From: Oscillospiraceae bacterium
Lineage (GTDB): Bacteria; Bacillota; Clostridia; Saccharofermentanales; Saccharofermentanaceae
DNA length: 64,000 nucleotides
NCBI GenBank assembly: GCA_902802325.1
Contig: CADCLV010000001.1
Span: forward strand, 1-64,000
Reading direction: 5' to 3'
Numbering within the stretch: the first letter of the stretch is position 1; every line of letters starts with the position of its first letter. The position numbers were made by a program, and so were the translations under genes. The notes beneath the pieces are model-generated. The model had not been told where the DNA came from, made no database searches, and was given only the letters and a program-made list of their open reading frames with translations. This document shows positions 1-64,000 of this stretch, piece after piece.

Positions 1-85
1 CTCTTTCCAGAAAGGCCTTCTCGTGCTTTCCGATCGCCTTTTCGATCCGTTCCAGGGAAACGATATCGACTCCGGACGAGATCAT
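1..85 (-). CDS. acpS: Holo-[acyl-carrier-protein] synthase AcpS, N-terminal part (cut by window edge)
   Basis: Only the first 28 codons are in the window. They read MISSGVDIVSLERIEKAIG, which carries the GVDIV..xRIE start typical of AcpS, the enzyme that moves 4'-phosphopantetheine from CoA to acyl carrier protein in the cytoplasm. The conserved Asp of GVDIV is an expected magnesium ligand. The ATG at 85 overlaps the stop codon of the upstream helicase-loader gene (ATGA), so the two are translationally coupled. The rest of the gene lies outside the window, so the call rests on the N-terminal signature alone. Confidence 0.8.
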   Translation of the reverse strand, partial: MISSGVDIVSLERIEKAIGKHEKAFLER

Positions 86-1050
86 GTCCGATCACCTTCC
101 GCTCTTGCGTCAAAACGGAATTTGGAAAAATCCCGGTCCAGACGCTCAAAGATCCGGCCGCCATACCGTTCTTTCAGCGCATCCATATCGTAGTTGGTCG
201 TAATGATCGTTGTCTTTCCCGAAAGAACACGCTCATCCAGAATATAGATCAGGTCCGACTGGGAATTCGGAGTCTTGGGCTCTACTCCCAGATCGTCCAG
301 GACCAGGATCTCTGCTTCAGTCAGATATTCCCGCCGTGCCTCGATCTCGTTTTCTTTCTGAGATGGGGTGAAATAGGAACCGATCACTTTCCGGTGCTCC
401 TGCATGACTTCCAAAGCTTCCGCCTGCCGGATCACCAGGGCAGAACGCCCCTGCCTGGCATATTCCCGGGCAATGGCGACTGCCAGGAATGTCTTTCCTT
501 TTCCGGAAGTTCCGAAGAATACGGAATTGGGAACACGGCACTTCTTTGCGATCTTCTCCAGTTTTTCATAAAGGCCGCGAAGTGCCGAATCTTCCGGATA
601 GAAAGACGCTTTTCCTTTTTCGAAAGAATAGTCCGGGTATTTCTCTACACCGGAACGGCGAAGCATCGCCGGAGCCAGAAGTTCTCTTGTGCAGACGCAG
701 AACTCTTCCCGTTCTTTTCCATCTGAAGATCTCACCGTCACGTATCCGGTATCATCACAGATCGGGCAGCTCGGCTGGGCCTTCAGATCCTCTTCGGTCA
801 GCTGACAATCCACCAGGATCTTTCTTCTTTCCGATTCCAGTTTTTCCAGTTTTTCCGGTAAAGACTCATCCTTGACCCCGTCCAAAGACATCAAAAGCGC
901 ATCTTCTGTGGTCTGGGCGATCCTCTGCTCGATTTCAGCAAGTTTCGGATAACGCCGGATCAACGACTCGTATTTGTCCTGCTGCAGGATCGCGCTGCGG
1001 ATGCGGCGGTTTTCCATCACACGTTTCAGATCTTCGTAGATTCTATCCAT
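82..1050 (-). CDS. DnaC/DnaI-like AAA+ helicase loader
   Basis: 322 aa. Expected to load the replicative helicase at the origin or at restart sites. The N-terminal third is helical. A zinc-ribbon-like cluster follows with Cys95, Cys98, Cys118 and Cys120 (CPICDDTGYV then CVC), as seen in clostridial DnaC-type loaders. The AAA+ core has Walker A GTSGKGKT (180-187), Walker B ILVLDDLG (248-255) and a sensor-1 TTNY (284-287). The gene lies 9 nt after the DnaD-like gene, its usual functional partner in Firmicute primosome assembly, and overlaps acpS by 4 nt. Orthology to B. subtilis DnaI rather than E. coli DnaC is not decided here, so no symbol is given. Confidence 0.9.
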   Translation of the reverse strand: MDRIYEDLKRVMENRRIRSAILQQDKYESLIRRYPKLAEIEQRIAQTTEDALLMSLDGVKDESLPEKLEKLESERRKILVDCQLTEEDLKAQPSCPICDDTGYVTVRSSDGKEREEFCVCTRELLAPAMLRRSGVEKYPDYSFEKGKASFYPEDSALRGLYEKLEKIAKKCRVPNSVFFGTSGKGKTFLAVAIAREYARQGRSALVIRQAEALEVMQEHRKVIGSYFTPSQKENEIEARREYLTEAEILVLDDLGVEPKTPNSQSDLIYILDERVLSGKTTIITTNYDMDALKERYGGRIFERLDRDFSKFRFDARAEGDRT

Positions 1051-1059
1051 CGCCTCTCC

Positions 1060-1479
1060 TTATTCATCACCCAGGAGCTTATCCAGATTCGCCATGGACT
1101 CCTGCTCCTTCTGATCCAGATGCGCCTTGGAATACTCATTTTCCAGGAACGGGATCTCCATCTGACCCGCCATTGTTCCCTTCTTGCGCGCCTGGTATTC
1201 TTCCTTATTTTTCTTCTTGCTCTCCGCTTCAAACTGTTTAGCCCGGGTCACCGAGGCCACACCGTTTTCTTTCCAGAGCTTCAATCTGTCATCCACCTGG
1301 CTAATGGTGATCGTGTTCATATACTGATGAAGGACTTCAAAGGCATAGCGGACCAGCGGCTCTTCCCACAGATCTTCATTTGCCCATTTCGAGATGATCT
1401 CCAGATCCATGCCATCCAGTTTCTTCCGGAAAAGCTCTCCGCAGAAATTCGTCATGGCCGTCATGCGGTCTGCCGCCAC
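1060..1479 (-). CDS. DnaD domain protein, C-terminal part (probably split from the gene at 1484-2272)
   Basis: 139 aa from a GTG at 1479, or 134 aa from an ATG at 1464. It holds one whole DnaD-type helical domain (KKLDGMDLEIISKW through QVDDRLKLWKENGVASV) and a charged Lys/Glu-rich tail. It follows the upstream reading frame by 4 nt in the +1 frame. The residues just before the first ATG (KKVAAD) look like the end of the preceding DnaD repeat, which suggests that both pieces were one protein. An AAGGTGG sequence 11 nt before the ATG at 1464 could act as a ribosome binding site, so translation as a separate coupled gene is also possible. Confidence 0.7.
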   Translation of the reverse strand: MAADRMTAMTNFCGELFRKKLDGMDLEIISKWANEDLWEEPLVRYAFEVLHQYMNTITISQVDDRLKLWKENGVASVTRAKQFEAESKKKNKEEYQARKKGTMAGQMEIPFLENEYSKAHLDQKEQESMANLDKLLGDE

Positions 1480-1483
1480 CTTC

Positions 1484-2272
1484 TTATTGCGGGAAAGTCA
1501 CTTGCTCTTTTCTTTTCTCTTTTCGGAGATAGGTATATAGAAATGGCGGCACCTGGGGCTCCATCTTATAGACCAGCATCCACTTCTCGATATACTCAAT
1601 GGCAACCCCATCCAGTTTCTTCCGAAGCTTCTTGCCCATGGCATCAGTGCATTCTTTTATATTCTTATCTTCTGCCTGGATCTTTTCCAGTTCTTCAGAA
1701 GTATGTACGCCTCTCTGGCACCACTTTTCACGCAGTTCTTCCGCCGGCTTCGTGCTCTTTACCAGAAGCTTGTTTCTTTCCGATAACGCGCCAAAAAGGG
1801 CATAGATCACATCCGGCTTCAGTTTAAAGATACTGGCGCTTTCATCGATAAAACGATGCCAGGAATAGTTCATATGTCCCATAAAGAAGGTGTCGTCGAT
1901 ACTTCTGGACAAGCTTTCCATAGAGGGATCCACATGCTGGGGCGGAGTGATCAGGCCGGCATTATCTTTCCACTCGATATACCGGTCCACTTCTTTGGCT
2001 TTGATATCAGAAAGGGAGATCTTCTCTCCATCTCTCTCCATGAGACCTGCCGAAGTAAGATGGAATACCTGCTCTTTCACTTCCTCTTTCGTCCAGCCGA
2101 TCTTTCTGGAAATGCTCTCGATCGTCAGGGAAGAAGAATTCGACTGATCCATCAGAAGCAGAAGATACAGCTGTATGGCGGCACCGCTCAGCGAAGACAT
2201 ATACTGGGTGATAAACAGATCCGGCACTAATGTGTCCGATAGTAAAAGCTTATCTCGCTCTTGCGCTGACAT
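1484..2272 (-). CDS. DnaD/DnaB-like replication initiation protein, N-terminal part
   Basis: 262 aa. Residues 1-110 look like the winged-helix part of Firmicute DnaD/DnaB primosome proteins. Residues about 115-200 resemble a first DnaD repeat (ending AEELREKWCQRGVHTSEE), and a second repeat starts at KKLRKKLDGVAIEYIEKW but is cut off by TAA after VTFPQ. The next frame supplies the missing end of this repeat plus another complete one. The start is set by GGGAGG 6-10 nt before the ATG, and an extended -10 promoter lies just upstream. With the helicase loader downstream this forms a primosome operon. Family assignment is firm; whether the product is interrupted is open. Confidence 0.75.
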   Translation of the reverse strand: MSAQERDKLLLSDTLVPDLFITQYMSSLSGAAIQLYLLLLMDQSNSSSLTIESISRKIGWTKEEVKEQVFHLTSAGLMERDGEKISLSDIKAKEVDRYIEWKDNAGLITPPQHVDPSMESLSRSIDDTFFMGHMNYSWHRFIDESASIFKLKPDVIYALFGALSERNKLLVKSTKPAEELREKWCQRGVHTSEELEKIQAEDKNIKECTDAMGKKLRKKLDGVAIEYIEKWMLVYKMEPQVPPFLYTYLRKEKRKEQVTFPQ

Positions 2273-2300
2273 AGCAGACCTCCCGAAAAATAGTGTTTCT

Positions 2301-2309
2301 ATTATAGCA
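2301..2309 (-). promoter_or_regulatory. Extended -10 promoter of the DnaD-like/helicase loader operon
   Basis: On the minus strand the sequence reads TGCTATAAT, a full TGn extension plus a perfect -10 hexamer, about 30 nt upstream of the ATG at 2272. No good -35 hexamer is visible, which is common for extended -10 promoters. Confidence 0.65.
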
Positions 2310-2342
2310 CCTTTTCTCTTTCGAAAGAACTCCTAGAAGATT

Positions 2343-2407
2343 GCGATAGGATCCCGCCCCGGCTCAGACAATTGCTTCGCAAAACTCGCCTTTGCGGGAT
2401 CTATCGC
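2343..2407. repeat. 65-nt imperfect inverted repeat in the por-dnaD intergenic space
   Basis: The arms GCGATAGGATCCCGC (2343-2357) and GCGGGATCTATCGC (2394-2407) pair along their length with one bulge. Inside, GGC/GCC and TTGC/GCAA can pair further, giving a stacked stem-loop on either strand. It has no coding potential and no T-tract. The 402-nt space 2273-2674 holds this element, the dnaD promoter and the hairpin series described separately, and no gene. Confidence 0.7.
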
Positions 2408-2438
2408 CTCCTTCAGGAGATCATGCAAAGACGAAAAG

Positions 2439-2653
2439 GTGCGTTCTTTCAGAGGAAGAATCGCTCCTCCGCATGGTTCCAATGGACAGTATCGGCTTTT
2501 CCTTTGGGAGTTCTTTTCGAAAAGAGGAGTGAAGGTTTCGAGTGAGGAATCGCTCCTTTACATGGTTTCAAAGACTTTTTTCTTCCTGCTTTCCACGGGT
2601 TCTTTCGAATAGAAAAAGGAGCGGTTCCCGTATGGGGAATCGCTCCTTTGAGT
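2439..2653. repeat. Three degenerate hairpin copies at about 90-nt spacing
   Basis: The string AATCGCTCC recurs at 2459, 2548 and 2638, each time as the right arm of a hairpin whose left arm resembles AAAAGGAGCG. The copy nearest por is nearly perfect and acts as its terminator; the other two are decayed. Flanking text (a GGTTC or GGTTTC after the motif, a GTTCTTT before it) is also partly shared, suggesting a tandem duplication rather than chance. Confidence 0.55.
2614..2649 (-). terminator. Intrinsic terminator of por
   Basis: On the minus strand AAAGGAGCGATTCCC pairs with GGGAACCGCTCCTTT around a short ATAC-type loop and is followed by TTTTTC, 25 nt after the por stop codon. Confidence 0.85.
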
Positions 2654-2674
2654 AAGCTTTTACTTCGCTTCAGA

Positions 2675-5600
2675 TTAAGCTTCGTTAGCCTTCTTTACAT
2701 AAGAACCGTAACGCTCGATCGCATCCTGGTGTGTCTTTTCGAACATACCGTCAACGACGTCTTCCGGATACTTCTTGTAGAGGGAGTTGTAACGAACTTC
2801 GCTCTTGAGGAAGGCGATGAAGTCACCTGTCGGCTCCTTGGAGTCGAGAGTGAATGCATTCTTACCCTCAGCTGTAAGAGTCGGGTTGAATCTGAACAGG
2901 TGCCAGTAACCGCACTCAACAGCCTGCTTCTCCTTGATCTGAGCAACTTTCAGGCCACCCTTGATACCGTGGTTGATACACGGAGCGTAGCAGATTACGA
3001 TGGACGGACCATGGTAAGCTTCAGCCTCTGTGAAAGCCTTGATCAGCTGGTTCTTATCTGCGCCCATGGAAACCTGAGCAACATATACATAACCATAGCT
3101 CATAGCCATCATGCCGAGGTCCTTCTTCTTGATTGCCTTACCGCCGGCAGCGAACTGGGCAACAGCAGAATGAGGTGTGGACTTGGAAGCCTGTCCACCG
3201 GTGTTGGAGTAAACCTCAGTATCGAGTACGAGAACGTTAACATCCTCACCGGAAGCGAGAACGTGATCAAGTCCGCCGTAACCAATATCATAAGCCCATC
3301 CGTCACCACCGATGATCCACTGGGATCTCTTCATGAAGAAGTCTTCATACTCGAGAGCCTTCTTAGCGGAATCGGAACCTTCAGCCTTCAGAGCGTCAGC
3401 CAGCTTCTCAGCATTCTCACGAGCCTGATCACCGGAGTTGAATCCGTCGATCCAAGCCTGAGCAGCAGCCTTCAGATCCTCAGAAGAAGTAGAAGCTACA
3501 GTCTCTTCAACGAGATCCTTAGCTCTGTTTCTGAGCTGCTTGTAACCAAGGAACATACCCAGACCATGCTCAGCGTTATCCTCGAAGAGGGAGTTACCCC
3601 AAGCCGGACCGAAACCTCTGTAGTCGGTTGTGTACGGCATAGACGGAGCGGAACCACCCCAGATAGAGGAGCATCCTGTAGCATTGGAGATCTGCATTCT
3701 GTCACCGAAGAGCTGGGTAAGGAGCTTAACGTAAGGTGTCTCACCGCAGCCTGCGCAAGCACCGGAGAACTCGAGGAGCGGCTGCTCGAACTGAGAACCC
3801 TTGATGCTGGCCTTGTTCATCGGGTTGTCCTTATGCGACAGAGCAACACAGTAATCCCAGTTCTCGGCTTCCTTGAGGTTGTCCTTGAGCGGAACCATGG
3901 TGATTGCCTTTTCCTTCGCGATACAGGACTCTACGCAGATACCGCAGGAGAGGCAGTCCATAGCGGAAACCTGAATGCGGAACTTGTACTGCTCGTAGCC
4001 CTTCATGCCATCCTTGGTCTCGAACGGAGCCTTGGCAGCCTCTTCCTCAGTAAGGAGGAACGGACGGATAGCAGCGTGCGGACATACGATGGAGCACTGG
4101 TTACACTGGATACACTTAGAAGCATCCCAAACCGGAATATCAACAGCAGTACCGCGCTTCTCGTAAGCAGCTGTACCCTGCGGGAAAGTACCATCTTCCA
4201 TACCCTTGAAGGTAGATACCGGAAGCTTGTTACCTTCCTGTCTGTTCATTACGTTAACGACCTTCTCGATGAACTCAGGAACAGCCTTCTTCTCGACCGG
4301 CTTGTCCTCAGCTGTCTTCCAGGAATCCGGAACGTCAACAGCAACTACTGCATCCACACCAGCGTCGATAGCAGCATAGTTCATTTGAACGATATCGTCA
4401 CCCTTCTTACCGTAGGACTTCAGAGCAGCCTTCTTCATGTAGTCAACTGCCTGCTCTACCGGAAGGATACCGGAAAGCTTAAAGAATGCGGACTGGCAGA
4501 TGGTGTTGATTCTTCCGCCGAGGCCGATCTCCTTAGCCTTAGCAACAGCGTCAAGAGTATAGAACTTGATGTTGTTGTTCGCGATATATCTCTTCATGGA
4601 ACCCGGGAGTCTCTCCTCGAGCTCTTCTCTTGTCCACTGAGTATTGAGGAGGAACGTGCCGCCCGGCTTCAGGGAAGAGAGCATATCATACTCATAAACA
4701 TAAGACTGGTTGTGGCAAGCTACGAAGTCAGCCTTGTTGATGAGGTATGTGGAACGGATCGGAGTTGTACCGAATCTCAGGTCAGAGATCGTGATACCAC
4801 CGGACTTCTTAGAGTCGTAAGAGAAGTAAGCCTGAGCATACATGTCTGTGTGGTCACCGATGATCTTGATGGAGTTCTTGTTTGCACCAACTGTACCGTC
4901 AGCACCAAGACCCCAGAATCTAGCCTGAACTGTGCCCTCGCCGGCAACTTCGATAGACTCGGAGCAATCCAGAGAGAGGAATGTAACGTCATCATCGATA
5001 CCGATGGTGAATCTTTCCTTCGGCTGATCCTTCTTGAGTTCCTTATAAACAGCCAGGATGGTCTCCGGAGTTGTATCCTTAGAACCCATACCGTAACGGC
5101 CGCCGATGAGCTTCGGAGCGTTCTTGCCAACGTAAGCAGCAGCTACGTCGAGGAACAGCGGCTCTGCGTAAGAACCAGGCTCCTTTGTTCTGTCGAGAAC
5201 TGCGATCGCCTTTGCTGTAGACGGGATAGCTTCGAGGAGCTTGTCAGCTGCGAACGGACGATAGAGGTGAACCTTAACAAGACCAACCTTCTCACCGTGA
5301 GCGTTGAGGAAGTCGATTACTTCTTCAGCTGTCTCACAGACAGAACCCATAGCGATGATGACACGGTCAGCGTCAGCAGCACCATAGTAGTTGAAGAGCT
5401 TGTAGTCAGTGCCACGGATCTCATTGATCTTATCCATGTAGTACTGAACCTGATCCGGAACTGCCAGATAGAACGGGTTGGAAGCCTCTCTGCCCTGGAA
5501 GTAGATATCCGGGTTCTGAGCAGTACCACGAAGTGTCGGGTGGTTAGGAGAAAGGGATCTCTTACGGAATTCCTTGATGGCATCGTAGTCAACCAGGGTG

Positions 5601-6181
5601 CCCAGTGTATCGTAATCGATAACCTCGATCTTCTGAATCTCGTGAGATGTACGGAAACCATCGAAGAAGTGGATGAACGGAACTCTGGTCTTGATGGTAG
5701 CCAGGTGAGCTACAGCAGCCAGGTCAGCAACTTCCTGAACGGAGTTGGAGCAGAGCATCGCAAAACCGGTCTGACGGCAGGCATAAACGTCTGCGTGGTC
5801 ACCGAAAATGTTCAGCGCATGAGCCGCCAGAGCACGAGCGGAAACGTGGAATACGCAAGGGAGAAGTTCACCTGCGATCTTGTACATGTTCGGGATCATC
5901 AGGAGAAGACCCTGGGATGCGGTATAGGTTGTTGTCAGAGCACCTGTTGCCAGAGAGCCGTGAACAGCACCGGCAGCACCTCCCTCAGACTCCATCTCGA
6001 CGATGTTTACCGTCTGTCCGAAGATATTCTTTCTGCCCTGCTGTGCCCATTGGTCAGTGTGATCAGCCATAGGCGAGGACGGTGTGATCGGGTAAATTGC
6101 AGCGTTCTCAGTAAATGCATACGAGGTATACGCAGCAGCTTCGTTACCGTCCATGGTCTTTTTTGTAAGTTGTAATGCCAT
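2675..6181 (-). CDS. nifJ: Pyruvate:ferredoxin (flavodoxin) oxidoreductase
   Basis: 1168 aa, the full length of the single-chain homodimeric enzyme that converts pyruvate and CoA to acetyl-CoA, CO2 and reduced ferredoxin in anaerobes. The N-terminal third holds the pyruvate-binding transketolase-like domains. Around residue 690 and 745 are two [4Fe-4S] motifs (CIQCNQCSIVCP and CLSCGICVESC). CAGCGE near 810 gives Cys ligands of the cluster close to the cofactor, and GDGWAYDIG near 960 is the thiamine diphosphate/Mg motif. The start has AAAGGAG 8 nt upstream. The gene is monocistronic between its own promoter and terminator. It is also called por or pfor in this group. Confidence 0.97.
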   Translation of the reverse strand: MALQLTKKTMDGNEAAAYTSYAFTENAAIYPITPSSPMADHTDQWAQQGRKNIFGQTVNIVEMESEGGAAGAVHGSLATGALTTTYTASQGLLLMIPNMYKIAGELLPCVFHVSARALAAHALNIFGDHADVYACRQTGFAMLCSNSVQEVADLAAVAHLATIKTRVPFIHFFDGFRTSHEIQKIEVIDYDTLGTLVDYDAIKEFRKRSLSPNHPTLRGTAQNPDIYFQGREASNPFYLAVPDQVQYYMDKINEIRGTDYKLFNYYGAADADRVIIAMGSVCETAEEVIDFLNAHGEKVGLVKVHLYRPFAADKLLEAIPSTAKAIAVLDRTKEPGSYAEPLFLDVAAAYVGKNAPKLIGGRYGMGSKDTTPETILAVYKELKKDQPKERFTIGIDDDVTFLSLDCSESIEVAGEGTVQARFWGLGADGTVGANKNSIKIIGDHTDMYAQAYFSYDSKKSGGITISDLRFGTTPIRSTYLINKADFVACHNQSYVYEYDMLSSLKPGGTFLLNTQWTREELEERLPGSMKRYIANNNIKFYTLDAVAKAKEIGLGGRINTICQSAFFKLSGILPVEQAVDYMKKAALKSYGKKGDDIVQMNYAAIDAGVDAVVAVDVPDSWKTAEDKPVEKKAVPEFIEKVVNVMNRQEGNKLPVSTFKGMEDGTFPQGTAAYEKRGTAVDIPVWDASKCIQCNQCSIVCPHAAIRPFLLTEEEAAKAPFETKDGMKGYEQYKFRIQVSAMDCLSCGICVESCIAKEKAITMVPLKDNLKEAENWDYCVALSHKDNPMNKASIKGSQFEQPLLEFSGACAGCGETPYVKLLTQLFGDRMQISNATGCSSIWGGSAPSMPYTTDYRGFGPAWGNSLFEDNAEHGLGMFLGYKQLRNRAKDLVEETVASTSSEDLKAAAQAWIDGFNSGDQARENAEKLADALKAEGSDSAKKALEYEDFFMKRSQWIIGGDGWAYDIGYGGLDHVLASGEDVNVLVLDTEVYSNTGGQASKSTPHSAVAQFAAGGKAIKKKDLGMMAMSYGYVYVAQVSMGADKNQLIKAFTEAEAYHGPSIVICYAPCINHGIKGGLKVAQIKEKQAVECGYWHLFRFNPTLTAEGKNAFTLDSKEPTGDFIAFLKSEVRYNSLYKKYPEDVVDGMFEKTHQDAIERYGSYVKKANEA

Positions 6182-6259
6182 ACACTTTCTCCTTTATATA
6201 AAGATTTAACTATAGTTTGTGGCTCAGGATCTGCGAATGAGCAGAACATAAGCGCATAT

Positions 6260-6265
6260 ATTATA
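6260..6265 (-). promoter_or_regulatory. -10 element of the por promoter
   Basis: A perfect TATAAT on the minus strand lies about 80 nt upstream of the por ATG in an A/T-rich stretch (TATATATATG before it). No close match to TTGACA is found at 16-18 nt, so only the -10 is assigned. Confidence 0.5.
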
Positions 6266-6360
6266 ACATATATATAAGGACTTGACGTCTTTTTCTTGCA
6301 CGGAAATCAATAAAAATCCGCTCATTTTTTTCATTTCCTGTACCAAGTGCTTTTCACACA

Positions 6361-6396
6361 GAAAAAGCACCTTCCCGTTGACCGGAAAGGCGCTTC
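6361..6396 (-). terminator. Intrinsic terminator of the first vanW gene
   Basis: On the minus strand AAGCGCCTTTCC pairs with GGGAAGGTGCTT (two G-U pairs) and is followed by TTTTTC, about 20 nt after the stop codon. Confidence 0.85.
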
Positions 6397-6413
6397 GGAT
6401 TTTTGACTATCAC

Positions 6414-8126
6414 TTAATCCTCGGAAGACTCGGATGAAGACGAAGACTGCGGGGGTGTATACCCGGCCGGCGGGGATACTTCTCCCGTACTCGGATCCAT
6501 ATAGAAGACGGTTCCGTCGGAAGCCAGAGTCCCGACCCGGTACTTTCCGATGATCATGCGGTATTCCGTCGTGATCACGTCCCGTTTCAGTTCATTTCCA
6601 TCCTTATCGTAAGTGACCTTATAGGCTTCCGCAACAATATGGTTGTGCGGCGCTCTTTCCTTTTTCACGGTTCCTACCGGCAAAGTAGGATCCGCTACAT
6701 ATTCCGTCTTTGTCGGCTCTTCATCCACCAGATAGTCGGGATTACCGAAGAAACGGACATACTGTCCATCCGGAAGGATACGCCCGTAGATCTCCACAGT
6801 CACCCACAGATCTCCGTAATACGCGTGGATCGCAATCGGATAATCCGTGTTATTCGTAAACTTAAAGTCCGGGTACTCCCAGGATACAGTTGCATCCGTT
6901 CCTGTATCCACATATTCACTCGGCCAGGAATGGGCCACACGCTCATCAACGCGAAGGTCCGCCTCCATGACGCTGTGATAAAGCATGGTATTCGCCTGGC
7001 AGATTCCGCCGCCGTATTCAATATTGGAGGTTCCGTTTAAGATGCCCGGAGCTTCCTTATATCCTTTTTCCTCAGTCCGTTCACCGATAAAGCGGTTAAA
7101 GTCGAACTGTTCGCCGGGCTGAAGTACCAGGCCGTCGATGGCTTTACAGATCAGCCAGATATTCGTGTTACGGTTATCGTTGTCTTTCGTCTTTGAACTA
7201 TTGGAAGATACTTTTCCGAGTTTGGCGCGAAGAGATGCCGCCGAGGTGCGCGGCTCCAGTATTACGGTCTTTACCGGAATAACGGCCTGGTATTTGCCTG
7301 TAGAAAAAGAAGCCTTCACATCCGAGATCGCCTGTTCAACATCTACCGAACGGCCTTCTTTTGACTCTTCGATCACAAATTCCAGATTCTGCACATCAAA
7401 AGCGGTGGCTTTGGCTTCCACCGGCTGATAGGAATACTCATCCAATGCCGAATGCGCCAGCGAAGAGACCATGTCACTTCCGATGGAAAAACTGGAAGTG
7501 TATTCCTTGGGAGAGTTTTTTAATGCAGCGATCTGGGCATAGCGTTCTTTCAGTCCGTCGACACCTTCCAGTGAACTTGTCCGGCCATACTGAAAAGCCT
7601 CAGCAAGGACTTCATCTATGTTGGAAGAGAGTGTCAGTCCGTCTGTCTCCATTTTGACAGTCTCATCTCCGACCTGAAATTTAATGTCCACCAGCTCGTC
7701 GACTGTCTTTTCGCGGGTGGAAGTAAACATCACCCGTGCTTCTTCCATCGTCTTTCCGGATACATCGACTCCGTCAATGATGATCCCCTGGTAAAAGCAG
7801 TTCGTGTTTACCACTTCTGCCAGTTCCTCTGCGGTATAGCGGATCTTTACGCCGGCAGCATCCACCACCGTGTACTTTTTGGCGAAGAAATGGTCGACCT
7901 GCTCTTTAAAAACCTGGGTATAAAGAAGCGTCATGGTCAGAACCCCGACCATCACTGCCGCAACAATTGCCAGAATCCGGGTATAGGCTTCTTTTCTTCT
8001 CTGGGCGGCGGATTTTTTCCTACGGACGGCTGGTTTACGGGAGGCAGGAACGCCTGAAATATTCGTCTTGCGCACTTTAGCACGCTGGTAATTTGACTTT
8101 CCTCGAGTTGTCCCGCTTTTCTTCAT
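6414..8126 (-). CDS. VanW family membrane-anchored protein (copy 1)
   Basis: 570 aa. A very basic cytoplasmic head (residues 1-49) precedes one membrane segment (about 50-70), so most of the protein is outside. Next come two regions like the peptidoglycan-binding YoaR/PG_binding_4 domain (about 100-310), then the VanW domain (about 315-440) with the motif block NRNTNIWLICKAIDG, LQPGEQFDFN and EYGGGICQANTMLYHS. The C-terminus is a Ser/Glu-rich tail. The molecular role of VanW is not established; these proteins occur widely outside vancomycin clusters. It has its own promoter and terminator. A paralogue with the same layout lies on the other side of gpmI. Confidence 0.9.
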   Translation of the reverse strand: MKKSGTTRGKSNYQRAKVRKTNISGVPASRKPAVRRKKSAAQRRKEAYTRILAIVAAVMVGVLTMTLLYTQVFKEQVDHFFAKKYTVVDAAGVKIRYTAEELAEVVNTNCFYQGIIIDGVDVSGKTMEEARVMFTSTREKTVDELVDIKFQVGDETVKMETDGLTLSSNIDEVLAEAFQYGRTSSLEGVDGLKERYAQIAALKNSPKEYTSSFSIGSDMVSSLAHSALDEYSYQPVEAKATAFDVQNLEFVIEESKEGRSVDVEQAISDVKASFSTGKYQAVIPVKTVILEPRTSAASLRAKLGKVSSNSSKTKDNDNRNTNIWLICKAIDGLVLQPGEQFDFNRFIGERTEEKGYKEAPGILNGTSNIEYGGGICQANTMLYHSVMEADLRVDERVAHSWPSEYVDTGTDATVSWEYPDFKFTNNTDYPIAIHAYYGDLWVTVEIYGRILPDGQYVRFFGNPDYLVDEEPTKTEYVADPTLPVGTVKKERAPHNHIVAEAYKVTYDKDGNELKRDVITTEYRMIIGKYRVGTLASDGTVFYMDPSTGEVSPPAGYTPPQSSSSSESSED

Positions 8127-8167
8127 TCCGTCTATGCCTCTTCACCGTTTTTTGTTCATATACTAAA

Positions 8168-8196
8168 ATGATACTTCTAATTTTTTTGCGATTCAA
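8168..8196 (-). promoter_or_regulatory. Promoter of vanW copy 1
   Basis: Minus strand TTGAAT (-35), 17-nt spacer, TATCAT (-10), about 45 nt before the ATG. Confidence 0.6.
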
Positions 8197-8200
8197 CACA

Positions 8201-8258
8201 AAAACACACCCCGCGGAGAAAGATTTTTTTGTTTTCTTTCTCGAACGGGATGCGTTTT
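8201..8258 (-). terminator. Intrinsic terminator of gpmI
   Basis: Long imperfect hairpin: on the minus strand AAAACGCATCCCG...GAGAAAG pairs with CTTTCTC...CGGGGTGTGTTTT. A T-rich stretch follows the right arm. A-rich sequence in front of the left arm could also let it work in the other direction. Confidence 0.7.
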
Positions 8259-8294
8259 ATTTTCTCTGTTTTCGTATAGGCGATCCGGGATGAA

Positions 8295-9923
8295 TTACTT
8301 CATCTTGATCATGGAAGACTCCCAGCAATCCGGCTTCTCAACACCCAGCAGATCAGCAATGGTCGCGGCAATATTGGCCAGACCATAAGAATCGGAATCA
8401 ACGACTTCGTACTTGTCCTTGTTCTCGGTGTTATCGTAGAAAATGCACGGAACCTTGTTCAGTGTATGGCTGGTCTTTGCCTTGATACGGCCATCCTTGT
8501 CCGCCTTCGGTGTGCCATCCTTGGCAAGCTCGAACATTTCCTCGGCATTACCGTGGTCAGCTGTGATGATCGCCATACCGCCAACTGCATCGATAGCCGG
8601 CAGGATTCTCTTGAGGGCAATGTCTACGGACTCTACGCCGATAACAGCGGATTCAAATACACCTGTATGACCAACCATATCGCCGTTCGGGAAGTTCACG
8701 CGCATGAAGGGGTACTTGTTCTCCGAGATCAGTTCCACAAGCTTGTCTGTGATCTCAGCGGACTTCATCCACGGACGCTGTTCGAAAGGAACGATATCGG
8801 ACGGGATCTCGATGTACTCTTCCAGATCATCGTTGAACTTGCTGGATCTGTTACCGTTGAAGAAGTAAGTAACGTGACCGTACTTCTGTGTCTCGGAGAT
8901 GGCCAGCTGGGCGATGCCCTTGTTGGCCAGAAGCTCGCCGAGGGTATTTCTGATTACCGGCGGGGAAACCAGGAACTTCTTCGGAATATGCAGGTCGCCG
9001 TCGTACTCCAGCATACCGGCGTAGTTGACGCTCGGAACACGGACACGGTCGAACTTATCAAAATCAGCGCCGCTCTCGAAAGCCACTGTCAGCTCCTGGG
9101 CACGGTCGCCACGGAAGTTAAAGAGGATCACGCTGTCACCGTCCTCGATGGTGCCGACCGGTGCGCCGTTTTCAGCGATAACGAATGCCGGCAGATCCTG
9201 GTCGATTACATTCGGGATCTCCTTACGGAAGGTCTCGATGGCTTCAGTTGCATTTGCAAACTGTCTGCCTTCGCCCAGTACATGTGTCTTCCAGCCTGCT
9301 TCTACCATGCCCCAGTTTGCGCCGTAACGGTCCATGGTGATGGTCATACGGCCACCGCCGCTGGCAATACGGTAATCGTGGGAAGCATCAGACAGCTCGG
9401 AAAGCTTTGCTTCCAGCTGATCTACATACTGCAGTGCAGAAGTCTCACCTACATCACGGCCATCGAGGAGGATGTGGATGCGTACTTTTTCAACGCCCTC
9501 TTCTTTTGCCTCATCCAGCATAGCCAGAAGATGATCGATATGGGAATGCACGTTACCATCAGACAGAAGACCGATGAAGTGCATTGTGCCGCCCTTCTTG
9601 GCGTCTGCTACCAGAGACTTCCAAACTTCGCTCTGATACATAGACTTGCTGGCCAGAGATTCAGAAACCAGCTTCGCGCCCTGGCTGTAGACCTGACCTG
9701 CGCCGATAGCGTTATGGCCTACTTCCGAGTTACCCATATCTCCGTCAGACGGAAGTCCGACTGCTGTACCGTGTGCCTTTAACTTCTGCATCGGATAATT
9801 CTTCATGCAGTTGTCCAGGACCGGCTTCTTTGCATTGGTAACCGCGTTGCCTGTTTCGATTTCTTTGATTCCGACACCGTCCATGATGATCAGGACGACC
9901 GGACCTTTGTAAGATGTACTCAT
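8295..9923 (-). CDS. gpmI: 2,3-bisphosphoglycerate-independent phosphoglycerate mutase
   Basis: 542 aa, slightly longer than the usual 510. It interconverts 3- and 2-phosphoglycerate in glycolysis using two manganese ions and a phosphoserine intermediate. The N-terminal IMDGVG supplies a metal-binding Asp, GDMGNSEVGHNAIGAG (around residues 61-76) holds the catalytic Ser, and TADHGNAEEM near the C-terminus carries metal ligands of the alkaline-phosphatase superfamily. AAAGGAG lies 8 nt before the ATG. The gene sits between two vanW paralogues on the same strand. A terminator separates it from the upstream vanW gene, so its transcription depends on read-through or an unrecognised promoter. Confidence 0.97.
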   Translation of the reverse strand: MSTSYKGPVVLIIMDGVGIKEIETGNAVTNAKKPVLDNCMKNYPMQKLKAHGTAVGLPSDGDMGNSEVGHNAIGAGQVYSQGAKLVSESLASKSMYQSEVWKSLVADAKKGGTMHFIGLLSDGNVHSHIDHLLAMLDEAKEEGVEKVRIHILLDGRDVGETSALQYVDQLEAKLSELSDASHDYRIASGGGRMTITMDRYGANWGMVEAGWKTHVLGEGRQFANATEAIETFRKEIPNVIDQDLPAFVIAENGAPVGTIEDGDSVILFNFRGDRAQELTVAFESGADFDKFDRVRVPSVNYAGMLEYDGDLHIPKKFLVSPPVIRNTLGELLANKGIAQLAISETQKYGHVTYFFNGNRSSKFNDDLEEYIEIPSDIVPFEQRPWMKSAEITDKLVELISENKYPFMRVNFPNGDMVGHTGVFESAVIGVESVDIALKRILPAIDAVGGMAIITADHGNAEEMFELAKDGTPKADKDGRIKAKTSHTLNKVPCIFYDNTENKDKYEVVDSDSYGLANIAATIADLLGVEKPDCWESSMIKMK

Positions 9924-9944
9924 GTGCTTATCTCCTTTTCTATA

Positions 9945-9981
9945 AAAAAGGCACAGCCCGTAGATATCAAGTTGTGCCTTT
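9945..9981 (-). terminator. Intrinsic terminator of vanW copy 2, ahead of gpmI
   Basis: Minus strand AAAGGCACA, a 17-nt loop, TGTGCCTTTTTT, 15 nt after the stop codon. The T-tract ends only about 20 nt before the gpmI ATG, so it may act as an attenuator for gpmI. Confidence 0.85.
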
Positions 9982-9995
9982 GTTGACTATAAGAA

Positions 9996-11777
9996 CTACT
10001 CCTGCGGTTCTCCTCCGCCGTTGTCTCCACCGTTGTCTCCTCCGCCATTGTCTCCCTGCTGCTCAAGCGTCGGATCGGTAGGCTGTGGCTGTGTATCAGC
10101 AGGTGTCTCCGACGGCGGCGGCGGTGTTGCCTCCGTGGCCTCAGTCTCCGTTAACTCCGGCGTTGTCTCCTGCGGCTCACTTGTCGCCTCCGTGCTCTCC
10201 GGATTGGTAGTAGCAATAACGTCATCCGGAATATTTACCTTACCGGTGGACTTATCCATATCGTACACTTTGCCGTCCGGGCCAAGGGTACCGACCTTGA
10301 TCTCATCGTTGGTCATCGGATAATCACTCTTGAAATACTCGACACGCTTGATTTCATTTCCGTCCTTATCGTAGTAGACCTTCCAGGACTTGTACTGATA
10401 TCCGGTGTGGGCGGACTTCACTGTCTCTCTCTGGCCCACAGGAAGTGTCGGGTCTGCGATGTAGACGACGCCTGTCGGAGGAGTCTCGCTGATCTTCTCA
10501 CCGATCAGGGCGATCTTCTGTCCATCCGGAAGAGGACGGCCGTAGATCGATACGGTAACGTTCTGATCATAGTAATATGCGTGGATCGCAATCGGATAGT
10601 CCGTGTTATTGGTGAACTGGAAGTTCGGGCTGGTCCAGGTTACGGTCGCATCCGTACCATAATCTACATAGGAACTCGGGTAGGTGTGGTTTCTTCTTTC
10701 ATCTACCTGCAGATCAGCCTTGGTGACACTGTGGTACAGCATGGTGTTGGCCTGGCAGATACCTCCGCCGTACTCCGGCTTATACACACCGCCGTTGATA
10801 CCTAAGGCTTCTTTATAGCCCTTCTCCGGAGTTCTTTCTCCGACATAGTCGTTGAAATTGAAGTGTTCACCCGGCTGCAGCACCAGACCGTCGATCTTTT
10901 CACATACCAGACGGATATTCGTATTACGGTTGGAATTGTCATTGGTCGTGGAAGAGGTGGAAGCGATCAGACCCAGATAGCTCTCTAAGTACTCGGCTGT
11001 CGTGTTCGGAAGAACTGTTTCCATCTCTACCGGGATGATGATCTCATATTCGGAATTGGCGATAGCGGTCTTTACATCTGTGATCGCTTTGTTGATATTT
11101 ACATCGCAGCCTGCCTCAGACGGCTCGATGATGAACTTCAGTTCATTGACATCAAATCCGGACGCATGCGCTTCCACTACCGGCTGCTGATACGGATCGA
11201 GCACGTCATGGGTGAGGACATCCACACCGGTAGTGCTGATCGTATAAGATGAAGCAAAATCCACCGGTTTCACTTTCAGGGAGCTGATCGTGTTGTACCG
11301 GTCCTTCAGTCCGTCATTACCGGAAAGGGTACTTGTACGGCCGTAGGCATATGCTTTTTCGATGACTTCATTAATATTGCTGGTTACAGAAAGACCCGAA
11401 ACATCCAGCGGAACCAGATCTTCACCCACCTGGAACTGGATATTCAGGATATCTTCCGCATTTGTCTTTGTTGTCTGGGAAAAGAGATTGATGACCTCTT
11501 CTTTGGTCTTACCGGAAACATCGATACCATCAATGGTGATACCCTCATAGAAGGTATTGGTGTCCAGCTGCAGCTGCAGCTCTTCCGGGAGGAATTCCAG
11601 TTCGCTTCCGTTCACATCCGTGACCACGATCTTCGTCTCTTTGGCCCCGAATACATCTTTCAGAACAGTCGTATAGAGAACGGTACCCACGGCACCGACT
11701 ACCAATACTGCGGTTACAACGCCCAAAACTGCTGTCGTTATCTTTTTCTGTCTTCTCTTTGCAGCGTTTTTCTTCAT
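9996..11777 (-). CDS. VanW family membrane-anchored protein (copy 2)
   Basis: 593 aa with the same plan as the protein at 6414-8126: short basic head, one membrane segment (about 13-36), two PG-binding-like regions, then a VanW domain with NRNTNIRLVCEKIDG, LQPGEHFNFN and EYGGGICQANTMLYHS. The C-terminal 75 residues are a low-complexity tail, first Thr/Pro/Glu-rich, then Gly/Asn/Asp repeats of the GGDNGG type, encoded by repeated TTGTCTCC(A/G)CC-like units on the plus strand (10015-10060). Such tails usually span or contact the cell wall. A promoter is visible upstream and a terminator directly downstream. Confidence 0.9.
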   Translation of the reverse strand: MKKNAAKRRQKKITTAVLGVVTAVLVVGAVGTVLYTTVLKDVFGAKETKIVVTDVNGSELEFLPEELQLQLDTNTFYEGITIDGIDVSGKTKEEVINLFSQTTKTNAEDILNIQFQVGEDLVPLDVSGLSVTSNINEVIEKAYAYGRTSTLSGNDGLKDRYNTISSLKVKPVDFASSYTISTTGVDVLTHDVLDPYQQPVVEAHASGFDVNELKFIIEPSEAGCDVNINKAITDVKTAIANSEYEIIIPVEMETVLPNTTAEYLESYLGLIASTSSTTNDNSNRNTNIRLVCEKIDGLVLQPGEHFNFNDYVGERTPEKGYKEALGINGGVYKPEYGGGICQANTMLYHSVTKADLQVDERRNHTYPSSYVDYGTDATVTWTSPNFQFTNNTDYPIAIHAYYYDQNVTVSIYGRPLPDGQKIALIGEKISETPPTGVVYIADPTLPVGQRETVKSAHTGYQYKSWKVYYDKDGNEIKRVEYFKSDYPMTNDEIKVGTLGPDGKVYDMDKSTGKVNIPDDVIATTNPESTEATSEPQETTPELTETEATEATPPPPSETPADTQPQPTDPTLEQQGDNGGGDNGGDNGGGEPQE

Positions 11778-11818
11778 TCCATGACACCTCTATCATGATC
11801 TTCTTATATATCATGTAA

Positions 11819-11847
11819 AGTGTACTATGCGTTGCCCCTACTTTCAA
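11819..11847 (-). promoter_or_regulatory. Promoter of vanW copy 2
   Basis: Minus strand TTGAAA (-35), 17-nt spacer, TACACT (-10), about 45 nt before the ATG at 11777. Confidence 0.55.
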
Positions 11848-11957
11848 GTAAAAAACAGTGTGTTTTTCCCTACAAAAACGAACCATTTTTCCCCGTCATT
11901 TTTGTTTCTCCTGCCCTTTTCATTTGACATTCTCCCTTTTCCAAAAACTCCCTGCCG

Positions 11958-11966
11958 TGGTACTAT
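11958..11966 (+). promoter_or_regulatory. Extended -10 promoter of the HAD phosphatase gene
   Basis: TGGTACTAT on the plus strand, about 75 nt before the ATG at 12041. A TTGACA at 11933 is too far away (22 nt spacer) to be a normal -35. Confidence 0.4.
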
Positions 11967-12040
11967 TACACCAGACGCAGAAATACGGGCATTTTCCCCC
12001 TCTTTTTCTGGAAAACCGAAAGTAAAAAGGACAGATCTGA

Positions 12041-12838
12041 ATGATGGAACGTTTGATCGTATGCGATATTGATAACACTTTGCTGCCTGCCGGCGGGCAG
12101 ATCTCCGAAGCGACACTTTCCGTCTTACGGGATCTTCCCTCCGGAACCGGGTTTTCTATTGCCACCGGCCGTTCCTTTCATGTGGTCAGGAAATTCGTGG
12201 AAGAACTGTCTTTACGCCTTCCTGTCATTACCAGCAACGGCGCCCAGGTCTACGATTACCAAAACGAGACCTCGATCTACGAGTCATGTCTTTCTCCGAA
12301 AGTCTCCCGGAAACTGATCTCCCGGCTTCTTTCCGAAGATTACGATTTTGTCGCCTATGCCGACGTAGGGATCTATTTTCGGGAGGAAAGTGAACATCTG
12401 GCCTTTTTCCAAAACTATAACGATTCTGTCCGTCCCGGGCTTCGCGCCCCGATGGTGCCTCTTCATGAACAGGACCTTTCCACTCTTTCCGACCGGATCA
12501 CGAAAGTCCTTGTTTATTCTCCGAAAAAAGCACTGACCGATTCACTTCGTAAGGTGCCGGAACTGGAGATCACCGCCTCTATGTCCCATGTCATCGACAT
12601 CATGGCCTCGGGTTCCACAAAAGGGAATGCGGTCCGCGCCCTCGCCGCTCATCTGGAAGTCGACATTTCTTCTGTCTACTGCTTCGGAGATAACGAAAAC
12701 GATATCAGCATGTTTACCTGCGGTGCAGTCGGCATTGCCATGGGAAATGCCTCAGAAGAAACGAAATCCTATGCCGCGATGGTGACCCGTAACTGCAAAG
12801 ATGACGGAGTCGCCTACGCGATCCGCCATCTTCTGTAA
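12041..12838 (+). CDS. Cof-type HAD-IIB hydrolase (sugar-phosphate phosphatase type)
   Basis: 265 aa. The N-terminal DIDNTLLP gives the two catalytic Asp residues of HAD phosphatases. Motif II is near the TSNGAQ segment, the conserved Lys is in the KGNAV segment, and GDNENDISMF is motif IV for magnesium binding. The region between motifs forms the type IIB cap. Members remove phosphate from sugar phosphates, FMN or other small molecules; the substrate cannot be read from the sequence. AAGGA lies 9 nt before the first of two near ATGs (12041 and 12044). It is convergent with the phosphoglucomutase gene downstream. Confidence 0.9.
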   Translation: MMERLIVCDIDNTLLPAGGQISEATLSVLRDLPSGTGFSIATGRSFHVVRKFVEELSLRLPVITSNGAQVYDYQNETSIYESCLSPKVSRKLISRLLSEDYDFVAYADVGIYFREESEHLAFFQNYNDSVRPGLRAPMVPLHEQDLSTLSDRITKVLVYSPKKALTDSLRKVPELEITASMSHVIDIMASGSTKGNAVRALAAHLEVDISSVYCFGDNENDISMFTCGAVGIAMGNASEETKSYAAMVTRNCKDDGVAYAIRHLL

Positions 12839-12871
12839 GTTTATCTGTTTTTTCGAAATCTCTTAGGATCC

Positions 12872-14659
12872 TTATGCCAGACGGCTCTTGACGCAGCCGG
12901 AGACCTTCTCCTTTGTGTCTGCAAGACGGGCACGGGAAGCTTCTTCCGTATTGGCATAGATACCAAAGTAGATCTTCAGCTTCGGCTCTGTGCCGGAAGG
13001 ACGGGCACAAGCCCAATCCAGACCCTTATCGCCACCCAGTTCATAAAGGAGAACATTGGACTTCGGAAGAGCGATGTCTTCCAATTCGATTCCGTTATCT
13101 GTAAATACATAGCGCTTGGAAGTCTGGTAGTCGCGGACAGCCACGATCGGCGCTCCACCCAGAAGCTTCTGGGCATCGGAGAGGTTACCGCAGCTTTCCA
13201 GATCAGCACGAAGAGACTTCATGGCACCTGAGATCTTCTCAATCCCTTCTTTCCCTTCCAGTGTGAAGGACACAGCTTCTTCAAACCCGTATCCGAAGCG
13301 CTGGTAAATGCTCTCGAGACGGTCAAGAAGCGACTGGCCTCTTTCTCTGGACTGGGCCAGCATACCGGCGATCAGCATGGCGGCAACCACCGCATCCTTA
13401 TCACGGACATCTAAGCCCGCCAGATAGCCGTAGCTCTCTTCAAATCCGAACTGGAAGTGTTTGTTTCCGAACTCGTCATCCAGCTTGATCCTCTCGCCGA
13501 TAAACTTAAATCCGGTAAGCACTTCCTGCAGTTCCACGCCGTAGTAGCGGCAGATGGCACCGGCCAGTTTACTGGAAACAATAGTGGTCACGGCAAAAGA
13601 ATTCTCCGGAAGCTCGCCTGCAGTCTTTTTCGAATCCAGAATATAATCCAGAAGCATCAGGCCGACCTGGTTGCCGGAAAACGGGACATAGACTTCCTGT
13701 CCGTCTTTTTTCGCACGGACAGCAATACCGATACGGTCGCTATCCGGGTCTGTACCGATTACGAGATCCGCATCCACTTTCTTGGCAAGTTCGATCGCCA
13801 TGGAAAGCGCAGCCGGATTTTCCGGGTTCGGGACTTCTACTGTGGGGAAAGAACCGTCAGGCAGTTCCTGCTCCGGTACAACATGTACATTTTCCAGACC
13901 GATCTTTTTCAGGATCCGGCGCACCGGTTTATTTCCCGAACCATGAAGCGGCGTATACACAATGGACATATCCTTCTGATTGAGGATCGCCTGACGGTCG
14001 ATCACCAGCTTATCCAGCATATCTGTGTAAGCTTCGTCTACCGCCTCGCCCCAGTATGTCAGAAGGCCCTTTGCCTTTGCCTCTTCCAGGCTGTCCGGAT
14101 GGATCGTGCGGATATCTTCGATTCCTTCGATGAAACCCAGGATCTTGGATGCAGCCTCCGGCGGAACCTGTCCGCCATCTTCGCCGTATACCTTGTATCC
14201 GTTATACTTGGACGGGTTATGGGATGCAGTGATCATGACACCGGCAAAAGCCTTGTGCCAGCGGACCGAATACGACAGCATCGGAACCGGACGAAGCTCA
14301 TCCGAAAGATATACACGGATACCCATGGATGTCAGGGTACGGGCAGTGATCTCTGCAAACTCCGGGGAGAAATGACGGGAGTCGTAGGAAATCACGACAC
14401 CTCTCTTCATCGCCTCTTCCCCCTCGCTGACGATGTATTTGCCGAGACCGGCGGAAGCCTTGGACACAATGTACATGTTCATACGGTTGGTTCCGGCGCC
14501 CAGCACACCACGAAGACCGGCGGTTCCGAATTCCAGATCACGGAAGAAACGTTCTTCGATCTCTTTCTTGTCATCTTTGATGGCCAGAAGCTCTGCACGG
14601 GTAGCCTCATCAAAATACGGATCTTCACTCCAAAACTTGTACAATTCTTCTACGCTCAT
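12872..14659 (-). CDS. pgcA: Phosphoglucomutase/phosphomannomutase (PgcA type)
   Basis: 595 aa, the length of the Firmicute alpha-phosphoglucomutase. It interconverts glucose 6-phosphate and glucose 1-phosphate, feeding UDP-glucose and cell-surface polymer synthesis. All four functional segments are present: the phosphoserine loop TASHNPSKYNGYK, the metal loop TDPDSDR, the sugar loop FEESYGYLAG and the phosphate loop RPSGTEPK near the C-terminus. Its ATG overlaps the yfhO stop by 4 nt, so the two genes are co-translated. The pairing with yfhO suggests that the glucose 1-phosphate made here serves surface polymer glycosylation, which is inference. Confidence 0.93.
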   Translation of the reverse strand: MSVEELYKFWSEDPYFDEATRAELLAIKDDKKEIEERFFRDLEFGTAGLRGVLGAGTNRMNMYIVSKASAGLGKYIVSEGEEAMKRGVVISYDSRHFSPEFAEITARTLTSMGIRVYLSDELRPVPMLSYSVRWHKAFAGVMITASHNPSKYNGYKVYGEDGGQVPPEAASKILGFIEGIEDIRTIHPDSLEEAKAKGLLTYWGEAVDEAYTDMLDKLVIDRQAILNQKDMSIVYTPLHGSGNKPVRRILKKIGLENVHVVPEQELPDGSFPTVEVPNPENPAALSMAIELAKKVDADLVIGTDPDSDRIGIAVRAKKDGQEVYVPFSGNQVGLMLLDYILDSKKTAGELPENSFAVTTIVSSKLAGAICRYYGVELQEVLTGFKFIGERIKLDDEFGNKHFQFGFEESYGYLAGLDVRDKDAVVAAMLIAGMLAQSRERGQSLLDRLESIYQRFGYGFEEAVSFTLEGKEGIEKISGAMKSLRADLESCGNLSDAQKLLGGAPIVAVRDYQTSKRYVFTDNGIELEDIALPKSNVLLYELGGDKGLDWACARPSGTEPKLKIYFGIYANTEEASRARLADTKEKVSGCVKSRLA

Positions 14660-17466
14660 TTTTTCTCCTCCTCATTTTTCGTATTCTTATCTGTTGCCGC
14701 TGAAACAGCAGCTTTTTTTACATTCTTTTCCGAAGACTCTTTTTTCTTTCGAAGCATCACAAAAGTCATGGCCGCAAACAGCAATATACCGGCAGCGCTG
14801 GCCGCAAGGCCGACTTTCCATCCCGGCGGGGTGAACTTCAGTTCCACAGTATGGGCTCCGGAAGAAACCGGCACACTTAAGAACGCATCCTGGTAAGGCA
14901 GGATCTCGGTCTTCTGTCCGTCCACATAGGCTTCCCAGCCATCTTCATATGAAGCAGTCACGATCAGGAGACGGTCCTCCCGGGCATTTGTCTTCACGAC
15001 ATAGTGTCCGTTTTCAGCCGAAACGCTGTCCAGTCCGGAGGTCAGTGCTGCCTTATGCGGTGCGATCGCCTCCGGCTTCAAATAAGCCAGGATCGGAGAA
15101 AAAGATCCGAATACCGCATCATTGACCCGGATATCCAGTTTGATTTCTTCGCCATTTTTGAAAGAACCCAGATTCAGGATCTGGCTATAATACGAATTCG
15201 AGTCATTCTCAAACACTGACACATCATTTACATAGATATCTGTAACCACCTGAAGATACGAATACGGAATCAGGAAATAGATAGCGCCATTCCGATCTGC
15301 TGTAAAGGTGGTGCGAAGCACCATAGGTGCATTTTCATTATTCCGGAGATAATAGGAAAGCCCCGCTGCCTTTTTATTCTTCGACTCCAGACTGAGCTCG
15401 TTATCGATCTTGTCACCTTTTGTGATCGTTCCTTCCGGCGGAATGTCCGTCTTCTGGCCGTTAAATACTTCCCATTCCGGTGTCCAGGTATCGTAGATCT
15501 CTGATGCATCCTGACCGGAAAGGGATTCGATCCACTGTTCCTGGAAAGCGAAGTAATCTTTGTTCTTCTCATCTTTTTCCAGTTTAAATCCGTCAAAGGA
15601 TCCGGCATTATCCTTCGCAAGAAGTGCTGCCGGCATGGCATATTCATTCTCAAAAAGATAGTAGGAACCTACGTTACTCTTATACTGTAATTCCGAGATC
15701 GTATGATTCGTTGAAACAATATAACGGACACCCAGAACCGAGTCAGCAGGAAGGATCGTATTGATGTGTTCCATTGCAAAGTAATTATAATTCGACCGGT
15801 ATCCCAGCTGCTTCAGGAAATGATCGGTCTTCTTATTGGACATAGAAGCAAAGATACTGATCCCTTGCGTGTTCATGTAGTAAGGAACATTGTTGGAGTA
15901 GAAAAGACGGTGCCAGGGATAATGGATCTCTGTACGGGACCAGCTCCCCCGATCGATTTTTTCAGACAGCTTCTGAATATCCGAAATCATTTCCTCAAAT
16001 TCTCTGGCATCCTGCACACCGCTAAAGATCTCCGGGAGGTAGCATCGGGGATTGAAAACAACGATTTCGATCGCGATCACGGCTACGAGGAATACTGTGC
16101 CAAAACGTTTCAGGTTATAGATCATCTCCGGCCACTTATCCAGTGTTTTTCCATAGAGAAGCACACAGATCAGAAGCGACAGCAGGATCGTGGCAAAGAA
16201 GGTGTTATTCTTTTTCTGCATCAGGCCAAAACTCTGGGAAATAAGCGCTATGCCGCAGATAACACCAAACGAAGCGAGGAAGTGTTTCTTTGCTGCCTCT
16301 TTCATGAACATGTAGGAATAAAAAGCCACCAGGATCATGACAAAGGAGAATAGGTAAGAATAGCGGTAATTAAACCAGTTCGGGTGATCAAAGAGATGCC
16401 ATGCCCGATTTAATAGCGGGAACTGAAAGGACAAAAGGCCGAAACCAAAGGCAAAACCGATTGCCTTCTTCAATGATTTCATGATCTTCGGATTGAAGAA
16501 GAAAAGGATACACAGGAACAGCACAGCTAATCCGCAGAATATCTGCGGAAGATTGCCGGACAGATCCACCACCTTTTTCTCGATCAGCTGATCAAATACA
16601 GATACCATCGGGAATTCCGGATCCATCGACAGTCCGCCGTTATTAATTGTATAGTCCGGGTTACCAATGGTATTCAGACCGGCCGGAAGCAGGATGCAGG
16701 CACTCATCATCGCTGCCGTCACTGCAGACAGGATAAATAATCCGACTGTCTTCATTCCCTCATTCTGCTTTTCCTTTGAAAAATGCCCCTGGTAACCCAT
16801 AACACTAAGAAGATAAATAAAGGAAAAAACTCCGACCATATAGGCCATATAGTAGCCGGACACAAACAACAGGAACAAAATGAGTGTCAGCACCGGCCAT
16901 TTTTTTCTGTTTTCAATAAACTGTTCGGCCAGAAGGATAATAAGCGGCAGAAGAGCAAAGCCGTCCAGCCACATGATGTTGAACATGAACACCATGGCAA
17001 AGGAGCAAAGCGGGTACATAAGACCGAAAAGAATGGTCATATTGTCTTTCGACTTGAATTTCCGGTCCAGAAGCCATGTCATAAAAGCTCCCGCAAAAGA
17101 CAGCTTCAGCATGATAAGAAGTGTCACCGCCGTCTGGATCTGCTCCATCGGGAACAGGAATACGAGAAGATTCAAGGGACTCGAAAGGTAGTATGCGAAG
17201 ACACCCATGGCATTTCCGCCAAGGCCAAGTGTCTGGCTGTATAAAAGAGACTGTCCGCCTGTCAGAGCCTGTTTCAGTCCGACCAGGTACGGGCCATATT
17301 GCGCACCTAAATCTGAAGTGAATACATTTCTCTCTCCGAACGGGACGATCATATTGATCATGAATACGACCATCATTGCCAGGAAAGTGATAATAAATGC
17401 CAGCCACGGACGATAATCGAAACTGATCTTTCGTCCTTCCTTCTCAAGTGAAGTCTTCTCGATCAT
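14656..17466 (-). CDS. yfhO: YfhO family multi-spanning membrane glycosyltransferase
   Basis: 936 aa. The first two thirds contain about a dozen hydrophobic segments, starting at residues 19-42; a large extracytoplasmic region follows, and a last membrane segment (about 890-912) ends in a Lys-rich tail. This is the layout of Bacillus/Listeria YfhO, a GT-C-like protein reported to transfer sugars from a polyprenyl-phosphate carrier onto lipoteichoic acid. It sits head to head with a CsbB-like GT2 gene and overlaps pgcA, matching the csbB-yfhO association. GTAAGGAG lies 7 nt before the ATG. Acceptor and sugar are not determined here. Confidence 0.88.
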   Translation of the reverse strand: MIEKTSLEKEGRKISFDYRPWLAFIITFLAMMVVFMINMIVPFGERNVFTSDLGAQYGPYLVGLKQALTGGQSLLYSQTLGLGGNAMGVFAYYLSSPLNLLVFLFPMEQIQTAVTLLIMLKLSFAGAFMTWLLDRKFKSKDNMTILFGLMYPLCSFAMVFMFNIMWLDGFALLPLIILLAEQFIENRKKWPVLTLILFLLFVSGYYMAYMVGVFSFIYLLSVMGYQGHFSKEKQNEGMKTVGLFILSAVTAAMMSACILLPAGLNTIGNPDYTINNGGLSMDPEFPMVSVFDQLIEKKVVDLSGNLPQIFCGLAVLFLCILFFFNPKIMKSLKKAIGFAFGFGLLSFQFPLLNRAWHLFDHPNWFNYRYSYLFSFVMILVAFYSYMFMKEAAKKHFLASFGVICGIALISQSFGLMQKKNNTFFATILLSLLICVLLYGKTLDKWPEMIYNLKRFGTVFLVAVIAIEIVVFNPRCYLPEIFSGVQDAREFEEMISDIQKLSEKIDRGSWSRTEIHYPWHRLFYSNNVPYYMNTQGISIFASMSNKKTDHFLKQLGYRSNYNYFAMEHINTILPADSVLGVRYIVSTNHTISELQYKSNVGSYYLFENEYAMPAALLAKDNAGSFDGFKLEKDEKNKDYFAFQEQWIESLSGQDASEIYDTWTPEWEVFNGQKTDIPPEGTITKGDKIDNELSLESKNKKAAGLSYYLRNNENAPMVLRTTFTADRNGAIYFLIPYSYLQVVTDIYVNDVSVFENDSNSYYSQILNLGSFKNGEEIKLDIRVNDAVFGSFSPILAYLKPEAIAPHKAALTSGLDSVSAENGHYVVKTNAREDRLLIVTASYEDGWEAYVDGQKTEILPYQDAFLSVPVSSGAHTVELKFTPPGWKVGLAASAAGILLFAAMTFVMLRKKKESSEKNVKKAAVSAATDKNTKNEEEKK

Positions 17467-17496
17467 GTGCGTTCTCCTTACACTGATATCAGTAGC

Positions 17497-17525
17497 ATCA
17501 TATCACAAAACCACTATGTTTCCAA
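17497..17525 (-). promoter_or_regulatory. Promoter of the yfhO-pgcA operon
   Basis: Minus strand TTGGAA (-35), 17-nt spacer, TATGAT (-10), about 30 nt before the ATG. Confidence 0.65.
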
Positions 17526-17610
17526 AAGGGTCACAATCGCCCGTTTCTTATCCGATGCTATGTGTAGTATACTGAATATATAAATATTTAAGCTTTGATG
17601 AGGTGATGAC

Positions 17611-18564
17611 ATGCTGATCAGCCTGATGGTTCCCTGCTATAACGAAGAAGAAGCCCTTCCTTTTCTGTATGACGCACTTTGTAAAGTCATGGCAGAATGC
17701 TCGGAATATGAGTATGAACTGATCTTCGTCAATGACGGAAGCCGGGATAAGACCCTCTCTGTTCTGAAGGGTATGGCCGAAAAAGATCCGCGGGTACATT
17801 ACCTTTCTTTCTCCCGTAACTTTGGAAAAGAGGCAGCCATGTATGCCGGACTTGCCGCGGCCAATGGTGAGTGGATCGGTCTTTTGGATGCCGATATGCA
17901 GGATCCGCCGTCCCTTCTTCCGCAGATGTTTGCTGCTCTCAAAAATGACGAGTGTGATATTATTGCCACGCGGCGTGTCTCCCGAAAAGGAGAACCGCCG
18001 ATCCGAAGCTGGTTCGCCCGCCGTTTCTACCACCTGATCAACCGTTTTACAGATGTGGAGATCGTAGATGGCGCAAGAGATTTCCGTGTCATGCGCCGTC
18101 CGGTCGTAGATGCGATCCTTTCTCTGGGAGAACGTCAGCGATTCAGTAAAGGTATCTTTGCCTGGGTCGGATTCCGTACCAAGTGGCTGGAATATGAAAA
18201 TGTCGAGCGTGTCGCCGGCGAAACGAAATGGTCCTTCTGGAAATTGTTCCGTTATGCCATCGAAGGTATCGTCTCTTTTACCACCGCTCCTTTGCGGCTG
18301 GCAACGATCGTCGGTTTCCTGACATCACTTGGTGCCTTTATCTATTTGCTTTACTACTTCATCCACGCGATCATCTATCAGATCTGGGATAAAGTCGCCG
18401 GTTACCCGTCACTTCTTTCCTTCATGCTCTTCCTGGGCGGCATGATCCTCATGGCCCTGGGTATCATCGGTGAATATCTGGCCAAGACCTACATCGAAGT
18501 CAAGCGCCGTCCGCTCTATGTCATCGCAGAGGACAATATGAATGGCGTTAGTGAGAAGAAGTAA
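17611..18564 (+). CDS. Family 2 glycosyltransferase, polyprenyl-phosphate sugar synthase type (CsbB/GtrB-like)
   Basis: 317 aa. The GT-A domain starts with LMVPCYNEEE and has the LLDADMQDPP metal/nucleotide motif typical of DPM1/GtrB/CsbB enzymes, which attach a sugar from a nucleotide donor to undecaprenyl phosphate on the inner membrane face. Two membrane segments (about 228-250 and 263-287) close the protein, as in CsbB. GAGGTGA lies just before the ATG. It is divergent from yfhO, with which CsbB-type proteins work: one makes the lipid-linked sugar, the other uses it outside. A repeat-type terminator follows immediately. Confidence 0.9.
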   Translation: MLISLMVPCYNEEEALPFLYDALCKVMAECSEYEYELIFVNDGSRDKTLSVLKGMAEKDPRVHYLSFSRNFGKEAAMYAGLAAANGEWIGLLDADMQDPPSLLPQMFAALKNDECDIIATRRVSRKGEPPIRSWFARRFYHLINRFTDVEIVDGARDFRVMRRPVVDAILSLGERQRFSKGIFAWVGFRTKWLEYENVERVAGETKWSFWKLFRYAIEGIVSFTTAPLRLATIVGFLTSLGAFIYLLYYFIHAIIYQIWDKVAGYPSLLSFMLFLGGMILMALGIIGEYLAKTYIEVKRRPLYVIAEDNMNGVSEKK

Positions 18565-18573
18565 CATATTATA

Positions 18574-18660
18574 AAAACCGTGCAGAAATAAAACTTCTCG
18601 CGCTGGTCCTCGGGCTTCGCCCTGCGGAGGCGTGTCGAAGTATTTTCATGCGCGGTTTTC
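18574..18660 (+). repeat. Terminator-associated repeat, copy 1 (downstream of the GT2 gene)
   Basis: A hairpin begins 10 nt after the GT2 stop codon. Outer arms AAAACCGTGC and GCGCGGTTTT enclose a core with GCGCTGGTCCTCGG, an inner GGGC-TTC-GCCC stem and CCTGCGGAGGCGTGTCGAAG, then TATTTTC. The core, including unpaired positions, is nearly identical to that of copy 3 at 19392-19475, which lies in the other orientation. Confidence 0.85.
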
Positions 18661-18703
18661 TATACTGTTGTCTTCTCGCTATTGTCGTTCTATTTGTCGC
18701 AAG

Positions 18704-18762
18704 AAAAAAGTCCCGGAGCGATTCCGCAGGCTGTAAGCCGAGGACCAGCGACGGGACTTTTA
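18704..18762 (-). terminator. Terminator of the cyclophilin gene containing the repeat core (copy 2)
   Basis: Minus strand AAGTCCC pairs with GGGACTT and is followed by TTTTTTC. Between the arms is CGCTGGTCCTCGG, a short CT-TAC-AG hairpin and CCTGCGGA, the same core as the repeats at 18574 and 19392. An A-tract on the other side could make it bidirectional. Confidence 0.85.
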
Positions 18763-18782
18763 TTCATGCGACTAATTAGCGA

Positions 18783-19268
18783 TTAGCGAGAAACTGTAAC
18801 TTTCTTCATCTTCTGCTCTTTAAGCGGGCGGTCGCCGCGGTCTGTCGGAGTAGAAGCGATCTCGTCAACAACCTCGATACCTTCGATGATCTTACCAAAT
18901 GCAGCATAGTTGCCATCAAGGAACGGGCCGTCTTCGTGCATGATAAAGAACTGGGAACCGGCAGAGTTCGGATCTCCGGCACGAGCCATGGAAAGTACAC
19001 CACGCTCATGAGACAGATTATTCTCAACACCGTTGGCTCTGAACTCACCTTTGATGTGATGGCCCGGACCACCCATGCCGGTACCTGTCGGGTCACCGCC
19101 CTGGATCATGAATCCGGAAATAACACGGTGGAAGATCAGTCCGTCATAAAAACCTTTTTCGATCAGATCAATAAAATTCTGTACGCTGATCGGCGCCACA
19201 TCCGGATACAGCTCCAGCTTCATGATGCCGCCGTTCTCCATTTCAATCGTAACAATCGGATTTGCCAT
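18783..19268 (-). CDS. Cyclophilin-type peptidyl-prolyl cis-trans isomerase
   Basis: 161 aa, a single cyclophilin domain with no signal peptide, so cytoplasmic. It catalyses proline isomerisation during protein folding. The active-site segment FHRVISGFMIQGGDPTGTG carries the catalytic Arg, and GSQFFIM and the AFGKIIEG segment complete the binding groove. AAAGGAG lies 7-8 nt before the ATG. It has its own promoter and a repeat-type terminator, so it is monocistronic between the GT2 gene and truA. Confidence 0.95.
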   Translation of the reverse strand: MANPIVTIEMENGGIMKLELYPDVAPISVQNFIDLIEKGFYDGLIFHRVISGFMIQGGDPTGTGMGGPGHHIKGEFRANGVENNLSHERGVLSMARAGDPNSAGSQFFIMHEDGPFLDGNYAAFGKIIEGIEVVDEIASTPTDRGDRPLKEQKMKKVTVSR

Positions 19269-19322
19269 AATTCAAATCTCCTTTTTCGGAATTGTAGAAG
19301 GTCATCACAGACCATATATCAG

Positions 19323-19351
19323 ATAGTACGGGAAAAGAACTGAATTTGCAA
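19323..19351 (-). promoter_or_regulatory. Promoter of the cyclophilin gene
   Basis: Minus strand TTGCAA (-35), 17-nt spacer, TACTAT (-10), about 55 nt before the ATG at 19268. Confidence 0.65.
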
Positions 19352-19391
19352 GAATTCCCTTCTACGAGCATCTCACCTGCCCAAACAATAT

Positions 19392-19475
19392 TGCGCATGA
19401 AAAAACCTTCGACACGCCTCCGCAGGAGCTTTAGCTCCGAGGACCAGCGCAAGAAGTTTTATTTCGGCGCGAAGA
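19392..19475 (-). repeat. Terminator-associated repeat, copy 3 (downstream of truA)
   Basis: It starts directly after the truA stop codon. In the sense direction it reads GAAATAAAACTTCTTGCGC, TGGTCCTCGG, an inner GGAGC-TAAA-GCTCC stem, CCTGCGGAGGCGTGTCGAAG, then GTTTTTTCATGCGC. It matches copy 1 over about 75 nt. The inner stem differs (GGGC/GCCC there, GGAGC/GCTCC here) but stays paired. Confidence 0.85.
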
Positions 19476-20270
19476 TTACCATTTCAGATTTTCATAGAAT
19501 ACTTCTTCCAAAGTCAGTCCTTTCGCCGGCATCGTTTTTCCGGCCTCTTTTCTGACCCCGTCTCCGGCAAGGAGTTTTTCGATCTCCTGCTTCGTCATTT
19601 TCCCCTGACCGACATAGACCAGGGTCCCTGCCATAATGCGGACCATGTTGTAAAGGAAGGACTCTCCGATGACCGTGATCTCAATCAGATCCGGATCTCC
19701 TTCAGCGCGTTTCACATAGACGGACTTCATAGTACGGATCGGAGTGATGTCCGGTCCACCCTGGGCGCGGAAAGCAGAAAAATCGTGCGTGCCGACAAAA
19801 GCCTGCGCCGCCTCATTCATCGCCTCCACATTCAGTACTCCCGGTACAAATGCCTCTGTCCGGCGGTTTACTGCCGATGGGACTTTTGCATTTCTGACGC
19901 GGTAACAGTAGCGTTTACCGTGGGTATCGAACCGGGCATGAAATGTATCCGGCATCTCTTTTGCCGCTTTTACCACCAGATCCTCCGGAAGTACCGCATT
20001 TAATGCCAGCGGGATCTTATCGGCCGGAATCGGGAAAGGCACATCCACGTGGGAGATATGTCCTTTCGCGTGCACACCGGAATCCGTCCGGCTGCACCCG
20101 TAAATACGACAGAAGCGCCCGTACACCTTCTCCACTGCTTCTTCCAGTGTCTGCTGTACGGAGCGCCCGTTATCCTGTCTTTGGAAACCGACAAAATCGG
20201 TCCCATCATATTCGGTGAGTAAAGCGATGCGGATATCCGCAGTATTGGCCGCCTTTGCTTCCTCACTCAT
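19476..20270 (-). CDS. truA: tRNA pseudouridine(38-40) synthase TruA
   Basis: 264 aa. It makes pseudouridine at positions 38-40 of tRNA anticodon stems. The catalytic Asp lies in GCSRTDSGVHAKGHISHVD near residue 60, and the protein starts with the family's ALLTEYDGTDFVGFQRQ strand. The ATG is 4 nt after the stop of the upstream glucokinase gene. In many Firmicutes truA follows the ecf genes at the end of the ribosomal cluster; here the glucokinase gene lies in between. A repeat-type terminator follows. Confidence 0.95.
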   Translation of the reverse strand: MSEEAKAANTADIRIALLTEYDGTDFVGFQRQDNGRSVQQTLEEAVEKVYGRFCRIYGCSRTDSGVHAKGHISHVDVPFPIPADKIPLALNAVLPEDLVVKAAKEMPDTFHARFDTHGKRYCYRVRNAKVPSAVNRRTEAFVPGVLNVEAMNEAAQAFVGTHDFSAFRAQGGPDITPIRTMKSVYVKRAEGDPDLIEITVIGESFLYNMVRIMAGTLVYVGQGKMTKQEIEKLLAGDGVRKEAGKTMPAKGLTLEEVFYENLKW

Positions 20271-20274
20271 ATTC

Positions 20275-21249
20275 TCAGCCCTGAAGCTTGTCGTCGAAGC
20301 AGGCCTTGCCCATCATGGCGGCGCCGACGATACCTGCATCATTACCCATCTGTGCTACACGGATCTCAGTCTTTTTGACACCCGGGCCGAAGAAAGGCTT
20401 ACTCATTGTCTTTTCGCGAAGCGGAACCATCAGCGGATCACCCTCGTTGCAGACACCGCCGCCGATCAGAAGGACCTCCGGCATAAATGTGTTGATAACA
20501 TTTGCCAGACCTTCGGAAAGGTACTCGAGATAAGTATCAACGACCTTGGAAGCGACTTCATCGCCTCTTCTCTGTGCCTCGAAAGCGGTCTGTCCGTTGA
20601 CTTTTCCTCTCTCTTCAATGACTTCGTTGAGCTTAGAATCCGGATTGGCTTGTGCCGCTTCCTTAGTCATGCGAACCAATGCCGAAGCGGAAGAATAAGC
20701 TTCGAAGCAGCCTTTTCTGCCGCAGGAGCAAGGAACACCACCGGCAACAAGAACCGTGTGGCCGAATTCGGAACCGGCCTGGTTAAAGCCGGAGAAAATA
20801 CGGTTATTAATGATGACACCGCAGCCGATGCCGGTACCGATGGTAATAGTAACGGAATCTGCCACATCCGCCGCCGCGCCGGAAACACTCTCCGCCATCG
20901 CTGCGCAGTTTGCGTCGTTATCGATATAGACCGGAAGGTCGATCACACTTCTGATGATTTTTCTCATCGGTGCATTTACAAAAGGAAGATTCGTGGCATA
21001 GACCAGCGTACCGGCTTTGTTATCCGGTGTTCCCGGAGATCCGATTCCGATCGCCGCCACATCCGACTCATTCACGCCGGCATCCGCGATCGCCTCTTTG
21101 GCCAGTTTTCCCATGTCCGTGATGATCTCTTCCATCGGACGGTCCGCATTGGTCTTCACACTCACGCGGTTCAAAAGTTCACCTTTTTCGGAAACCACAC
21201 CGGCCTTGATGTTCGTTCCCCCCAGATCAATTCCTACAAAATAAGCCAT
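20275..21249 (-). CDS. ROK family glucokinase
   Basis: 324 aa from the ATG at 21249, chosen because AGAGGAG precedes it; an in-frame ATG at 21288 has no such site. It should phosphorylate glucose to glucose 6-phosphate with ATP. MAYFVGIDLGGTNIK is the N-terminal phosphate-binding strand, an EFGH segment holds the sugar-binding and zinc-ligand His, and CSCGRKGCFE gives the three zinc-binding Cys of ROK proteins. It is inserted between ecfT and truA, an unusual place for a sugar kinase, with short spacing on both sides, so it is probably co-transcribed. Confidence 0.92.
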   Translation of the reverse strand: MAYFVGIDLGGTNIKAGVVSEKGELLNRVSVKTNADRPMEEIITDMGKLAKEAIADAGVNESDVAAIGIGSPGTPDNKAGTLVYATNLPFVNAPMRKIIRSVIDLPVYIDNDANCAAMAESVSGAAADVADSVTITIGTGIGCGVIINNRIFSGFNQAGSEFGHTVLVAGGVPCSCGRKGCFEAYSSASALVRMTKEAAQANPDSKLNEVIEERGKVNGQTAFEAQRRGDEVASKVVDTYLEYLSEGLANVINTFMPEVLLIGGGVCNEGDPLMVPLREKTMSKPFFGPGVKKTEIRVAQMGNDAGIVGAAMMGKACFDDKLQG

Positions 21250-21301
21250 TTCAAAACTCTCCTCTTGTTTGAAAATCGTTTTTCGCAATACGTGAATTAT
21301 T

Positions 21302-22117
21302 TTACTTCATCTTCCACAAGAAATCCACCGCCAGCGGCAGGAAAGCCACTACCGTCAGGATCACAAACCACAAATAGTCACTGCCCTTCATGCGAAGAGG
21401 ATGGAGCTTGGTCTTTCCTACTCCGCCTTTATAGCAACGGGCATCCATTGCGACTGCCAGTTCTTCGGCGCGTTTAAATGCACTGACGAAAAGCGGGACA
21501 AGCACGGTGACATATCCCTGGGCGCGCTGGAAGATATTTCCCGTGTCGTATTCGGCGCCACGGGAAGACTGCGCCTTCATGATCTTATCCGTCTCCTCCA
21601 CAAGTGTCGGTATGAAACGAAGTGCGATGGAGATGGTCATAGCCATCTCATTGACCGGCACATGGAGCACCTTCAGCGGAGATCCCAGGGATTCCAGCGC
21701 ATCCGCGAACTTCAAAGGCGTGGTAGTCAATGAAAGCAGAAGGCTGGTCGCCAATATAAGAAGCAGCAGGCGGCATGCCAGAAGCACTGCGTTTTCCACG
21801 CCTCCCGTTGTGATCACCAGAAATTTCCAGCGCCACAGTTCATCTCCGGACCGGATCGTAAAGATGTTGATCACGAAGATAAAAGCCATGATAAATATGA
21901 TCGGCCGCACCGATTTCAGTATCTCGATGAAGTTGATCCGGGAAAGTAATGCCATGAAAAACACCACAGCAAAGGTGGCCATCAGGGCAACCGGACTTCT
22001 TGCCATGAAAATCGACGCCATGTACACCACAAAAAGGATGACCTTCACGCGCGGATCCAGTTTATGCAGCACCGAGTCACCGTTGACGTAACGGCCGATG
22101 GAGACATCCTTCATCAT
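21302..22117 (-). CDS. ecfT: Energy-coupling factor transporter transmembrane protein EcfT
   Basis: 271 aa with five to six membrane segments. EcfT links the ATPases of the group II ECF vitamin transporter to interchangeable substrate-binding S components. Two short Arg motifs, QSSRGAE and DARCYKGG, sit in the cytoplasmic coupling helices and dock into the ATPase grooves; the second departs from the usual ARG. The start overlaps the ATPase stop codon (ATGATG/TGA), so the genes are translationally coupled. No S component is encoded in the window, as expected for this shared module. Confidence 0.95.
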   Translation of the reverse strand: MMKDVSIGRYVNGDSVLHKLDPRVKVILFVVYMASIFMARSPVALMATFAVVFFMALLSRINFIEILKSVRPIIFIMAFIFVINIFTIRSGDELWRWKFLVITTGGVENAVLLACRLLLLILATSLLLSLTTTPLKFADALESLGSPLKVLHVPVNEMAMTISIALRFIPTLVEETDKIMKAQSSRGAEYDTGNIFQRAQGYVTVLVPLFVSAFKRAEELAVAMDARCYKGGVGKTKLHPLRMKGSDYLWFVILTVVAFLPLAVDFLWKMK

Positions 22118-23910
22118 GCGTCCGTCACCTCCCTGCCTCCGAATACCAGCGATTCTGCAGCGCGTTCCACGTCAAACTCCAGTTCGTCCGCATATGGGAA
22201 AGTCTTTTTCAATTCCTTCATGGTCCGCATCAGAAGCGGGCAATCCAGACGCATGCTGAGATAATCCGATTGCTCGGAAAAGAGCTCTCTCGGAGTTCCG
22301 AAGAAAGTCTGCCGTCCGTGTTTTAAAACCAGGATCCGATCTGCGATCTGGGCGGCTTTATCCATATCATGAGATACAAGCACAATGGATTTTCCCTGAT
22401 CGCGCAAAGTCTCGATATAGCCGAAGATCTCCTTCTGTCCTACCGGATCAAGGCCTGCGGCAGGCTCGTCCAGGATCAGCACATCCGGATTCATGGCCAG
22501 AATACCGGCAAAAGCCACTCGGCGTTTTTGTCCGCCGGACAGTTCGAACGGAGAACGCTCCAGCACATCTTCAGAAAGCCCCACAAGCGGAAGCGATTCC
22601 ATCATCAGTTTCTTCGCTTCTTCCTCACTGTAGCCCATTTTCTTCGGACCAAACATGATGTCCTTAGCCACCGTTTCCTCAAACAGCTGATATTCCGGAT
22701 ACTGGAACAGAAGTCCTACATGACGGCGGATCTTTTTGATTTCTGTATTCTTGTCGGTGGTGATATATTTTTTCTCCTCTTCATCCCAGATTTCGACCTG
22801 TCCTTCCAGAGGACGGAGAATACCATTGAGATGGGAGATCAGGGTCGTTTTTCCCGACCCGCTGTGACCGATCACGGCAACGATCTCACCCTTTTTCAGG
22901 TCAAAACTGATGTCGCTGATGGTCTTTTTCTCTTTTTTATCGTAGCTGTGCGCCAGGTTTTTCACACGAAGCATCACCTGATCCGGCACTTTTCGTGCCG
23001 TTCTGGCAGGAGGTGCAGAAAGTTCCTTTCTTTCCGAAAGGATCTCTGTGATGGTCTTGATGGCTTCTTTTTCCGATGTAAATGCACTTCTCGGGATCTC
23101 ATGACCGGTGAGTTTTCCTACTTCCCACAAAAGTTCCGCCCACTTCGGAAGCTCTAATCCCAGCTCCCGGATCAGGTCCACCTGTGAAAAGACTTCAGAT
23201 GGCGTACCTTCCACACGAAGTTTCCCCTTTTCCAGGACAATGACCCGGTCAGCCAGGAAGGCCTCATGCATATCGTGGGTAATATGAAGTACAGTAATAT
23301 GTTTATCCTGCCGCATCCGGCTGACCAGATGCAAAAATTCATCTCGTGCCTTCGGATCCAGCATGGATGTGCTCTCATCCAGGATCAGAAGCTCCGGCTC
23401 CATCGCAAGAACACCTGCGATCGCAAGTCTCTGCTTCTGTCCGCCGGACATGGCGGAAGGCTGCTTCTTGGCATGTTCCAGAAGTCCGACGTAGCCCAGT
23501 GCTTTTTCCACACGAAGAGCCAGCTCGGGAAGCGGTACCGAAAGGTTTTCCGGTCCGAATGCCACATCTTCTTCCACTGTCGTTCCTACGATCTGGTTAT
23601 CCGGATTCTGGAAAACCATGCCGCAATTCGAACGGATCGTCCAGAAGTTCTCCTCATCATTGGCAGATAATTCGAAGACCTTATATTTCCCGGAATCAGG
23701 GTATTCCAGAAGATTGATCATCTTTGCCAAAGTGGATTTGCCGGAACCGTTTCTGCCTAAGATGGCGACGTATTCGCCCTTTTTGACAGAAAAAGACACA
23801 TGGTCCACCGCCAATACATCTGAACCGACATTGGTCGAATAGGCAAACGTCAGCTCCTGTGCTTCAACCGTCTGCGTATATTCAGGTATGGCTTTGATCT
23901 GTGAATCCAT
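22114..23910 (-). CDS. Fused energy-coupling factor ATPase (EcfA1-EcfA2 in one chain)
   Basis: 598 aa with two complete ABC domains joined by a linker of about 40 residues. Domain 1 (about 10-265) has Walker A GRNGSGKST, signature MSGGQKQRLAIAG and Walker B LLILDESTS. Domain 2 (about 312-570) has Walker A GHSGSGKTT, signature LSGGQKRRVAFAG and LILDEPAAGLDP. In most Firmicutes these are two genes, ecfA1 and ecfA2, at this same place after rplQ. The ATG at 23910 has AGGGAG upstream; an in-frame ATG at 23970 has none. It powers ECF vitamin uptake with EcfT downstream. Domain 1 keeps the DES variant of Walker B seen in one EcfA type. Confidence 0.95.
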   Translation of the reverse strand: MDSQIKAIPEYTQTVEAQELTFAYSTNVGSDVLAVDHVSFSVKKGEYVAILGRNGSGKSTLAKMINLLEYPDSGKYKVFELSANDEENFWTIRSNCGMVFQNPDNQIVGTTVEEDVAFGPENLSVPLPELALRVEKALGYVGLLEHAKKQPSAMSGGQKQRLAIAGVLAMEPELLILDESTSMLDPKARDEFLHLVSRMRQDKHITVLHITHDMHEAFLADRVIVLEKGKLRVEGTPSEVFSQVDLIRELGLELPKWAELLWEVGKLTGHEIPRSAFTSEKEAIKTITEILSERKELSAPPARTARKVPDQVMLRVKNLAHSYDKKEKKTISDISFDLKKGEIVAVIGHSGSGKTTLISHLNGILRPLEGQVEIWDEEEKKYITTDKNTEIKKIRRHVGLLFQYPEYQLFEETVAKDIMFGPKKMGYSEEEAKKLMMESLPLVGLSEDVLERSPFELSGGQKRRVAFAGILAMNPDVLILDEPAAGLDPVGQKEIFGYIETLRDQGKSIVLVSHDMDKAAQIADRILVLKHGRQTFFGTPRELFSEQSDYLSMRLDCPLLMRTMKELKKTFPYADELEFDVERAAESLVFGGREVTDA

Positions 23911-23945
23911 GTGTTTTCTCCCTGAAGTATTTTTGAATAATAGAC

Positions 23946-23980
23946 AAAGTGACGGATGGAATGGACCCATCCGTCACTTT
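23946..23980 (-). terminator. Hairpin between rplQ and the ecf operon
   Basis: Minus strand AAAGTGACGGATGG pairs with CCATCCGTCACTTT around a 7-nt loop, 30 nt after the rplQ stop. Only a weak T-tract (TTTGTCTATT) follows, so partial termination is likely and the ecf genes may be reached by read-through. Confidence 0.75.
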
Positions 23981-24011
23981 CTTAAATCATTTCAGATCGT
24001 TCCGGACAGTC

Positions 24012-24578
24012 TTACTCAGCAAAGGTGAGCAGAGCCATCTCGGAAGCGTCACCGCGACGTGCACCGAGCTTAACGATCTTGGTGTAACCACCCTTGTGGT
24101 TTACCAGAGCCGGTGCGATCTCATTGTAGAGAATGTCAACCGGGTTAACTACGTTACCCTCAGCGTCGTGGGACTTTCTGAGCCAGTAAGCTGCATTCTT
24201 ACGAGCAGCCAAACGGGAAGGAGCGTCAACCTGAACCGTCTTCTTGGTTACTTCACGATCAACTACCTCGTACTTCTTGCCATTCTTAGAAGTCTTGGAA
24301 ACCAGGACCTTCATGCCCTTTGCATCCAGCTTCGCAGAAGAAACAGTAACTTCCTTTTCTGTGTAGTTGTCCTTCTCACGGATCGCATCGGCAATCAGCT
24401 TGTCAATGATCTTGCTGACTTCCTTAGCGCGGGCCAGAGTGGTAACAACATGCTTTCTGTTCTCAGCAAGTGCCTTTCCGTCTTCTTTAACCGGGCAAAC
24501 AACCAGAGATGTTGCCAGATTTCTCAAAATTGCGATACGCTGATCGCTTACTCTTCCTAATTTTCTGTAACCTGCCAT
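24012..24578 (-). CDS. rplQ: 50S ribosomal protein L17, with large internal insertions
   Basis: 188 aa, against about 115-130 for most L17 proteins. The conserved start MAGYRKLGRVSDQRIAILRN and the end GGYTKIVKLGARRGDASEM are intact. Extra sequence appears at about residues 28-43 and, mainly, 68-122 (Lys- and Val-rich), with a few residues near 138-148. L17 lies near the peptide exit tunnel, so the insertions probably lie on the solvent side. AGGAGG precedes the ATG. It is the last ribosomal gene of the alpha operon, 55 nt after rpoA. Confidence 0.97.
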   Translation of the reverse strand: MAGYRKLGRVSDQRIAILRNLATSLVVCPVKEDGKALAENRKHVVTTLARAKEVSKIIDKLIADAIREKDNYTEKEVTVSSAKLDAKGMKVLVSKTSKNGKKYEVVDREVTKKTVQVDAPSRLAARKNAAYWLRKSHDAEGNVVNPVDILYNEIAPALVNHKGGYTKIVKLGARRGDASEMALLTFAE

Positions 24579-24633
24579 GGGTTCATACCTCCTGTAAATT
24601 TACAATATCCTAGCGTGCCCGCAAGCTCGCTAT

Positions 24634-25587
24634 TTAGTCCTCGACATCTGCGAGAGACAGATCCATATCCTCGAGTTTCTGGATAACTTCTTCCAGAGAC
24701 TTCTTACCGAGGTTACGAACTTTCATCATTTCGTCTTCCGACTTAGCGACCAGATCACCGATCGTGTTGATACCTGCACGCTTGAGGCAGTTGTATGTAC
24801 GAACGGAGAAATCCAGATCCTCGATCACGATATCGTGTGTGGAGTTCTTGCTGGTGCTGTCATCCGAATCACGGAAGCTCGGGCCGTTGGCCACGTCCGT
24901 CAAAGCGGTGAACAGACCCAGGTGCTCACGAAGGATGGCCGCTGCAGAAGACAGAGCCTCATCTACCTTAATGGTAGCATCGGTCCATACTTCCAGCGTC
25001 AGGCTGTCAAAGTCTGTGCGCTCACCAACACGGGTGTTCTCGATACGATAGTTAGCCTTCTTTACCGGAGTAAAGATGGAGTCGATCGCGATCACGCCGA
25101 TCGTCTGTGTAGCCGGCTTGTTCTGATCAGCTGTGGCATAACCACGGCCCTTGCTGATTGTCAGCTCGATGAACAGGCGGCCTGCACCATTCATGGTTGC
25201 AATGACATGATCCGGATTCATGATCTCGACTTCTTCGTCGTGCACGATGTCACCAGCTGTGACAACACCGGTCTTGCCTTCATCCATGCTGATGTACACG
25301 GTCTTCGGTGTATCTACGTGAAGCTTCGCACGGATACCCTTAACGTTGAGGATGATCTCAGTCATATCCTCGATTACGCCCGGGATCGTGGAGAACTCGT
25401 GGTAGACGCCTTCAACACGAATGGATGTTACCGCCGCGCCCGACAAGGAAGACAGAAGCACTCGACGAAGGGAGTTACCCAGTGTCGTACCGTAGCCACG
25501 CTCAAGAGGAGCAACTACGTATTTACCGTAGGAGCTGTCTTCGTTCAGTTCTACACACTCAATTGTTGGCTTCATAATTTCAATCAT
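24634..25587 (-). CDS. rpoA: RNA polymerase alpha subunit
   Basis: 317 aa. The N-terminal domain (about 1-230) has the dimerisation and assembly motifs, including RGYGTTLGNSLRRVLLSSL. A short acidic linker (DDSTSKNSTHD) leads to the C-terminal domain (about 250-312), whose RAGINTIGDLV and RNLGKKSLEEV helix-hairpin-helix segments bind UP elements and activators. AGGAGG lies 7 nt before the ATG. It sits between rpsD and rplQ as in nearly all bacteria. Confidence 0.98.
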   Translation of the reverse strand: MIEIMKPTIECVELNEDSSYGKYVVAPLERGYGTTLGNSLRRVLLSSLSGAAVTSIRVEGVYHEFSTIPGVIEDMTEIILNVKGIRAKLHVDTPKTVYISMDEGKTGVVTAGDIVHDEEVEIMNPDHVIATMNGAGRLFIELTISKGRGYATADQNKPATQTIGVIAIDSIFTPVKKANYRIENTRVGERTDFDSLTLEVWTDATIKVDEALSSAAAILREHLGLFTALTDVANGPSFRDSDDSTSKNSTHDIVIEDLDFSVRTYNCLKRAGINTIGDLVAKSEDEMMKVRNLGKKSLEEVIQKLEDMDLSLADVED

Positions 25588-25627
25588 ATTTATCCTCCTA
25601 GCGCTTTATGCAAGCAGCACGGTGCCA

Positions 25628-26245
25628 TTACTTCGAGTACAACTCGACGATCAGTGTCTCCTTGACCTCGAGATCAACATCTTCACGAGCCGGTTCTCTT
25701 ACGATGGAGCCGGTCAGTGTCTCTTCGTTGAAGGACAGCCAAGCCGGTACCGGACGGTTGTTGCTGAGTGTCTCAAACTTCGGAGACTTTCTGGATGTCT
25801 CCTTCACTGCGATGGTATCGCCTACCTTCAATGTCATGGAAGGAATGTTTGCCTTCTTGCCATTGACGAGGAAATGTTCATGGGTAACCAGCTGACGTGC
25901 TTCTGCACGGGAAGAAGCCAGACCCAGACGATATACGACGTTGTCGAAACGGAGTTCGAGGAGCTCGAGGAGCTTTTCACCGGTCTTACCCTGCTTACGC
26001 TCAGCGCGTGCATAAGTAAGTCTGAACTGCTTCTCCAGAACGCCATAGAAACGCTTTGTCTTCTGCTTCTCACGAAGCTGTAAACCATATTCTGAAACTT
26101 TCTTTCTGCCCTGACCATGCTGACCCGGAGCGGCACTCTTCTTAGCAAGTGCACACTTTGCGGAATAGCATCTCTCACCCTTGAGGAAGAGCTTGTCTCC
26201 TTCTCTGCGGCAGAGACGGCAGGTTCCTTCTGTATATCTAGCCAT
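25628..26245 (-). CDS. rpsD: 30S ribosomal protein S4 (zinc-binding form)
   Basis: 205 aa. S4 is a primary 16S rRNA binder at the 5' domain. The N-terminus keeps four Cys (C9, C12, C26, C31), which marks the zinc-containing version. The S4 RNA-binding domain follows ([21 protein letters not shown]). In Bacillus S4 represses its own synthesis from a separate locus; here rpsD stays in the alpha operon between rpsK and rpoA, with normal short spacing. Confidence 0.98.
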
Positions 26246-26262
26246 TCTCTATACCTCCGAAC

Positions 26263-26667
26263 TCAGACTCTTCTTCTCTTAGGCGGTCTGCAACCATTGT
26301 GCGGAACAGGAGTAACATCTTTGATCATGGTTACTTCCAGACCGGCTGTCTGCAAAGCGCGGATTGCGGATTCACGACCCGGACCCGGACCCTTTACAAA
26401 TACTTCTACTGTACGCATGCCGTGATCCGCTGCCTTCTTACCGGCATCCTCAGATGCCATCTGAGCAGCAAACGGTGTACCCTTACGGGAACCCTTCATG
26501 CCCATCTCACCGGCAGAAGCCCAGGAGATTGCATTACCCTGCATATCAGTGATTGTTACGATTGTGTTGTTAAATGTAGCGTGAATATGTGCCTGACCTT
26601 TGTCAATATTCTTACGCTCTCTTCTCTTCGGTCTTGCGGCCGTTTTCTTAACTGCTTTAGCTGCCAT
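26263..26667 (-). CDS. rpsK: 30S ribosomal protein S11
   Basis: 134 aa. S11 lies on the platform of the small subunit near the mRNA exit. The conserved block [19 protein letters not shown] and the C-terminal THE-type region [18 protein letters not shown] are present. The N-terminus is a Lys/Arg-rich tail. It lies 12 nt after rpsM and 17 nt before rpsD, in the standard alpha-operon order. Confidence 0.98.
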
Positions 26668-26679
26668 GGGTCCGCCTCC

Positions 26680-27048
26680 TTACTTCTTCTTACCAGCGAT
26701 CGTACGCTTCGGTCCCTTACGGGTACGAGCGTTCGTCTTTGTGCGCTGACCACGAACAGGAAGACCCATTCTGTGACGACGGCCACGATAGCATCCGATT
26801 TCTGTCAGTCTCTTAATATTAAGGGAAACTTCTCTTCTGAGGTCACCCTCTACATTGTAATTGTTTTCGATCTGATCACGAATCTTAGCGATGTCATCCT
26901 CAGACAGATCCTTCACGCGTGTGTCAGGATTGATCTGGGTCTCAGCAAGAATACGATCAGAACTTGTCTTACCAATGCCATAAATGTACGTAAGAGCAAT
27001 CTCTACTCTCTTGTCATTTGGCAGATCTACACCGGCAATACGAGCCAT
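26680..27048 (-). CDS. rpsM: 30S ribosomal protein S13
   Basis: 122 aa from the ATG at 27048, which has GGAGG 8 nt upstream; an in-frame ATG at 27063 lacks a site. S13 contacts tRNA and the large subunit at the head of the 30[21 protein letters not shown] opens the protein and [15 protein letters not shown] is the basic tail that reaches the P site. A 179-nt gap separates it from rpmJ. Confidence 0.98.
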
Positions 27049-27227
27049 TCTGTGTACCTCCATGAATGAATCAATTTAGTTTGTTTTCGTATATATATGA
27101 CATGCTGATGCTAAGATCCTCTCGTGTTAGGAGAGGCAGCCGCCTTGGCATAACTTGTGCATGTAATATCCTACTTTTTCTTGTTCCCGCCTGCATCGGA
27201 CCGAGCAAAAAGTCCGGCAGACAAGGA
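27049..27227 (-). other. Structured intergenic region between rpmJ and rpsM
   Basis: 179 nt without a gene, much longer than the other gaps in the cluster. On the minus strand CCTCTC-CTAACAC-GAGAGG forms a clear hairpin, and CGGAC...GTCCG a second, further upstream. No T-tract follows either. It could be a ribosomal-protein binding leader (S4 binds ahead of rpsM in E. coli), but there is no direct resemblance to support this. Confidence 0.45.
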
Positions 27228-27341
27228 TTAACCCTGCTTCTGCTTATGCTTAGGGTCAGAGCAGATGATCATAACGCGTCCGTTGCGGCGGATAACCTTG
27301 CACTTCTCGCACATGGGCTTTACCGATGGTCTTACTTTCAT
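27228..27341 (-). CDS. rpmJ: 50S ribosomal protein L36
   Basis: 37 aa: [19 protein letters not shown], then [18 protein letters not shown]. Cys11, Cys14, Cys27 and His32 form the zinc site, so this is the zinc-binding form. GGGAGG lies 8 nt before the ATG. It is the first gene after a strong promoter at 27409-27436 and leads the rpmJ-rpsM-rpsK-rpsD-rpoA-rplQ group. Confidence 0.97.
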
Positions 27342-27408
27342 GTGTCAAACCTCCCTGCTATAAAAAAAACAATACAAAACGACATGCGCTATACGCGCAC
27401 GCTAAAAT

Positions 27409-27436
27409 ATTATACCAAAAACTCTTTGCGATGCAA
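27409..27436 (-). promoter_or_regulatory. Promoter of the rpmJ-rplQ (alpha) operon
   Basis: Minus strand TTGCAT, 16-nt spacer, then TGGTATAAT: a perfect -10 with a TGn extension. It lies about 70 nt before the rpmJ ATG, in the 159-nt infA-rpmJ gap. Confidence 0.75.
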
Positions 27437-27500
27437 GTGGTTTTTTTGGCTTTTTCTGAATTTTTTCATGCGCAGGGTGTCTGCGCCGAAAATCTCTCGA

Positions 27501-27719
27501 TTATTTCGCGCGCCAGGTGATGCGGCCACGAGACAGATCGTACGGGGAAAGCTCCATGGTGACACGGTCTCCCGGCAGGATCTTAATGTAATTCTGGCGA
27601 AGCTTGCCGGAAATGTGCGCCAGCACAATATGGCCGTTCTCCAGCTTTACCTTAAATGTAGCGTTCGGCAGTGCATCATCAACGATGCCTTCTACTTCGA
27701 TCACATCTTCTTTAGACAT
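27501..27719 (-). CDS. infA: Translation initiation factor IF-1
   Basis: 72 aa, the standard length. It is one S1-like OB domain that binds the 30S A site during initiation. [20 protein letters not shown] and the end [15 protein letters not shown] match the family closely. It starts inside the end of map (8-nt overlap), so the two are coupled. A hairpin (GCGCAG/CTGCGC) without T-tract lies just after the stop. Confidence 0.98.
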
Positions 27720-28482
27720 TCTTACCCTCCGTTAATGTTATGATTTCAGGACCATTCTCTGTAATGATGATGGTGTTTTCATAGTGCGCCGCGTACTTTC
27801 TGTCGCGGGTGATGACTGTCCAGTCATCGTCCAGCAGTGCGATCTCGCGTCTGCCGCTGGAGATCATGGGCTCAACACAGAATGCCATGCCCTTTACGAT
27901 TCTCGGACCATGTCCGGCTCTTCCGTAGTTCGGAACATCCGGATCCTCATGAAGCTTCTGTCCGATGCCGTGACCTGTCAGCTCACGGATGACTCCGTAA
28001 CCGAAGCTTTCGGCATAAGCCTGAACTGCAGCGGAAACATCGCCGATGCGGTGTTCCGTATTTGCCATTTCAAAACCTTTCCAGAAACATTCTTCTGTCA
28101 CGCGGATCAGTTTCGCGGCTTCCTCGGAGATCTGGCCTACGGCAAATGTTCTGGCTGCATCAGCATGGTAACCGTCCAGAGAACAGCAGACATCGCAGGT
28201 AACGATATCCCCTTCCTTCAGGACCTTATCCTTTCTCGGGATGCCATGTACAATGACCTCGTTGGGAGAAACACATATCTGTCCCGGGAACGGCGGATCT
28301 CCATAATGGTAAGAAGAGGAGATTGCGCCATACTTATCAAAAGTCTTTCTGGCAATCTCATCCAGCTCCCAGGTAGAAATACCCGGTTCTACTGCCTGTC
28401 CCAGTGCATGAAGAGCGGCCTCGACCACTTTTCCTGCTTCTCTCATTTTTGCGAATTCTGCTTCTGTTTTGATCTGAATCAT
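27712..28482 (-). CDS. map: Methionine aminopeptidase, type I
   Basis: 256 aa. It removes N-terminal methionine from new proteins. The five metal ligands are recognisable: the Asp residues in [17 protein letters not shown], the His in [13 protein letters not shown], and the Glu residues in the CVEPMI and [10 protein letters not shown] segments. It is a short type-Ia form without an N-terminal zinc extension. It lies 12 nt after adk and overlaps infA by 8 nt, the usual spc-alpha junction order. Confidence 0.97.
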
Positions 28483-28494
28483 GTTTCAGCCTTT

Positions 28495-29148
28495 CTAAAA
28501 GCCCATTTTGGCGAGCGCGGCACTGGCCTGCTCGAAAGCATGCTCCGGGCTTTGGGAGTTATCTGCTTCAATCACGATACCCTTATCCGCATAAAAATCG
28601 ATCAGCGGCTTGGTATTCTTTTCATAGGTCTCCAGTCTGGCCTTAACGGTCTCCGGCTTGTCATCATCACGATGTACGACTTCCTTGCCGCAAACATCGC
28701 AGACACCCTCGACCTTGGTCGGACGGGAAACTACATTGTAGCTTTCGCCACAAGACAAACATACACGACGGTTTACAACACGCTCCATGATCACTTCAGC
28801 CGGAACGGTTACGTTGATGACTGCATCGATCTTGGAACCGCTCTTAGCCAGCATCTCATCCAGCTTTTCAGCCTGTGCGATCGTTCTCGGGAAACCATCG
28901 AGGAGATAACCATTGGCGCAATCATCCTGGGAAAGACGATCCTCTACCATAGAGATCGTCAGTTCATCCGGAACCAGTGCACCCTGGTCAATATACTTCT
29001 TAGCTTCGATACCCAGCGGAGTCTGCTCCTTGATATTGGCACGGAAAATATCTCCCGTGGAAATATGGGTGATCTTATATTCTCTTTTCAATACAGCGGC
29101 CATGGTTCCTTTTCCGGATCCCGGTGCGCCAAGTAAAATCAGTTTCAT
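28495..29148 (-). CDS. adk: Adenylate kinase (zinc-binding lid)
   Basis: 217 aa. It converts AMP and ATP to two ADP. Walker A is GAPGSGKGTMA at the N-terminus, DGFPRT lies in the core, and the lid carries CLSCGESYN and CDVCGKE, the four-Cys zinc site of Gram-positive enzymes. GGAGG lies upstream of the ATG. It follows secY after a 128-nt gap that holds a strong hairpin. Confidence 0.98.
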   Translation of the reverse strand: MKLILLGAPGSGKGTMAAVLKREYKITHISTGDIFRANIKEQTPLGIEAKKYIDQGALVPDELTISMVEDRLSQDDCANGYLLDGFPRTIAQAEKLDEMLAKSGSKIDAVINVTVPAEVIMERVVNRRVCLSCGESYNVVSRPTKVEGVCDVCGKEVVHRDDDKPETVKARLETYEKNTKPLIDFYADKGIVIEADNSQSPEHAFEQASAALAKMGF

Positions 29149-29178
29149 ACTGCACCCTCCTTTTCTCTTAAGGCACGC

Positions 29179-29211
29179 ACAGCCTCGCGTGCGTGATGCA
29201 CACGAGGCTGT
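29179..29211 (-). terminator. Strong hairpin between secY and adk (no T-tract)
   Basis: Minus strand ACAGCCTCGTGTGC pairs with GCACGCGAGGCTGT (14 bp, one G-U) around ATCAC. The sequence after it (GCGTGCCTTAAG) has no U-run, so it is more likely an mRNA processing or stability element than an intrinsic terminator. It lies 30 nt upstream of the adk start. Confidence 0.55.
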
Positions 29212-29276
29212 CGTTTGAAATCATTCAATTGTCTGTGCATTACCGTTAGCCAGCATAACACGTTTCCTGCATTGGT

Positions 29277-30590
29277 TCAATCAAGGAATCCCTTGTAGTT
29301 GTGAGTAACCATCTGAGACTCGATCTGATCGACCAGATCATTTGCAACACCTGTCATGATAAGAACAGATGTACCGGCGAACCATACGCCTTCCATGCCG
29401 GTCAGCTTACCGAGCAGTGTCGGTACGAGAACCACGATGCACAGGAAGCAGGCATCACACCAGTTAAGACGGTTCGCAACCTTCGCGATGAACTCGGAAG
29501 TCGGACGGCCCGGACGAACACCCGGAATAAAGCCACCGTTCTTCTGCAGGTTCTGCGAGATCTCGATCGGATTGAACTGGATCATCGAATAGAAGAACAC
29601 GAAAAGGAAAATGCAGAAGAAATATGCTACATAGTAGAACGGGCTGGAACCGAAGTTTCTGAACCATTCTACGATCACGTTCTTACTGTTCGAGAAGAAG
29701 AAAGTTACGATCGTGGACGGAAGGGACAGGAAAGACATTGTGAAGATAACCGGCATAACGCTGGACTGGTTTACCTTCAGCGGAATGTATGTATTCTGTC
29801 CGCCATAGACCTTTCTTCCGATAACTTTCTTACTGTACTGAACCGGAATTCTTCTTTCCGCATTCTGTACGAATACGCAGAAAATAATTGTTACCAGGGA
29901 CACGAATGTAACCAGCAGGAATGCAATTACACCGATGGTGTTACCAAGGGCAGCATTCTTGAACTTACCGGCAATGTTCAGTGCATCATAGTAGAGCATT
30001 CTGGCCATTTCCGGAATTCTTGTGACGATACCGGCAAAGATGATAAGGGAAACACCGTTGCCGATGCCCTTCTCATTGATACGCTCGCCGAGGAATACGA
30101 CGAAGCAGGTACCGGCGGTAAATGTCAGGATGATCAGAGCCGCAGCCAGAGGCTTCGGCAGATAGCTGGTCATCGCACTACGTGTCGCGTAGGTGAAGAA
30201 AGAAGCCTGAAGAACTGCGAGACCAACAGTCATGTAACGAGTCAGCTTCTGCAGCTTCTTCTGTCCCTCTTCGCCTTCTTTTGCCATATTCTCCAAAGCC
30301 GGGATGGCTACTGTCAGGAGCTGGATAATAATGGAGGAGTTGATGTAAGGCGTAATACCCATCGCAAAGATCGTTGCCGCATAAAGGCCACCACCTGCGA
30401 TAATATCCATCAAGCTACCAATCTGACCCCAGTTACTGACGATTGAGGAAAACTCGGTACGGTTAATACCCGGACAGGGAATGAGACCGCCGACCATGTA
30501 AAGCCCAAGAATAAACAGCGTAAACAGCAGTTTCTTGCGCAGATCCGGCAGACGGAATGCATTCACTAAGGTGTCAAATACGCCCTTCAT
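29277..30590 (-). CDS. secY: Protein translocase subunit SecY
   Basis: 437 aa from the ATG at 30590, chosen because GGAGG precedes it by 6 nt. Ten membrane segments form the channel for protein export. The plug/first-helix region GLYMVGGLIPCPGINR, the QFNPIEISQNLQKNGGFIPG segment and the basic cytoplasmic loops fit the family. The ribosome binding site lies inside the last codons of rplO, whose stop ends 1 nt before the secY ATG, so the two are tightly coupled. Confidence 0.98.
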   Translation of the reverse strand: MKGVFDTLVNAFRLPDLRKKLLFTLFILGLYMVGGLIPCPGINRTEFSSIVSNWGQIGSLMDIIAGGGLYAATIFAMGITPYINSSIIIQLLTVAIPALENMAKEGEEGQKKLQKLTRYMTVGLAVLQASFFTYATRSAMTSYLPKPLAAALIILTFTAGTCFVVFLGERINEKGIGNGVSLIIFAGIVTRIPEMARMLYYDALNIAGKFKNAALGNTIGVIAFLLVTFVSLVTIIFCVFVQNAERRIPVQYSKKVIGRKVYGGQNTYIPLKVNQSSVMPVIFTMSFLSLPSTIVTFFFSNSKNVIVEWFRNFGSSPFYYVAYFFCIFLFVFFYSMIQFNPIEISQNLQKNGGFIPGVRPGRPTSEFIAKVANRLNWCDACFLCIVVLVPTLLGKLTGMEGVWFAGTSVLIMTGVANDLVDQIESQMVTHNYKGFLD

Positions 30591-30591
30591 G

Positions 30592-31035
30592 TTATACCTC
30601 CAGTGCCGATCCACCAGCCTTTTCGATTTTCTCCTTCGCGGAAGCAGAGAACTTCTTGGCCTTAACAGTTAACTTCTTGGTCAGATCGCCGTTACCGAGG
30701 ACCTTAATACCATCGTTTACCTTACCAAGAGTGATGATACCGGCATCTGCGAGAATGGTTGCATCAACCTCTGCACCGTTATCAAACTTCTCCAGATCAG
30801 AAACGTTGATCTCTACATACTCAGCAGCAAAACGCTTGTTGTTGAAACCACGCTTCGGCAGACGTCTGTAAAGAGGCATCTGGCCACCTTCGAAACCAGG
30901 ACGTACACCGCCACCGGAACGAGCATTCTGACCCTTGTGTCCTCTACCGGCAGTCTTACCGTTACCGGATCCGGCACCACGGCCCTTACGATATGCTTTC
31001 TCGTTTCCGCAGGAAGACATTTCATTCAGTTTCAT
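30592..31035 (-). CDS. rplO: 50S ribosomal protein L15
   Basis: 147 aa from the ATG at 31035 (GGAGG 10 nt upstream; an in-frame ATG at 31074 lies in the end of rpmD and is not used). L15 is a late-assembling 23S binder. The glycine/arginine-rich N-terminus ([20 protein letters not shown]) and the globular end are normal. It precedes secY. Confidence 0.98.
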
Positions 31036-31051
31036 GTTTCCTATACCTCCA

Positions 31052-31231
31052 TTACACTTCTTCGCACTTAACAAGATGTGCTACAGTGCGAACCATGCCG
31101 CGAATTGCTTCGTTGTCAGCCTTCTCTACAGACTGGCCGATCTTTTTCAGACCGAGCGCAGCAACAGTAGCAGCCTGGTTTTTCTTAGACTTGTTGGTGC
31201 TCTTCACCAATGTGATCTTCAAGTTAGCCAT
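31052..31231 (-). CDS. rpmD: 50S ribosomal protein L30
   Basis: 59 aa: begins [19 protein letters not shown] and ends [13 protein letters not shown]30 is a small ferredoxin-fold protein on the 50S surface, present in many Firmicutes. The segment [16 protein letters not shown] matches the family's KxxTVxALGLxKI pattern in shortened form. GGAGG precedes the ATG. It fits exactly between rpsE and rplO. Confidence 0.96.
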
Positions 31232-31246
31232 TGAAGCACACCTCCA

Positions 31247-31741
31247 TTACAAAATTTCTTCTGTGGCCTTGCCACGCAGACGAGCGACCTCTTCCAGAGA
31301 ACGCATGCTCTTCAGACCTTCAAGGGTCGCGTTGACTACGTTGTTCGGGTTGTTGGTACCCAGAGACTTTGTACGGATATCCTTGATACCGCAGAGCTCG
31401 CATACCGCACGAACCGGGCCGCCGGCGATGATACCGGTACCACTTGCAGCCGGCTTCATAACGATCTTACCGGCACCGAATACACCGAGAGCCTCGTGAG
31501 GAATGGTGCTATCTACCAGCGGAACAGAGATCATGTTCTTCTTGGCATCTTCGATACCCTTTCTGATCGCGTCCGGAATTTCAGCAGCCTTACCCAGGCC
31601 CTTACCAACGTGACCATTCTCGTCACCCACGATTACGAGGGCTGCGAAACGGAAGTTTCTACCACCCTTAACCGTCTTGGAAACACGTCCGATATGGATG
31701 ACTTTTTCTTTTAATTCGGTTGAATTAGGATCAAAACCCAT
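31247..31741 (-). CDS. rpsE: 30S ribosomal protein S5
   Basis: 164 aa. S5 helps keep decoding accurate. The N-terminal double-stranded RNA-binding-like domain contains [20 protein letters not shown] and [14 protein letters not shown]. The C-terminal domain follows with [18 protein letters not shown] lies before the ATG. It is in standard spc order between rplR and rpmD. Confidence 0.98.
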
Positions 31742-31758
31742 CTTGTCTACCCTCCTGA

Positions 31759-32127
31759 TTAGAACTTCAGGCCAGCTTCACGAGCGGCCTCTGCCAATGC
31801 TGCTACACGTCCATGGAAGATGTAACCGCCTCTGTCGAACACAACCTCGTTGATGTTCGCAGCCAGTGCGCGCTCGGCAACTTTCTTACCAACAGCCGCA
31901 GCACCTTCCTTGTTGCTTCCATTTGCAATCGAAGCTTTCACTTCTTTTTCTAATGTGGAGGCACTTACCAAAGTCTTGCCAGCCTCATCATCGATGATCT
32001 GAGCATAGATGTTTGTGTTACTTCTGAATACGCACAGACGCGGACGAGCTGCAGTGCCGGTGATCTTTCTTCTCACGCGGACGTGCTTTCTGCGGCGAAT
32101 AGCGTTCTTGTCAATCTTATTAATCAT
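31759..32127 (-). CDS. rplR: 50S ribosomal protein L18
   Basis: 122 aa. L18 binds 5S rRNA together with L5. The basic N-terminus ([20 protein letters not shown]) and the strand [16 protein letters not shown] are typical, and the protein ends with the family's [10 protein letters not shown]. It is preceded by rplF after 18 nt. Confidence 0.98.
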
Positions 32128-32145
32128 GCTTGTTCACCCCTTCAC

Positions 32146-32688
32146 TTACTTCTTAGCGCCTGTCTTACCTTCCTTGATGCGGACAAATTCACCAACATAT
32201 CTGATACCCTTGCCCTTATATGCATCCGGAAGTCTGAACGAACGGATCTTAGCGGCGGTCTCGCCAACTAACTGCTTATCAGCACCCTTAACGATGATCT
32301 GGTTCTGAGCCGGAACATCAATGGTGATGCCAGCCGGTTCTTCCATTTCGATCGGGTGGGAGTAACCAAGGTTGAATACAACCTTCTTACCCTGCTTTGC
32401 TGCCTTGTAACCAACACCCTGGATCTCGAGTTCCTTCTTAAAACCTTCGGAACAACCGATGACCATGTTGTTGATCAGAGAACGTGTCAAACCATGGAGA
32501 GCCTTTACCTGCTTCTCATCGTTCGGTCTCTTAACCGTGATCACATTGTCGTTAATTTCTACAGAGATGGACGGATGCACATTCAGAGAAAGTGTCGCGT
32601 CCTTGCCTTTTACAGTGATGATCTGACCATCCTGCTTTACTTCGAGCCCTGCCGGGATCGTGATCGGCATGTTGCCAATTCTAGACAT
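32146..32688 (-). CDS. rplF: 50S ribosomal protein L6
   Basis: 180 aa, normal length. L6 has two similar domains and binds near the sarcin-ricin loop. [17 protein letters not shown] starts the protein and [22 protein letters not shown] is close to the conserved C-terminal signature. It follows rpsH after 71 nt; that gap holds a ribosome binding site and nothing else recognised. Confidence 0.98.
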
Positions 32689-32759
32689 ACAATCTTACCT
32701 CCTGCTCTTTAGATTGCGGAACTTTTAGGTTCCATTTCAGAGTGTGTCTATTTCTTACC

Positions 32760-33155
32760 TTACCAAACGTAAGCCATAACCTCGCCGCCAACGCCGAGCT
32801 TTCTGGCCTTCTTGTCAGTCATAACGCCCTTAGATGTGGAGATGATGGCGATACCGAGGCCACCGAGAACCTTCGGGAGATTCTCCTTATCCGCATAAAC
32901 ACGGAGACCCGGCTTGGAAATTCTCTGGATACCGGAAATAACGTGCTTTCTGGCAGCGTACTTCAGAGTGATCTTGATCATTCCCTGCTTATCATCTTCG
33001 ATCGTTTCAAAAGAAGCGATATAACCTTCATCTACTAAAATCTGCGCGATAGCCTTCTTCAAATTGGAAGCAGGTACCATAACAGTCGGGTGACCGGCTG
33101 TGCCTGCATTACGGATTCTTGTCAGCATATCTGCAATTGCATCTGTAATCTGCAT
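32760..33155 (-). CDS. rpsH: 30S ribosomal protein S8
   Basis: 131 aa. S8 is a primary 16S binder and, in E. coli, the repressor of the spc operon. [18 protein letters not shown] opens the protein and the C-terminal signature is [19 protein letters not shown]. It lies 25 nt after rpsN. Confidence 0.98.
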
Positions 33156-33180
33156 ATTCTTTCCTCCTTCGTGCTATCGG

Positions 33181-33366
33181 TTACCAGCTTGCCTTACGAA
33201 CACCCGGGATCTGGCCCTTGTAAGCCAGGTCACGGAAGCACAGACGGCAGATTCCATACTTACGGATATAAGAATGCGGTCTTCCGCAGAGCTTGCAACG
33301 GTTGTGCTGCTGAACCTTGAACTTAGGTGTGCGCTGCGCCTTCAGTTTCATTGACGTTTTAGCCAT
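33181..33366 (-). CDS. rpsN: 30S ribosomal protein S14, type Z (zinc-binding)
   Basis: 61 aa, the short zinc form. Cys24, Cys27, Cys40 and Cys43 (CKLCGRP and CRLCFRD) bind zinc. It belongs to the 3' domain of the 30S head. It lies 18 nt after rplE in the usual order. Only this type is seen in the window; a zinc-free paralogue elsewhere cannot be excluded. Confidence 0.98.
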
Positions 33367-33384
33367 ATTACTTATACCCTCCTA

Positions 33385-33924
33385 TTACTTACGGAACGGC
33401 ATGCCGATGAGGGACAGCAGAGATCTTGCTTCCTCGTCGCTCTTCGCCGTTGTAACGATGATAATGTCCATACCACGTACCTTGTCGATCTTATCAAAAT
33501 CGATTTCCGGGAACATCAGCTGCTCCTTGATACCCATAGCATAGTTACCATGACCATCGAAAGAGTTCGGGTTTACGCCACGGAAGTCACGTACACGCGG
33601 CAGAGAGATGCTGATGAACTTATCCAGGAAGTTGTACATGTTCTCGCCACGGAGAGTAACCTTGCATCCGATCTTCATGCCTTCTCTGAGCTTAAAAGCC
33701 GCAACGGACTTGGAAGCAACAGTAGCGATCGGCTTCTGGCCGCAGATGATACCCATGTCGCGCATCGCATTCTCGAGCGCCTTCGGGTTATCCTTTACTT
33801 CGCCAACACCCATGTTAAGAACGATCTTCTCGATCTTCGGGATCTGCATGCAAGACTTATACTTGAACTGTTCCTGCAAAGCAGGCGCAACTTCATTTAC
33901 ATACTTGTCCTTTAATCTAGACAT
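33385..33924 (-). CDS. rplE: 50S ribosomal protein L5
   Basis: 179 aa. L5 binds 5S rRNA and contacts the small subunit and P-site t[23 protein letters not shown] is the conserved N-terminal signature, and [19 protein letters not shown] the C-terminal one. It lies only 4 nt after rplX, which implies coupled translation. Confidence 0.98.
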
Positions 33925-33928
33925 CTAA

Positions 33929-34276
33929 TTACTCCTCCTTTGCCTTCTTGATCTGGTCGATATCCGCGCCGCACTTCTTGCATACACGGAACTTGGAACC
34001 ATCTTCAGCAACTCTCTTGCCAACACGGGTAGCCTTGCCGCACTTGGGGCAAACCAGCATAACATTACTTGCATCGATGGATCCTTCCTTCTCGATGATA
34101 CCGGCCGGCTTTGTCTGGCTTTGAGCCTTCTGATGCTTCTTGATCATGTTTACACCGGAAACAACTACGCGCCCGGCCTTCGGATCAGTCTTGAGGACCT
34201 GGCCCTGAGAGCCGGCGTCCTTACCAGAGATAACAACGACTTTGTCGTCCTTCTTTACATGAATCTTACTAGCCAT
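33929..34276 (-). CDS. rplX: 50S ribosomal protein L24
   Basis: 115 aa, slightly longer than the usual 103. L24 starts 50S assembly. A KOW motif lies at the N-terminus (KDDKVVVISGKDAGSQGQV). The C-terminal half has a CPKCGKATRVG and a CKKCGAD pair, giving four Cys that could bind zinc. It lies 12 nt after rplN. Confidence 0.97.
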   Translation of the reverse strand: MASKIHVKKDDKVVVISGKDAGSQGQVLKTDPKAGRVVVSGVNMIKKHQKAQSQTKPAGIIEKEGSIDASNVMLVCPKCGKATRVGKRVAEDGSKFRVCKKCGADIDQIKKAKEE

Positions 34277-34288
34277 TTGTCATCCTCC

Positions 34289-34657
34289 TTACAGAACTTC
34301 CGGAGCCAGAGAAAGGATCTTCATGTAATCCTTATCACGAAGCTCTCTCGCGATAGGCCCAAAGATACGGGTTCCACGCGGGTTCTTATCTTCTTTAATG
34401 ATAACAGCGGCATTCTCATCGAACTTGATGTAGGAGCCGTCAGCTCTTCTTACGCCCTTCTTTGTGCGAACAACAACTGCGCGAACTACATCGCCCTTCT
34501 TTACCACGCCACCCGGAGTAGCGGTCTTCACAGAGCAGACGATGACATCACCGATATTCGCATACTTACGCCAGGAACCACCAAGCACCTTGATGCAGGC
34601 AAGTTCTTTTGCGCCAGTATTATCCGCAGATCTTAATCTGGATTCTACTTGAATCAT
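34289..34657 (-). CDS. rplN: 50S ribosomal protein L14
   Basis: 122 aa, standard length. It forms an inter-subunit bridge and the docking place of silencing factor Rsf[20 protein letters not shown] and the [20 protein letters not shown] segment are highly conserved. It is preceded by rpsQ after 35 nt. Confidence 0.98.
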
Positions 34658-34692
34658 CTTGATTTTCCTCCTTTACGTAATTCCCTTACGTA

Positions 34693-34950
34693 TTACTTCG
34701 CCTTCTCAATAATCTCGACCAGTCTCCAGCGCTTATCCTTAGACAGCGGGCGGGTCTCCATTACCTTAACCTTATCGCCGATGCCGCACTGATTCTCTTC
34801 ATCATGTGCCTTCAGCTTATAAGTTCTCTTCATGATCTTTCCATAAAGCGGATGCTTTACGTGCTCAACAACCGATACAACGATTGTCTTATCCATCTTG
34901 TCGGAACTTACGATACCGACACGTGTCTTTCTGAGGTTACGATCGCTCAT
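34693..34950 (-). CDS. rpsQ: 30S ribosomal protein S17
   Basis: 85 aa from the ATG at 34950 (AAGGGAG upstream); an in-frame ATG at 34968 overlaps the rpmC stop and is less likely. S17 is an early 16S binder with an OB fold. [19 protein letters not shown] and the end [20 protein letters not shown] are typical. Confidence 0.98.
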
Positions 34951-34967
34951 TGCACTATCTCCCTTCA

Positions 34968-35165
34968 TTAATTAGCCTTAAGCTCGATCTCACGGAGAAT
35001 CGTGTTGACACGAGCGATGTCGCGCTTTACAGCACCGAGGCGCTGCGGATTCTCGAGCTGGTTGGTAGCATGCTGGAAACGAAGCTTGAAGAGTTCATCC
35101 TTCAATGCAACCAGTTCCTGCTGAAGCTCTTCAGTGGACTTCGAACGCAATTCTTTAGCTGTCAT
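34968..35165 (-). CDS. rpmC: 50S ribosomal protein L29
   Basis: 65 aa from the ATG at 35165, which has GGAGG 9 nt upstream; longer in-frame reading into rplP is not real. L29 is a small helical hairpin near the exit tunnel. [20 protein letters not shown] and [13 protein letters not shown] match the family. Its start immediately follows the rplP stop. Confidence 0.97.
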
Positions 35166-35166
35166 G

Positions 35167-35586
35167 TCAAGATACCTCCTCTTCCTTCTTAATGAACTTT
35201 GTCTTGCAAGGGAGCTTATGTCCGGCAAGACGCATAGCCTCACGAGCTACTTCTTCGGTTACACCTGCGATCTCGAAGAGAACGCGGCCCGGCTTAACTA
35301 CTGCTACCCAGTACTCCGGAGTACCTTTACCGGAACCCATTCGAGCTTCGGCAGGATGCTTTGTTACCGGCTTATCCGGAAAGATCTTGATCCAGACCTT
35401 ACCGCCTCTTTTTACGTAACGGTTGATAGCGATACGAGCGGCTTCGATCTGATTGCTGGTGATCCAGCAAGGTTCGGTGGTATACATTCCGTAATCACCG
35501 TAAGCAACGAAATTACCTCTGGAAGCCTTACCGGTCATGCGGCCACGCTGCTGCTTTCTATGTTTTACTCTCTTAGGAAGTAACAT
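35167..35586 (-). CDS. rplP: 50S ribosomal protein L16
   Basis: 139 aa. L16 lies near the A site and is needed for peptidyl transferase assembly. The start [19 protein letters not shown] and the segment [20 protein letters not shown] are conserved. Its start overlaps the rpsC stop by 1 nt and its stop is 1 nt before the rpmC ATG. Confidence 0.98.
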
Positions 35587-36257
35587 TAGGCTTCGCCTCC
35601 TTCCGCAACTTTAACAGTTTTCTTAGCTGTCAGGATCTCACCACGGTAGATCCATACCTTAACACCGATGCGGCCGTACTGTGTATTTGCCTCAGCAAAT
35701 CCATAGTCGATATCAGCACGCAGTGTCTGCAGCGGGATAGTACCTTCGTGGTATGTCTCGGAACGAGCGATTTCAGCGCCGCCCAGACGACCGGAGCAAG
35801 CGGTCTTGATACCCTTTGCACCGCACTTCATGGTACGGGACATAGCCATCTTCATAGCACGACGGAAAGAAACACGTCTCTCCAGCTGGGAAGCGATGTT
35901 CTCAGCAACGAGCTGAGCATTCGCATCAGAATTCTTTACTTCACGAACATCTACGAAGAAATTCTTCTTGAACTTCTTCTGCAGCTTCTTCTTGAAATCC
36001 TCGATACCAGCGCCCTGACGGCCGATGATGATACCCGGCTTTGCAGCGTTGATGATGATGGATGTCTTGTCTGTGCCCTTACGCTCGATCTCGATATTCG
36101 AAACACCGGCAGCAAAGCACTCTTTCTTTACAAAATCACGGATTTGCTTGTCCTCAACGAGGAAATCGCTGAATGTCTTCTTGTCGGCGTACCAACGTGT
36201 GTCCCACTCTTTGATGACACCGACGCGCAATCCATGGGGATTAACCTTCTGGCCCAT
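35586..36257 (-). CDS. rpsC: 30S ribosomal protein S3
   Basis: 223 aa. S3 forms the mRNA entry with S4 and S5. The KH domain contains [16 protein letters not shown], and the C-terminal domain [39 protein letters not shown] opens the protein. It lies 13 nt after rplV and overlaps rplP by 1 nt. Confidence 0.98.
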
Positions 36258-36270
36258 TCTTTATTCCTCC

Positions 36271-36747
36271 TTATACTCTTTCCTTGAGAACTACAGTAAC
36301 GTGACTTGTTCTCTTATTGATTCTCGACGCAGATCCTCTTGCTCTCGGAATGAAACGCTTCAGGATCGGGCCTGCACCAGCGTATGCATCAGCTACATAC
36401 AGGCTGCCTCTGTTCAGGCCGTTGTTGTTTACAGCATTTGCCTCAGCGGACTTCATCGCCTTCTTCAGGATCGGAGAAGCTGCCTTCGGTGTGTAATCCA
36501 GGATCGCATATGCCTCGTCGATGTCCTTGCCCTTGATCAGATCAGCAACGATCTTAACCTTACGGGGTGTGATACGAACATACTTTGCGATCGCCTTACC
36601 CTGATCCTTACCGATACCCAGGAGCTTCTTCTGCTTCTTGGTCAGGATCGGGCTCTTCGCGTTCTTCTTCTGCTGCTTACCGTAAGCTTCGAGGATCGAA
36701 TCGCGATTCGCTTCGATATAGTCTTTGGTCAATTTTACTTTTTCCAC
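36271..36747 (-). CDS. rplV: 50S ribosomal protein L22 with N-terminal extension
   Basis: 158 aa, against about 110 in most bacteria. The regular L22 begins near residue 52 ([19 protein letters not shown]) and includes the long tunnel hairpin ([17 protein letters not shown]). The first 50 residues are an added Lys-rich helical segment. The start is a GTG preceded by GGGAGG at 8 nt, which supports the extension being translated; no internal start has a comparable site. L22 lines the nascent-chain tunnel, and its N-terminus lies on the outer surface. Confidence 0.96.
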
Positions 36748-36775
36748 TATGTTTTCCTCCCTTCAAAGCTTACGA

Positions 36776-37054
36776 TCACTTACTGCCGGAAGACTTTTCA
36801 CCGGCATGGCCACGGAAAGTTCTTGTCGGTGCGAACTCACCCAGCTTATGTCCGATCATTTCTTCTACGATATAAACCGGAACGTGTCTTCTACCGTCGT
36901 ACACAGCAATTGTGTGGCCGACCATTTCAGGATAGATTGTCGAAGCGCGAGACCAAGTCTGGACAACCTTTTTCTCATTCGCAGCGTTCATCGCATTGAT
37001 TTTCTTCATCAGGGCTTCCTGTACGAAATAACCCTTTTTGGTTGATCTACTCAT
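36776..37054 (-). CDS. rpsS: 30S ribosomal protein S19
   Basis: 92 aa. S19 lies in the 30S head and contacts S13. The start [19 protein letters not shown] and the signature [20 protein letters not shown] are normal, as is [14 protein letters not shown] at the end. It lies 18 nt after rplB. Confidence 0.98.
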
Positions 37055-37072
37055 TATGGTTCCTCCCTTCGC

Positions 37073-37900
37073 TTACTTTCTACCCTTAACAATGTACTTG
37101 TTAGACTGCTTCTTCTTGTTTCTGGTCTTCTTACCAAGAGTCGGAACACCCCAAGGTGTAACAGGACCCGGCAGACCGATCGGGGACTTACCTTCACCAC
37201 CACCGTGCGGGTGATCGTTCGGGTTCATAACCACACCACGGACAGCAGGACGTACACCCAGGTGACGATGACGACCGGCTTTACCGAGAGAAACGTTCTC
37301 ATGTTCATTGTTACCGATAACACCGATGGTCGCACGGCACTTGATAGAAACCATACGAACCTCACCGGACGGGAGACGGACCTGTGCGAACTCGCCTTCC
37401 TTAGCCATCAGCTGAGCGCCGGCACCAGCGGTACGAACCATCTGAGCACCTTTGCCCGGCTTCAGTTCAATGTTGTGGATCATGGTACCAACCGGGATGT
37501 TAGCGATCGGGAGGGCGTTACCTGCCACGATATCTGCATCAGCACCGGAAACAACCTTGTCACCGACCTTTACGCCCTGGGGAGCCAGGATGTAGGACTT
37601 AGCGCCGTCTGCATACTGGATCAGTGCGATAAATGCTGTACGGTTCGGATCATACTCGATCGCGGTTACGGTTGCCGGGATACCATCTTTTGTTCTCTTC
37701 CAGTCAATTACACGAATCTTACGACGATTGCCGCCACCAATGTGGCGAACAGTGATGCGACCATAAGAATTGCGTCCGCCTGAATTACTGCTAGAAACCA
37801 ACAGACTCTTCTCGGGCTTCTTCTTCGTCAGGGAAGAATAGTCCGCAACGGTCATGTTGCGTCTTGCAGGAGAAGTTGGATTAAAAGTCTTTACTGCCAT
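37073..37900 (-). CDS. rplB: 50S ribosomal protein L2
   Basis: 275 aa. L2 is needed for subunit joining and peptidyl transfer. [20 protein letters not shown] opens the chain, the KOW-like RNA-binding domain follows, and [13 protein letters not shown] carries the conserved His near the catalytic centre. It lies 30 nt after rplW. Confidence 0.98.
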
Positions 37901-37930
37901 TACTTCTTCACTCCTTTACCATCAGGCCGA

Positions 37931-38287
37931 TCACTGGCCGATTCCAAATTCTTCGATTGCTGTCTTGTACTTCTTGTCGGACTTAGCTACCTTGCCGCCC
38001 TTACCAAGATAAGACGCTTCCTTAGCTTCCATATCGATTGTGACAACTGCCTTCTTAAACTTAGCGGTCACACCCTCAACATAGCGCTGTCTCTTTACCT
38101 TACCATCGTAGTTAACTGTATTTACAGAAACTACCTTTACACCGAAAAGCTTCTCAACAGCATTTCTGATGTCAGTCTTAGTAGCGGACTTCGCTACCTT
38201 GAATGTGTACTTGCCGAAAGCGGTGTCCATCGAGCTCTTCTCGGTGATAACCGGCTTGATGATAATGTCTTGTGGTGCCTTATTCAT
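37931..38287 (-). CDS. rplW: 50S ribosomal protein L23 with C-terminal extension
   Basis: 118 aa, about 20 more than usual. The core (DIIIKPVITEKSS, then KYTFKVAKSATKTDIRNAVE) is normal. After the last core strand a basic/hydrophilic segment of about 24 residues (KEASYLGKGGKVAKSDKKYK and on) is added. L23 is the docking place for trigger factor and SRP at the tunnel exit, so the extension sits in a functionally exposed place. The start overlaps the rplD stop by 4 nt. Confidence 0.97.
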   Translation of the reverse strand: MNKAPQDIIIKPVITEKSSMDTAFGKYTFKVAKSATKTDIRNAVEKLFGVKVVSVNTVNYDGKVKRQRYVEGVTAKFKKAVVTIDMEAKEASYLGKGGKVAKSDKKYKTAIEEFGIGQ

Positions 38288-38907
38288 ACGTACACCTCCA
38301 TAATCTTCTCTGCAGCTTCCTTAGTCATGATGAAAGCATCATACTTCAGGATATCGAATACGTTGATCGTATTGACGAAAGCAGTCTTAACAGTCGGAAG
38401 ATTTCTAGAAGCCTTCTCAACGTTCTCGTTCTTGCCGCCCAGAACAACCAGTGCGGAATCGGAAACCTTGATTGCCTTCATGAACTCTACCATGTTCTTG
38501 GTCTTCATTGTGTCGAAATCCAGAGCGTCTACAACGTAGATCTTGCTGTCAGCCATCTTGGAAGAGAAAGCAGACTTCATAGCCAGACGTCTGATCTTCT
38601 TCGGAACAGTGTAGCTGTAGGATCTCGGCTTAGGCCCAAAGATGATGCCGCCGCCAACATACTGTGCAGAACGTGTAGAACCGTGACGGGCACGACCTGT
38701 ACCCTTCTGACGATACGGACGCTTACCGCCGCCTCTAACTTCGCTTCTTGTTTTTGTGGAATGTGTGCCCTGACGACGGTTTGCAAGCATGTTCAGAACA
38801 ACAATGTGCATTGCAGACTTGTTCGGTTCGATACCGAAGATCGCGTCAGAAAGATCCATCGATCCGACAACGGCTCCACTAAGATTCAAAATATCAATTT
38901 TAGCCAT
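38284..38907 (-). CDS. rplD: 50S ribosomal protein L4
   Basis: 207 aa. L4 binds 23S rRNA and reaches into the exit tunnel with the loop TRSEVRGGGKRPYRQKGTGR. In E. coli L4 represses its own operon through the S10 leader; whether this occurs here is unknown, though a structured leader is present upstream of rpsJ. It lies 25 nt after rplC. Confidence 0.98.
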   Translation of the reverse strand: MAKIDILNLSGAVVGSMDLSDAIFGIEPNKSAMHIVVLNMLANRRQGTHSTKTRSEVRGGGKRPYRQKGTGRARHGSTRSAQYVGGGIIFGPKPRSYSYTVPKKIRRLAMKSAFSSKMADSKIYVVDALDFDTMKTKNMVEFMKAIKVSDSALVVLGGKNENVEKASRNLPTVKTAFVNTINVFDILKYDAFIMTKEAAEKIMEVYV

Positions 38908-38932
38908 TTCTTAGTTCCTCCTTGTCGTCGAA

Positions 38933-39562
38933 TTACTTAGCCTTTACAGACGACGTAATGGTTACGATGCCGCCCTTAGGTCCCGGAACCGCGCCCTTGA
39001 GAACGAGGATTCCTCTCTCGCCGTCAACACTGACGACCGTCAGATTCTGTACTGTGCAGTTTACAGCGCCCATGTGACCAGGCATCTTCTTACCCGGGAG
39101 AACACGAGCCGGTGTGGAGTTCGCACCCATGGAACCAACACGTCTGTGGTACATAGAACCGTGTCCATCCGGACCACCCTTCTGACCGTGACGCGTGATG
39201 TTGCCCTGGTAACCTTTACCCTTGGAAACACCGCTTACATCCACGTGATCACCAACATTGAGCATGTCGGAAACCTTGATCTCCTGACCGAGGCTGTAAT
39301 CTTCCTCTGTCTTAAACTCACGGATAGTACGCTTTACGCTGACCTCAGCCTTTGCGAACTGTCCCTTGTCCGGCTTATTTACAAGCTTCTCGCGAATGTC
39401 GCCAGTTGCAACCTTCACAGCCTTGTAGCCGTCTTTTTCTACCGTCTTATTCTGAATAACAAACATAGGGTTGCATTCAATAACGGTTGCCGGTACTGCC
39501 AGACCGCTCTCGTCAAAGAGCTGTGTCATGCCGGCTTTCTTGCCAAGTACGAACTTTGTCAT
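38933..39562 (-). CDS. rplC: 50S ribosomal protein L3
   Basis: 209 aa. L3 starts 50S assembly and reaches the peptidyl transferase centre. The start GKKAGMTQLFDESGLAVPAT and the central HRRVGSMGANSTPARVLPGK loop are conserved. The 104-nt gap to rpsJ upstream contains a GTTCAC/GTGAAC hairpin (39591-39613). Confidence 0.98.
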   Translation of the reverse strand: MTKFVLGKKAGMTQLFDESGLAVPATVIECNPMFVIQNKTVEKDGYKAVKVATGDIREKLVNKPDKGQFAKAEVSVKRTIREFKTEEDYSLGQEIKVSDMLNVGDHVDVSGVSKGKGYQGNITRHGQKGGPDGHGSMYHRRVGSMGANSTPARVLPGKKMPGHMGAVNCTVQNLTVVSVDGERGILVLKGAVPGPKGGIVTITSSVKAK

Positions 39563-39590
39563 TTCTTATTTCCTCCTATTTAGGTTATTG

Positions 39591-39613
39591 GTTCACAAGG
39601 TTTCCTCGTGAAC
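39591..39613 (-). other. Hairpin between rpsJ and rplC
   Basis: Minus strand GTTCACGAGG-AAA-CCTTGTGAAC, a 10-bp stem with one G-U pair and a 3-nt loop, 28 nt before the rplC start. There is no T-tract, so an RNA processing or translational role is more likely than termination. Confidence 0.55.
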
Positions 39614-39666
39614 ATGACCTCCGCACACCCTGCCGCTTGACGTTCAACAGAGCGCGGAACCTGCCC

Positions 39667-39978
39667 TTAAGCCTTAATCTCGATGCTAACGCCTGCAGGC
39701 ATGTCAAGCTTAGTTAATGATTCTACAGTCTTCTGGCTCGGCGCAAAGATGTCGATGAGACGCTTGTGCGTACGAAGCTCGAACTGCTCTCTGGAGTCCT
39801 TATACTTATGAGGAGAACGCAGGATCGTTGTGATCTCTTTCTCTGTCGGAAGCGGGATCGGGCCGGAGAAGCTTGCGCCTGTTCTGGTGACCGTTTCCAC
39901 GATACGTGCTGCGCTCTGGTCAAGGAGCTCGTGATCATAAGCCTTCAGCTTAATTCTGATCTTCTGGTTTGTTGCCAT
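39667..39978 (-). CDS. rpsJ: 30S ribosomal protein S10 (NusE)
   Basis: 103 aa from the ATG at 39978, chosen because GGAGG lies 8 nt upstream; longer reading into the leader is not real. S10 is part of the 30S head and, as NusE, of antitermination complexes. [20 protein letters not shown] and the loop [20 protein letters not shown] are conserved. It is the first gene of the S10-spc cluster, behind a structured leader of about 270 nt. Confidence 0.98.
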
Positions 39979-40251
39979 TTTTGATTCCTCCAAATTCTTT
40001 GCTGTTGTTTTTTCTTCACCCTGTCTGGCGTTTCTTTTGATCCCATCATAAAACCCAGGAAACCAGTTACCGCATAGTACGGCACTTTGGGCCTGGGCAT
40101 GTGTTCTCAAAAACACACGCTGTGACTTCAGGTTCCTCGCCGGTGATCCATGTCCCCGACTGCTCCGCCTAAGTTACCCGCTTTCTAAAGCACAGCCCGC
40201 TTCATCCGGCGGCAATCTCAAGCATCTACGCTACGCGCACAAAGTCGCGCA
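39979..40251 (-). ncRNA. Structured 5' leader of the S10 operon
   Basis: No gene fits the 349 nt between hslO and rpsJ. From the predicted start near 40251 the RNA can fold, in order, into GCGC(GAC-TTT-GT)GCGC, a multibranch closed by CCGCC/GGCGG that encloses GCTT-TAGA-AAGC, a 9-bp GCGTGTGTT/AACACATGC hairpin (40097-40120), and a CCCAGG/CCTGGG hairpin followed by TTTTAT (40054-40097) that looks like a weak terminator. A pairing of CTGTG with CACAG could rearrange the middle. This suggests ribosomal-protein feedback control; no known leader family was recognised. Confidence 0.6.
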
Positions 40252-40257
40252 GGAAAA

Positions 40258-40286
40258 ATTATACAGCGCATGTAAAGGGTTTGCAA
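40258..40286 (-). promoter_or_regulatory. Promoter of the S10-spc ribosomal operon
   Basis: Minus strand TTGCAA (-35), 17-nt spacer, TATAAT (-10), about 280 nt upstream of the rpsJ ATG. Confidence 0.8.
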
Positions 40287-40327
40287 GCATTATTTCGAAA
40301 AAATGTCGAATTTTTCGTATTTTCCGG

Positions 40328-41254
40328 TCACGATTCCTCGGAATCCTCTGAAATCAGGGCTTTTACATCCTCCTGAGAGAAATGATAACGCTGATCACAG
40401 AAGTGACATTCCAGGTCGATCCCCTTCGGATCCAAAGAAAGTTCAGTCAGATCCTTCTTTCCGATCGCCAGAAGATTTCTCTCCATACGTTCCCGGGAAC
40501 AGTTACACTGGTACGATACCGGAGCGCCCTGAAGGAAGCAGATCTTCTCATCTCCCAGGAACATGTCCAGTATCTTTTCCGGATTCATGCCTTCCTGAAG
40601 AAGGAAAGTCACTTCCGGAAATCCGCCGCCGACTCTTTTTTCCAGATAGGAAATCGTCTCTTCGTCCGCACCCGGCAAAAGCTGGACCATAAATCCGCCT
40701 GCACAGGTCACTCCGTTTTCATCCAGTCCGACCCCTAAAGATACAATGGACGGTGTCTGCTCGGAAGCGGCAAGATAATACGTCAGATCTTCGGCGATCT
40801 CGCCGGATACCAGTTCTACCTGTCCCACATAAGGCTCTTTCAGTCCGAAGTCTTTCACCACAGTCAGTTTCCCTTTTCCGACAGCAGCGCCGACATTCAG
40901 TTTTCCGGGACGGTGATAGACCGTCTCTACTACAGGCTCCAGACAATAGCCGCGGACATGGCCGTGGGAATCCGCCACAACGGTCATCCCCTGGAGCGGT
41001 CCGTCTGAACGGATATTTAATGTCATGGTATCCCCGTCACCTTTTAATGTATCCGCCAGGAAAAGCGCGCCTGTCAGAAAGCGGCCAAGAGCGGCTGTGG
41101 CAACCGGAGAAGTACCGTGCACACGAAGTGCTTCTTTCACCAGATTTGTCGAGCGGATCGCCAGCGCACGGACTTTTCCGCCCAGCGCCGTTGCCGTCAC
41201 CATATAGTCAGACTGGTCTTTCGGGGATCCCGGAGCCAGATAAAAATCTTCCAT
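40328..41254 (-). CDS. hslO: Redox-regulated chaperone Hsp33
   Basis: 308 aa. Hsp33 is a cytoplasmic holdase switched on when oxidants release its zinc. The C-terminal switch has CNC (in YQCNCSR) and CHFC (in DLECHFCDQRYHF), the four zinc-binding Cys. The N-terminal core is normal. It is the last gene of a six-gene minus-strand run starting at 46304 and lies 4 nt after the methyltransferase gene. Confidence 0.96.
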   Translation of the reverse strand: MEDFYLAPGSPKDQSDYMVTATALGGKVRALAIRSTNLVKEALRVHGTSPVATAALGRFLTGALFLADTLKGDGDTMTLNIRSDGPLQGMTVVADSHGHVRGYCLEPVVETVYHRPGKLNVGAAVGKGKLTVVKDFGLKEPYVGQVELVSGEIAEDLTYYLAASEQTPSIVSLGVGLDENGVTCAGGFMVQLLPGADEETISYLEKRVGGGFPEVTFLLQEGMNPEKILDMFLGDEKICFLQGAPVSYQCNCSRERMERNLLAIGKKDLTELSLDPKGIDLECHFCDQRYHFSQEDVKALISEDSEES

Positions 41255-41258
41255 ATCT

Positions 41259-42038
41259 TTACTTCCTTTTCATCGGACGGCGCAGGCAGTAAAATACCCT
41301 TTCGTCCTTCTCATTCGGTTTTCTCTTTTTTAAGTCGCCGTAGACCGCGATCACTTCCAGGCCGCAGGATGCTGCCAGTTTCCGGATCTCGTCATCCGGA
41401 TAGAAACGTTCCTCGATGTCTTCGTCGGCTCTTTCGTACTTTCCGTCAGCGCCTTCCCCGAATACTGTCAGAGAAGCGATGTTTCTTTTCTTTCCGGGCA
41501 GATATTCGTTCTCCCACATTACGGCAAAATCATCTTCTATGCAATAGAAAAAATCTTGTCCCAGTGTTTTTTGAAAATGATTTTCGGTGGCGGCATCAAA
41601 AATGAAGAGTCCGCCGGGATTGAGAAAACATGCCACTTTCTGAAAACACTTCTTCAGCTGGTCCCGGCTGGTTATATGGTTGACCGTATCTAAAAAGGAT
41701 GTAAAGACATCTACCGACCCGTAAAGATCCAGTCCGGTAATATCCTGCTGGATCCAAAGTACGGACAGGTCTTCTTTCTCAGAATGCTCTCTGGCCTTTT
41801 CCAGCATGGGGTAGGACAGATCGACTCCGATGGTGTCATATCCCATCTTCGTCAGAGCGCAGGTCACCGAACCGGTGCCGCAGCCCAGATCACAAAGAAG
41901 AACTTTTCCGTTCTCGCCATCTCCTTTGGCCTGAAGGTGCTTCTTTATGATCCCGTCGGTAAATGACGCCCACTCCCGGGGATCCAGGTCTTTCTGGAAA
42001 ACATCATAATACTCTGCAAGAAAATCGTATGCCGACAT
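41259..42038 (-). CDS. Class I SAM-dependent methyltransferase
   Basis: 259 aa. The Rossmann methyltransferase core shows motif I VLLCDLGCGTGSVTCAL and the acidic loop DTIGVDLSYPMLEKA. The N-terminus MSAYDFLAEYYDVFQKDLD is typical of a group of small clostridial methyltransferases of unknown substrate. It sits 11 nt after the M23 hydrolase gene and 4 nt before hslO. A cell-envelope or stress role is suggested only by the neighbours. Confidence 0.88.
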   Translation of the reverse strand: MSAYDFLAEYYDVFQKDLDPREWASFTDGIIKKHLQAKGDGENGKVLLCDLGCGTGSVTCALTKMGYDTIGVDLSYPMLEKAREHSEKEDLSVLWIQQDITGLDLYGSVDVFTSFLDTVNHITSRDQLKKCFQKVACFLNPGGLFIFDAATENHFQKTLGQDFFYCIEDDFAVMWENEYLPGKKRNIASLTVFGEGADGKYERADEDIEERFYPDDEIRKLAASCGLEVIAVYGDLKKRKPNEKDERVFYCLRRPMKRK

Positions 42039-42049
42039 AGTTTTATTCC

Positions 42050-43474
42050 TTAACTGATATATGGAACCGGATCCACCTTGGTCCCGTCTTCACGTACTTC
42101 AAAGTGCAGGTGCGGGCTGGTGGAGGTGCCGGTACTGCCGCACTCGGCAATAGTCTGCCCGGCCACCACATAATCTCCGACGGAAACATACACGTCGCGG
42201 CAGTGGGCATAGGTCGTTGTGACACCGTTCTCATGCTGGATCACGCAGTAGTTGCCATAGTTGACACTGCCGGTGTTCTGCCCTTCGACGGGTTCTTCCA
42301 CTTTAATCACGGTTCCGTCATAGGCCGCCACGATAGGGTTGCCGTATTCGCCGCCCAGGTCCACGCCCCAGTGCATTTTGTCATAATGATAGATCGGATG
42401 ATAACGCATGCCGAACGGAGAGTATACAGTGTAGTCGCCCGGATACGGCCAGGTCATTTTCATGCGGGGCGCAGAAGACGAGCTGGAACTGCTGCTGGAA
42501 GAAGAACTCGAGCTGCTGGAGCTGCTGGAACTGTTGCTGGAACTGTTGCTGGAACTGCTGCTGGAAGAACTCGAGCTGCTGGAACTGCTGGAACTGCTGG
42601 AGCTGCCGGTCGACTTGGTCGCCTGTGCCTGCTTTGCCGCAGCCGTCAGCTGCGCTGCTTTCTTTCTTTCCTCTTCTTCTTTCTGAAGTCTTCTTATCTC
42701 ATCATCCAGCCGGTCGGCTTCTTCCTGAAATGCATCTTCTTTTTCCTGCCAGCGGGAAAGCTTGGTGGAAGTATCGTCCAACGCCTCCTGGGTCACGCCG
42801 ATCCGGTCACGCAGTTCCTGAAGTTCTGCCTGCTTCTGCTCGGCGATGGCCTGCATGTCTTCTGCTTCCTGAAGCATGGTCTGGCTTTTCAGTTCTGCGT
42901 CATCCATAGCGATCGTCAGCTGATCGATCATCTGCACATCCGCTTCACCGATCATGCTGATCAGTTCCAGATTGGTAAAGAAACCGGCGATGCTGTCCGA
43001 ATCCAGAAGGATCTCCAGAGTGGATTTGTTTTCGTAGGCAAACATAATGCCGATACGTTCCGCATATTCTTCACGCTTATGGATCAGATTCTCCTGGGAA
43101 TCGATATACTCGTCCAAAGCCTCTTGCTTTGCGATCAGCGCGGCGGCATACTGCTCGGAGATCTCCTCATACTGAGCCATCTGCTCATCGCTTAAGCCCT
43201 GAAGTTCAGCCAATTCTCCGGAAAGGCGGCCCTTTTCATCTTTGAGTTCCGCCACACGTTCGGAAGCTTCTTCCGCTTTCCGCTTCGCTTCTTCCCGTTC
43301 TTTCCTGGCCTTGTCGATATCTCCCTGGTCAGGGGTGTAGGCTAAGAATCCGCGGTCTACCGCTTTTACCGGTTTTTTCGCCAGTATCGAACCCAGACTC
43401 AGTACCAGAGTCAGAGATAATCCCAGTGCCAGAGCCCGTATCCATCTCGTTTTTCTCAGTAACACAATTCTCAC
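42050..43474 (-). CDS. Secreted coiled-coil/M23 peptidoglycan hydrolase (FtsEX-associated)
   Basis: 474 aa. A signal peptide (about 1-39, ending AKKPVKA) is followed by a long coiled coil (about 48-285, rich in Glu, Gln, Lys and Ala), a linker of about 45 residues nearly all Ser with a few Asn, and a LytM/M23 domain (about 345-474). The zinc site is complete: HWGVDLGG, YAHC and HLHFEV. The gene directly follows ftsE-ftsX, the arrangement of EnvC, PcsB and CwlO systems in which FtsEX drives a coiled-coil hydrolase or activator across the membrane. The intact zinc ligands suggest true endopeptidase activity rather than an activator role. Confidence 0.92.
   Translation of the reverse strand: MRIVLLRKTRWIRALALGLSLTLVLSLGSILAKKPVKAVDRGFLAYTPDQGDIDKARKEREEAKRKAEEASERVAELKDEKGRLSGELAELQGLSDEQMAQYEEISEQYAAALIAKQEALDEYIDSQENLIHKREEYAERIGIMFAYENKSTLEILLDSDSIAGFFTNLELISMIGEADVQMIDQLTIAMDDAELKSQTMLQEAEDMQAIAEQKQAELQELRDRIGVTQEALDDTSTKLSRWQEKEDAFQEEADRLDDEIRRLQKEEEERKKAAQLTAAAKQAQATKSTGSSSSSSSSSSSSSSSSSSSNSSSNSSSSSSSSSSSSSSSSSSSSAPRMKMTWPYPGDYTVYSPFGMRYHPIYHYDKMHWGVDLGGEYGNPIVAAYDGTVIKVEEPVEGQNTGSVNYGNYCVIQHENGVTTTYAHCRDVYVSVGDYVVAGQTIAECGSTGTSTSPHLHFEVREDGTKVDPVPYIS
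42476..42612. repeat. Low-complexity TCCAGCAG-type tract coding for the poly-Ser linker
   Basis: Short units of the kind TTCCAGCAGCTCGAG and TCCAGCAACAG recur in this stretch on the minus strand, giving Ser with occasional Asn in the M23 protein. Slippage here would change linker length in steps of codons. Confidence 0.75.
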
Positions 43475-43477
43475 CTC

Positions 43478-44377
43478 TTATACTTTGACGTACTTTCGTA
43501 CGGCAATGCCGCTTCCGACCGAACCGATCACGATGCCGCTGGCCAGACACAAGATCAGGACAGACACCGACAGGCTCCGCATAGGAAGCAGCGCATACAC
43601 GCTGGTGGTCAATACATTCTTCATTGCTCTTCCATAAATCTCAGTATAGGCCAGATACGTGATCCCCCAGGCGCAAAGCGCACTGACAGTTCCGACGATC
43701 GCGCCTTCCACGATGTACGGCAGACGGATATATCCGTTTGTCGCGCCGACGAACTTCATGATCGCGATTTCCGTAGAACGGGAATAGACCGATATACGGA
43801 CCATGTTCGAAATAATGAAAAGAGAGATCAGGAATAATACGGCAAATGCCACGACCGTCGCGATATTTACCGTCTTGGTCGCACGGGTCAGAAACTTCAT
43901 TACATTACTTTCCTGCATGACCTTTTCGATTCCGGGAATAGCCCGAAGTCTCATCACCACTTCATCGGCATAGCCCGGATCTGTCAGCTGCACAGTAATG
44001 GTATAGGGAAGATAATTGTTATAGTCGAAATCATCCAGGATCGAGGCACTGTCGCCCAGTTCTGAACGGAATCGGTTATAGTTCTGCTCCGGAGAAAATC
44101 CGCGGTAGCCCTTGATCATTTCAGGCGCGCTCTGAAGATACGAGACCACCATATCCATCTCGTCCTGGGTGCATCCCAGTTTCATATACACTTCGATCGG
44201 CGGCTGCTGCCCGACCTTCTTCATGACATAGCGGGCATTCGCAGAAAAGATGAAAAAGACCGACATCAGAAGAAGCATCAGAAGGATCGTCGTAATCGAG
44301 GCAACGGTAACCAGCGGATGACGGACGATGCCCTGAAGTCCTTCCTTAAAAGAGTTTTTCAGTGCACGGAAGCTCAT
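43478..44377 (-). CDS. ftsX: Cell division protein FtsX
   Basis: 299 aa. One membrane segment near residues 22-45 is followed by an extracellular domain of about 125 residues, then three membrane segments in the C-terminal half (about 170-195, 220-245, 265-290): the four-helix FtsX fold. The extracellular loop is the likely contact with the coiled coil of the M23 protein encoded 3 nt downstream. The start overlaps the ftsE stop by 4 nt, so FtsE and FtsX are made in step. Confidence 0.95.
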   Translation of the reverse strand: MSFRALKNSFKEGLQGIVRHPLVTVASITTILLMLLLMSVFFIFSANARYVMKKVGQQPPIEVYMKLGCTQDEMDMVVSYLQSAPEMIKGYRGFSPEQNYNRFRSELGDSASILDDFDYNNYLPYTITVQLTDPGYADEVVMRLRAIPGIEKVMQESNVMKFLTRATKTVNIATVVAFAVLFLISLFIISNMVRISVYSRSTEIAIMKFVGATNGYIRLPYIVEGAIVGTVSALCAWGITYLAYTEIYGRAMKNVLTTSVYALLPMRSLSVSVLILCLASGIVIGSVGSGIAVRKYVKV

Positions 44378-45192
44378 TTCTCTTCCTCCTCTTCTTCACC
44401 AGGGTTCGGCGGGAATTCGGGAAGAGTCTCTTCTTTTTCCTCCAGTTCCGAAAGGGAAATCACTTCCGGGACAAATTCATCGATCATTGATTTCGGCAGT
44501 GCCGTCTTATCTTCGGCAGTATAGCCGGATGCGTGTTCATCACGCACGATCAGCCCGTCATCTACTTCGATAACACGTTTCTTCATACGGTCTACCATAT
44601 TGCTGTCATGAGTGCATACGATGACGGTAGTGCCGTTCCGGTTGATTTCCGAAAGCAACGCCATAATGGACTCGGAAGTCTCCGGGTCCAGGTTTCCGGT
44701 CGGCTCATCCGCCACGATCAGTTTCGGGCTGTTGAGCATGGCACGGGCAATGGCCACACGCTGCTGCTCACCGCCGGACAGTTCCAGAGGCATCGAGGAT
44801 GCTTTATCCCGAAGGCCGACTGCACCAAGAACAATATCCACCATCTGGTGGAGTTTCTTTCTCGGCACGCCGATGATCTCTCCGGCAAAAGCAATGTTTT
44901 CTTCTACGGATTTAGTCTCGATCAGTCGGAAATCCTGATAGATGATTCCGATCTGACGGCGCAGCACCGGTACTAAGGCACTGGACATTTTCGAGATCAC
45001 GAATTTATCGATAATAACATACCCTTCCGTCGGCCGTTCTTCACGGGTGATGCACTTCATCAGAGTGGATTTTCCCGAGCCGCTTTTTCCGATGATAAAG
45101 ACGAACTCTCCGTCATCGATGGTGAACGTCACGCCACGAAGGGCGTCGGTTCCGGTCTTGTATGTCTTATGTACATTTTCAAAACGTATCAA
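44374..45192 (-). CDS. ftsE: Cell division ATP-binding protein FtsE, with acidic C-terminal tail
   Basis: 272 aa; usual FtsE is about 228. The ABC core has Walker [10 protein letters not shown], signature [14 protein letters not shown] and [15 protein letters not shown]. After the core (about residue 225) comes a 45-residue tail that is strongly acidic (ending PGEEEEEEK). ATP turnover by FtsE, through FtsX, activates wall hydrolysis at division or elongation sites. The gene starts 14 nt after the PucR-type regulator gene. Confidence 0.95.
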
Positions 45193-45206
45193 AGTGTTAT
45201 CCTAGC

Positions 45207-46304
45207 TTACCAGTTGATATTTCCGCCCTGGCCGCTCTTCTCCTGTTTTTCCAGATAGGTGCGGACCATAGCAGCAAGCTTAAACAGCACCGCATCATCA
45301 AAACTTCTCAGATCCAGACCGGTGATCTTCTGAACCTTATCCAGTCTGTATACCAGCGTATTTCTGTGTACGAACAGTTTACGGGAAGTCTCACTTCCGT
45401 TGAGGTTGTTCTCGAAGAAGCTCTGGATCGTAACCAGTGTATCCGAATCCAGGGACTCGTAAGCGCCCTTGGGGAATACTTCGTTCAGGAACATATTGCA
45501 AAGCGTCGGCGGGAGCTGATAGATCAGACGGCCGAGGCCCAGCTTATCGTATCGCATGATGAACTGCTCGCTCTCGAAAATGCTGCCTACCCGCAATGCC
45601 AGTGTGGCTTCTCTGTAGGACTTGGCAATATCCCGAAGTGTCGGCGCCGGCATACCGATACCCACATGGGCACGGATCATGGACTCGGCATTGAGGTTAT
45701 CGAGAATAGTTTTGCTTACTTCTGTAAGATAGCTGTCCAGATTCTCGCCCAGATCCATGACAAGCACGATCGTCTCTTCATCCATGGCAACCACCATCTG
45801 TGTCTTGCCATCCGGGAAAAGATTCTGCAGGATCTCCAGGCACTCTACGCCATCATTCTTATTTACACGTACGATAAATACGATCCGGCGGGTCGCAAAG
45901 GGGATCTTATACTCTCTGGCCTTCAGCGGGATATCGCCCGGAAGTTCATTTTCCAGAAGAACATTCTTAATAAATGTCTCACGCTCCACGTCGGTATTTC
46001 TTTCGCGCATAGCCGCCTTGATCCACTGGGTAACCAGTTCAAGATAAGTTCTGGCTACAGCATCCACGCCACTGATGAAGGCGATGTACTGCGTCGCGTC
46101 TCCGATAATGATCTTCATGTAAGTTTTTCCTGCCGTACTGGAAAAAACATCGTCAGAAAGCAATACTGCTCTGGCACTGGAATCTTCGATCCCTTCCCAT
46201 GCCGGGTCTGTGCAGGCCACGACCATGCCGGATGTATCCATTACACCTACGGTCAAATCAAGGATCTTCTTCGCTTCTCGCATACATTTCTTTAATTCTT
46301 CCAT
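45207..46304 (-). CDS. PucR/CdaR-type transcriptional regulator
   Basis: 365 aa. The C-terminal 65 residues form the PucR helix-turn-helix (FFENNLNGSETSRKLFVHRN then TLVYRLDKVQKITGLDL), in which NRNTL/HRNTLxYRL is the family hallmark. The middle is a GGDEF-like CdaR domain without the cyclase motif, and the N-terminus looks like a small sensory domain. Such proteins control sugar-diacid, purine or amino-acid genes. This one leads a run with ftsE, ftsX and the hydrolase, so a role in wall remodelling control is possible but unproven. Confidence 0.88.
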   Translation of the reverse strand: MEELKKCMREAKKILDLTVGVMDTSGMVVACTDPAWEGIEDSSARAVLLSDDVFSSTAGKTYMKIIIGDATQYIAFISGVDAVARTYLELVTQWIKAAMRERNTDVERETFIKNVLLENELPGDIPLKAREYKIPFATRRIVFIVRVNKNDGVECLEILQNLFPDGKTQMVVAMDEETIVLVMDLGENLDSYLTEVSKTILDNLNAESMIRAHVGIGMPAPTLRDIAKSYREATLALRVGSIFESEQFIMRYDKLGLGRLIYQLPPTLCNMFLNEVFPKGAYESLDSDTLVTIQSFFENNLNGSETSRKLFVHRNTLVYRLDKVQKITGLDLRSFDDAVLFKLAAMVRTYLEKQEKSGQGGNINW

Positions 46305-46434
46305 ATGCTCACCTTTAACTCTTTCGTCATTATCATCTACGGCAAAGGATAAATACCCTTTTATCTCATTATCTTATTTATCTTAAACTTTTCGCGGAAA
46401 TCTTGCAACCTGCCATTGATTTCCCACCGGATAG

Positions 46435-46468
46435 AAAAAAGGCTGCCCTTTTGAAAAGGACAGCCTTC
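46435..46468 (-). terminator. Intrinsic terminator of the sugar ABC ATPase gene
   Basis: Minus strand AAGGCTGTCCTTTT pairs with AAAAGGGCAGCCTT and is followed by TTTTCTAT, about 28 nt after the stop. It is the clearest terminator in the window. Confidence 0.9.
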
Positions 46469-46495
46469 TTTGATCGATTCAATTGAGGTAACTGA

Positions 46496-47611
46496 TCAGG
46501 AAATGATGCTCTGCTCAGTATCCTTATCGAAGAGGTGAACACGGTTAGCGTCAACAGCGATGTCAACAACCTCACCTACACGGGACTCGGATGTGGTCGG
46601 GTCTACTCTTGCGGTCAGCGGGAGAGAACCGTTAACTGTTACGTACAGATAGGTTTCAGCACCGAGCATCTCGACAACGTCGACGTCAGCAGAGAATGCA
46701 GATTCCGGATGCATGGAAACGTAAGTACCGTCATCGGTGAGAGCCTCAGGACGAACACCGAAGATAACGTCTGTACCGTCACGCTCGATAACTTCCGGTA
46801 CGCAGTAACGCTCAGCGAGCTTAATGGAAACGTTCTCGAAAGCTACATAAACATCATCGCCTTCAACCTGAACAGTTGCATTGATGAAGTTCATCGGAGG
46901 CATACCGATAAATCCAGCAACGAAGGTGTTAACCGGGTTATCATAGAGCTCCGTCGGGGAGTCAACCTGCTGGATGAAGCCATCCTTCATAACTACGATA
47001 CGGGTACCCATCGTCATAGCCTCTGTCTGGTCGTGAGTAACGTAGATGATGGTTGTCTGCAGTCTCTGGTGGAGCTTGGTGATCTCAACACGCATCTGAA
47101 CACGGAGCTTAGCATCGAGGTTGGACAGCGGCTCGTCCATGAGGAATACCTTCGGGTCACGAACGATAGCACGGCCGAGAGCAACACGCTGACGCTGACC
47201 ACCGGAGAGAGCCTTCGGCTTTCTGTCGAGGAGGTGCTCGATCTCGAGGATCTTAGCAGCTTCCTGAACACGGCGCTTGATCTCATCACGAGCTACCTTA
47301 CGGAGCTTAAGACCGAAAGCCATGTTATCGAATACTGTCATGTGCGGATACAGAGCGTAGTTCTGGAAAACCATCGCGATATCACGGTCCTTCGGGAGAA
47401 CATCGTTGATGAGACGATCATCGATGTAAATTTCACCTTCGGAAATATCTTCCAGACCAGCGATCATACGAAGGGTTGTGGACTTACCGCAACCGGAAGG
47501 TCCTACCAGAATGATGAATTCCTTATCGGAAATCTCAAGGTTGAAGTCGGATACAGCAACAACGCCGCCCTCATACTTCTTGTAAACATGCTGAAGTGAT
47601 AAACTTGCCAT
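46496..47611 (-). CDS. Sugar ABC transporter ATP-binding protein (MsmK/UgpC/MalK type)
   Basis: 371 aa. The ABC domain (about 1-235) has Walker A GPSGCGKST, signature LSGGQRQRVALGRA and VFLMDEPLSNLDAKLR, followed by the OB-fold regulatory domain typical of CUT1 sugar importer ATPases (about 240-371). No permease or binding protein gene lies beside it, so it is probably a shared ATPase that energises several sugar importers, as MsmK does in streptococci. It is monocistronic with its own promoter and terminator. Confidence 0.95.
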   Translation of the reverse strand: MASLSLQHVYKKYEGGVVAVSDFNLEISDKEFIILVGPSGCGKSTTLRMIAGLEDISEGEIYIDDRLINDVLPKDRDIAMVFQNYALYPHMTVFDNMAFGLKLRKVARDEIKRRVQEAAKILEIEHLLDRKPKALSGGQRQRVALGRAIVRDPKVFLMDEPLSNLDAKLRVQMRVEITKLHQRLQTTIIYVTHDQTEAMTMGTRIVVMKDGFIQQVDSPTELYDNPVNTFVAGFIGMPPMNFINATVQVEGDDVYVAFENVSIKLAERYCVPEVIERDGTDVIFGVRPEALTDDGTYVSMHPESAFSADVDVVEMLGAETYLYVTVNGSLPLTARVDPTTSESRVGEVVDIAVDANRVHLFDKDTEQSIIS

Positions 47612-47664
47612 TTTAAACCTCCAATGGTGGATCCAAAATACGGACCACTTTTTCTTATGAACTA

Positions 47665-47673
47665 ACTATAACA
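47665..47673 (-). promoter_or_regulatory. Extended -10 promoter of the sugar ABC ATPase gene
   Basis: Minus strand TGTTATAGT, about 55 nt before the ATG at 47611. No good -35 is visible. Confidence 0.5.
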
Positions 47674-47703
47674 CGGGCACTTCTACCCTGCTACTCGGAA
47701 AAA

Positions 47704-47796
47704 CTGACAAAAAAGGAGGCTCTTTTTTGACACCCCCTGCTTATGATTGTTGCAACCTGACAAAAGGAGTTGGTCGCCCCTTGTGCACAATGTACA
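47704..47796. promoter_or_regulatory. Palindromes and a direct repeat between the ABC ATPase gene and argB
   Basis: The 325-nt divergent space holds no gene. Besides the promoters and ARG boxes it has CTGACAAAAAAGGAG (47704) repeated as CTGACAAAAGGAG (47757), the palindrome GTTGCAAC (47749-47756), and TTGTGCACAA (47781-47790) followed by TGTACA. They lie upstream of the ABC ATPase -35 region and could be regulator sites. No known consensus was matched. Confidence 0.35.
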
Positions 47797-47830
47797 ATTT
47801 TCCTGATTTTTACGTGTATGTATTGCTTTA

Positions 47831-47864
47831 TGCAATTTTATTCAGTATTCTGTATAAATATTAA
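47831..47864 (+). promoter_or_regulatory. Two tandem ArgR-type operator boxes upstream of argB
   Basis: TGCAATTTTATTCA (47831-47844) and TGTATAAATATTAA (47851-47864) each match 12 of 14 positions of the ARG box core TGAATwwwwATTCA. They are 6 nt apart, close to the spacing of paired boxes bound by an ArgR hexamer. Possible promoter elements (TTGCTT at 47823, TATTCT at 47846 or TATAAA at 47853) overlap them, so binding would block transcription. Confidence 0.6.
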
Positions 47865-47936
47865 TGTTCATGATGGCGGTATATTTTCATCGGTGAACAT
47901 ATATTATTACTACTATTAAGAAAGAGGCGTTTTTGC

Positions 47937-48884
47937 ATGGAAAAGGAAAAGACGTTACCTACCGTAGGCAACGATATGCAAACACTGATCAACAAGGCGG
48001 CGACACTGATCGAGGCGCTGCCGTATATCCAGAGTCTGGCCGGTAAGACCATTGTCATTAAGTACGGCGGAAACGCCATGGTCAATGACGAGCTGAAGTC
48101 TTCTGTTATGGATGACATCGCGCTTTTGAAGTCTGTCGGCATTAACCCGGTACTCGTCCACGGCGGCGGGCCGGATATCAGTAATATGCTGAAGACCCTG
48201 AACGTGGAATCCCACTTCGTAAACGGTCTTCGTGTCACCGATGCCAAGGTTATGAGCGTGGCGCAGATGGTCCTGGTCGGCAAGACCAATAAGGAGATCG
48301 TTTCCTATCTCGGCCAGAAAGGTGTCAAAGCGATCGGTATCAGCGGCATCGACGGCCACCTGATCGAGTGCGAAAAGCTGACTGAGGATGCCAACGGCAA
48401 TCCCATCGACGTCGGATTTGTCGGAAAGATCAAGAGCATCAACACGAAGGTCATCTCGACTCTCGCCAACGACGAATATATTCCGGTCGTAGCGCCGATC
48501 GGTATCGGCTCTGACGGTGAAAGCTATAACATCAATGCCGACACTGTAGCCGCCGAGATCGCAGTTGCATTGAAGGCAGAAAAACTGATGACTCTGACTG
48601 ATGTGGAAGGTGTTAAAGCCATTCAGGAGGACGGCACCGAGAAGGTATTGCCGGTGCTGACCGAATCCGATATCCACAATATGATCGATTCCGGAGTGAT
48701 CACCGGCGGAATGATCCCGAAGGTAACGGGATGTCTGGATACGATCCGACGAGGAGTGGGCCGTGCGCATATTATCGATGGCCGTATCCCCCACAGTATC
48801 CTTTTGGAGATCTTCACCGGCAAGGGTATCGGCACCATGATCATCAAAGAGCGCAAGCCCTATTTTGACGGAGAAAAGATCTAA
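47937..48884 (+). CDS. argB: Acetylglutamate kinase
   Basis: 315 aa. It phosphorylates N-acetylglutamate, the second step of arginine synthesis. [11 protein letters not shown] is the phosphate-binding start, [12 protein letters not shown] the acetylglutamate loop, and the C-terminal domain binds ATP. The N-terminus is extended by about 35 helical residues before the kinase core; such N-terminal helices are found in arginine-sensitive hexameric enzymes, so feedback inhibition is likely. AGAGG precedes the ATG. It is the first gene of argB-argD-argF-GNAT. Confidence 0.96.
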
Positions 48885-48935
48885 ATGCAGCCTTCCGGTG
48901 CATTTACCGGAGAAACAAAATAAGAGGAATTCATT

Positions 48936-50150
48936 ATGGACGAGAAACAAGATATCAAACTCAAAGAGATCTCTACCTGGGACGAGAATTACTACATGGC
49001 CTGCTTCGGAAAGCGGGTACCGCTGGTCGTAGATCACGGTAAGGGCGTCTATCTTTACGGCACCGACGGAAAGAAGTATATGGACATGATCGGCGGAATC
49101 GCCGTCAACACACTTGGCCACGGTAACGGAAGACTGGTCAGGGCCATTTCTTCTCAGGCAAAGAAGGTCATTCATTGCTGTAACTACTACTATAACGAGC
49201 CGCAGACACTTCTGGCAAAAAAGCTTGTGGAGATGAGCTTTGCCGATAAGGCTTTCTTTGCCAACTCCGGCGCGGAAGCGAACGAAGGCGCAATCAAGCT
49301 GGCCCGCGGGTACTGGTATAAGAAAGGCACTCCGAAGCCGAAGATCATTACGGCTACCATGTCCTTCCACGGACGGACCATGGCCACCATTGCCGCTACC
49401 GGCCAGGAAAAGTTCCGGATTCCTTTCGGACCGGTAACACCTGGTTTCGAATATGTTCCCTATAACAATTTTGAAGCGATCAAGAAGGCCGCTGACAGCG
49501 AGACCGGCGCCATTATGCTGGAGCTCATCCAGGGTGAAAGCGGTGTGCACCCGGCCGACTTCGAGTACGTGCAGGCCGTCAGAAAGTTCTGCACCCAGAA
49601 CAACATCCTTCTTATCATCGATGAAGTTCAGACAGGCGTAGGCCATACCGGTACATTCTTCGCATACGAACAGTACGGCATCCAGCCGGATATCCTGACT
49701 CTGGCAAAGGGTCTGGCCGGCGGTGTGCCGATCGGTGCAGTACTGGCAAATAAGATGGCTGCCACCGGTTTTGGCCCCGGCGATCACGGTTCCACATTCG
49801 GCGGAAACCCGCTGGCTTGCGCGGCCGGTCTTGCCGTTCTGGAAGAAATCGAGTCGAAAGGACTTCTTTCCAACGTCATGAATGTCGGCGCATACGTCCA
49901 GAAAAAACTGAATTCGGTCGGCAAGAAGACCAAGCGCATCGCGGAAGTACGTGGCAAGGGACTTTTGATCGGTATCGAACTGGAGTCCGGTTCGGCCGCC
50001 GATGTAAAGATGAAGCTTTTTGAAAAAGGCTATCTGGTCAGCTCGATCGGTTCTAATGTGATCCGTATCGCCCCGCCGCTCAACATTTCGAAATTCCACG
50101 TTATCAAATTCATTTCTGCTCTGCAGGATGTTCTCGAAGGAAAGGAGTAA
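48936..50150 (+). CDS. argD: Acetylornithine aminotransferase
   Basis: 404 aa, a class III PLP-dependent enzyme that makes N-acetylornithine from the semialdehyde and glutamate. FANSGAEANEGAIKLARG binds the PLP phosphate, the Asp in IIDEVQTGVGHTG holds the pyridine nitrogen, and LTLAKGLAGGVPIGAV has the Schiff-base Lys. AAGAGG lies upstream of the ATG, 51 nt after argB. ArgD can also serve lysine synthesis in some bacteria. Confidence 0.95.
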   Translation: MDEKQDIKLKEISTWDENYYMACFGKRVPLVVDHGKGVYLYGTDGKKYMDMIGGIAVNTLGHGNGRLVRAISSQAKKVIHCCNYYYNEPQTLLAKKLVEMSFADKAFFANSGAEANEGAIKLARGYWYKKGTPKPKIITATMSFHGRTMATIAATGQEKFRIPFGPVTPGFEYVPYNNFEAIKKAADSETGAIMLELIQGESGVHPADFEYVQAVRKFCTQNNILLIIDEVQTGVGHTGTFFAYEQYGIQPDILTLAKGLAGGVPIGAVLANKMAATGFGPGDHGSTFGGNPLACAAGLAVLEEIESKGLLSNVMNVGAYVQKKLNSVGKKTKRIAEVRGKGLLIGIELESGSAADVKMKLFEKGYLVSSIGSNVIRIAPPLNISKFHVIKFISALQDVLEGKE

Positions 50151-50156
50151 ACACAT

Positions 50157-51089
50157 ATGAAGCACTACATTGATTTTCACGAAGACGTTACTATTCCGGA
50201 GCTGGACGCACTTTTGAACACTGCGCTGGATCTCAAGGATAAGACGAAAAAGGGGATTCCTCATCCGATCCTTGCCGGAAAAACACTGGGCATGATCTTT
50301 ACCAAGTCTTCTACAAGAACCCGTGTTTCCTTTGAAGTTGGCATGTATCAGCTGGGCGGTCACGCTCTTTTCCTCAGTGGCGACGATATTCAGATCGGCC
50401 GTGGTGAGACGATCTACGATACTGCCAATGTTCTTTCCAGAATGGTAGACGGTATCATGATCCGCACCTTCTCCCATCAGGACATTGTGGATCTGGCCAA
50501 ATACGGTTCGGTCCCGGTTATCAACGGTCTTTCCGACGACCAGCATCCGACACAGGTACTTGCAGATCTTCTGACCATCAAGGAGCATAAGGGTGACCTT
50601 AAGGGCTTAAAACTGGCGTATGTCGGTGACGGCAACAATATGGCCAACTCCCTTCTTCACGCCTGCGCGAAAGCCGGAATGGATATCTCCGTTGCTTCTC
50701 CGAAAGACTATACCTGCCCAGAGAAATATGTTCTTCAGGCTCAGGAAGATGCGAAGATCACCGGTTCCAAGATCGTTATGACCGAGGATCCGTATGTAGC
50801 CTGCAAAGACGCCGATGTTATTTATACTGATACCTGGGCCAGCATGGGTCAGGAATCTGAAAAGGCAATGCGCGCCAAGATCTTCAAGGATTATCAGGTG
50901 AATTCCGACCTGTTCGCTGTCGCCGATAAGGATGCGATCTTCCTTCACTGTCTGCCGGCTTACCGGGGATATGAAGTCACCGAAGATATCATCGATGGTC
51001 CTCGTTCCTTCGTATTTGACGAAGCGGAAAACCGTCTGCATGCCCATAAGGCGATCCTGGTTCATCTGATGAGTGAGCAGTATGCCTGA
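50157..51089 (+). CDS. argF: Ornithine carbamoyltransferase
   Basis: 310 aa. It forms citrulline from ornithine and carbamoyl phosphate. KSSTRTRVSFEVGMYQLGG has the STRTR carbamoyl-phosphate loop, HPTQVLADLLTIKEH the second part, and HCLPAYRGYEVT the HCLP motif. It lies 6 nt after argD, with AAGGAG inside the argD end as ribosome binding site. Being with argB and argD under ArgR-type boxes, it is taken as the anabolic enzyme rather than catabolic ArcB. Confidence 0.96.
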   Translation: MKHYIDFHEDVTIPELDALLNTALDLKDKTKKGIPHPILAGKTLGMIFTKSSTRTRVSFEVGMYQLGGHALFLSGDDIQIGRGETIYDTANVLSRMVDGIMIRTFSHQDIVDLAKYGSVPVINGLSDDQHPTQVLADLLTIKEHKGDLKGLKLAYVGDGNNMANSLLHACAKAGMDISVASPKDYTCPEKYVLQAQEDAKITGSKIVMTEDPYVACKDADVIYTDTWASMGQESEKAMRAKIFKDYQVNSDLFAVADKDAIFLHCLPAYRGYEVTEDIIDGPRSFVFDEAENRLHAHKAILVHLMSEQYA

Positions 51090-51603
51090 TATTCGTGTCC
51101 GCACAGCCCGGCTTTCTGAAGCCGGGCTCATCTTGCAGCTTGTTCGGGAGTCCATGTCTTCCTACTGTCGCGATTCCGGCATCCCCGACTCGTACATCGA
51201 GGCGACCTCGGAGTCTATCGAAGTAGTGGAAGAGGCCATTTCTTCCGGCGTGGTGTTTGTCGCTGTCGACGATCAGGAAGGGATCCTGGGAACCTGCCGG
51301 CTGTATATCCGTCCAAGAAGAGACTTTTCCAGAGCGATCCCGCAGCTTGCTAAACTGTCTCCGCGAATCGCCTATTTCGCGCGCTTTTCCGTCTGGGATA
51401 AATGGCGGAGCCAGGGGATCGGGAACTTTCTTTTCTCCTACTGCGAAGAACTGGCCACCCGCTCCGGGTGCTCGCATATGCTTCTTCACACCGCACTTTC
51501 CAATAGCGGTATGGTGAAGTATTACCGGTCAAGAGGGTTTTCCCTCCTTTCATCCGATAAGGGACGCGGATATGACCGCGGTCTTTTCGCAAAGAGGCTG
51601 TAA
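51082..51603 (+). CDS. GNAT family N-acetyltransferase coupled to argF
   Basis: 173 aa from the ATG at 51082, which overlaps the argF stop by 8 nt; a GTG at 51073 is an alternative. The GNAT fold shows the acetyl-CoA loop in VWDKWRSQGIGNFLFSYCEEL and the last strand KYYRSRGF. The substrate is unknown. Its coupling to arginine genes suggests a small amine or amino acid substrate, or a stand-in for acetylglutamate synthase, but it does not closely resemble short ArgA proteins. The stop codon lies inside the loop of the operon terminator. Confidence 0.88.
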   Translation: MPDIRVRTARLSEAGLILQLVRESMSSYCRDSGIPDSYIEATSESIEVVEEAISSGVVFVAVDDQEGILGTCRLYIRPRRDFSRAIPQLAKLSPRIAYFARFSVWDKWRSQGIGNFLFSYCEELATRSGCSHMLLHTALSNSGMVKYYRSRGFSLLSSDKGRGYDRGLFAKRL

Positions 51604-51616
51604 GCCTCTTTTTTCT
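51591..51616 (+). terminator. Intrinsic terminator of the arg operon
   Basis: AAGAGGC-TGTAA-GCCTCTT followed by TTTTC. The left arm is the last codons of the GNAT gene and the stop codon TAA lies in the loop. Confidence 0.9.
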
Positions 51617-51632
51617 TTCCCGGAATATTACT

Positions 51633-51649
51633 TGAAAGTATATTTTTCA
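51633..51649. promoter_or_regulatory. Candidate operator 1 of the LexA-like regulator
   Basis: TGAAAGTATATTTTTCA is an imperfect palindrome. Its core AAAGTATATTTTTC recurs exactly at 51745-51758, 110 nt downstream. Confidence 0.5.
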
Positions 51650-51741
51650 TTCTATGTTCGCACTTTTATTCTGATTCTGGATATGGGTGTAAAATCTCTG
51701 ATTTTTTGGCTCCTATAAAGGCTTTTATCGCATAAAATACC

Positions 51742-51760
51742 GTAAAAGTATATTTTTCGG
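51742..51760. promoter_or_regulatory. Candidate operator 2, just before the LexA-like regulator gene
   Basis: GTAAAAGTATATTTTTCGG repeats the 14-nt core AAAGTATATTTTTC of 51635-51648. It ends 16 nt before the ATG at 51776, a place suited to autorepression. Confidence 0.5.
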
Positions 51761-51775
51761 GGATCAAATATCAAT

Positions 51776-52429
51776 ATGAGTTATATTAGGGAATATCGAA
51801 TGAGTGCCAATCTCAATCAGGCCCAGCTGGCGGAGAGACTGAATGTTTCACAGCCCTGTATTTCCCGCTGGGAACATGGCAGCGCTTATCCGGAAGCTGA
51901 AACGGCGAAGAGGATGTCCGAGATCCTGAATATGCCTTTCGAACTGATCTATGACCATAAGAAAGACCCGGATCCGCATCCGCTTCCGATTTACGATATC
52001 ATACCGGCTGACGGGCCAAGAAGAAAATGCACAAAGGCCGGAGCTCTCCTTCTTCTTTCGGAAAGGGAAATGGCCATGCTGACACCTCGTGCCAAAGTTT
52101 CTGAAACGGAAAATGCTCCTTCCGGACCGGAAGTCAGCCGTTTTTACGGTTTTTACTGCACTTCTGCCACCATGATTCCGACAATCATGCCGGACTCGAT
52201 CAATGTGATCTATGAAACACAGCACATCTACTCCAATGCGATCCATCTCGTCTGCATCGAGGGTGAAAACGCGATCTTGGCACGGCTTGTAGGAAAAGAC
52301 GGAAGTATCGTTGCCATTCTCGAGAGCGCTTCTGTTACATGCCGGCATTTCCGAAGTTCAGATCTGAAAGACGGAACCCTTCAGATCCTGGGAGTTGTCG
52401 TACAGACCCGGAACCAGTTTCTTCTGTGA
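51776..52429 (+). CDS. XRE helix-turn-helix regulator with S24/LexA-like C-terminal domain
   Basis: 217 aa. Residues 1-60 are an XRE helix-turn-helix (LNQAQLAERLNVSQPCISRW). Residues about 120-215 resemble the LexA/CI S24 fold (GFYCTSATMIPTIMPDS and ILARLVGKDGSIVAI). Aligned with the usual GDSMxP and Kr(L/V) motifs, the catalytic Ser is Thr132 and the Lys position is Ala169, so self-cleavage is unlikely. The ribosome binding site is weak (GGGGAT). It is a single gene after the arg terminator and converges with ispE. Its target genes are unknown. Confidence 0.82.
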   Translation: MSYIREYRMSANLNQAQLAERLNVSQPCISRWEHGSAYPEAETAKRMSEILNMPFELIYDHKKDPDPHPLPIYDIIPADGPRRKCTKAGALLLLSEREMAMLTPRAKVSETENAPSGPEVSRFYGFYCTSATMIPTIMPDSINVIYETQHIYSNAIHLVCIEGENAILARLVGKDGSIVAILESASVTCRHFRSSDLKDGTLQILGVVVQTRNQFLL

Positions 52430-52437
52430 ACCAGACC

Positions 52438-53349
52438 TTATACCGTCCCCGCTTTTTGAACCCACCAGCCTTGCCTTATTAAGTCATGGAGTTCTTTTGA
52501 AGAAAGAATACGGTCGATCATTTCTTCCTTTTCAAACAGACCAAACAAAGCACTTCCGGAACCGCTCATGGCAGAAAACAGCGCTCCGCCACGGGAAAGA
52601 AGCGCAAGGCCTTCCTGCATTACCGGGACATCCGTCATAGCCGGTTCCTGAAGATCATTCTTCCAAAGCTCCTGACCTCGTCGGGCACGGAATAACGGGT
52701 CATTCTCCCTTTCCTCCAGCATAGCCTGATAAAGCTCTGTCTTCTCATTTTCGGACATAGGCGGACGGCCCATCTCATCGAACTTGGCATAGCAACGGGG
52801 CGTGGATACACCTTCTGCCGGCTTTAAAAGAAGCATCGGAATCCCCCGCATTGGCGGAAGACTCGTGCGGATCTCACCGATCCCCTGGCAGAGAACAGTC
52901 CCGCCCTCCAGAAAAAACGGCACATCTGCTCCGATGTTTACAGCCATATTTTCCAGTTCTTCTTTCGACACACGGCCGGGAAACAATTCATTCAGAGCCA
53001 GAAGTACCGTGGCCGCATCGCTGCTGCCACCGCCGAGGCCAGCCTGAGAAGGGATCTTTTTATCCAGAAAGATCGAAATGTCACAGTTCTCTTCTTCTAT
53101 ATACGGAAGGAAAAGCGAAGCTGCTTTTACGATGGTGTTCTTCTTCGGATCATTTGTCAGGAAACGGCAGTTGGATGAGAACCGGACCCGGGGTTCAGCA
53201 TTTTCTTTCTCAAGTGTTTCCACTTCGATGGTATCGTAGACAGACACTGTCTGCATAACACTATAAAGAAGGTGATATCCATCTTCCCGTTTTCCGTCCA
53301 TGCGTAGGAACAAATTCACTTTGGCCGGTGCCTGCTTCACTATTTTCAT
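52438..53349 (-). CDS. ispE: 4-diphosphocytidyl-2-C-methyl-D-erythritol kinase
   Basis: 303 aa. A GHMP kinase of the non-mevalonate isoprenoid pathway. The ATP loop is PSQAGLGGGSSDAATVLLAL, KVNLFLRMDGKREDGYHLL has the substrate-binding start, and SGSGSALFGLF is the C-terminal GHMP motif. It follows veg on the minus strand with a terminator in between, an order (veg then ispE) common in Firmicutes. Confidence 0.96.
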   Translation of the reverse strand: MKIVKQAPAKVNLFLRMDGKREDGYHLLYSVMQTVSVYDTIEVETLEKENAEPRVRFSSNCRFLTNDPKKNTIVKAASLFLPYIEEENCDISIFLDKKIPSQAGLGGGSSDAATVLLALNELFPGRVSKEELENMAVNIGADVPFFLEGGTVLCQGIGEIRTSLPPMRGIPMLLLKPAEGVSTPRCYAKFDEMGRPPMSENEKTELYQAMLEERENDPLFRARRGQELWKNDLQEPAMTDVPVMQEGLALLSRGGALFSAMSGSGSALFGLFEKEEMIDRILSSKELHDLIRQGWWVQKAGTV

Positions 53350-53370
53350 ATATTCCTCTTTTCCATAGAA

Positions 53371-53417
53371 AAAAACCGCGTGGGCCCGTACATGACTGCG
53401 GCGCGCATACGCGGTTT
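53371..53417 (-). terminator. Terminator between veg and ispE
   Basis: Minus strand AAACCGCGT and ACGCGGTTT enclose a GC-rich 29-nt loop and are followed by TTTTC. It lies 30 nt after the veg stop and 20 nt before the ispE start. Confidence 0.8.
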
Positions 53418-53445
53418 CTATCGTCTGTTTAATCGTGGCCGGAAA

Positions 53446-53709
53446 TCAGCTGGCCTGTGTCTCAGCAACTGTGGAGATGTGTACAGCCTTGGTCAGTACA
53501 TCGATGTAGCTGTAGGAGACAGTCTCCTGCGAAGAAGCGACACGCTTTCTATCGCACTTTACGGTGAACATGTTGGGATAGCAGTGATCTAAAATACCCT
53601 CATGAACAATGATTCTTTTTCTTCCGCCATTCGAAGTGAGTCGGACCGTGCGGCCGATATATGATTCAAGATTCTTCTTGCACGCTTCCACGTCTGATTT
53701 AATAATCAC
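53446..53709 (-). CDS. veg: Veg family protein
   Basis: 87 aa, starting at a GTG at 53709 with GGAGG 8 nt upstream. An in-frame ATG at 53730 would place this site inside the gene and is rejected. The protein is the short SH3-like Veg fold: SYIGRTVRLTSNGGRKRIIV, then GILDHCYPNMFTVK. In B. subtilis Veg promotes biofilm matrix expression; its wide spread suggests a more basic role. It has a consensus promoter and a terminator and is followed by ispE. Confidence 0.93.
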   Translation of the reverse strand: MIIKSDVEACKKNLESYIGRTVRLTSNGGRKRIIVHEGILDHCYPNMFTVKCDRKRVASSQETVSYSYIDVLTKAVHISTVAETQAS

Positions 53710-53761
53710 TGGTCTGTACCTCCATTTCATCCAATAAAAGGAAAAAACCTACTGTTACGAA

Positions 53762-53790
53762 ATTATAACAACATTCACAAGGATTGTCAA
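53762..53790 (-). promoter_or_regulatory. Consensus sigma-A promoter of veg
   Basis: Minus strand TTGACA, 17-nt spacer, TATAAT: perfect at both hexamers, about 50 nt before the GTG. The B. subtilis veg promoter is likewise known as very strong. Confidence 0.92.
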
Positions 53791-53907
53791 TGAAAAGCAC
53801 TACTTGTTGTGGTTATTTTGCATAAACGGACCCAAATATAGTGTTTTTCCCTGCTTTCCAATCTCTTAAAAAACCTTGTTATTTGTAATGAAATCGTCAT
53901 TTTCCAG

Positions 53908-53936
53908 TTGGCATGGGTAATGGGAAAGCATATAAT
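53908..53936 (+). promoter_or_regulatory. Promoter of fhs
   Basis: TTGGCA, 17-nt spacer, TATAAT, about 78 nt before the fhs ATG. The 283-nt veg-fhs space otherwise holds the veg promoter and no gene. Confidence 0.8.
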
Positions 53937-54013
53937 GTTATCCGTATATTTGTTATGGGAAATGACAAATCAGATATTGGTTTAGAAAGAAGTATAAGAA
54001 ACGAGGGACGAGT

Positions 54014-55684
54014 ATGCTGAGTGATATTGAGATCGCACGTAATGCAAAGATGCTGCCTATTGAAGACATCGCCGCCAAGCTGGACATTTCCAGAGATGAT
54101 CTGGAATTCTACGGAAAATACAAGGCCAAACTTCCGCTTCGCCTTCTGAAAGATCGCAAGGATAAAAAAGACGGAAAGCTGGTTTTAGTTACCGCAATGA
54201 ACCCGACTCCGGCCGGTGAGGGAAAAACCACCGTCAGTATCGGTCTGGCTCAGGCTCTGAACAAGCTGGATAAGAAAGCCATGCTGGCCCTTCGTGAACC
54301 TTCTCTGGGTCCGGTATTCGGCATTAAGGGCGGTGCCGCCGGCGGCGGATACTCCCAGGTCGTTCCTATGGACGATATCAACCTGCACTTTACCGGTGAC
54401 CTTCACGCCATCACTTCCGCCAATAATCTTCTGGCGGCCATGATCGATAATCACCTGTATCAGGGAAATGAACTGAATCTGGATAAAGACCGCATCCTCT
54501 GGAAGCGTTGTCTGGATATGAACGACCGTGCTCTCCGCAGCTTGCATCTGGGCGTGGGCGGCGGCGTCAACGGCGTACCGAGAAACGAAGTTTTCTCCAT
54601 CACCGCTGCATCTGAGATCATGGCGATCCTGTGTCTTTCTTCCGATATGGAAGACCTGAAAAAGCGTCTGGCGAATATCGCCATCGCCTATGACATGGAC
54701 GGCAATATCGTCCGCGCCAGTGCATTACACGCAGAAGGCGCCATGAGCGTTCTTCTCAAAGATGCCATCTGCCCGAACCTTGTCCAGTCCCTGGAGCACA
54801 CACCGGCTCTGATCCACGGCGGCCCGTTCGCAAATATTGCCCACGGCTGTAACAGCGTCATCGCCACCAAGATGGCCCTGAAGTTTTCCGACATCGTGGT
54901 AACGGAAGCAGGATTCGGTGCTGACTTAGGTGCCGAGAAGTTCCTGGATATCAAGTGCCGTACTGCCGGCATCTGGCCAAATGCAGTTGTGATCGTGGCA
55001 ACAGTCCGTTCTTTGAAATATAATGCCGGCATTCCGAAAGAAGAGCTGAATAAGCCGAATGCCGAGGCGGTAGCCGCCGGTTTCCCGAACCTTGCCAAGC
55101 ATATTGAAAATATCTTAAGTTACGGAATCCCGTGCGTTGTTGCCAGCAACCAGTTCCTCACCGATACAGAAGAAGAACTGGAGACACTGCGCCGTCTCTG
55201 TGAAGAAAAGGGTGCCAAATTTGCCCCGGCTCAGATTTTTGCCAAGGGCGGCGAAGGCGGAATCGAACTGGCCAACGCAGTACTGGAAGCCATTGAGACT
55301 CCAAGCGAGGGCCCGCATTACATGTACGAGCTGGATATGCCGGTAAAAAAGAAGATCGAAGCGGTTGCCAAGAATATCTATGGTGCCGCTAACGTCGAGA
55401 TCCTGCCGGAAGCGCAAAAGAAGATCGAAGACTTTACCAAAGCCGGATTCGGTAACGTTCCGGTATGTATCGCCAAGACACAGTATTCTCTGTCGGATAA
55501 CCTGAAAGTCCTTGGCCGTCCGGAAGGATTTACCCTTACCGTACGTGATATCTGGCTGTCCGCCGGCGCCGGCTTCCTGGTTGCTCTGACCGGGGCCATC
55601 GTGACCATGCCCGGTCTTCCGAAGCACCCGGCAGCCATGGACATTGATATTGATGCAAATGGCGTCATCGAAGGACTGTTCTGA
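54014..55684 (+). CDS. fhs: Formate-tetrahydrofolate ligase
   Basis: 556 aa, full length. It makes 10-formyl-THF from formate, THF and ATP, for one-carbon metabolism or acetogenic and purinolytic routes in Clostridia. The P-loop is [38 protein letters not shown] is the formate/ATP region and [13 protein letters not shown] is a family signature. GAGGGACGAGT precedes the ATG. It is followed after 6 nt by a beta-lactamase-like gene. Confidence 0.97.
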
Positions 55685-55690
55685 TCTTTC

Positions 55691-57016
55691 ATGAAGAATC
55701 CGAAAAGCAACTATATCGCGGACGCGAGACGTATACGGAGAAACCGGCTGATCATCCGTGGCATCATCATTGGCGTGGTGGCACTGGTGGTCGGCTTTTC
55801 CCTGTTTTTCTCGTATATTCTGAATCTGAAAAAGGATATCGATTCAGAGTTCTCCGGATCAGACAGTACCCCTACCCGGCTCCCTTCTACAGAAGATACA
55901 GGGTCTTCCGTTGACAGTACTTCCGAAATGACCACCACACCGCCTTCCGAAGAAGCATCGGAGACAACTCCGGAAGATACCTCTTCCGAGGAGACTTCTG
56001 AAACCGGAGAGACCGGCGATACCAGTGAAACCGAAGAGACGGCGATCGAGACGAATAACACTGAAGATGTCACCCCGACAGATGAAAATGGCAATCCGAT
56101 CCCGGAAACCACGACCATTTCCCTTCTGCCGGATGAACCGGAAGAAAGAGACCCGGTCCTTTTCCCGGAAAAGTATCCTCTTCAGACCGTAACTCATGCC
56201 CAGCGCGACCAGTCCTATGCAAACATGAAGCATGCCGTTAAGAAATATGTGGAAGAAAAGACCGGCGCCCGTATCGGCTTCTACTACATTAACCTTCGCA
56301 CCAGTGAAGCATTCGGTTATAACGAATCCTCGCCTTTTGTCGTAGGTTCGTCCATCTATCTTCCCCTCTCCATGCTGTACTATGACGATGTCCGTGCCGG
56401 CACCCAGTCGCCGAGCACCGTCGTCCCGTTCCACCCTTCTTATGTGGAGGAAGGTACTTTCTCCAATCTTTCCGATATGCCGGACGAAAAGCAGTTCTAC
56501 ATGGGACAGCTGGTTTACCTGGCCCTTCGGGACGGAGACGGAGTGGCCATGAATATGATTCTGGATCACATGGGCGGCGCTGACAATGTCATCTCCCGCC
56601 TTACCGGTATGACCACCTGCATCGACTATGCCACCGTGCAGAATTATGTGGACTTCCAGGGAATACAGCAGTCCGGCGAGCACCGTTCTTCCGCCTACGA
56701 TCTGGCCTCTTATGCCGAGGTCCTTTATTGGAAATATATGTCTTATCCGCAGGATTATCAGGAACTGATCAATGCACTGGGAGAAAGCGATCCTCATTCC
56801 GGTGTCGGAAAGGGATTCCCGTCTGACACACTGATCCTCCACCGCGGCGGTAAGAATTTAGATTTTAACAGTGCCGCGGATGTGGCGATCATATTGTCGG
56901 ATGAACCTGTCATCATTGCCGTCACAGTAGAGGCTTCTACTCCTGAAGAAACACAGGAGATCCAGTCTGCACTGGGTGCGCTGGTATATAATTTCATCAG
57001 CTACTGTCACGCGTAA
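55691..57016 (+). CDS. Membrane-anchored beta-lactamase-fold protein with degenerate active site
   Basis: 441 aa. A basic head, a membrane segment (about 22-45), a Thr/Glu/Ser-rich linker (about 56-160) and a C-terminal class A beta-lactamase-like domain (about 170-441). The SxxK motif reads Ser220-Ser-Ile-Tyr223, so Lys is replaced by Tyr; the SDN position reads GDG (282-284); the KTG position reads RGG. The fold is recognisable from PFVVGSSIYLPLSMLYYDDV and ALRDGDGVAMNMILDHMGG. It is unlikely to hydrolyse beta-lactams and may bind wall components. It follows fhs by 6 nt and precedes the SRP RNA. Confidence 0.8.
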   Translation: MKNPKSNYIADARRIRRNRLIIRGIIIGVVALVVGFSLFFSYILNLKKDIDSEFSGSDSTPTRLPSTEDTGSSVDSTSEMTTTPPSEEASETTPEDTSSEETSETGETGDTSETEETAIETNNTEDVTPTDENGNPIPETTTISLLPDEPEERDPVLFPEKYPLQTVTHAQRDQSYANMKHAVKKYVEEKTGARIGFYYINLRTSEAFGYNESSPFVVGSSIYLPLSMLYYDDVRAGTQSPSTVVPFHPSYVEEGTFSNLSDMPDEKQFYMGQLVYLALRDGDGVAMNMILDHMGGADNVISRLTGMTTCIDYATVQNYVDFQGIQQSGEHRSSAYDLASYAEVLYWKYMSYPQDYQELINALGESDPHSGVGKGFPSDTLILHRGGKNLDFNSAADVAIILSDEPVIIAVTVEASTPEETQEIQSALGALVYNFISYCHA

Positions 57017-57024
57017 GTTTTTTA

Positions 57025-57033
57025 TGGTATAAT
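57025..57033 (+). promoter_or_regulatory. Extended -10 promoter of the SRP RNA
   Basis: TGGTATAAT, a perfect -10 with TGn extension, starting 9 nt after the upstream stop codon and about 17-25 nt before the RNA body. Confidence 0.8.
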
Positions 57034-57049
57034 CTCTTCGTAATTTTTC

Positions 57050-57189
57050 GTCCCGGCTGGTCTACAGTTGGCGGTGGGTCTTGTGCGATGCGAGCCTGTG
57101 AACCCTGTCAGGTCCGGAAGGAAGCAGCAGTAAGCGGTCACTTGCATGTGCCGCAAGGGTGCTTGCCCCGACTGTAGTCCAGCCGGGAC
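57050..57189 (+). ncRNA. ffs: Signal recognition particle RNA (bacterial small type)
   Basis: About 140 nt. The apical part GTCAGGTCCGGAAGGAAGCA is the Ffh-binding symmetric and asymmetric loop with the GGAA tetraloop of domain IV. The two ends pair over a long helix (GTCCCGGCTGG... with ...CCAGCCGGGAC). A run of six T follows (57192-57197). It partners Ffh for co-translational membrane targeting. It lies directly before dnaX, the usual place in many bacteria. The exact ends are estimated. Confidence 0.95.
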
Positions 57190-57229
57190 GATTTTTTATC
57201 TGGTACGGAATCGGATGAGGAGGGACGTT

Positions 57230-59254
57230 ATGGAACACGTTGCACTGTACAGGCTCTACCGCCCTATGAATTTCGATGATATCGTCGAACAGGAGCATGC
57301 GGTTTCCGCCCTACGTCAATCTGTTCTCTCCGGAAAGATCGGTCACGCCTATCTTTTCTGCGGTACACGAGGCACCGGTAAGACCTCTATTGCGAAAGTC
57401 TTCTCCCGTGCGATCAACTGTCTGCATCCGGTCAACGGCAATCCCTGCAATGAATGTGAGATCTGTAAAGGCGTCATCGACGGCTCTCTTCTTGATGTCA
57501 TTGAAATGGATGCCGCCAGTAATAACAGCGTAGATAATATCCGCCGGATCTGTGACGAAGTCATGTTCATGCCGGCCAAAGCGAAATATAAAGTGTACAT
57601 CATCGACGAGGTACACATGCTCTCCACCGGTGCATTTAACGCTCTTCTGAAAACGCTGGAAGAACCTCCGGCCCACGCCGTATTCCTTCTGGCCACCACA
57701 GAACCGCACCGCATCCCGGCAACGATCCTTTCCCGTTGTCAGAGATATGATTTCCGCAGAATTCCCAGTGAAAGCATCGTAAAGCGCCTGGGATATATCG
57801 CCCAGAAACAGAATATCGCCATTGAGCAGGACGCGCTTTCGGCCATCGCCTCCATCGGAGACGGCGCCCTTCGTGACTCCATTTCTCTTCTGGATCAGGT
57901 CAGTACCACTTCAAACGGAAAGACCATTACCAGAGATGACATTCTCCGGATCACCGGCATTGTCGATGAAGCATTCCTTCATCAGTTCGCTTCCGCCATT
58001 TTGGAAGGCCGGGCGGCAGATCTTCTTCCGCTTTGCAAAGAGCTGACTATGGACGGTCGGGATCTGATCCGTTTTACGCTGGATCTGGCCCAGTATTTCA
58101 GAAACATCCTGGTTACTCAGGTATCGGCGAATCCTCAGGCCCTGATCGAGTCCACCTCGGCAGCGATCGCACAGATGCGCGACCTGGGCAGACGCACAGA
58201 TACAGCCACGATCCTGTTTTTTATCACCCGGCTTTCAGATCTTGCCGGAGAACTGAAATGGTCCCCTTCTGCCAGGACCTCATTTGAGATCATGATGCTT
58301 CGTCTGGCATCCCGCGGAAATAAGATCATTCCGGCAGTCGTGCCGGCTAAAGAAGCTGTAGCAGCACCAAGCCCGGCTCCTGCTCCTCAGGCAGTGGCAG
58401 CTCCGGCTGCACCCGCACCTTCACCGGCTCCCGTTCCGGTTTCAGAACCAAAGCCTGAGCCGAAAAAGGAAGAACCTAAACCGGCCCCCAAAGCCGAAGA
58501 GGATGTTATGCCCCCGCCTCCGGTAGTCGATGACCTGATGACACCGCCTCCGGCTCCGGACATGGACTTTATGGTCCCGCCGCCGCTTCCGGAAGATGCG
58601 CCAGAGGAAGAGGATATCCCCCTTCCGCCACCACCGCCGACCGTAGAGGAACTGGCACATACACAGCCATCCTCGCCGAACCTTCACAGGGCTTTTTCAT
58701 CCGATCATGTCAACGAAGGCCAGAGAACCAATCTGGCAAAGGCCGTAAAAGAACCGGAAGTACGGGCGCCGCAGATGCCATCCGACATTCTGATGCCGGA
58801 TGGAGTGGAAGCTCCCAAACGGGAAGCCGCGCCGGTATCGAACCTAAAGCAGGTCATGCGGCATGGCAACGGTGACGAATGTGATTCCGCCAGAAGAGAA
58901 TTCATGGATTACCTGAAGGTGGAGCACACTTTTGAATATATGTACATGGGAGACTCCAAGGTCTTCTGGCAGGATCAGACAGTCTGGTGCATTATGCCGG
59001 ACAGTTTTGCCGCTACGATCAACGATGTCCGTGACAACGCGATCATTATTACACAGCTCCTGAAGATCTGTCAGAAATATGAACCGGCACTTCTTCATGT
59101 ACGGGTCGCAACCCAGAAAGAATATGAAGCTTCGGGAAATGCACCGGTCAAGGAGGAATCCAATCAGGGAAACACCCGTCCGGACTGGGTAAAAGCCGTA
59201 GAAGATGTTTCTGAAAAGAACGGGATCACATTGACACATGTCAAGGATCTGTAA
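57230..59254 (+). CDS. dnaX: DNA polymerase III subunit gamma/tau
   Basis: 674 aa from the ATG at 57230 (GAGGAGG 6 nt upstream); longer reading would run into the SRP RNA. The AAA+ clamp loader motor has Walker A GTRGTGKT (45-52), zinc Cys 64, 73, 76 and 79, Walker B IIDEVHML and the SRC motif (LSRCQRYDF). A Pro/Ala/Glu-rich linker (about 390-520) leads to a C-terminal tau-like domain. It loads the beta clamp and joins polymerases. It forms dnaX-ybaB-recR. Confidence 0.97.
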   Translation: MEHVALYRLYRPMNFDDIVEQEHAVSALRQSVLSGKIGHAYLFCGTRGTGKTSIAKVFSRAINCLHPVNGNPCNECEICKGVIDGSLLDVIEMDAASNNSVDNIRRICDEVMFMPAKAKYKVYIIDEVHMLSTGAFNALLKTLEEPPAHAVFLLATTEPHRIPATILSRCQRYDFRRIPSESIVKRLGYIAQKQNIAIEQDALSAIASIGDGALRDSISLLDQVSTTSNGKTITRDDILRITGIVDEAFLHQFASAILEGRAADLLPLCKELTMDGRDLIRFTLDLAQYFRNILVTQVSANPQALIESTSAAIAQMRDLGRRTDTATILFFITRLSDLAGELKWSPSARTSFEIMMLRLASRGNKIIPAVVPAKEAVAAPSPAPAPQAVAAPAAPAPSPAPVPVSEPKPEPKKEEPKPAPKAEEDVMPPPPVVDDLMTPPPAPDMDFMVPPPLPEDAPEEEDIPLPPPPPTVEELAHTQPSSPNLHRAFSSDHVNEGQRTNLAKAVKEPEVRAPQMPSDILMPDGVEAPKREAAPVSNLKQVMRHGNGDECDSARREFMDYLKVEHTFEYMYMGDSKVFWQDQTVWCIMPDSFAATINDVRDNAIIITQLLKICQKYEPALLHVRVATQKEYEASGNAPVKEESNQGNTRPDWVKAVEDVSEKNGITLTHVKDL

Positions 59255-59296
59255 TTATGTATAATAGATAGGACGAACCATAAGGAGGAAGACAAA

Positions 59297-59635
59297 ATGG
59301 CAAAAGGTTTTAAAGGTGGATTCGGCATGGGCGGCAACATGGGTGCCCTGATGCAGCAGGCTCAGAAGATGCAGCGTGATATCGAGGCCGCCAAGGCGGA
59401 GATCGATCAGCTGGAGATCGATGCAACAGCCGGTGGCGGAGTGGTAAAGATGGTCATTTCCGGTACTCATGAGATCAAGTCTCTGACGATCGATCCTTCT
59501 GCTGTTGATCCGGAAGACGTCGAAATGCTTCAGGACCTGATCATCGCAGCTTATAACGAAGCAGCCAGAAAGCTTGCTGAAGTTTCTGCAGAAAAGATGT
59601 CCAAGGCAACCGGCGGAGCAAAGCTTCCCTTCTGA
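59297..59635 (+). CDS. ebfC: YbaB/EbfC family nucleoid-associated protein
   Basis: 112 aa. A small DNA-binding dimer. The N-terminal helix has the QQAQKMQRDIEAAKAEIDQ pattern, and the strands GVVKMVISGTHEIKSLTIDP are typical. The N-terminus is Gly- and Met-rich (FKGGFGMGGNMGALM). AAGGAGG lies before the ATG. It sits between dnaX and recR as in most bacteria. A TATAAT at 59261 might give an internal promoter. Confidence 0.95.
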   Translation: MAKGFKGGFGMGGNMGALMQQAQKMQRDIEAAKAEIDQLEIDATAGGGVVKMVISGTHEIKSLTIDPSAVDPEDVEMLQDLIIAAYNEAARKLAEVSAEKMSKATGGAKLPF

Positions 59636-59656
59636 CCGCTCACATAAGGAGATCGT

Positions 59657-60259
59657 ATGTCGAGATATTCCCCCAGCGTAGCCAGGCTTATCAGCGAATT
59701 GGGAAAACTTCCGGGCGTCGGGCACAAATCTGCCCAGCGTCTGGCTTTTCATATTCTCGCCATGCCGGAAGAAGAAGTACGGAATCTGTCAGAAGCCCTG
59801 ATCAATGCCCGCACCTCGACCCGGCTCTGTTCGGTGTGCCAGAATTTTACTGACCAGGATCCCTGCCCGATCTGCTCGGATCCGAAGCGGGACCATGGCA
59901 CTATCTGCGTGGTCGAAAACCCCAGAGACGTAGCGACAATGGAAAGGATGCGGGATTATACCGGTCTTTATCATGTACTTCACGGCGTCTATTCCCCGCT
60001 GAATAATGTAGGTCTGGATGAGATCAAGATCCGTGAACTGATCGAGCGTCTTCGTGAGCATCCGGAGACGAAAGAGGTCATCATCGCGACAAACCAGACC
60101 GCAGAGGGCGAAGCAACAGCCATGTATCTTGGAAGGCTCATCAAGCCGGCCGGCATCAAAGTGACCCGTATCGCTTCCGGCCTGCCCATGGGTTCCGACC
60201 TGGAATATGCCGACGACGTGACTCTGTCTAAAGCCATGCAGGCCAGACACGAGTTCTGA
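59657..60259 (+). CDS. recR: Recombination protein RecR
   Basis: 200 aa. RecR works with RecF and RecO in gap repair. The helix-hairpin-helix KLPGVGHKSAQRLAFHIL, the four-Cys zinc finger (CSVCQNFTDQDPCPIC), a Toprim domain (ICVVENPRDVATMERM) and a C-terminal Walker-like part are all present. AAGGAG lies 6 nt before the ATG, 21 nt after ebfC. Confidence 0.97.
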   Translation: MSRYSPSVARLISELGKLPGVGHKSAQRLAFHILAMPEEEVRNLSEALINARTSTRLCSVCQNFTDQDPCPICSDPKRDHGTICVVENPRDVATMERMRDYTGLYHVLHGVYSPLNNVGLDEIKIRELIERLREHPETKEVIIATNQTAEGEATAMYLGRLIKPAGIKVTRIASGLPMGSDLEYADDVTLSKAMQARHEF

Positions 60260-60299
60260 TTTTTCTATCTGGAAATTTTTTATGCCGGGATTAGAGGCA

Positions 60300-60593
60300 T
60301 TATCCTTCTTCAGGGGTAAAAATGGTCTCACCCGGCATAACCATGCCCAGTGATTCTCTTGCAATTTCTTCCACATAATCATCCGAACCGGCTCTGCGGC
60401 TTCTTTCTGCCGCATCCGCATACTCAGCGCTGGCTTGCTGCGCCGCCACTTCCAGTTCTTTGGAACGTCTCTGCACACGGGCACGCATCTCTGCTTCTTT
60501 GCGGAGACGGACCGCTACCAGTGCGATCACCACCACAAAGAATACAAACGCGATGACACGTCCGATTGAAGATTTTACCCGTCTGTGCTTCAC
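60300..60593 (-). CDS. divIC: Septum formation initiator, DivIC/FtsB family
   Basis: 97 aa from a GTG with GAGAGG upstream. A basic head, one membrane segment (about 11-28), a coiled coil (about 30-66), then DDYVEEIARESLGMVMPGE, the C-terminal signature of DivIC/FtsB. It forms the FtsL-FtsB-type complex that activates septal wall synthesis. It lies near rqcP, as in B. subtilis (yabO...divIC). The coiled coil is Ala/Arg-rich. Confidence 0.9.
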   Translation of the reverse strand: MKHRRVKSSIGRVIAFVFFVVVIALVAVRLRKEAEMRARVQRRSKELEVAAQQASAEYADAAERSRRAGSDDYVEEIARESLGMVMPGETIFTPEEG

Positions 60594-60699
60594 TTGTGTT
60601 CCTCTCTGAAGAAATTGATTTATTACATCTACTATATTCCAAAAAAGAAAATCTGTATGGAGGAACAGTGCATTTGTAATCGAATTGTAAGCCGGCGGA

Positions 60700-60957
60700 T
60701 TATTCGACTTCTTTTCCTTCCAGAAGCGTATACATCTCAGAAGCCTCTTCTTTTCGTACCGTCTCCTTGATCATAAGCACACGGAAGCGTGTCACGCCGT
60801 TACCGAAACGGATGGCTACTTCATCCCCGACCTTGACTTCTGAACCGGGTTTGCAGATTTTATCATTTATCGTAACACGCCCGGCAGAGCAGACTTCATT
60901 CGCCACAGTGCGGCGCTTAACGACCCGGGATACCTTCAGAAACTTATCGATACGCAT
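60700..60957 (-). CDS. rqcP: S4-domain RNA-binding protein RqcP (YabO/Hsp15 type)
   Basis: 85 aa, a single S4 domain: MRIDKFLKVSRVVKRRTVAN, then the strand AGRVTINDKICKPGSEVKVG. In B. subtilis RqcP helps RqcH add alanine tails to stalled nascent chains on 50S subunits. AAAGGAG precedes the ATG. Proximity to divIC matches the Bacillus yabO-divIC order, which supports RqcP over Hsp15. Confidence 0.92.
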   Translation of the reverse strand: MRIDKFLKVSRVVKRRTVANEVCSAGRVTINDKICKPGSEVKVGDEVAIRFGNGVTRFRVLMIKETVRKEEASEMYTLLEGKEVE

Positions 60958-60970
60958 AAAAACTCCTTTT

Positions 60971-61231
60971 TTAGCCGATGAGCCGGATCATAAACCGGTC
61001 AAAGGGGACTTTGTCAGAAAACTGATCGTCGAAGAAAGTGGTCTGGTGAAATGCCGCAAACTCTCTAGTATTCTTTGAAAGCCACAGAGGGAAAGGGACA
61101 TTCATTTCCCGGCAAAGACGGACCAGTGCCTCATCCAGTTCCTTTACGAAAGACACTTCCTGATGTGTATGTTCCACCACATGGATCTGAAGCACCGCAT
61201 TCATCTTAAAAGTTTTGCCCTCTAGCTGCAT
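60971..61231 (-). CDS. Small protein of unknown function
   Basis: 86 aa, from an ATG with GGAGAG 8 nt upstream (a later ATG at 61204 has GAGGG at 13 nt). No signal peptide or membrane segment. The sequence MNAVLQIHVVEHTHQEVSFV, then CREMNVPFPLWLSKNTREFA, suggests a small alpha/beta domain. It resembles short hypothetical proteins of other Clostridia as far as I recall, but no function is known to me. It precedes rqcP by 13 nt, so it may join ribosome quality control. It is divergent from the metalloprotease gene. Confidence 0.75.
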   Translation of the reverse strand: MQLEGKTFKMNAVLQIHVVEHTHQEVSFVKELDEALVRLCREMNVPFPLWLSKNTREFAAFHQTTFFDDQFSDKVPFDRFMIRLIG

Positions 61232-61267
61232 ATTGTAAACTCTCCGACTTCATTCCGTATTCTCCCC

Positions 61268-61273
61268 ATTATA
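61268..61273 (-). promoter_or_regulatory. -10 element upstream of the small unknown gene
   Basis: TATAAT on the minus strand, about 37 nt before the ATG at 61231. The -35 is not clear. Confidence 0.5.
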
Positions 61274-61291
61274 CTCTTTCTCTGCTTTTCG

Positions 61292-61300
61292 TGGTATTCT
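61292..61300 (+). promoter_or_regulatory. Extended -10 promoter of the metalloprotease gene
   Basis: TGGTATTCT on the plus strand, about 55 nt before the ATG at 61355, overlapping the divergent promoter region. Confidence 0.4.
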
Positions 61301-61354
61301 GTAAACAGAGAATTTTCGGCCTGAAGGGGAAAACAAGGGGAAAGACAAATCGAA

Positions 61355-62236
61355 ATGAAACACGTTTTTGACGTCAACGCCAAGCGCGACATACCTTCCC
61401 GCACCTTGGACAAGCGGTATCCGATTTCGTATCCGCATCCGAACAAGGTGCCGATCCAGCTGATCCTGAACGGGAACAGCGTGCGTATCCGTGTCTTTGT
61501 CCGCTACTCTTCCAAAATGTTCCGCTACTACCCCGGCACCAATATCACCTATGCAGATGTGGCAGAAGCCGGGATCCGCAGAAACTGGTCCGGAAAATAC
61601 CCCATGTCCTGGCTGGAGGATGACGGCTATGAAATGTCCCGTGCCCACGCCAGTTACCGTGTACTGACCCAGGATAACAACCCTCTCGACGAGCAGATGC
61701 GTCCGGATCCGTCCTCGGCCCGTGTCACGCTGGAATTCATCCGCTATCAGACACCCCAGGCTGTAAATGACTATCCGCACCAGCGGTTTATCCGGGTCAA
61801 ACTTGCCTATTCCGACAACGCTGCCGGCCATGTGACCAGTTCTCTATGGCGCTGGGGATGGGGATTTCTGAAATCCTTCCAGCCTGAAGCCCTCACCTTA
61901 AACTGGTCCCGCACCCACCCGGGGATCGTTACGATCCGTCAGAGCGCCGACCGTCACACTTTCCAGCAGGAATGCGCGCATGAGTTCGGCCATCTTCTGG
62001 GTCTTGGCGATGCCTATGGCGCCAATTACCGCTTCTATTTTGAAGCCCCCGGAACCACAGATTTCATGATGAATCAGAACCGTCAGGTCAACCCGCAGGA
62101 GCTGGAAATGGTGCTGACTGCGCACCACTATAACCGCATGCAGTATTTCCCGAAACAGTTCCATCCCGGTACCTTCTTCCGTGGAATGCGCCGTCATTTC
62201 AAGGTTAATCATCCACCGAAACCCAGAAAAAAATGA
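61355..62236 (+). CDS. Metzincin-like zinc metalloprotease of unknown role
   Basis: 293 aa, no signal peptide or membrane segment, so apparently cytoplasmic. HEFGHLLGLGD (209-219) is a full HExxHxxGxxD site, with His209, His213 and Asp219 as zinc ligands and Glu210 as base; DFMMN (236-240) can be the Met-turn. The Asp as third ligand is seen in snapalysin-like and some uncharacterised families. The first 200 residues contain no other known domain and are rich in Tyr, Arg and Pro. It is a single gene between a divergent unknown gene and the HD protein gene. Confidence 0.75.
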   Translation: MKHVFDVNAKRDIPSRTLDKRYPISYPHPNKVPIQLILNGNSVRIRVFVRYSSKMFRYYPGTNITYADVAEAGIRRNWSGKYPMSWLEDDGYEMSRAHASYRVLTQDNNPLDEQMRPDPSSARVTLEFIRYQTPQAVNDYPHQRFIRVKLAYSDNAAGHVTSSLWRWGWGFLKSFQPEALTLNWSRTHPGIVTIRQSADRHTFQQECAHEFGHLLGLGDAYGANYRFYFEAPGTTDFMMNQNRQVNPQELEMVLTAHHYNRMQYFPKQFHPGTFFRGMRRHFKVNHPPKPRKK

Positions 62237-62273
62237 ACACTTTGTTAAAAATTCAATTCAAAGGTCTTTGAGG

Positions 62274-62302
62274 TTGTATGAAGTTCGGTTTCGTTGTAGA
62301 AT
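62274..62302 (+). promoter_or_regulatory. Promoter of the zinc-ribbon/HD gene
   Basis: TTGTAT, 17-nt spacer, TAGAAT, about 80 nt before the ATG at 62383. Confidence 0.65.
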
Positions 62303-62382
62303 AGTCACATAAGCATCCCGAAACGATATGTGAAAGATGTGAATCCTATACAAAGAATGGCTTCGGCCATAAGGAGGTTCAT

Positions 62383-63195
62383 ATGAAAAAGTGTCCAGAT
62401 TGTGGTATGACGATTGCGAATCAGGCGATTCGGTGTCCGAAATGTAAGTACGACTTTACAGATGGACAGGGCAACGTTACCGGTGTTCCGACCACATCTT
62501 CTTCCAGCAGTCCGGAAGTGAAAGGACGTTCCGCTTCTGTTGGCGCGATTATGCCGATGATCATGGTTACAAAGGATAACGTAGACGAACTCTATAACGA
62601 CCTGAAATCCAAGATCATTAAGAGAAAGACCGAATTTGATCACTTTATCGATTTCCTTGAGAACCGTACCTCCTGGCTGACAGCTCCGGCTGAACTGGAA
62701 GGACCGCTGGCATTTGAGAAAGGTCTTCTGATCCACTCAGTTGGCGTAGCCAAGCAGCTTCTCCGTATTAAAGATACACTGATGCCGCAGCTGGACGATG
62801 AGTCCGCGATCATCATGGCTCTGTTCCACGATGTCGGCAAGGTTGGTGTAGAAGGCAAGCCTCTCTTCCTTCTGGAAGAAAAGTCCACCACTTCTACTCT
62901 GGGCCTTTCCTTTGGTGGCCGTTCCCTGTCGGTTGCTCCGACATACACCATCAACCCGAAACTTGTACACATGAGCGTTGGCGTAAGAAGCCTCTTCCTG
63001 GTTTCCCAGTACATGCTCCTGTCCGATGACGAGGCTCAGGCCATCAGTTATCAGGACGATATGCAGCTCGTAGATGGCAAAGAGAATCCGTTTACCATGG
63101 TTCTCCAGACCGCGAACAAGTGGCAGACCAAGATCTACGAGAACGAAGAAGTCGTGAAGCAGTACAGCTTCTCCTCTTCTGTAGCGAAAGACTAA
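62383..63195 (+). CDS. Zinc-ribbon plus HD-domain protein
   Basis: 270 aa. The N-terminus is a zinc ribbon (Cys4, Cys7, Cys18, Cys21: CPDCGMTIANQAIRCPKC). A Ser-rich linker (about 36-50) leads to an HD domain with LLIHSVGVAKQLLRI (His118) and ALFHDVGKVG (His149-Asp150). These are metal ligands of HD phosphohydrolases acting on nucleotides or cyclic dinucleotides; the substrate is unknown. AAGGAGG lies 6 nt before the ATG. It has its own promoter and terminator. Confidence 0.85.
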   Translation: MKKCPDCGMTIANQAIRCPKCKYDFTDGQGNVTGVPTTSSSSSPEVKGRSASVGAIMPMIMVTKDNVDELYNDLKSKIIKRKTEFDHFIDFLENRTSWLTAPAELEGPLAFEKGLLIHSVGVAKQLLRIKDTLMPQLDDESAIIMALFHDVGKVGVEGKPLFLLEEKSTTSTLGLSFGGRSLSVAPTYTINPKLVHMSVGVRSLFLVSQYMLLSDDEAQAISYQDDMQLVDGKENPFTMVLQTANKWQTKIYENEEVVKQYSFSSSVAKD

Positions 63196-63228
63196 TCATT
63201 TACTTCAGTTTCTTTTTCCTTTCTTTTT

Positions 63229-63267
63229 CACCCCGGTGTTTCTCCTTTCTCACCGGGGTGTTTTTTT
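63229..63267 (+). terminator. Intrinsic terminator of the zinc-ribbon/HD gene
   Basis: CACCCCGGTG, a 12-nt loop, CACCGGGGTG, then seven T, 33 nt after the stop. Confidence 0.93.
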
Positions 63268-63280
63268 GCCCGAAATAAAT

Positions 63281-63311
63281 GGACTGTCTCTTAATAGATA
63301 AGAGACAGCCC
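63281..63311 (-). terminator. Hairpin downstream of the lipoprotein gene
   Basis: Minus strand GGGCTGTCTCTT pairs with AAGAGACAGTCC around a short A/T loop, about 30 nt after the stop codon. The following ATTTATTT is only weakly T-rich. Confidence 0.65.
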
Positions 63312-63340
63312 GGCTTAACATCATAGGTTTTCCTTCGGAA

Positions 63341-64000
63341 TTAATTCTTCATCTTCCAGCATCCGTTTTCCAAAACGGCATGCACATTACGTGTGATCTT
63401 TTCCGTACTTCCAATATTGACCGAGATGATCAGATCCAATGTGGACTCCGTCACATTATCCACCTGGATCAGGATGCTTCCGCTTTCTTCCTCGGTTTCA
63501 GAGGACGGATCGATCGTTACAGTGGCATTCGTCCATTTCTCACGAAGAATGAACTCCAATGCCCTCTTCTCATTTTCTGTCAGATACGTGACTCCAGAAA
63601 AGGACACATCCCAATTCATCACTTCTTCCGGGGAGGTAGACGGAAACAGTCCGGATAGCTGCTTGGCAATAAAATCCACATTGTTCGGACGGGATCCGTT
63701 GATCTTCACCTCCGCCACTCCTGAGAACTGCGCCGGATAGGTCTCCAGCACATACCCGTCATAACTTACAGCCACCTTCATACCTGGTGTCAGTGCCGCC
63801 GATGTAACATTCGTTCCATCTTCCGCATAGACCGGAAGTCCGGCTGCGTTAAAAGTATAGATAGTCGGATTATTTCCATCGCTTGCTACGGCATAGCAAT
63901 ACTGGTTCTGCTTATAGACGATCTCCACGTTGAATTCCTCTGTACGAAGTGTCGTCTGCTTTGCCAGAGAGCCTTTCTTACAGGAGGGGAGCGAACTCAA
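63341..64000 (-). CDS. Putative lipoprotein, C-terminal part (cut by window edge)
   Basis: 219 codons are inside the window and the reading frame is open to the edge. The visible start LSSLPSCKKG looks like the end of a lipoprotein signal (lipobox LPSC), so the true start lies beyond 64000. Residues about 20-95 resemble a DUF3221-like small beta domain (ALTPGMKVAVSYDGYVLETY). The rest is a second beta-rich region without known motif. A surface or wall-linked role is likely from the lipobox; the function is unknown. Confidence 0.75.
   Translation of the reverse strand: MSSLPSCKKGSLAKQTTLRTEEFNVEIVYKQNQYCYAVASDGNNPTIYTFNAAGLPVYAEDGTNVTSAALTPGMKVAVSYDGYVLETYPAQFSGVAEVKINGSRPNNVDFIAKQLSGLFPSTSPEEVMNWDVSFSGVTYLTENEKRALEFILREKWTNATVTIDPSSETEEESGSILIQVDNVTESTLDLIISVNIGSTEKITRNVHAVLENGCWKMKN

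Follow-up and report, generated by a model that had tools for sequence, protein, structure and literature searches.

The gene at 55691–57016 (+) of the window, a 64,000-nucleotide stretch of DNA from a bacterium of the order Saccharofermentanales, would be taken for a beta-lactamase family enzyme from its Pfam name alone. We propose that it likely encodes a tethered, non-catalytic protein that serves in wall binding or in sensing and that arose from a membrane-anchored DD-peptidase of PBP-A type. The sequences give good support to the loss of catalysis, and for the ligand and partner we infer the candidates discussed below. Comparison of orthologues showed that, as judged from substitution rates and residue states, purifying selection has kept the gene at a single locus even as one lineage after another exchanged catalytic residues. 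At this locus, a natural series leads from an enzyme to what is probably no longer one, with intact copies in a sister family and part-degenerate copies in three genera; the series ends in two differently remodelled states, in two larger genera.

Organization of the gene and its locus

The window genome belongs to genus g1 of one family of Saccharofermentanales (f1, comprising genera g1–g5), and f3 denotes the sister family. Members of f1 are rumen and gut bacteria, and 8 of the 14 named records come from ruminant rumen, omasum or reticulum. Syntenic copies that have lost catalytic residues, hereafter dead copies, span all five genera. The extent of the open reading frame proved to be exactly that given in the initial annotation (441 aa). 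The features of the gene and its surroundings are as follows:

53446–53730 (−): veg, divergent, upstream of fhs (neighbour annotation)
53908–53936 (+): promoter-like site before fhs (11/12 consensus; consensus match only)
54014–55684 (+): fhs, formate–tetrahydrofolate ligase, with its stop 6 nt before the dead gene
55691–57016 (+): whole gene, putative membrane-anchored pseudo-DD-peptidase, 441 aa (ORF call, translation, Pfam)
55691–55750 (+): predicted cytoplasmic tail MKNPKSNYIADARRIRRNRL (conservation; N-in orientation inferred from positive charges)
55754–55825 (+): transmembrane anchor, about residues 22–45 (sequence, hydropathy)
55832–56170 (+): Thr/Ser/Glu/Asp/Pro-rich stalk, about residues 48–160, some 110 residues (sequence, conservation)
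56192–57013 (+): class A beta-lactamase/PBP-A fold domain, about residues 168–441 (Pfam, AlphaFold2, Foldseek, structural alignment)
56348–56359 (+): former SxxK motif, now S220-S-I-Y223 (pairwise alignments, orthologue comparison)
56489–56491 (+): Lys267, new invariant Lys in the dead copies of g1 and g2 (orthologue columns)
56534–56542 (+): former SDN motif, now G282-D283-G284 (alignments, orthologue comparison)
56843–56851 (+): former KTG motif, now R385-G386-G387 (alignments, orthologue comparison)
57005–57007 (+): C-terminal Cys439 (orthologue columns)
57146–59254 (+): dnaX, downstream neighbour

The PF13354 (Beta-lactamase2) match covers residues 196–412 with 79 bits against a gathering cut-off of 22 (E 4.1e-22), and the NCBI curated class A model NF033103, whose cut-off is 200 bits, scored 56. 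The membrane anchor and Thr/Glu/Ser linker described in the initial annotation were both recovered. In the window protein, the anchor is preceded by RRIRRNR, and the stalk is acidic and Thr/Ser-rich.

The upstream side of the locus is well conserved. In 66/69 dead copies (23/23 in g1, 37/40 in g2 and 6/6 in g3–g5), fhs is the immediate upstream neighbour, on the same strand and no more than 100 nt away, and the gap between fhs and the gene is 5–7 nt throughout g1. In three g2 copies (L125, L127 and L129), fhs is gone from the block, yet veg and dnaX still flank the dead gene. Downstream, dnaX was found within 2 kb in 49/69 dead copies. The five g1 copies lacking it all end at a contig edge; because it is absent after the dead gene in 13/40 g2 copies, several of which have veg there, the downstream side is not fixed. 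No plus-strand terminator-like site was listed between the promoter-like site before fhs and the dead gene. A second, weaker promoter-like site lies within fhs, and chance matches of this kind are common (7 found, 3.7 expected).

Three other open frames of the window were recorded. A 293-aa ORF at 61355–62236 (+) contains a zinc-protease-like motif, HEFGHLLGLGD, and gave no Pfam match at 1e-3; it has a g2 counterpart near the same gene block (L051 198–965, 155 bits). An 86-aa ORF at 60971–61231 (−), also lacking a Pfam match, recurs beside S4 and DivIC genes at several g2 loci. The 877-aa open frame at 47955–50588 (−), antisense to argD, is probably a mechanical artefact.

Predicted fold and register of the catalytic motifs

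An AlphaFold2 model of the domain, generated from the window sequence and 14 orthologues, had a mean pLDDT of 84.9 and a pTM of 0.83, and the class A/PBP-A-like fold spans model residues 11–282. Foldseek placed 3cjm and PBP-A at the top ranks. Using VIA-align, the model superposed on 3cjm with Z 30.1 (rmsd 2.2 over 251 residues) and on PBP-A with Z 29.3 (rmsd 2.5 over 253 residues), and the rest of the 50 listed entries, further PBP-A entries aside, gave Z 27.0–28.8. The beta-lactamase-like fold initially read from the sequence is thus borne out by the predicted structure. Among the Foldseek matches listed was S. cacaoi BlaB (2wuq), a class A-like regulatory protein.

The closest match, 3cjm, is a putative beta-lactamase of Enterococcus faecalis (NP_815223.1); it is best both in fold and in sequence among PDB entries, but its residues opposite the degenerate motifs read ASTIK and SDN. 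PBP-A of Thermosynechococcus elongatus (2j7v, 2j8y) is described as a DD-carboxypeptidase/endopeptidase specific for amidated muropeptides, with active site residues Ser61-Lys64, Ser122-Asn124 and Lys219-Asp222 (PMC11189452). The likeness to PBP-A extends across the whole domain in fold, and the sequences match as well. Unlike PBP-A as that source presents it, the window protein has other residues in place of both lysines (SxxK and KTG) and of the SDN Ser and Asn, and carries an anchor, a tail and a long stalk.

SSIY (220–223) and GDG (282–284) were aligned to the catalytic motifs of both 3cjm and BlaC, and RGG (385–387) to the KTG position in the BlaC alignment only. This register agrees with the motif readings of the initial annotation. 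Its statement that all secondary motifs are lost holds for the SxxK Lys, the SDN Ser and Asn and the KTG Lys, which are all replaced, but not for Asp283 of SDN and Gly387 of KTG, which are retained, nor for the positive charge of the KTG Lys, which Arg385 preserves. No Glu was found opposite BlaC EEPEL, the omega-loop Glu166 site, in a stretch that is weakly aligned. An intact Ser-Lys-SDN-KTG set was sought elsewhere in the domain and none was seen. A relocated catalytic set was also rejected: the only Lys invariant in g1 and g2 and missing from the intact forms is Lys267, which is missing from g3–g5 too.

The window protein thus has the fold of class A beta-lactamases without their SxxK, SDN and K(T/S)G, and the fold of PBP-A-like DD-peptidases without their catalytic Ser-xx-Lys, SxN and KxG. 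Because these defining residues were looked for and are missing, we did not file it in either class. What fits is a probable beta-lactamase-fold pseudoenzyme: the residues are lost, intact relatives exist, and the loss is common to the orthologues.

Catalytic residue states and history of the dead copies

A total of 98 genomes were searched for the domain, 58 of which belong to f1, the window genome included. A match was found in 57/58 f1 genomes, the exception (G028) being 80% complete. The 69 syntenic dead copies comprise all 57 f1 copies and 12 further g2 copies (23 in g1, 40 in g2 and 6 in g3–g5). They were compared with 36 intact copies, namely 9 syntenic copies in f3 and 27 f1 paralogues (26 complete, 1 cut off).

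The SxxK motif is present in 9/9 syntenic copies of f3 and in 27/27 f1 paralogues, and its nucleophile-activating Lys is absent from 69/69 syntenic copies of f1, which supports the call of a pseudoenzyme made at first from one sequence. SDN is found in 0/23 g1, 1/40 g2 and 4/6 g3–g5 copies, compared with 9/9 in f3 and 27/27 paralogues. KxG is found in 0/23 g1, 0/40 g2 and 5/6 g3–g5 copies, the sixth being cut off, and in the intact groups in 9/9 f3 copies and 26/27 paralogues, one being cut off. In g1, 23/23 genomes combine Gly for the SDN Ser and Arg for the KTG Lys with the lack of the SxxK Lys, and because these agree, the degenerate motifs reflect neither chance nor sequencing error. Position 220 is Ser in 23/23 g1 copies, Gly in 39 and Phe in 1 of 40 g2 copies, and Gly in 4, Ala in 1 and Ser in 1 of the g3–g5 copies. 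Ser220 of the window gene may thus be a survivor or a reversion; with Gly at this position in most copies of the other genera, it qualifies neither as a conserved nucleophile nor as a trustworthy relic.

Outside the order, 20 of the 56 listed Clostridia matches were read, and SxxK, SDN and KxG were kept in 20/20; fhs, veg and dnaX were not seen in the few kilobases examined around these relatives. Two other arrangements were recorded. In family f42 (L156, L160), the intact domain lies inside proteins of about 835 residues, and the frame of one intact-type paralogue (L048, G016:C83) ends sooner than that of L046, with the rest of the domain matched nearby in another frame.

The main tree contained 66 rows, with the five catalytic columns removed, and was rooted on 20 other Clostridia (86/85). 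Dead f1 copies (99/100), intact f1 paralogues (99/93) and intact syntenic f3 copies (99/89) each formed a single clade, with the branching order of the three not resolved, and a quick tree of 105 rows gave the same three groups. The stem of the dead clade has 0.64 changes per column, compared with 0.13 and 0.09 for the intact clades. Within the dead clade, the first branch is the g3 copy, in which SDN and KTG are still present; g5 has SDN, g4 has SDA, and all complete g3–g5 copies retain KxG. g1 and g2 group together (95/81), both having lost SDN and the KTG lysine. Read off the tree, the stem probably saw the single loss of the SxxK Lys, with SDN and the KTG lysine following later. A single later loss does not account for the SDN of one g2 copy (L132).

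Based on the closest folds and on the intact, chromosomal, anchored relatives, the gene probably descends from a DD-peptidase of PBP-A type and not from an enzyme that destroyed antibiotics. In this point the initial annotation is amended; its pseudoenzyme is supported by the sequences, and the binding of wall material or a signalling ligand that it proposed is kept here as a candidate role.

Features of the dead copies and proposed function

Selection was examined in eight g1 pairs. Domain dN/dS was 0.057–0.144 in seven of them; the eighth has saturated dS, and two others have dS above 1.7. The tail is nearly invariant within g1, with dN = 0 in 6/8 pairs, and the stalk is looser (dN/dS 0.12–0.47 in the 7 computable pairs). 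A tail pattern (NP or DP, then K/T/V, with Arg further on), derived from these same data and scored over the 35 residues before the anchor, was present in 69/69 dead copies and 0/36 intact copies. Measured from the anchor end to column 172, the dead stalk is about twice as long as the intact one, with medians of 124 (g1), 99 (g2) and 104 (g3–g5) residues versus 52 (f3) and 58 (paralogues), and ranges of 93–146 versus 44–68.

Two candidate explanations for the N-terminal region were tried and rejected. The ARRIRR of the tail resembles SRxxR(R/K), given as a GpsB client tail motif in the source consulted (PMC6335420), but g2 tails lack that spacing. The DivIVA/GpsB family (PF05103) had no match in the window genome (G000, 95.6% complete), where a diverged homologue is possible, and matched in 7/14 control genomes. 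Such a missing match is unusual for a Gram-positive. A shared anchor module was discarded, as the first 41 residues match only the window gene in its own genome.

In the domain, Lys267 is present in 63/63 dead copies of g1 (23) and g2 (40), in 0/6 of g3–g5 and in 0/36 intact copies, which suggests that it was gained at about the time SDN and the KTG Lys disappeared. It presumably sits at the far end of the helix leading to SDN, away from the site, and we take it to be part of a new function. Lys or Arg makes up at least 80% of columns 172, 180, 184, 194, 235, 267, 303, 332, 374 and 385 in g1, and of columns 172, 180, 194, 267, 272 and 388 in g2. The C-terminal Cys439 is found in 65/68 dead copies reaching this stretch versus 3/35 intact copies. 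A disulfide was rejected for it, there being no second invariant Cys among 30 aligned rows.

Nine groove columns had a conservation of 0.899 in g1, attained by 1.5% of random sets of domain columns, versus 0.736 for such sets, and 0.844 versus 0.589 in g2 (0.045%), statistics that come from related, not independent, sequences. With the five replaced positions alone, the effect was weak (9.5% in g1, 4.9% in g2). A basic residue on the former KTG strand is kept at 385 or 388 in 62/68 dead copies (R385 in g1, K385 in g3–g5, R/K388 in g2), and neither position is basic in 6/40 g2 copies. At the KTG position of this fold, a basic residue recognises carboxylate, and the KTG-type lysine of Cpe, discussed below, is an example. 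Because this charge is kept, the surviving function that we favor would be for residue 385 or 388 to recognise a ligand ending in a carboxylate, for instance a stem peptide.

In the proposed mechanism, the domain would no longer cut or become acylated, and the flexible stalk, whose length would let it enter or cross the wall, would carry it outward. The reshaped groove would bind a wall-derived or peptide ligand, and the conserved cytoplasmic tail would relay binding or scaffold a partner. A bolder version, which we put forward only tentatively, is a family-wide receptor spanning the envelope, in which a non-catalytic pocket of PBP-A type, borne by a stalk as long as the wall is thick, would report the state of peptidoglycan stem peptides to the cytoplasm via the family-specific tail. 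The order of conversion would be preserved in the intermediate genera, SDN and the KTG Lys would have been lost together with the gain of Lys267, and the ligand-binding charge would have moved from 385 to 388 in one genus. The dead locus makes the function of a non-cutting DD-peptidase fold directly testable and provides a candidate envelope sensor in rumen bacteria.

Other explanations were weighed against the same data. The fold could be a mere scaffold in a structural spacer or surface adhesin, with the stalk and outer surface doing the work rather than the groove. The doubled stalk and the C-terminal Cys typical of dead copies fit such a role, but groove columns conserved above the domain average in both g1 and g2, if modestly for the replaced positions alone, make it unlikely. 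Altered catalysis, in which Ser220 with Tyr223 or another base (Lys267) would act in g1 as a slow esterase, amidase or acyl-trap, draws on the constancy of Ser220, Arg385 and Lys267 there (23/23 each). Position 223, however, offers no constant base (Tyr 18, His 3, Asp 1 and Asn 1 of 23), the SDN Ser is Gly in 23/23, and the nucleophile is dispensable in the family, only 1/6 g3–g5 copies and none in g2 having Ser at 220. As Lys267 is invariant in g2 as well (40/40), where there is no Ser220, it is not tied to the Ser, and we consider altered catalysis quite improbable.

The dead protein could also serve as an allosteric partner or decoy of an intact paralogue from another locus of its genome. 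At least one second domain match occurs in 20/23 g1 genomes, and the paralogues examined, two of them in the window genome, have intact motifs. In 28/28 g2 genomes, by contrast, the dead copy is the single match at the search threshold, so an intact paralogue is not an obligatory partner, and we rate this role as very improbable; weaker PF13354 matches to longer frames exist in g2. Pfam matches of seven neighbours of two intact paralogues indicated no shared pathway. Decay of a gene on its way out would account for the missing catalytic residues and the long stem branch, but it is practically ruled out by the low dN/dS and nearly invariant tail within g1, by presence in 57/58 f1 genomes and by the lack of stops inside the listed matches. 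The tethered, non-catalytic wall-binding or sensing protein thus remains our preferred reading.

Beta-lactamase-fold proteins lacking the motifs are already known from the sources consulted. MipB of Pseudomonas aeruginosa, a proposed co-sensor of polymyxins, is likewise an envelope-anchored beta-lactamase fold described as lacking SXXK and having degenerate second and third motifs; it differs in being compared with the class C AmpC and in being a lipoprotein with two extra C-terminal barrels (PMC10936184). Streptomyces class A homologues are marked as lacking SXXK, SDN and KTG in a presence/absence table, which in the available text comes without anchor or lineage analysis (PMC6273383). Cpe (ORF12) of Streptomyces clavuligerus resembles the window protein in that its class A-like domain does something other than destroy beta-lactams, and its KTG-type lysine is described as contacting the ligand carboxylate, but its SXXK and SDN are intact and needed, and it is cytoplasmic (PMC6478378). 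RgsM was rejected as a precedent, as the degenerate site in that account belongs to RgsP (PMC6107284). Our literature search found no paper naming this protein family, which does not prove it unpublished. Compared with MipB and the Streptomyces homologues, what appears to be new is that an enzyme of PBP-A type lost its catalytic residues across a whole family at a single locus, where intermediates survive, a tail was gained and the stalk became longer.
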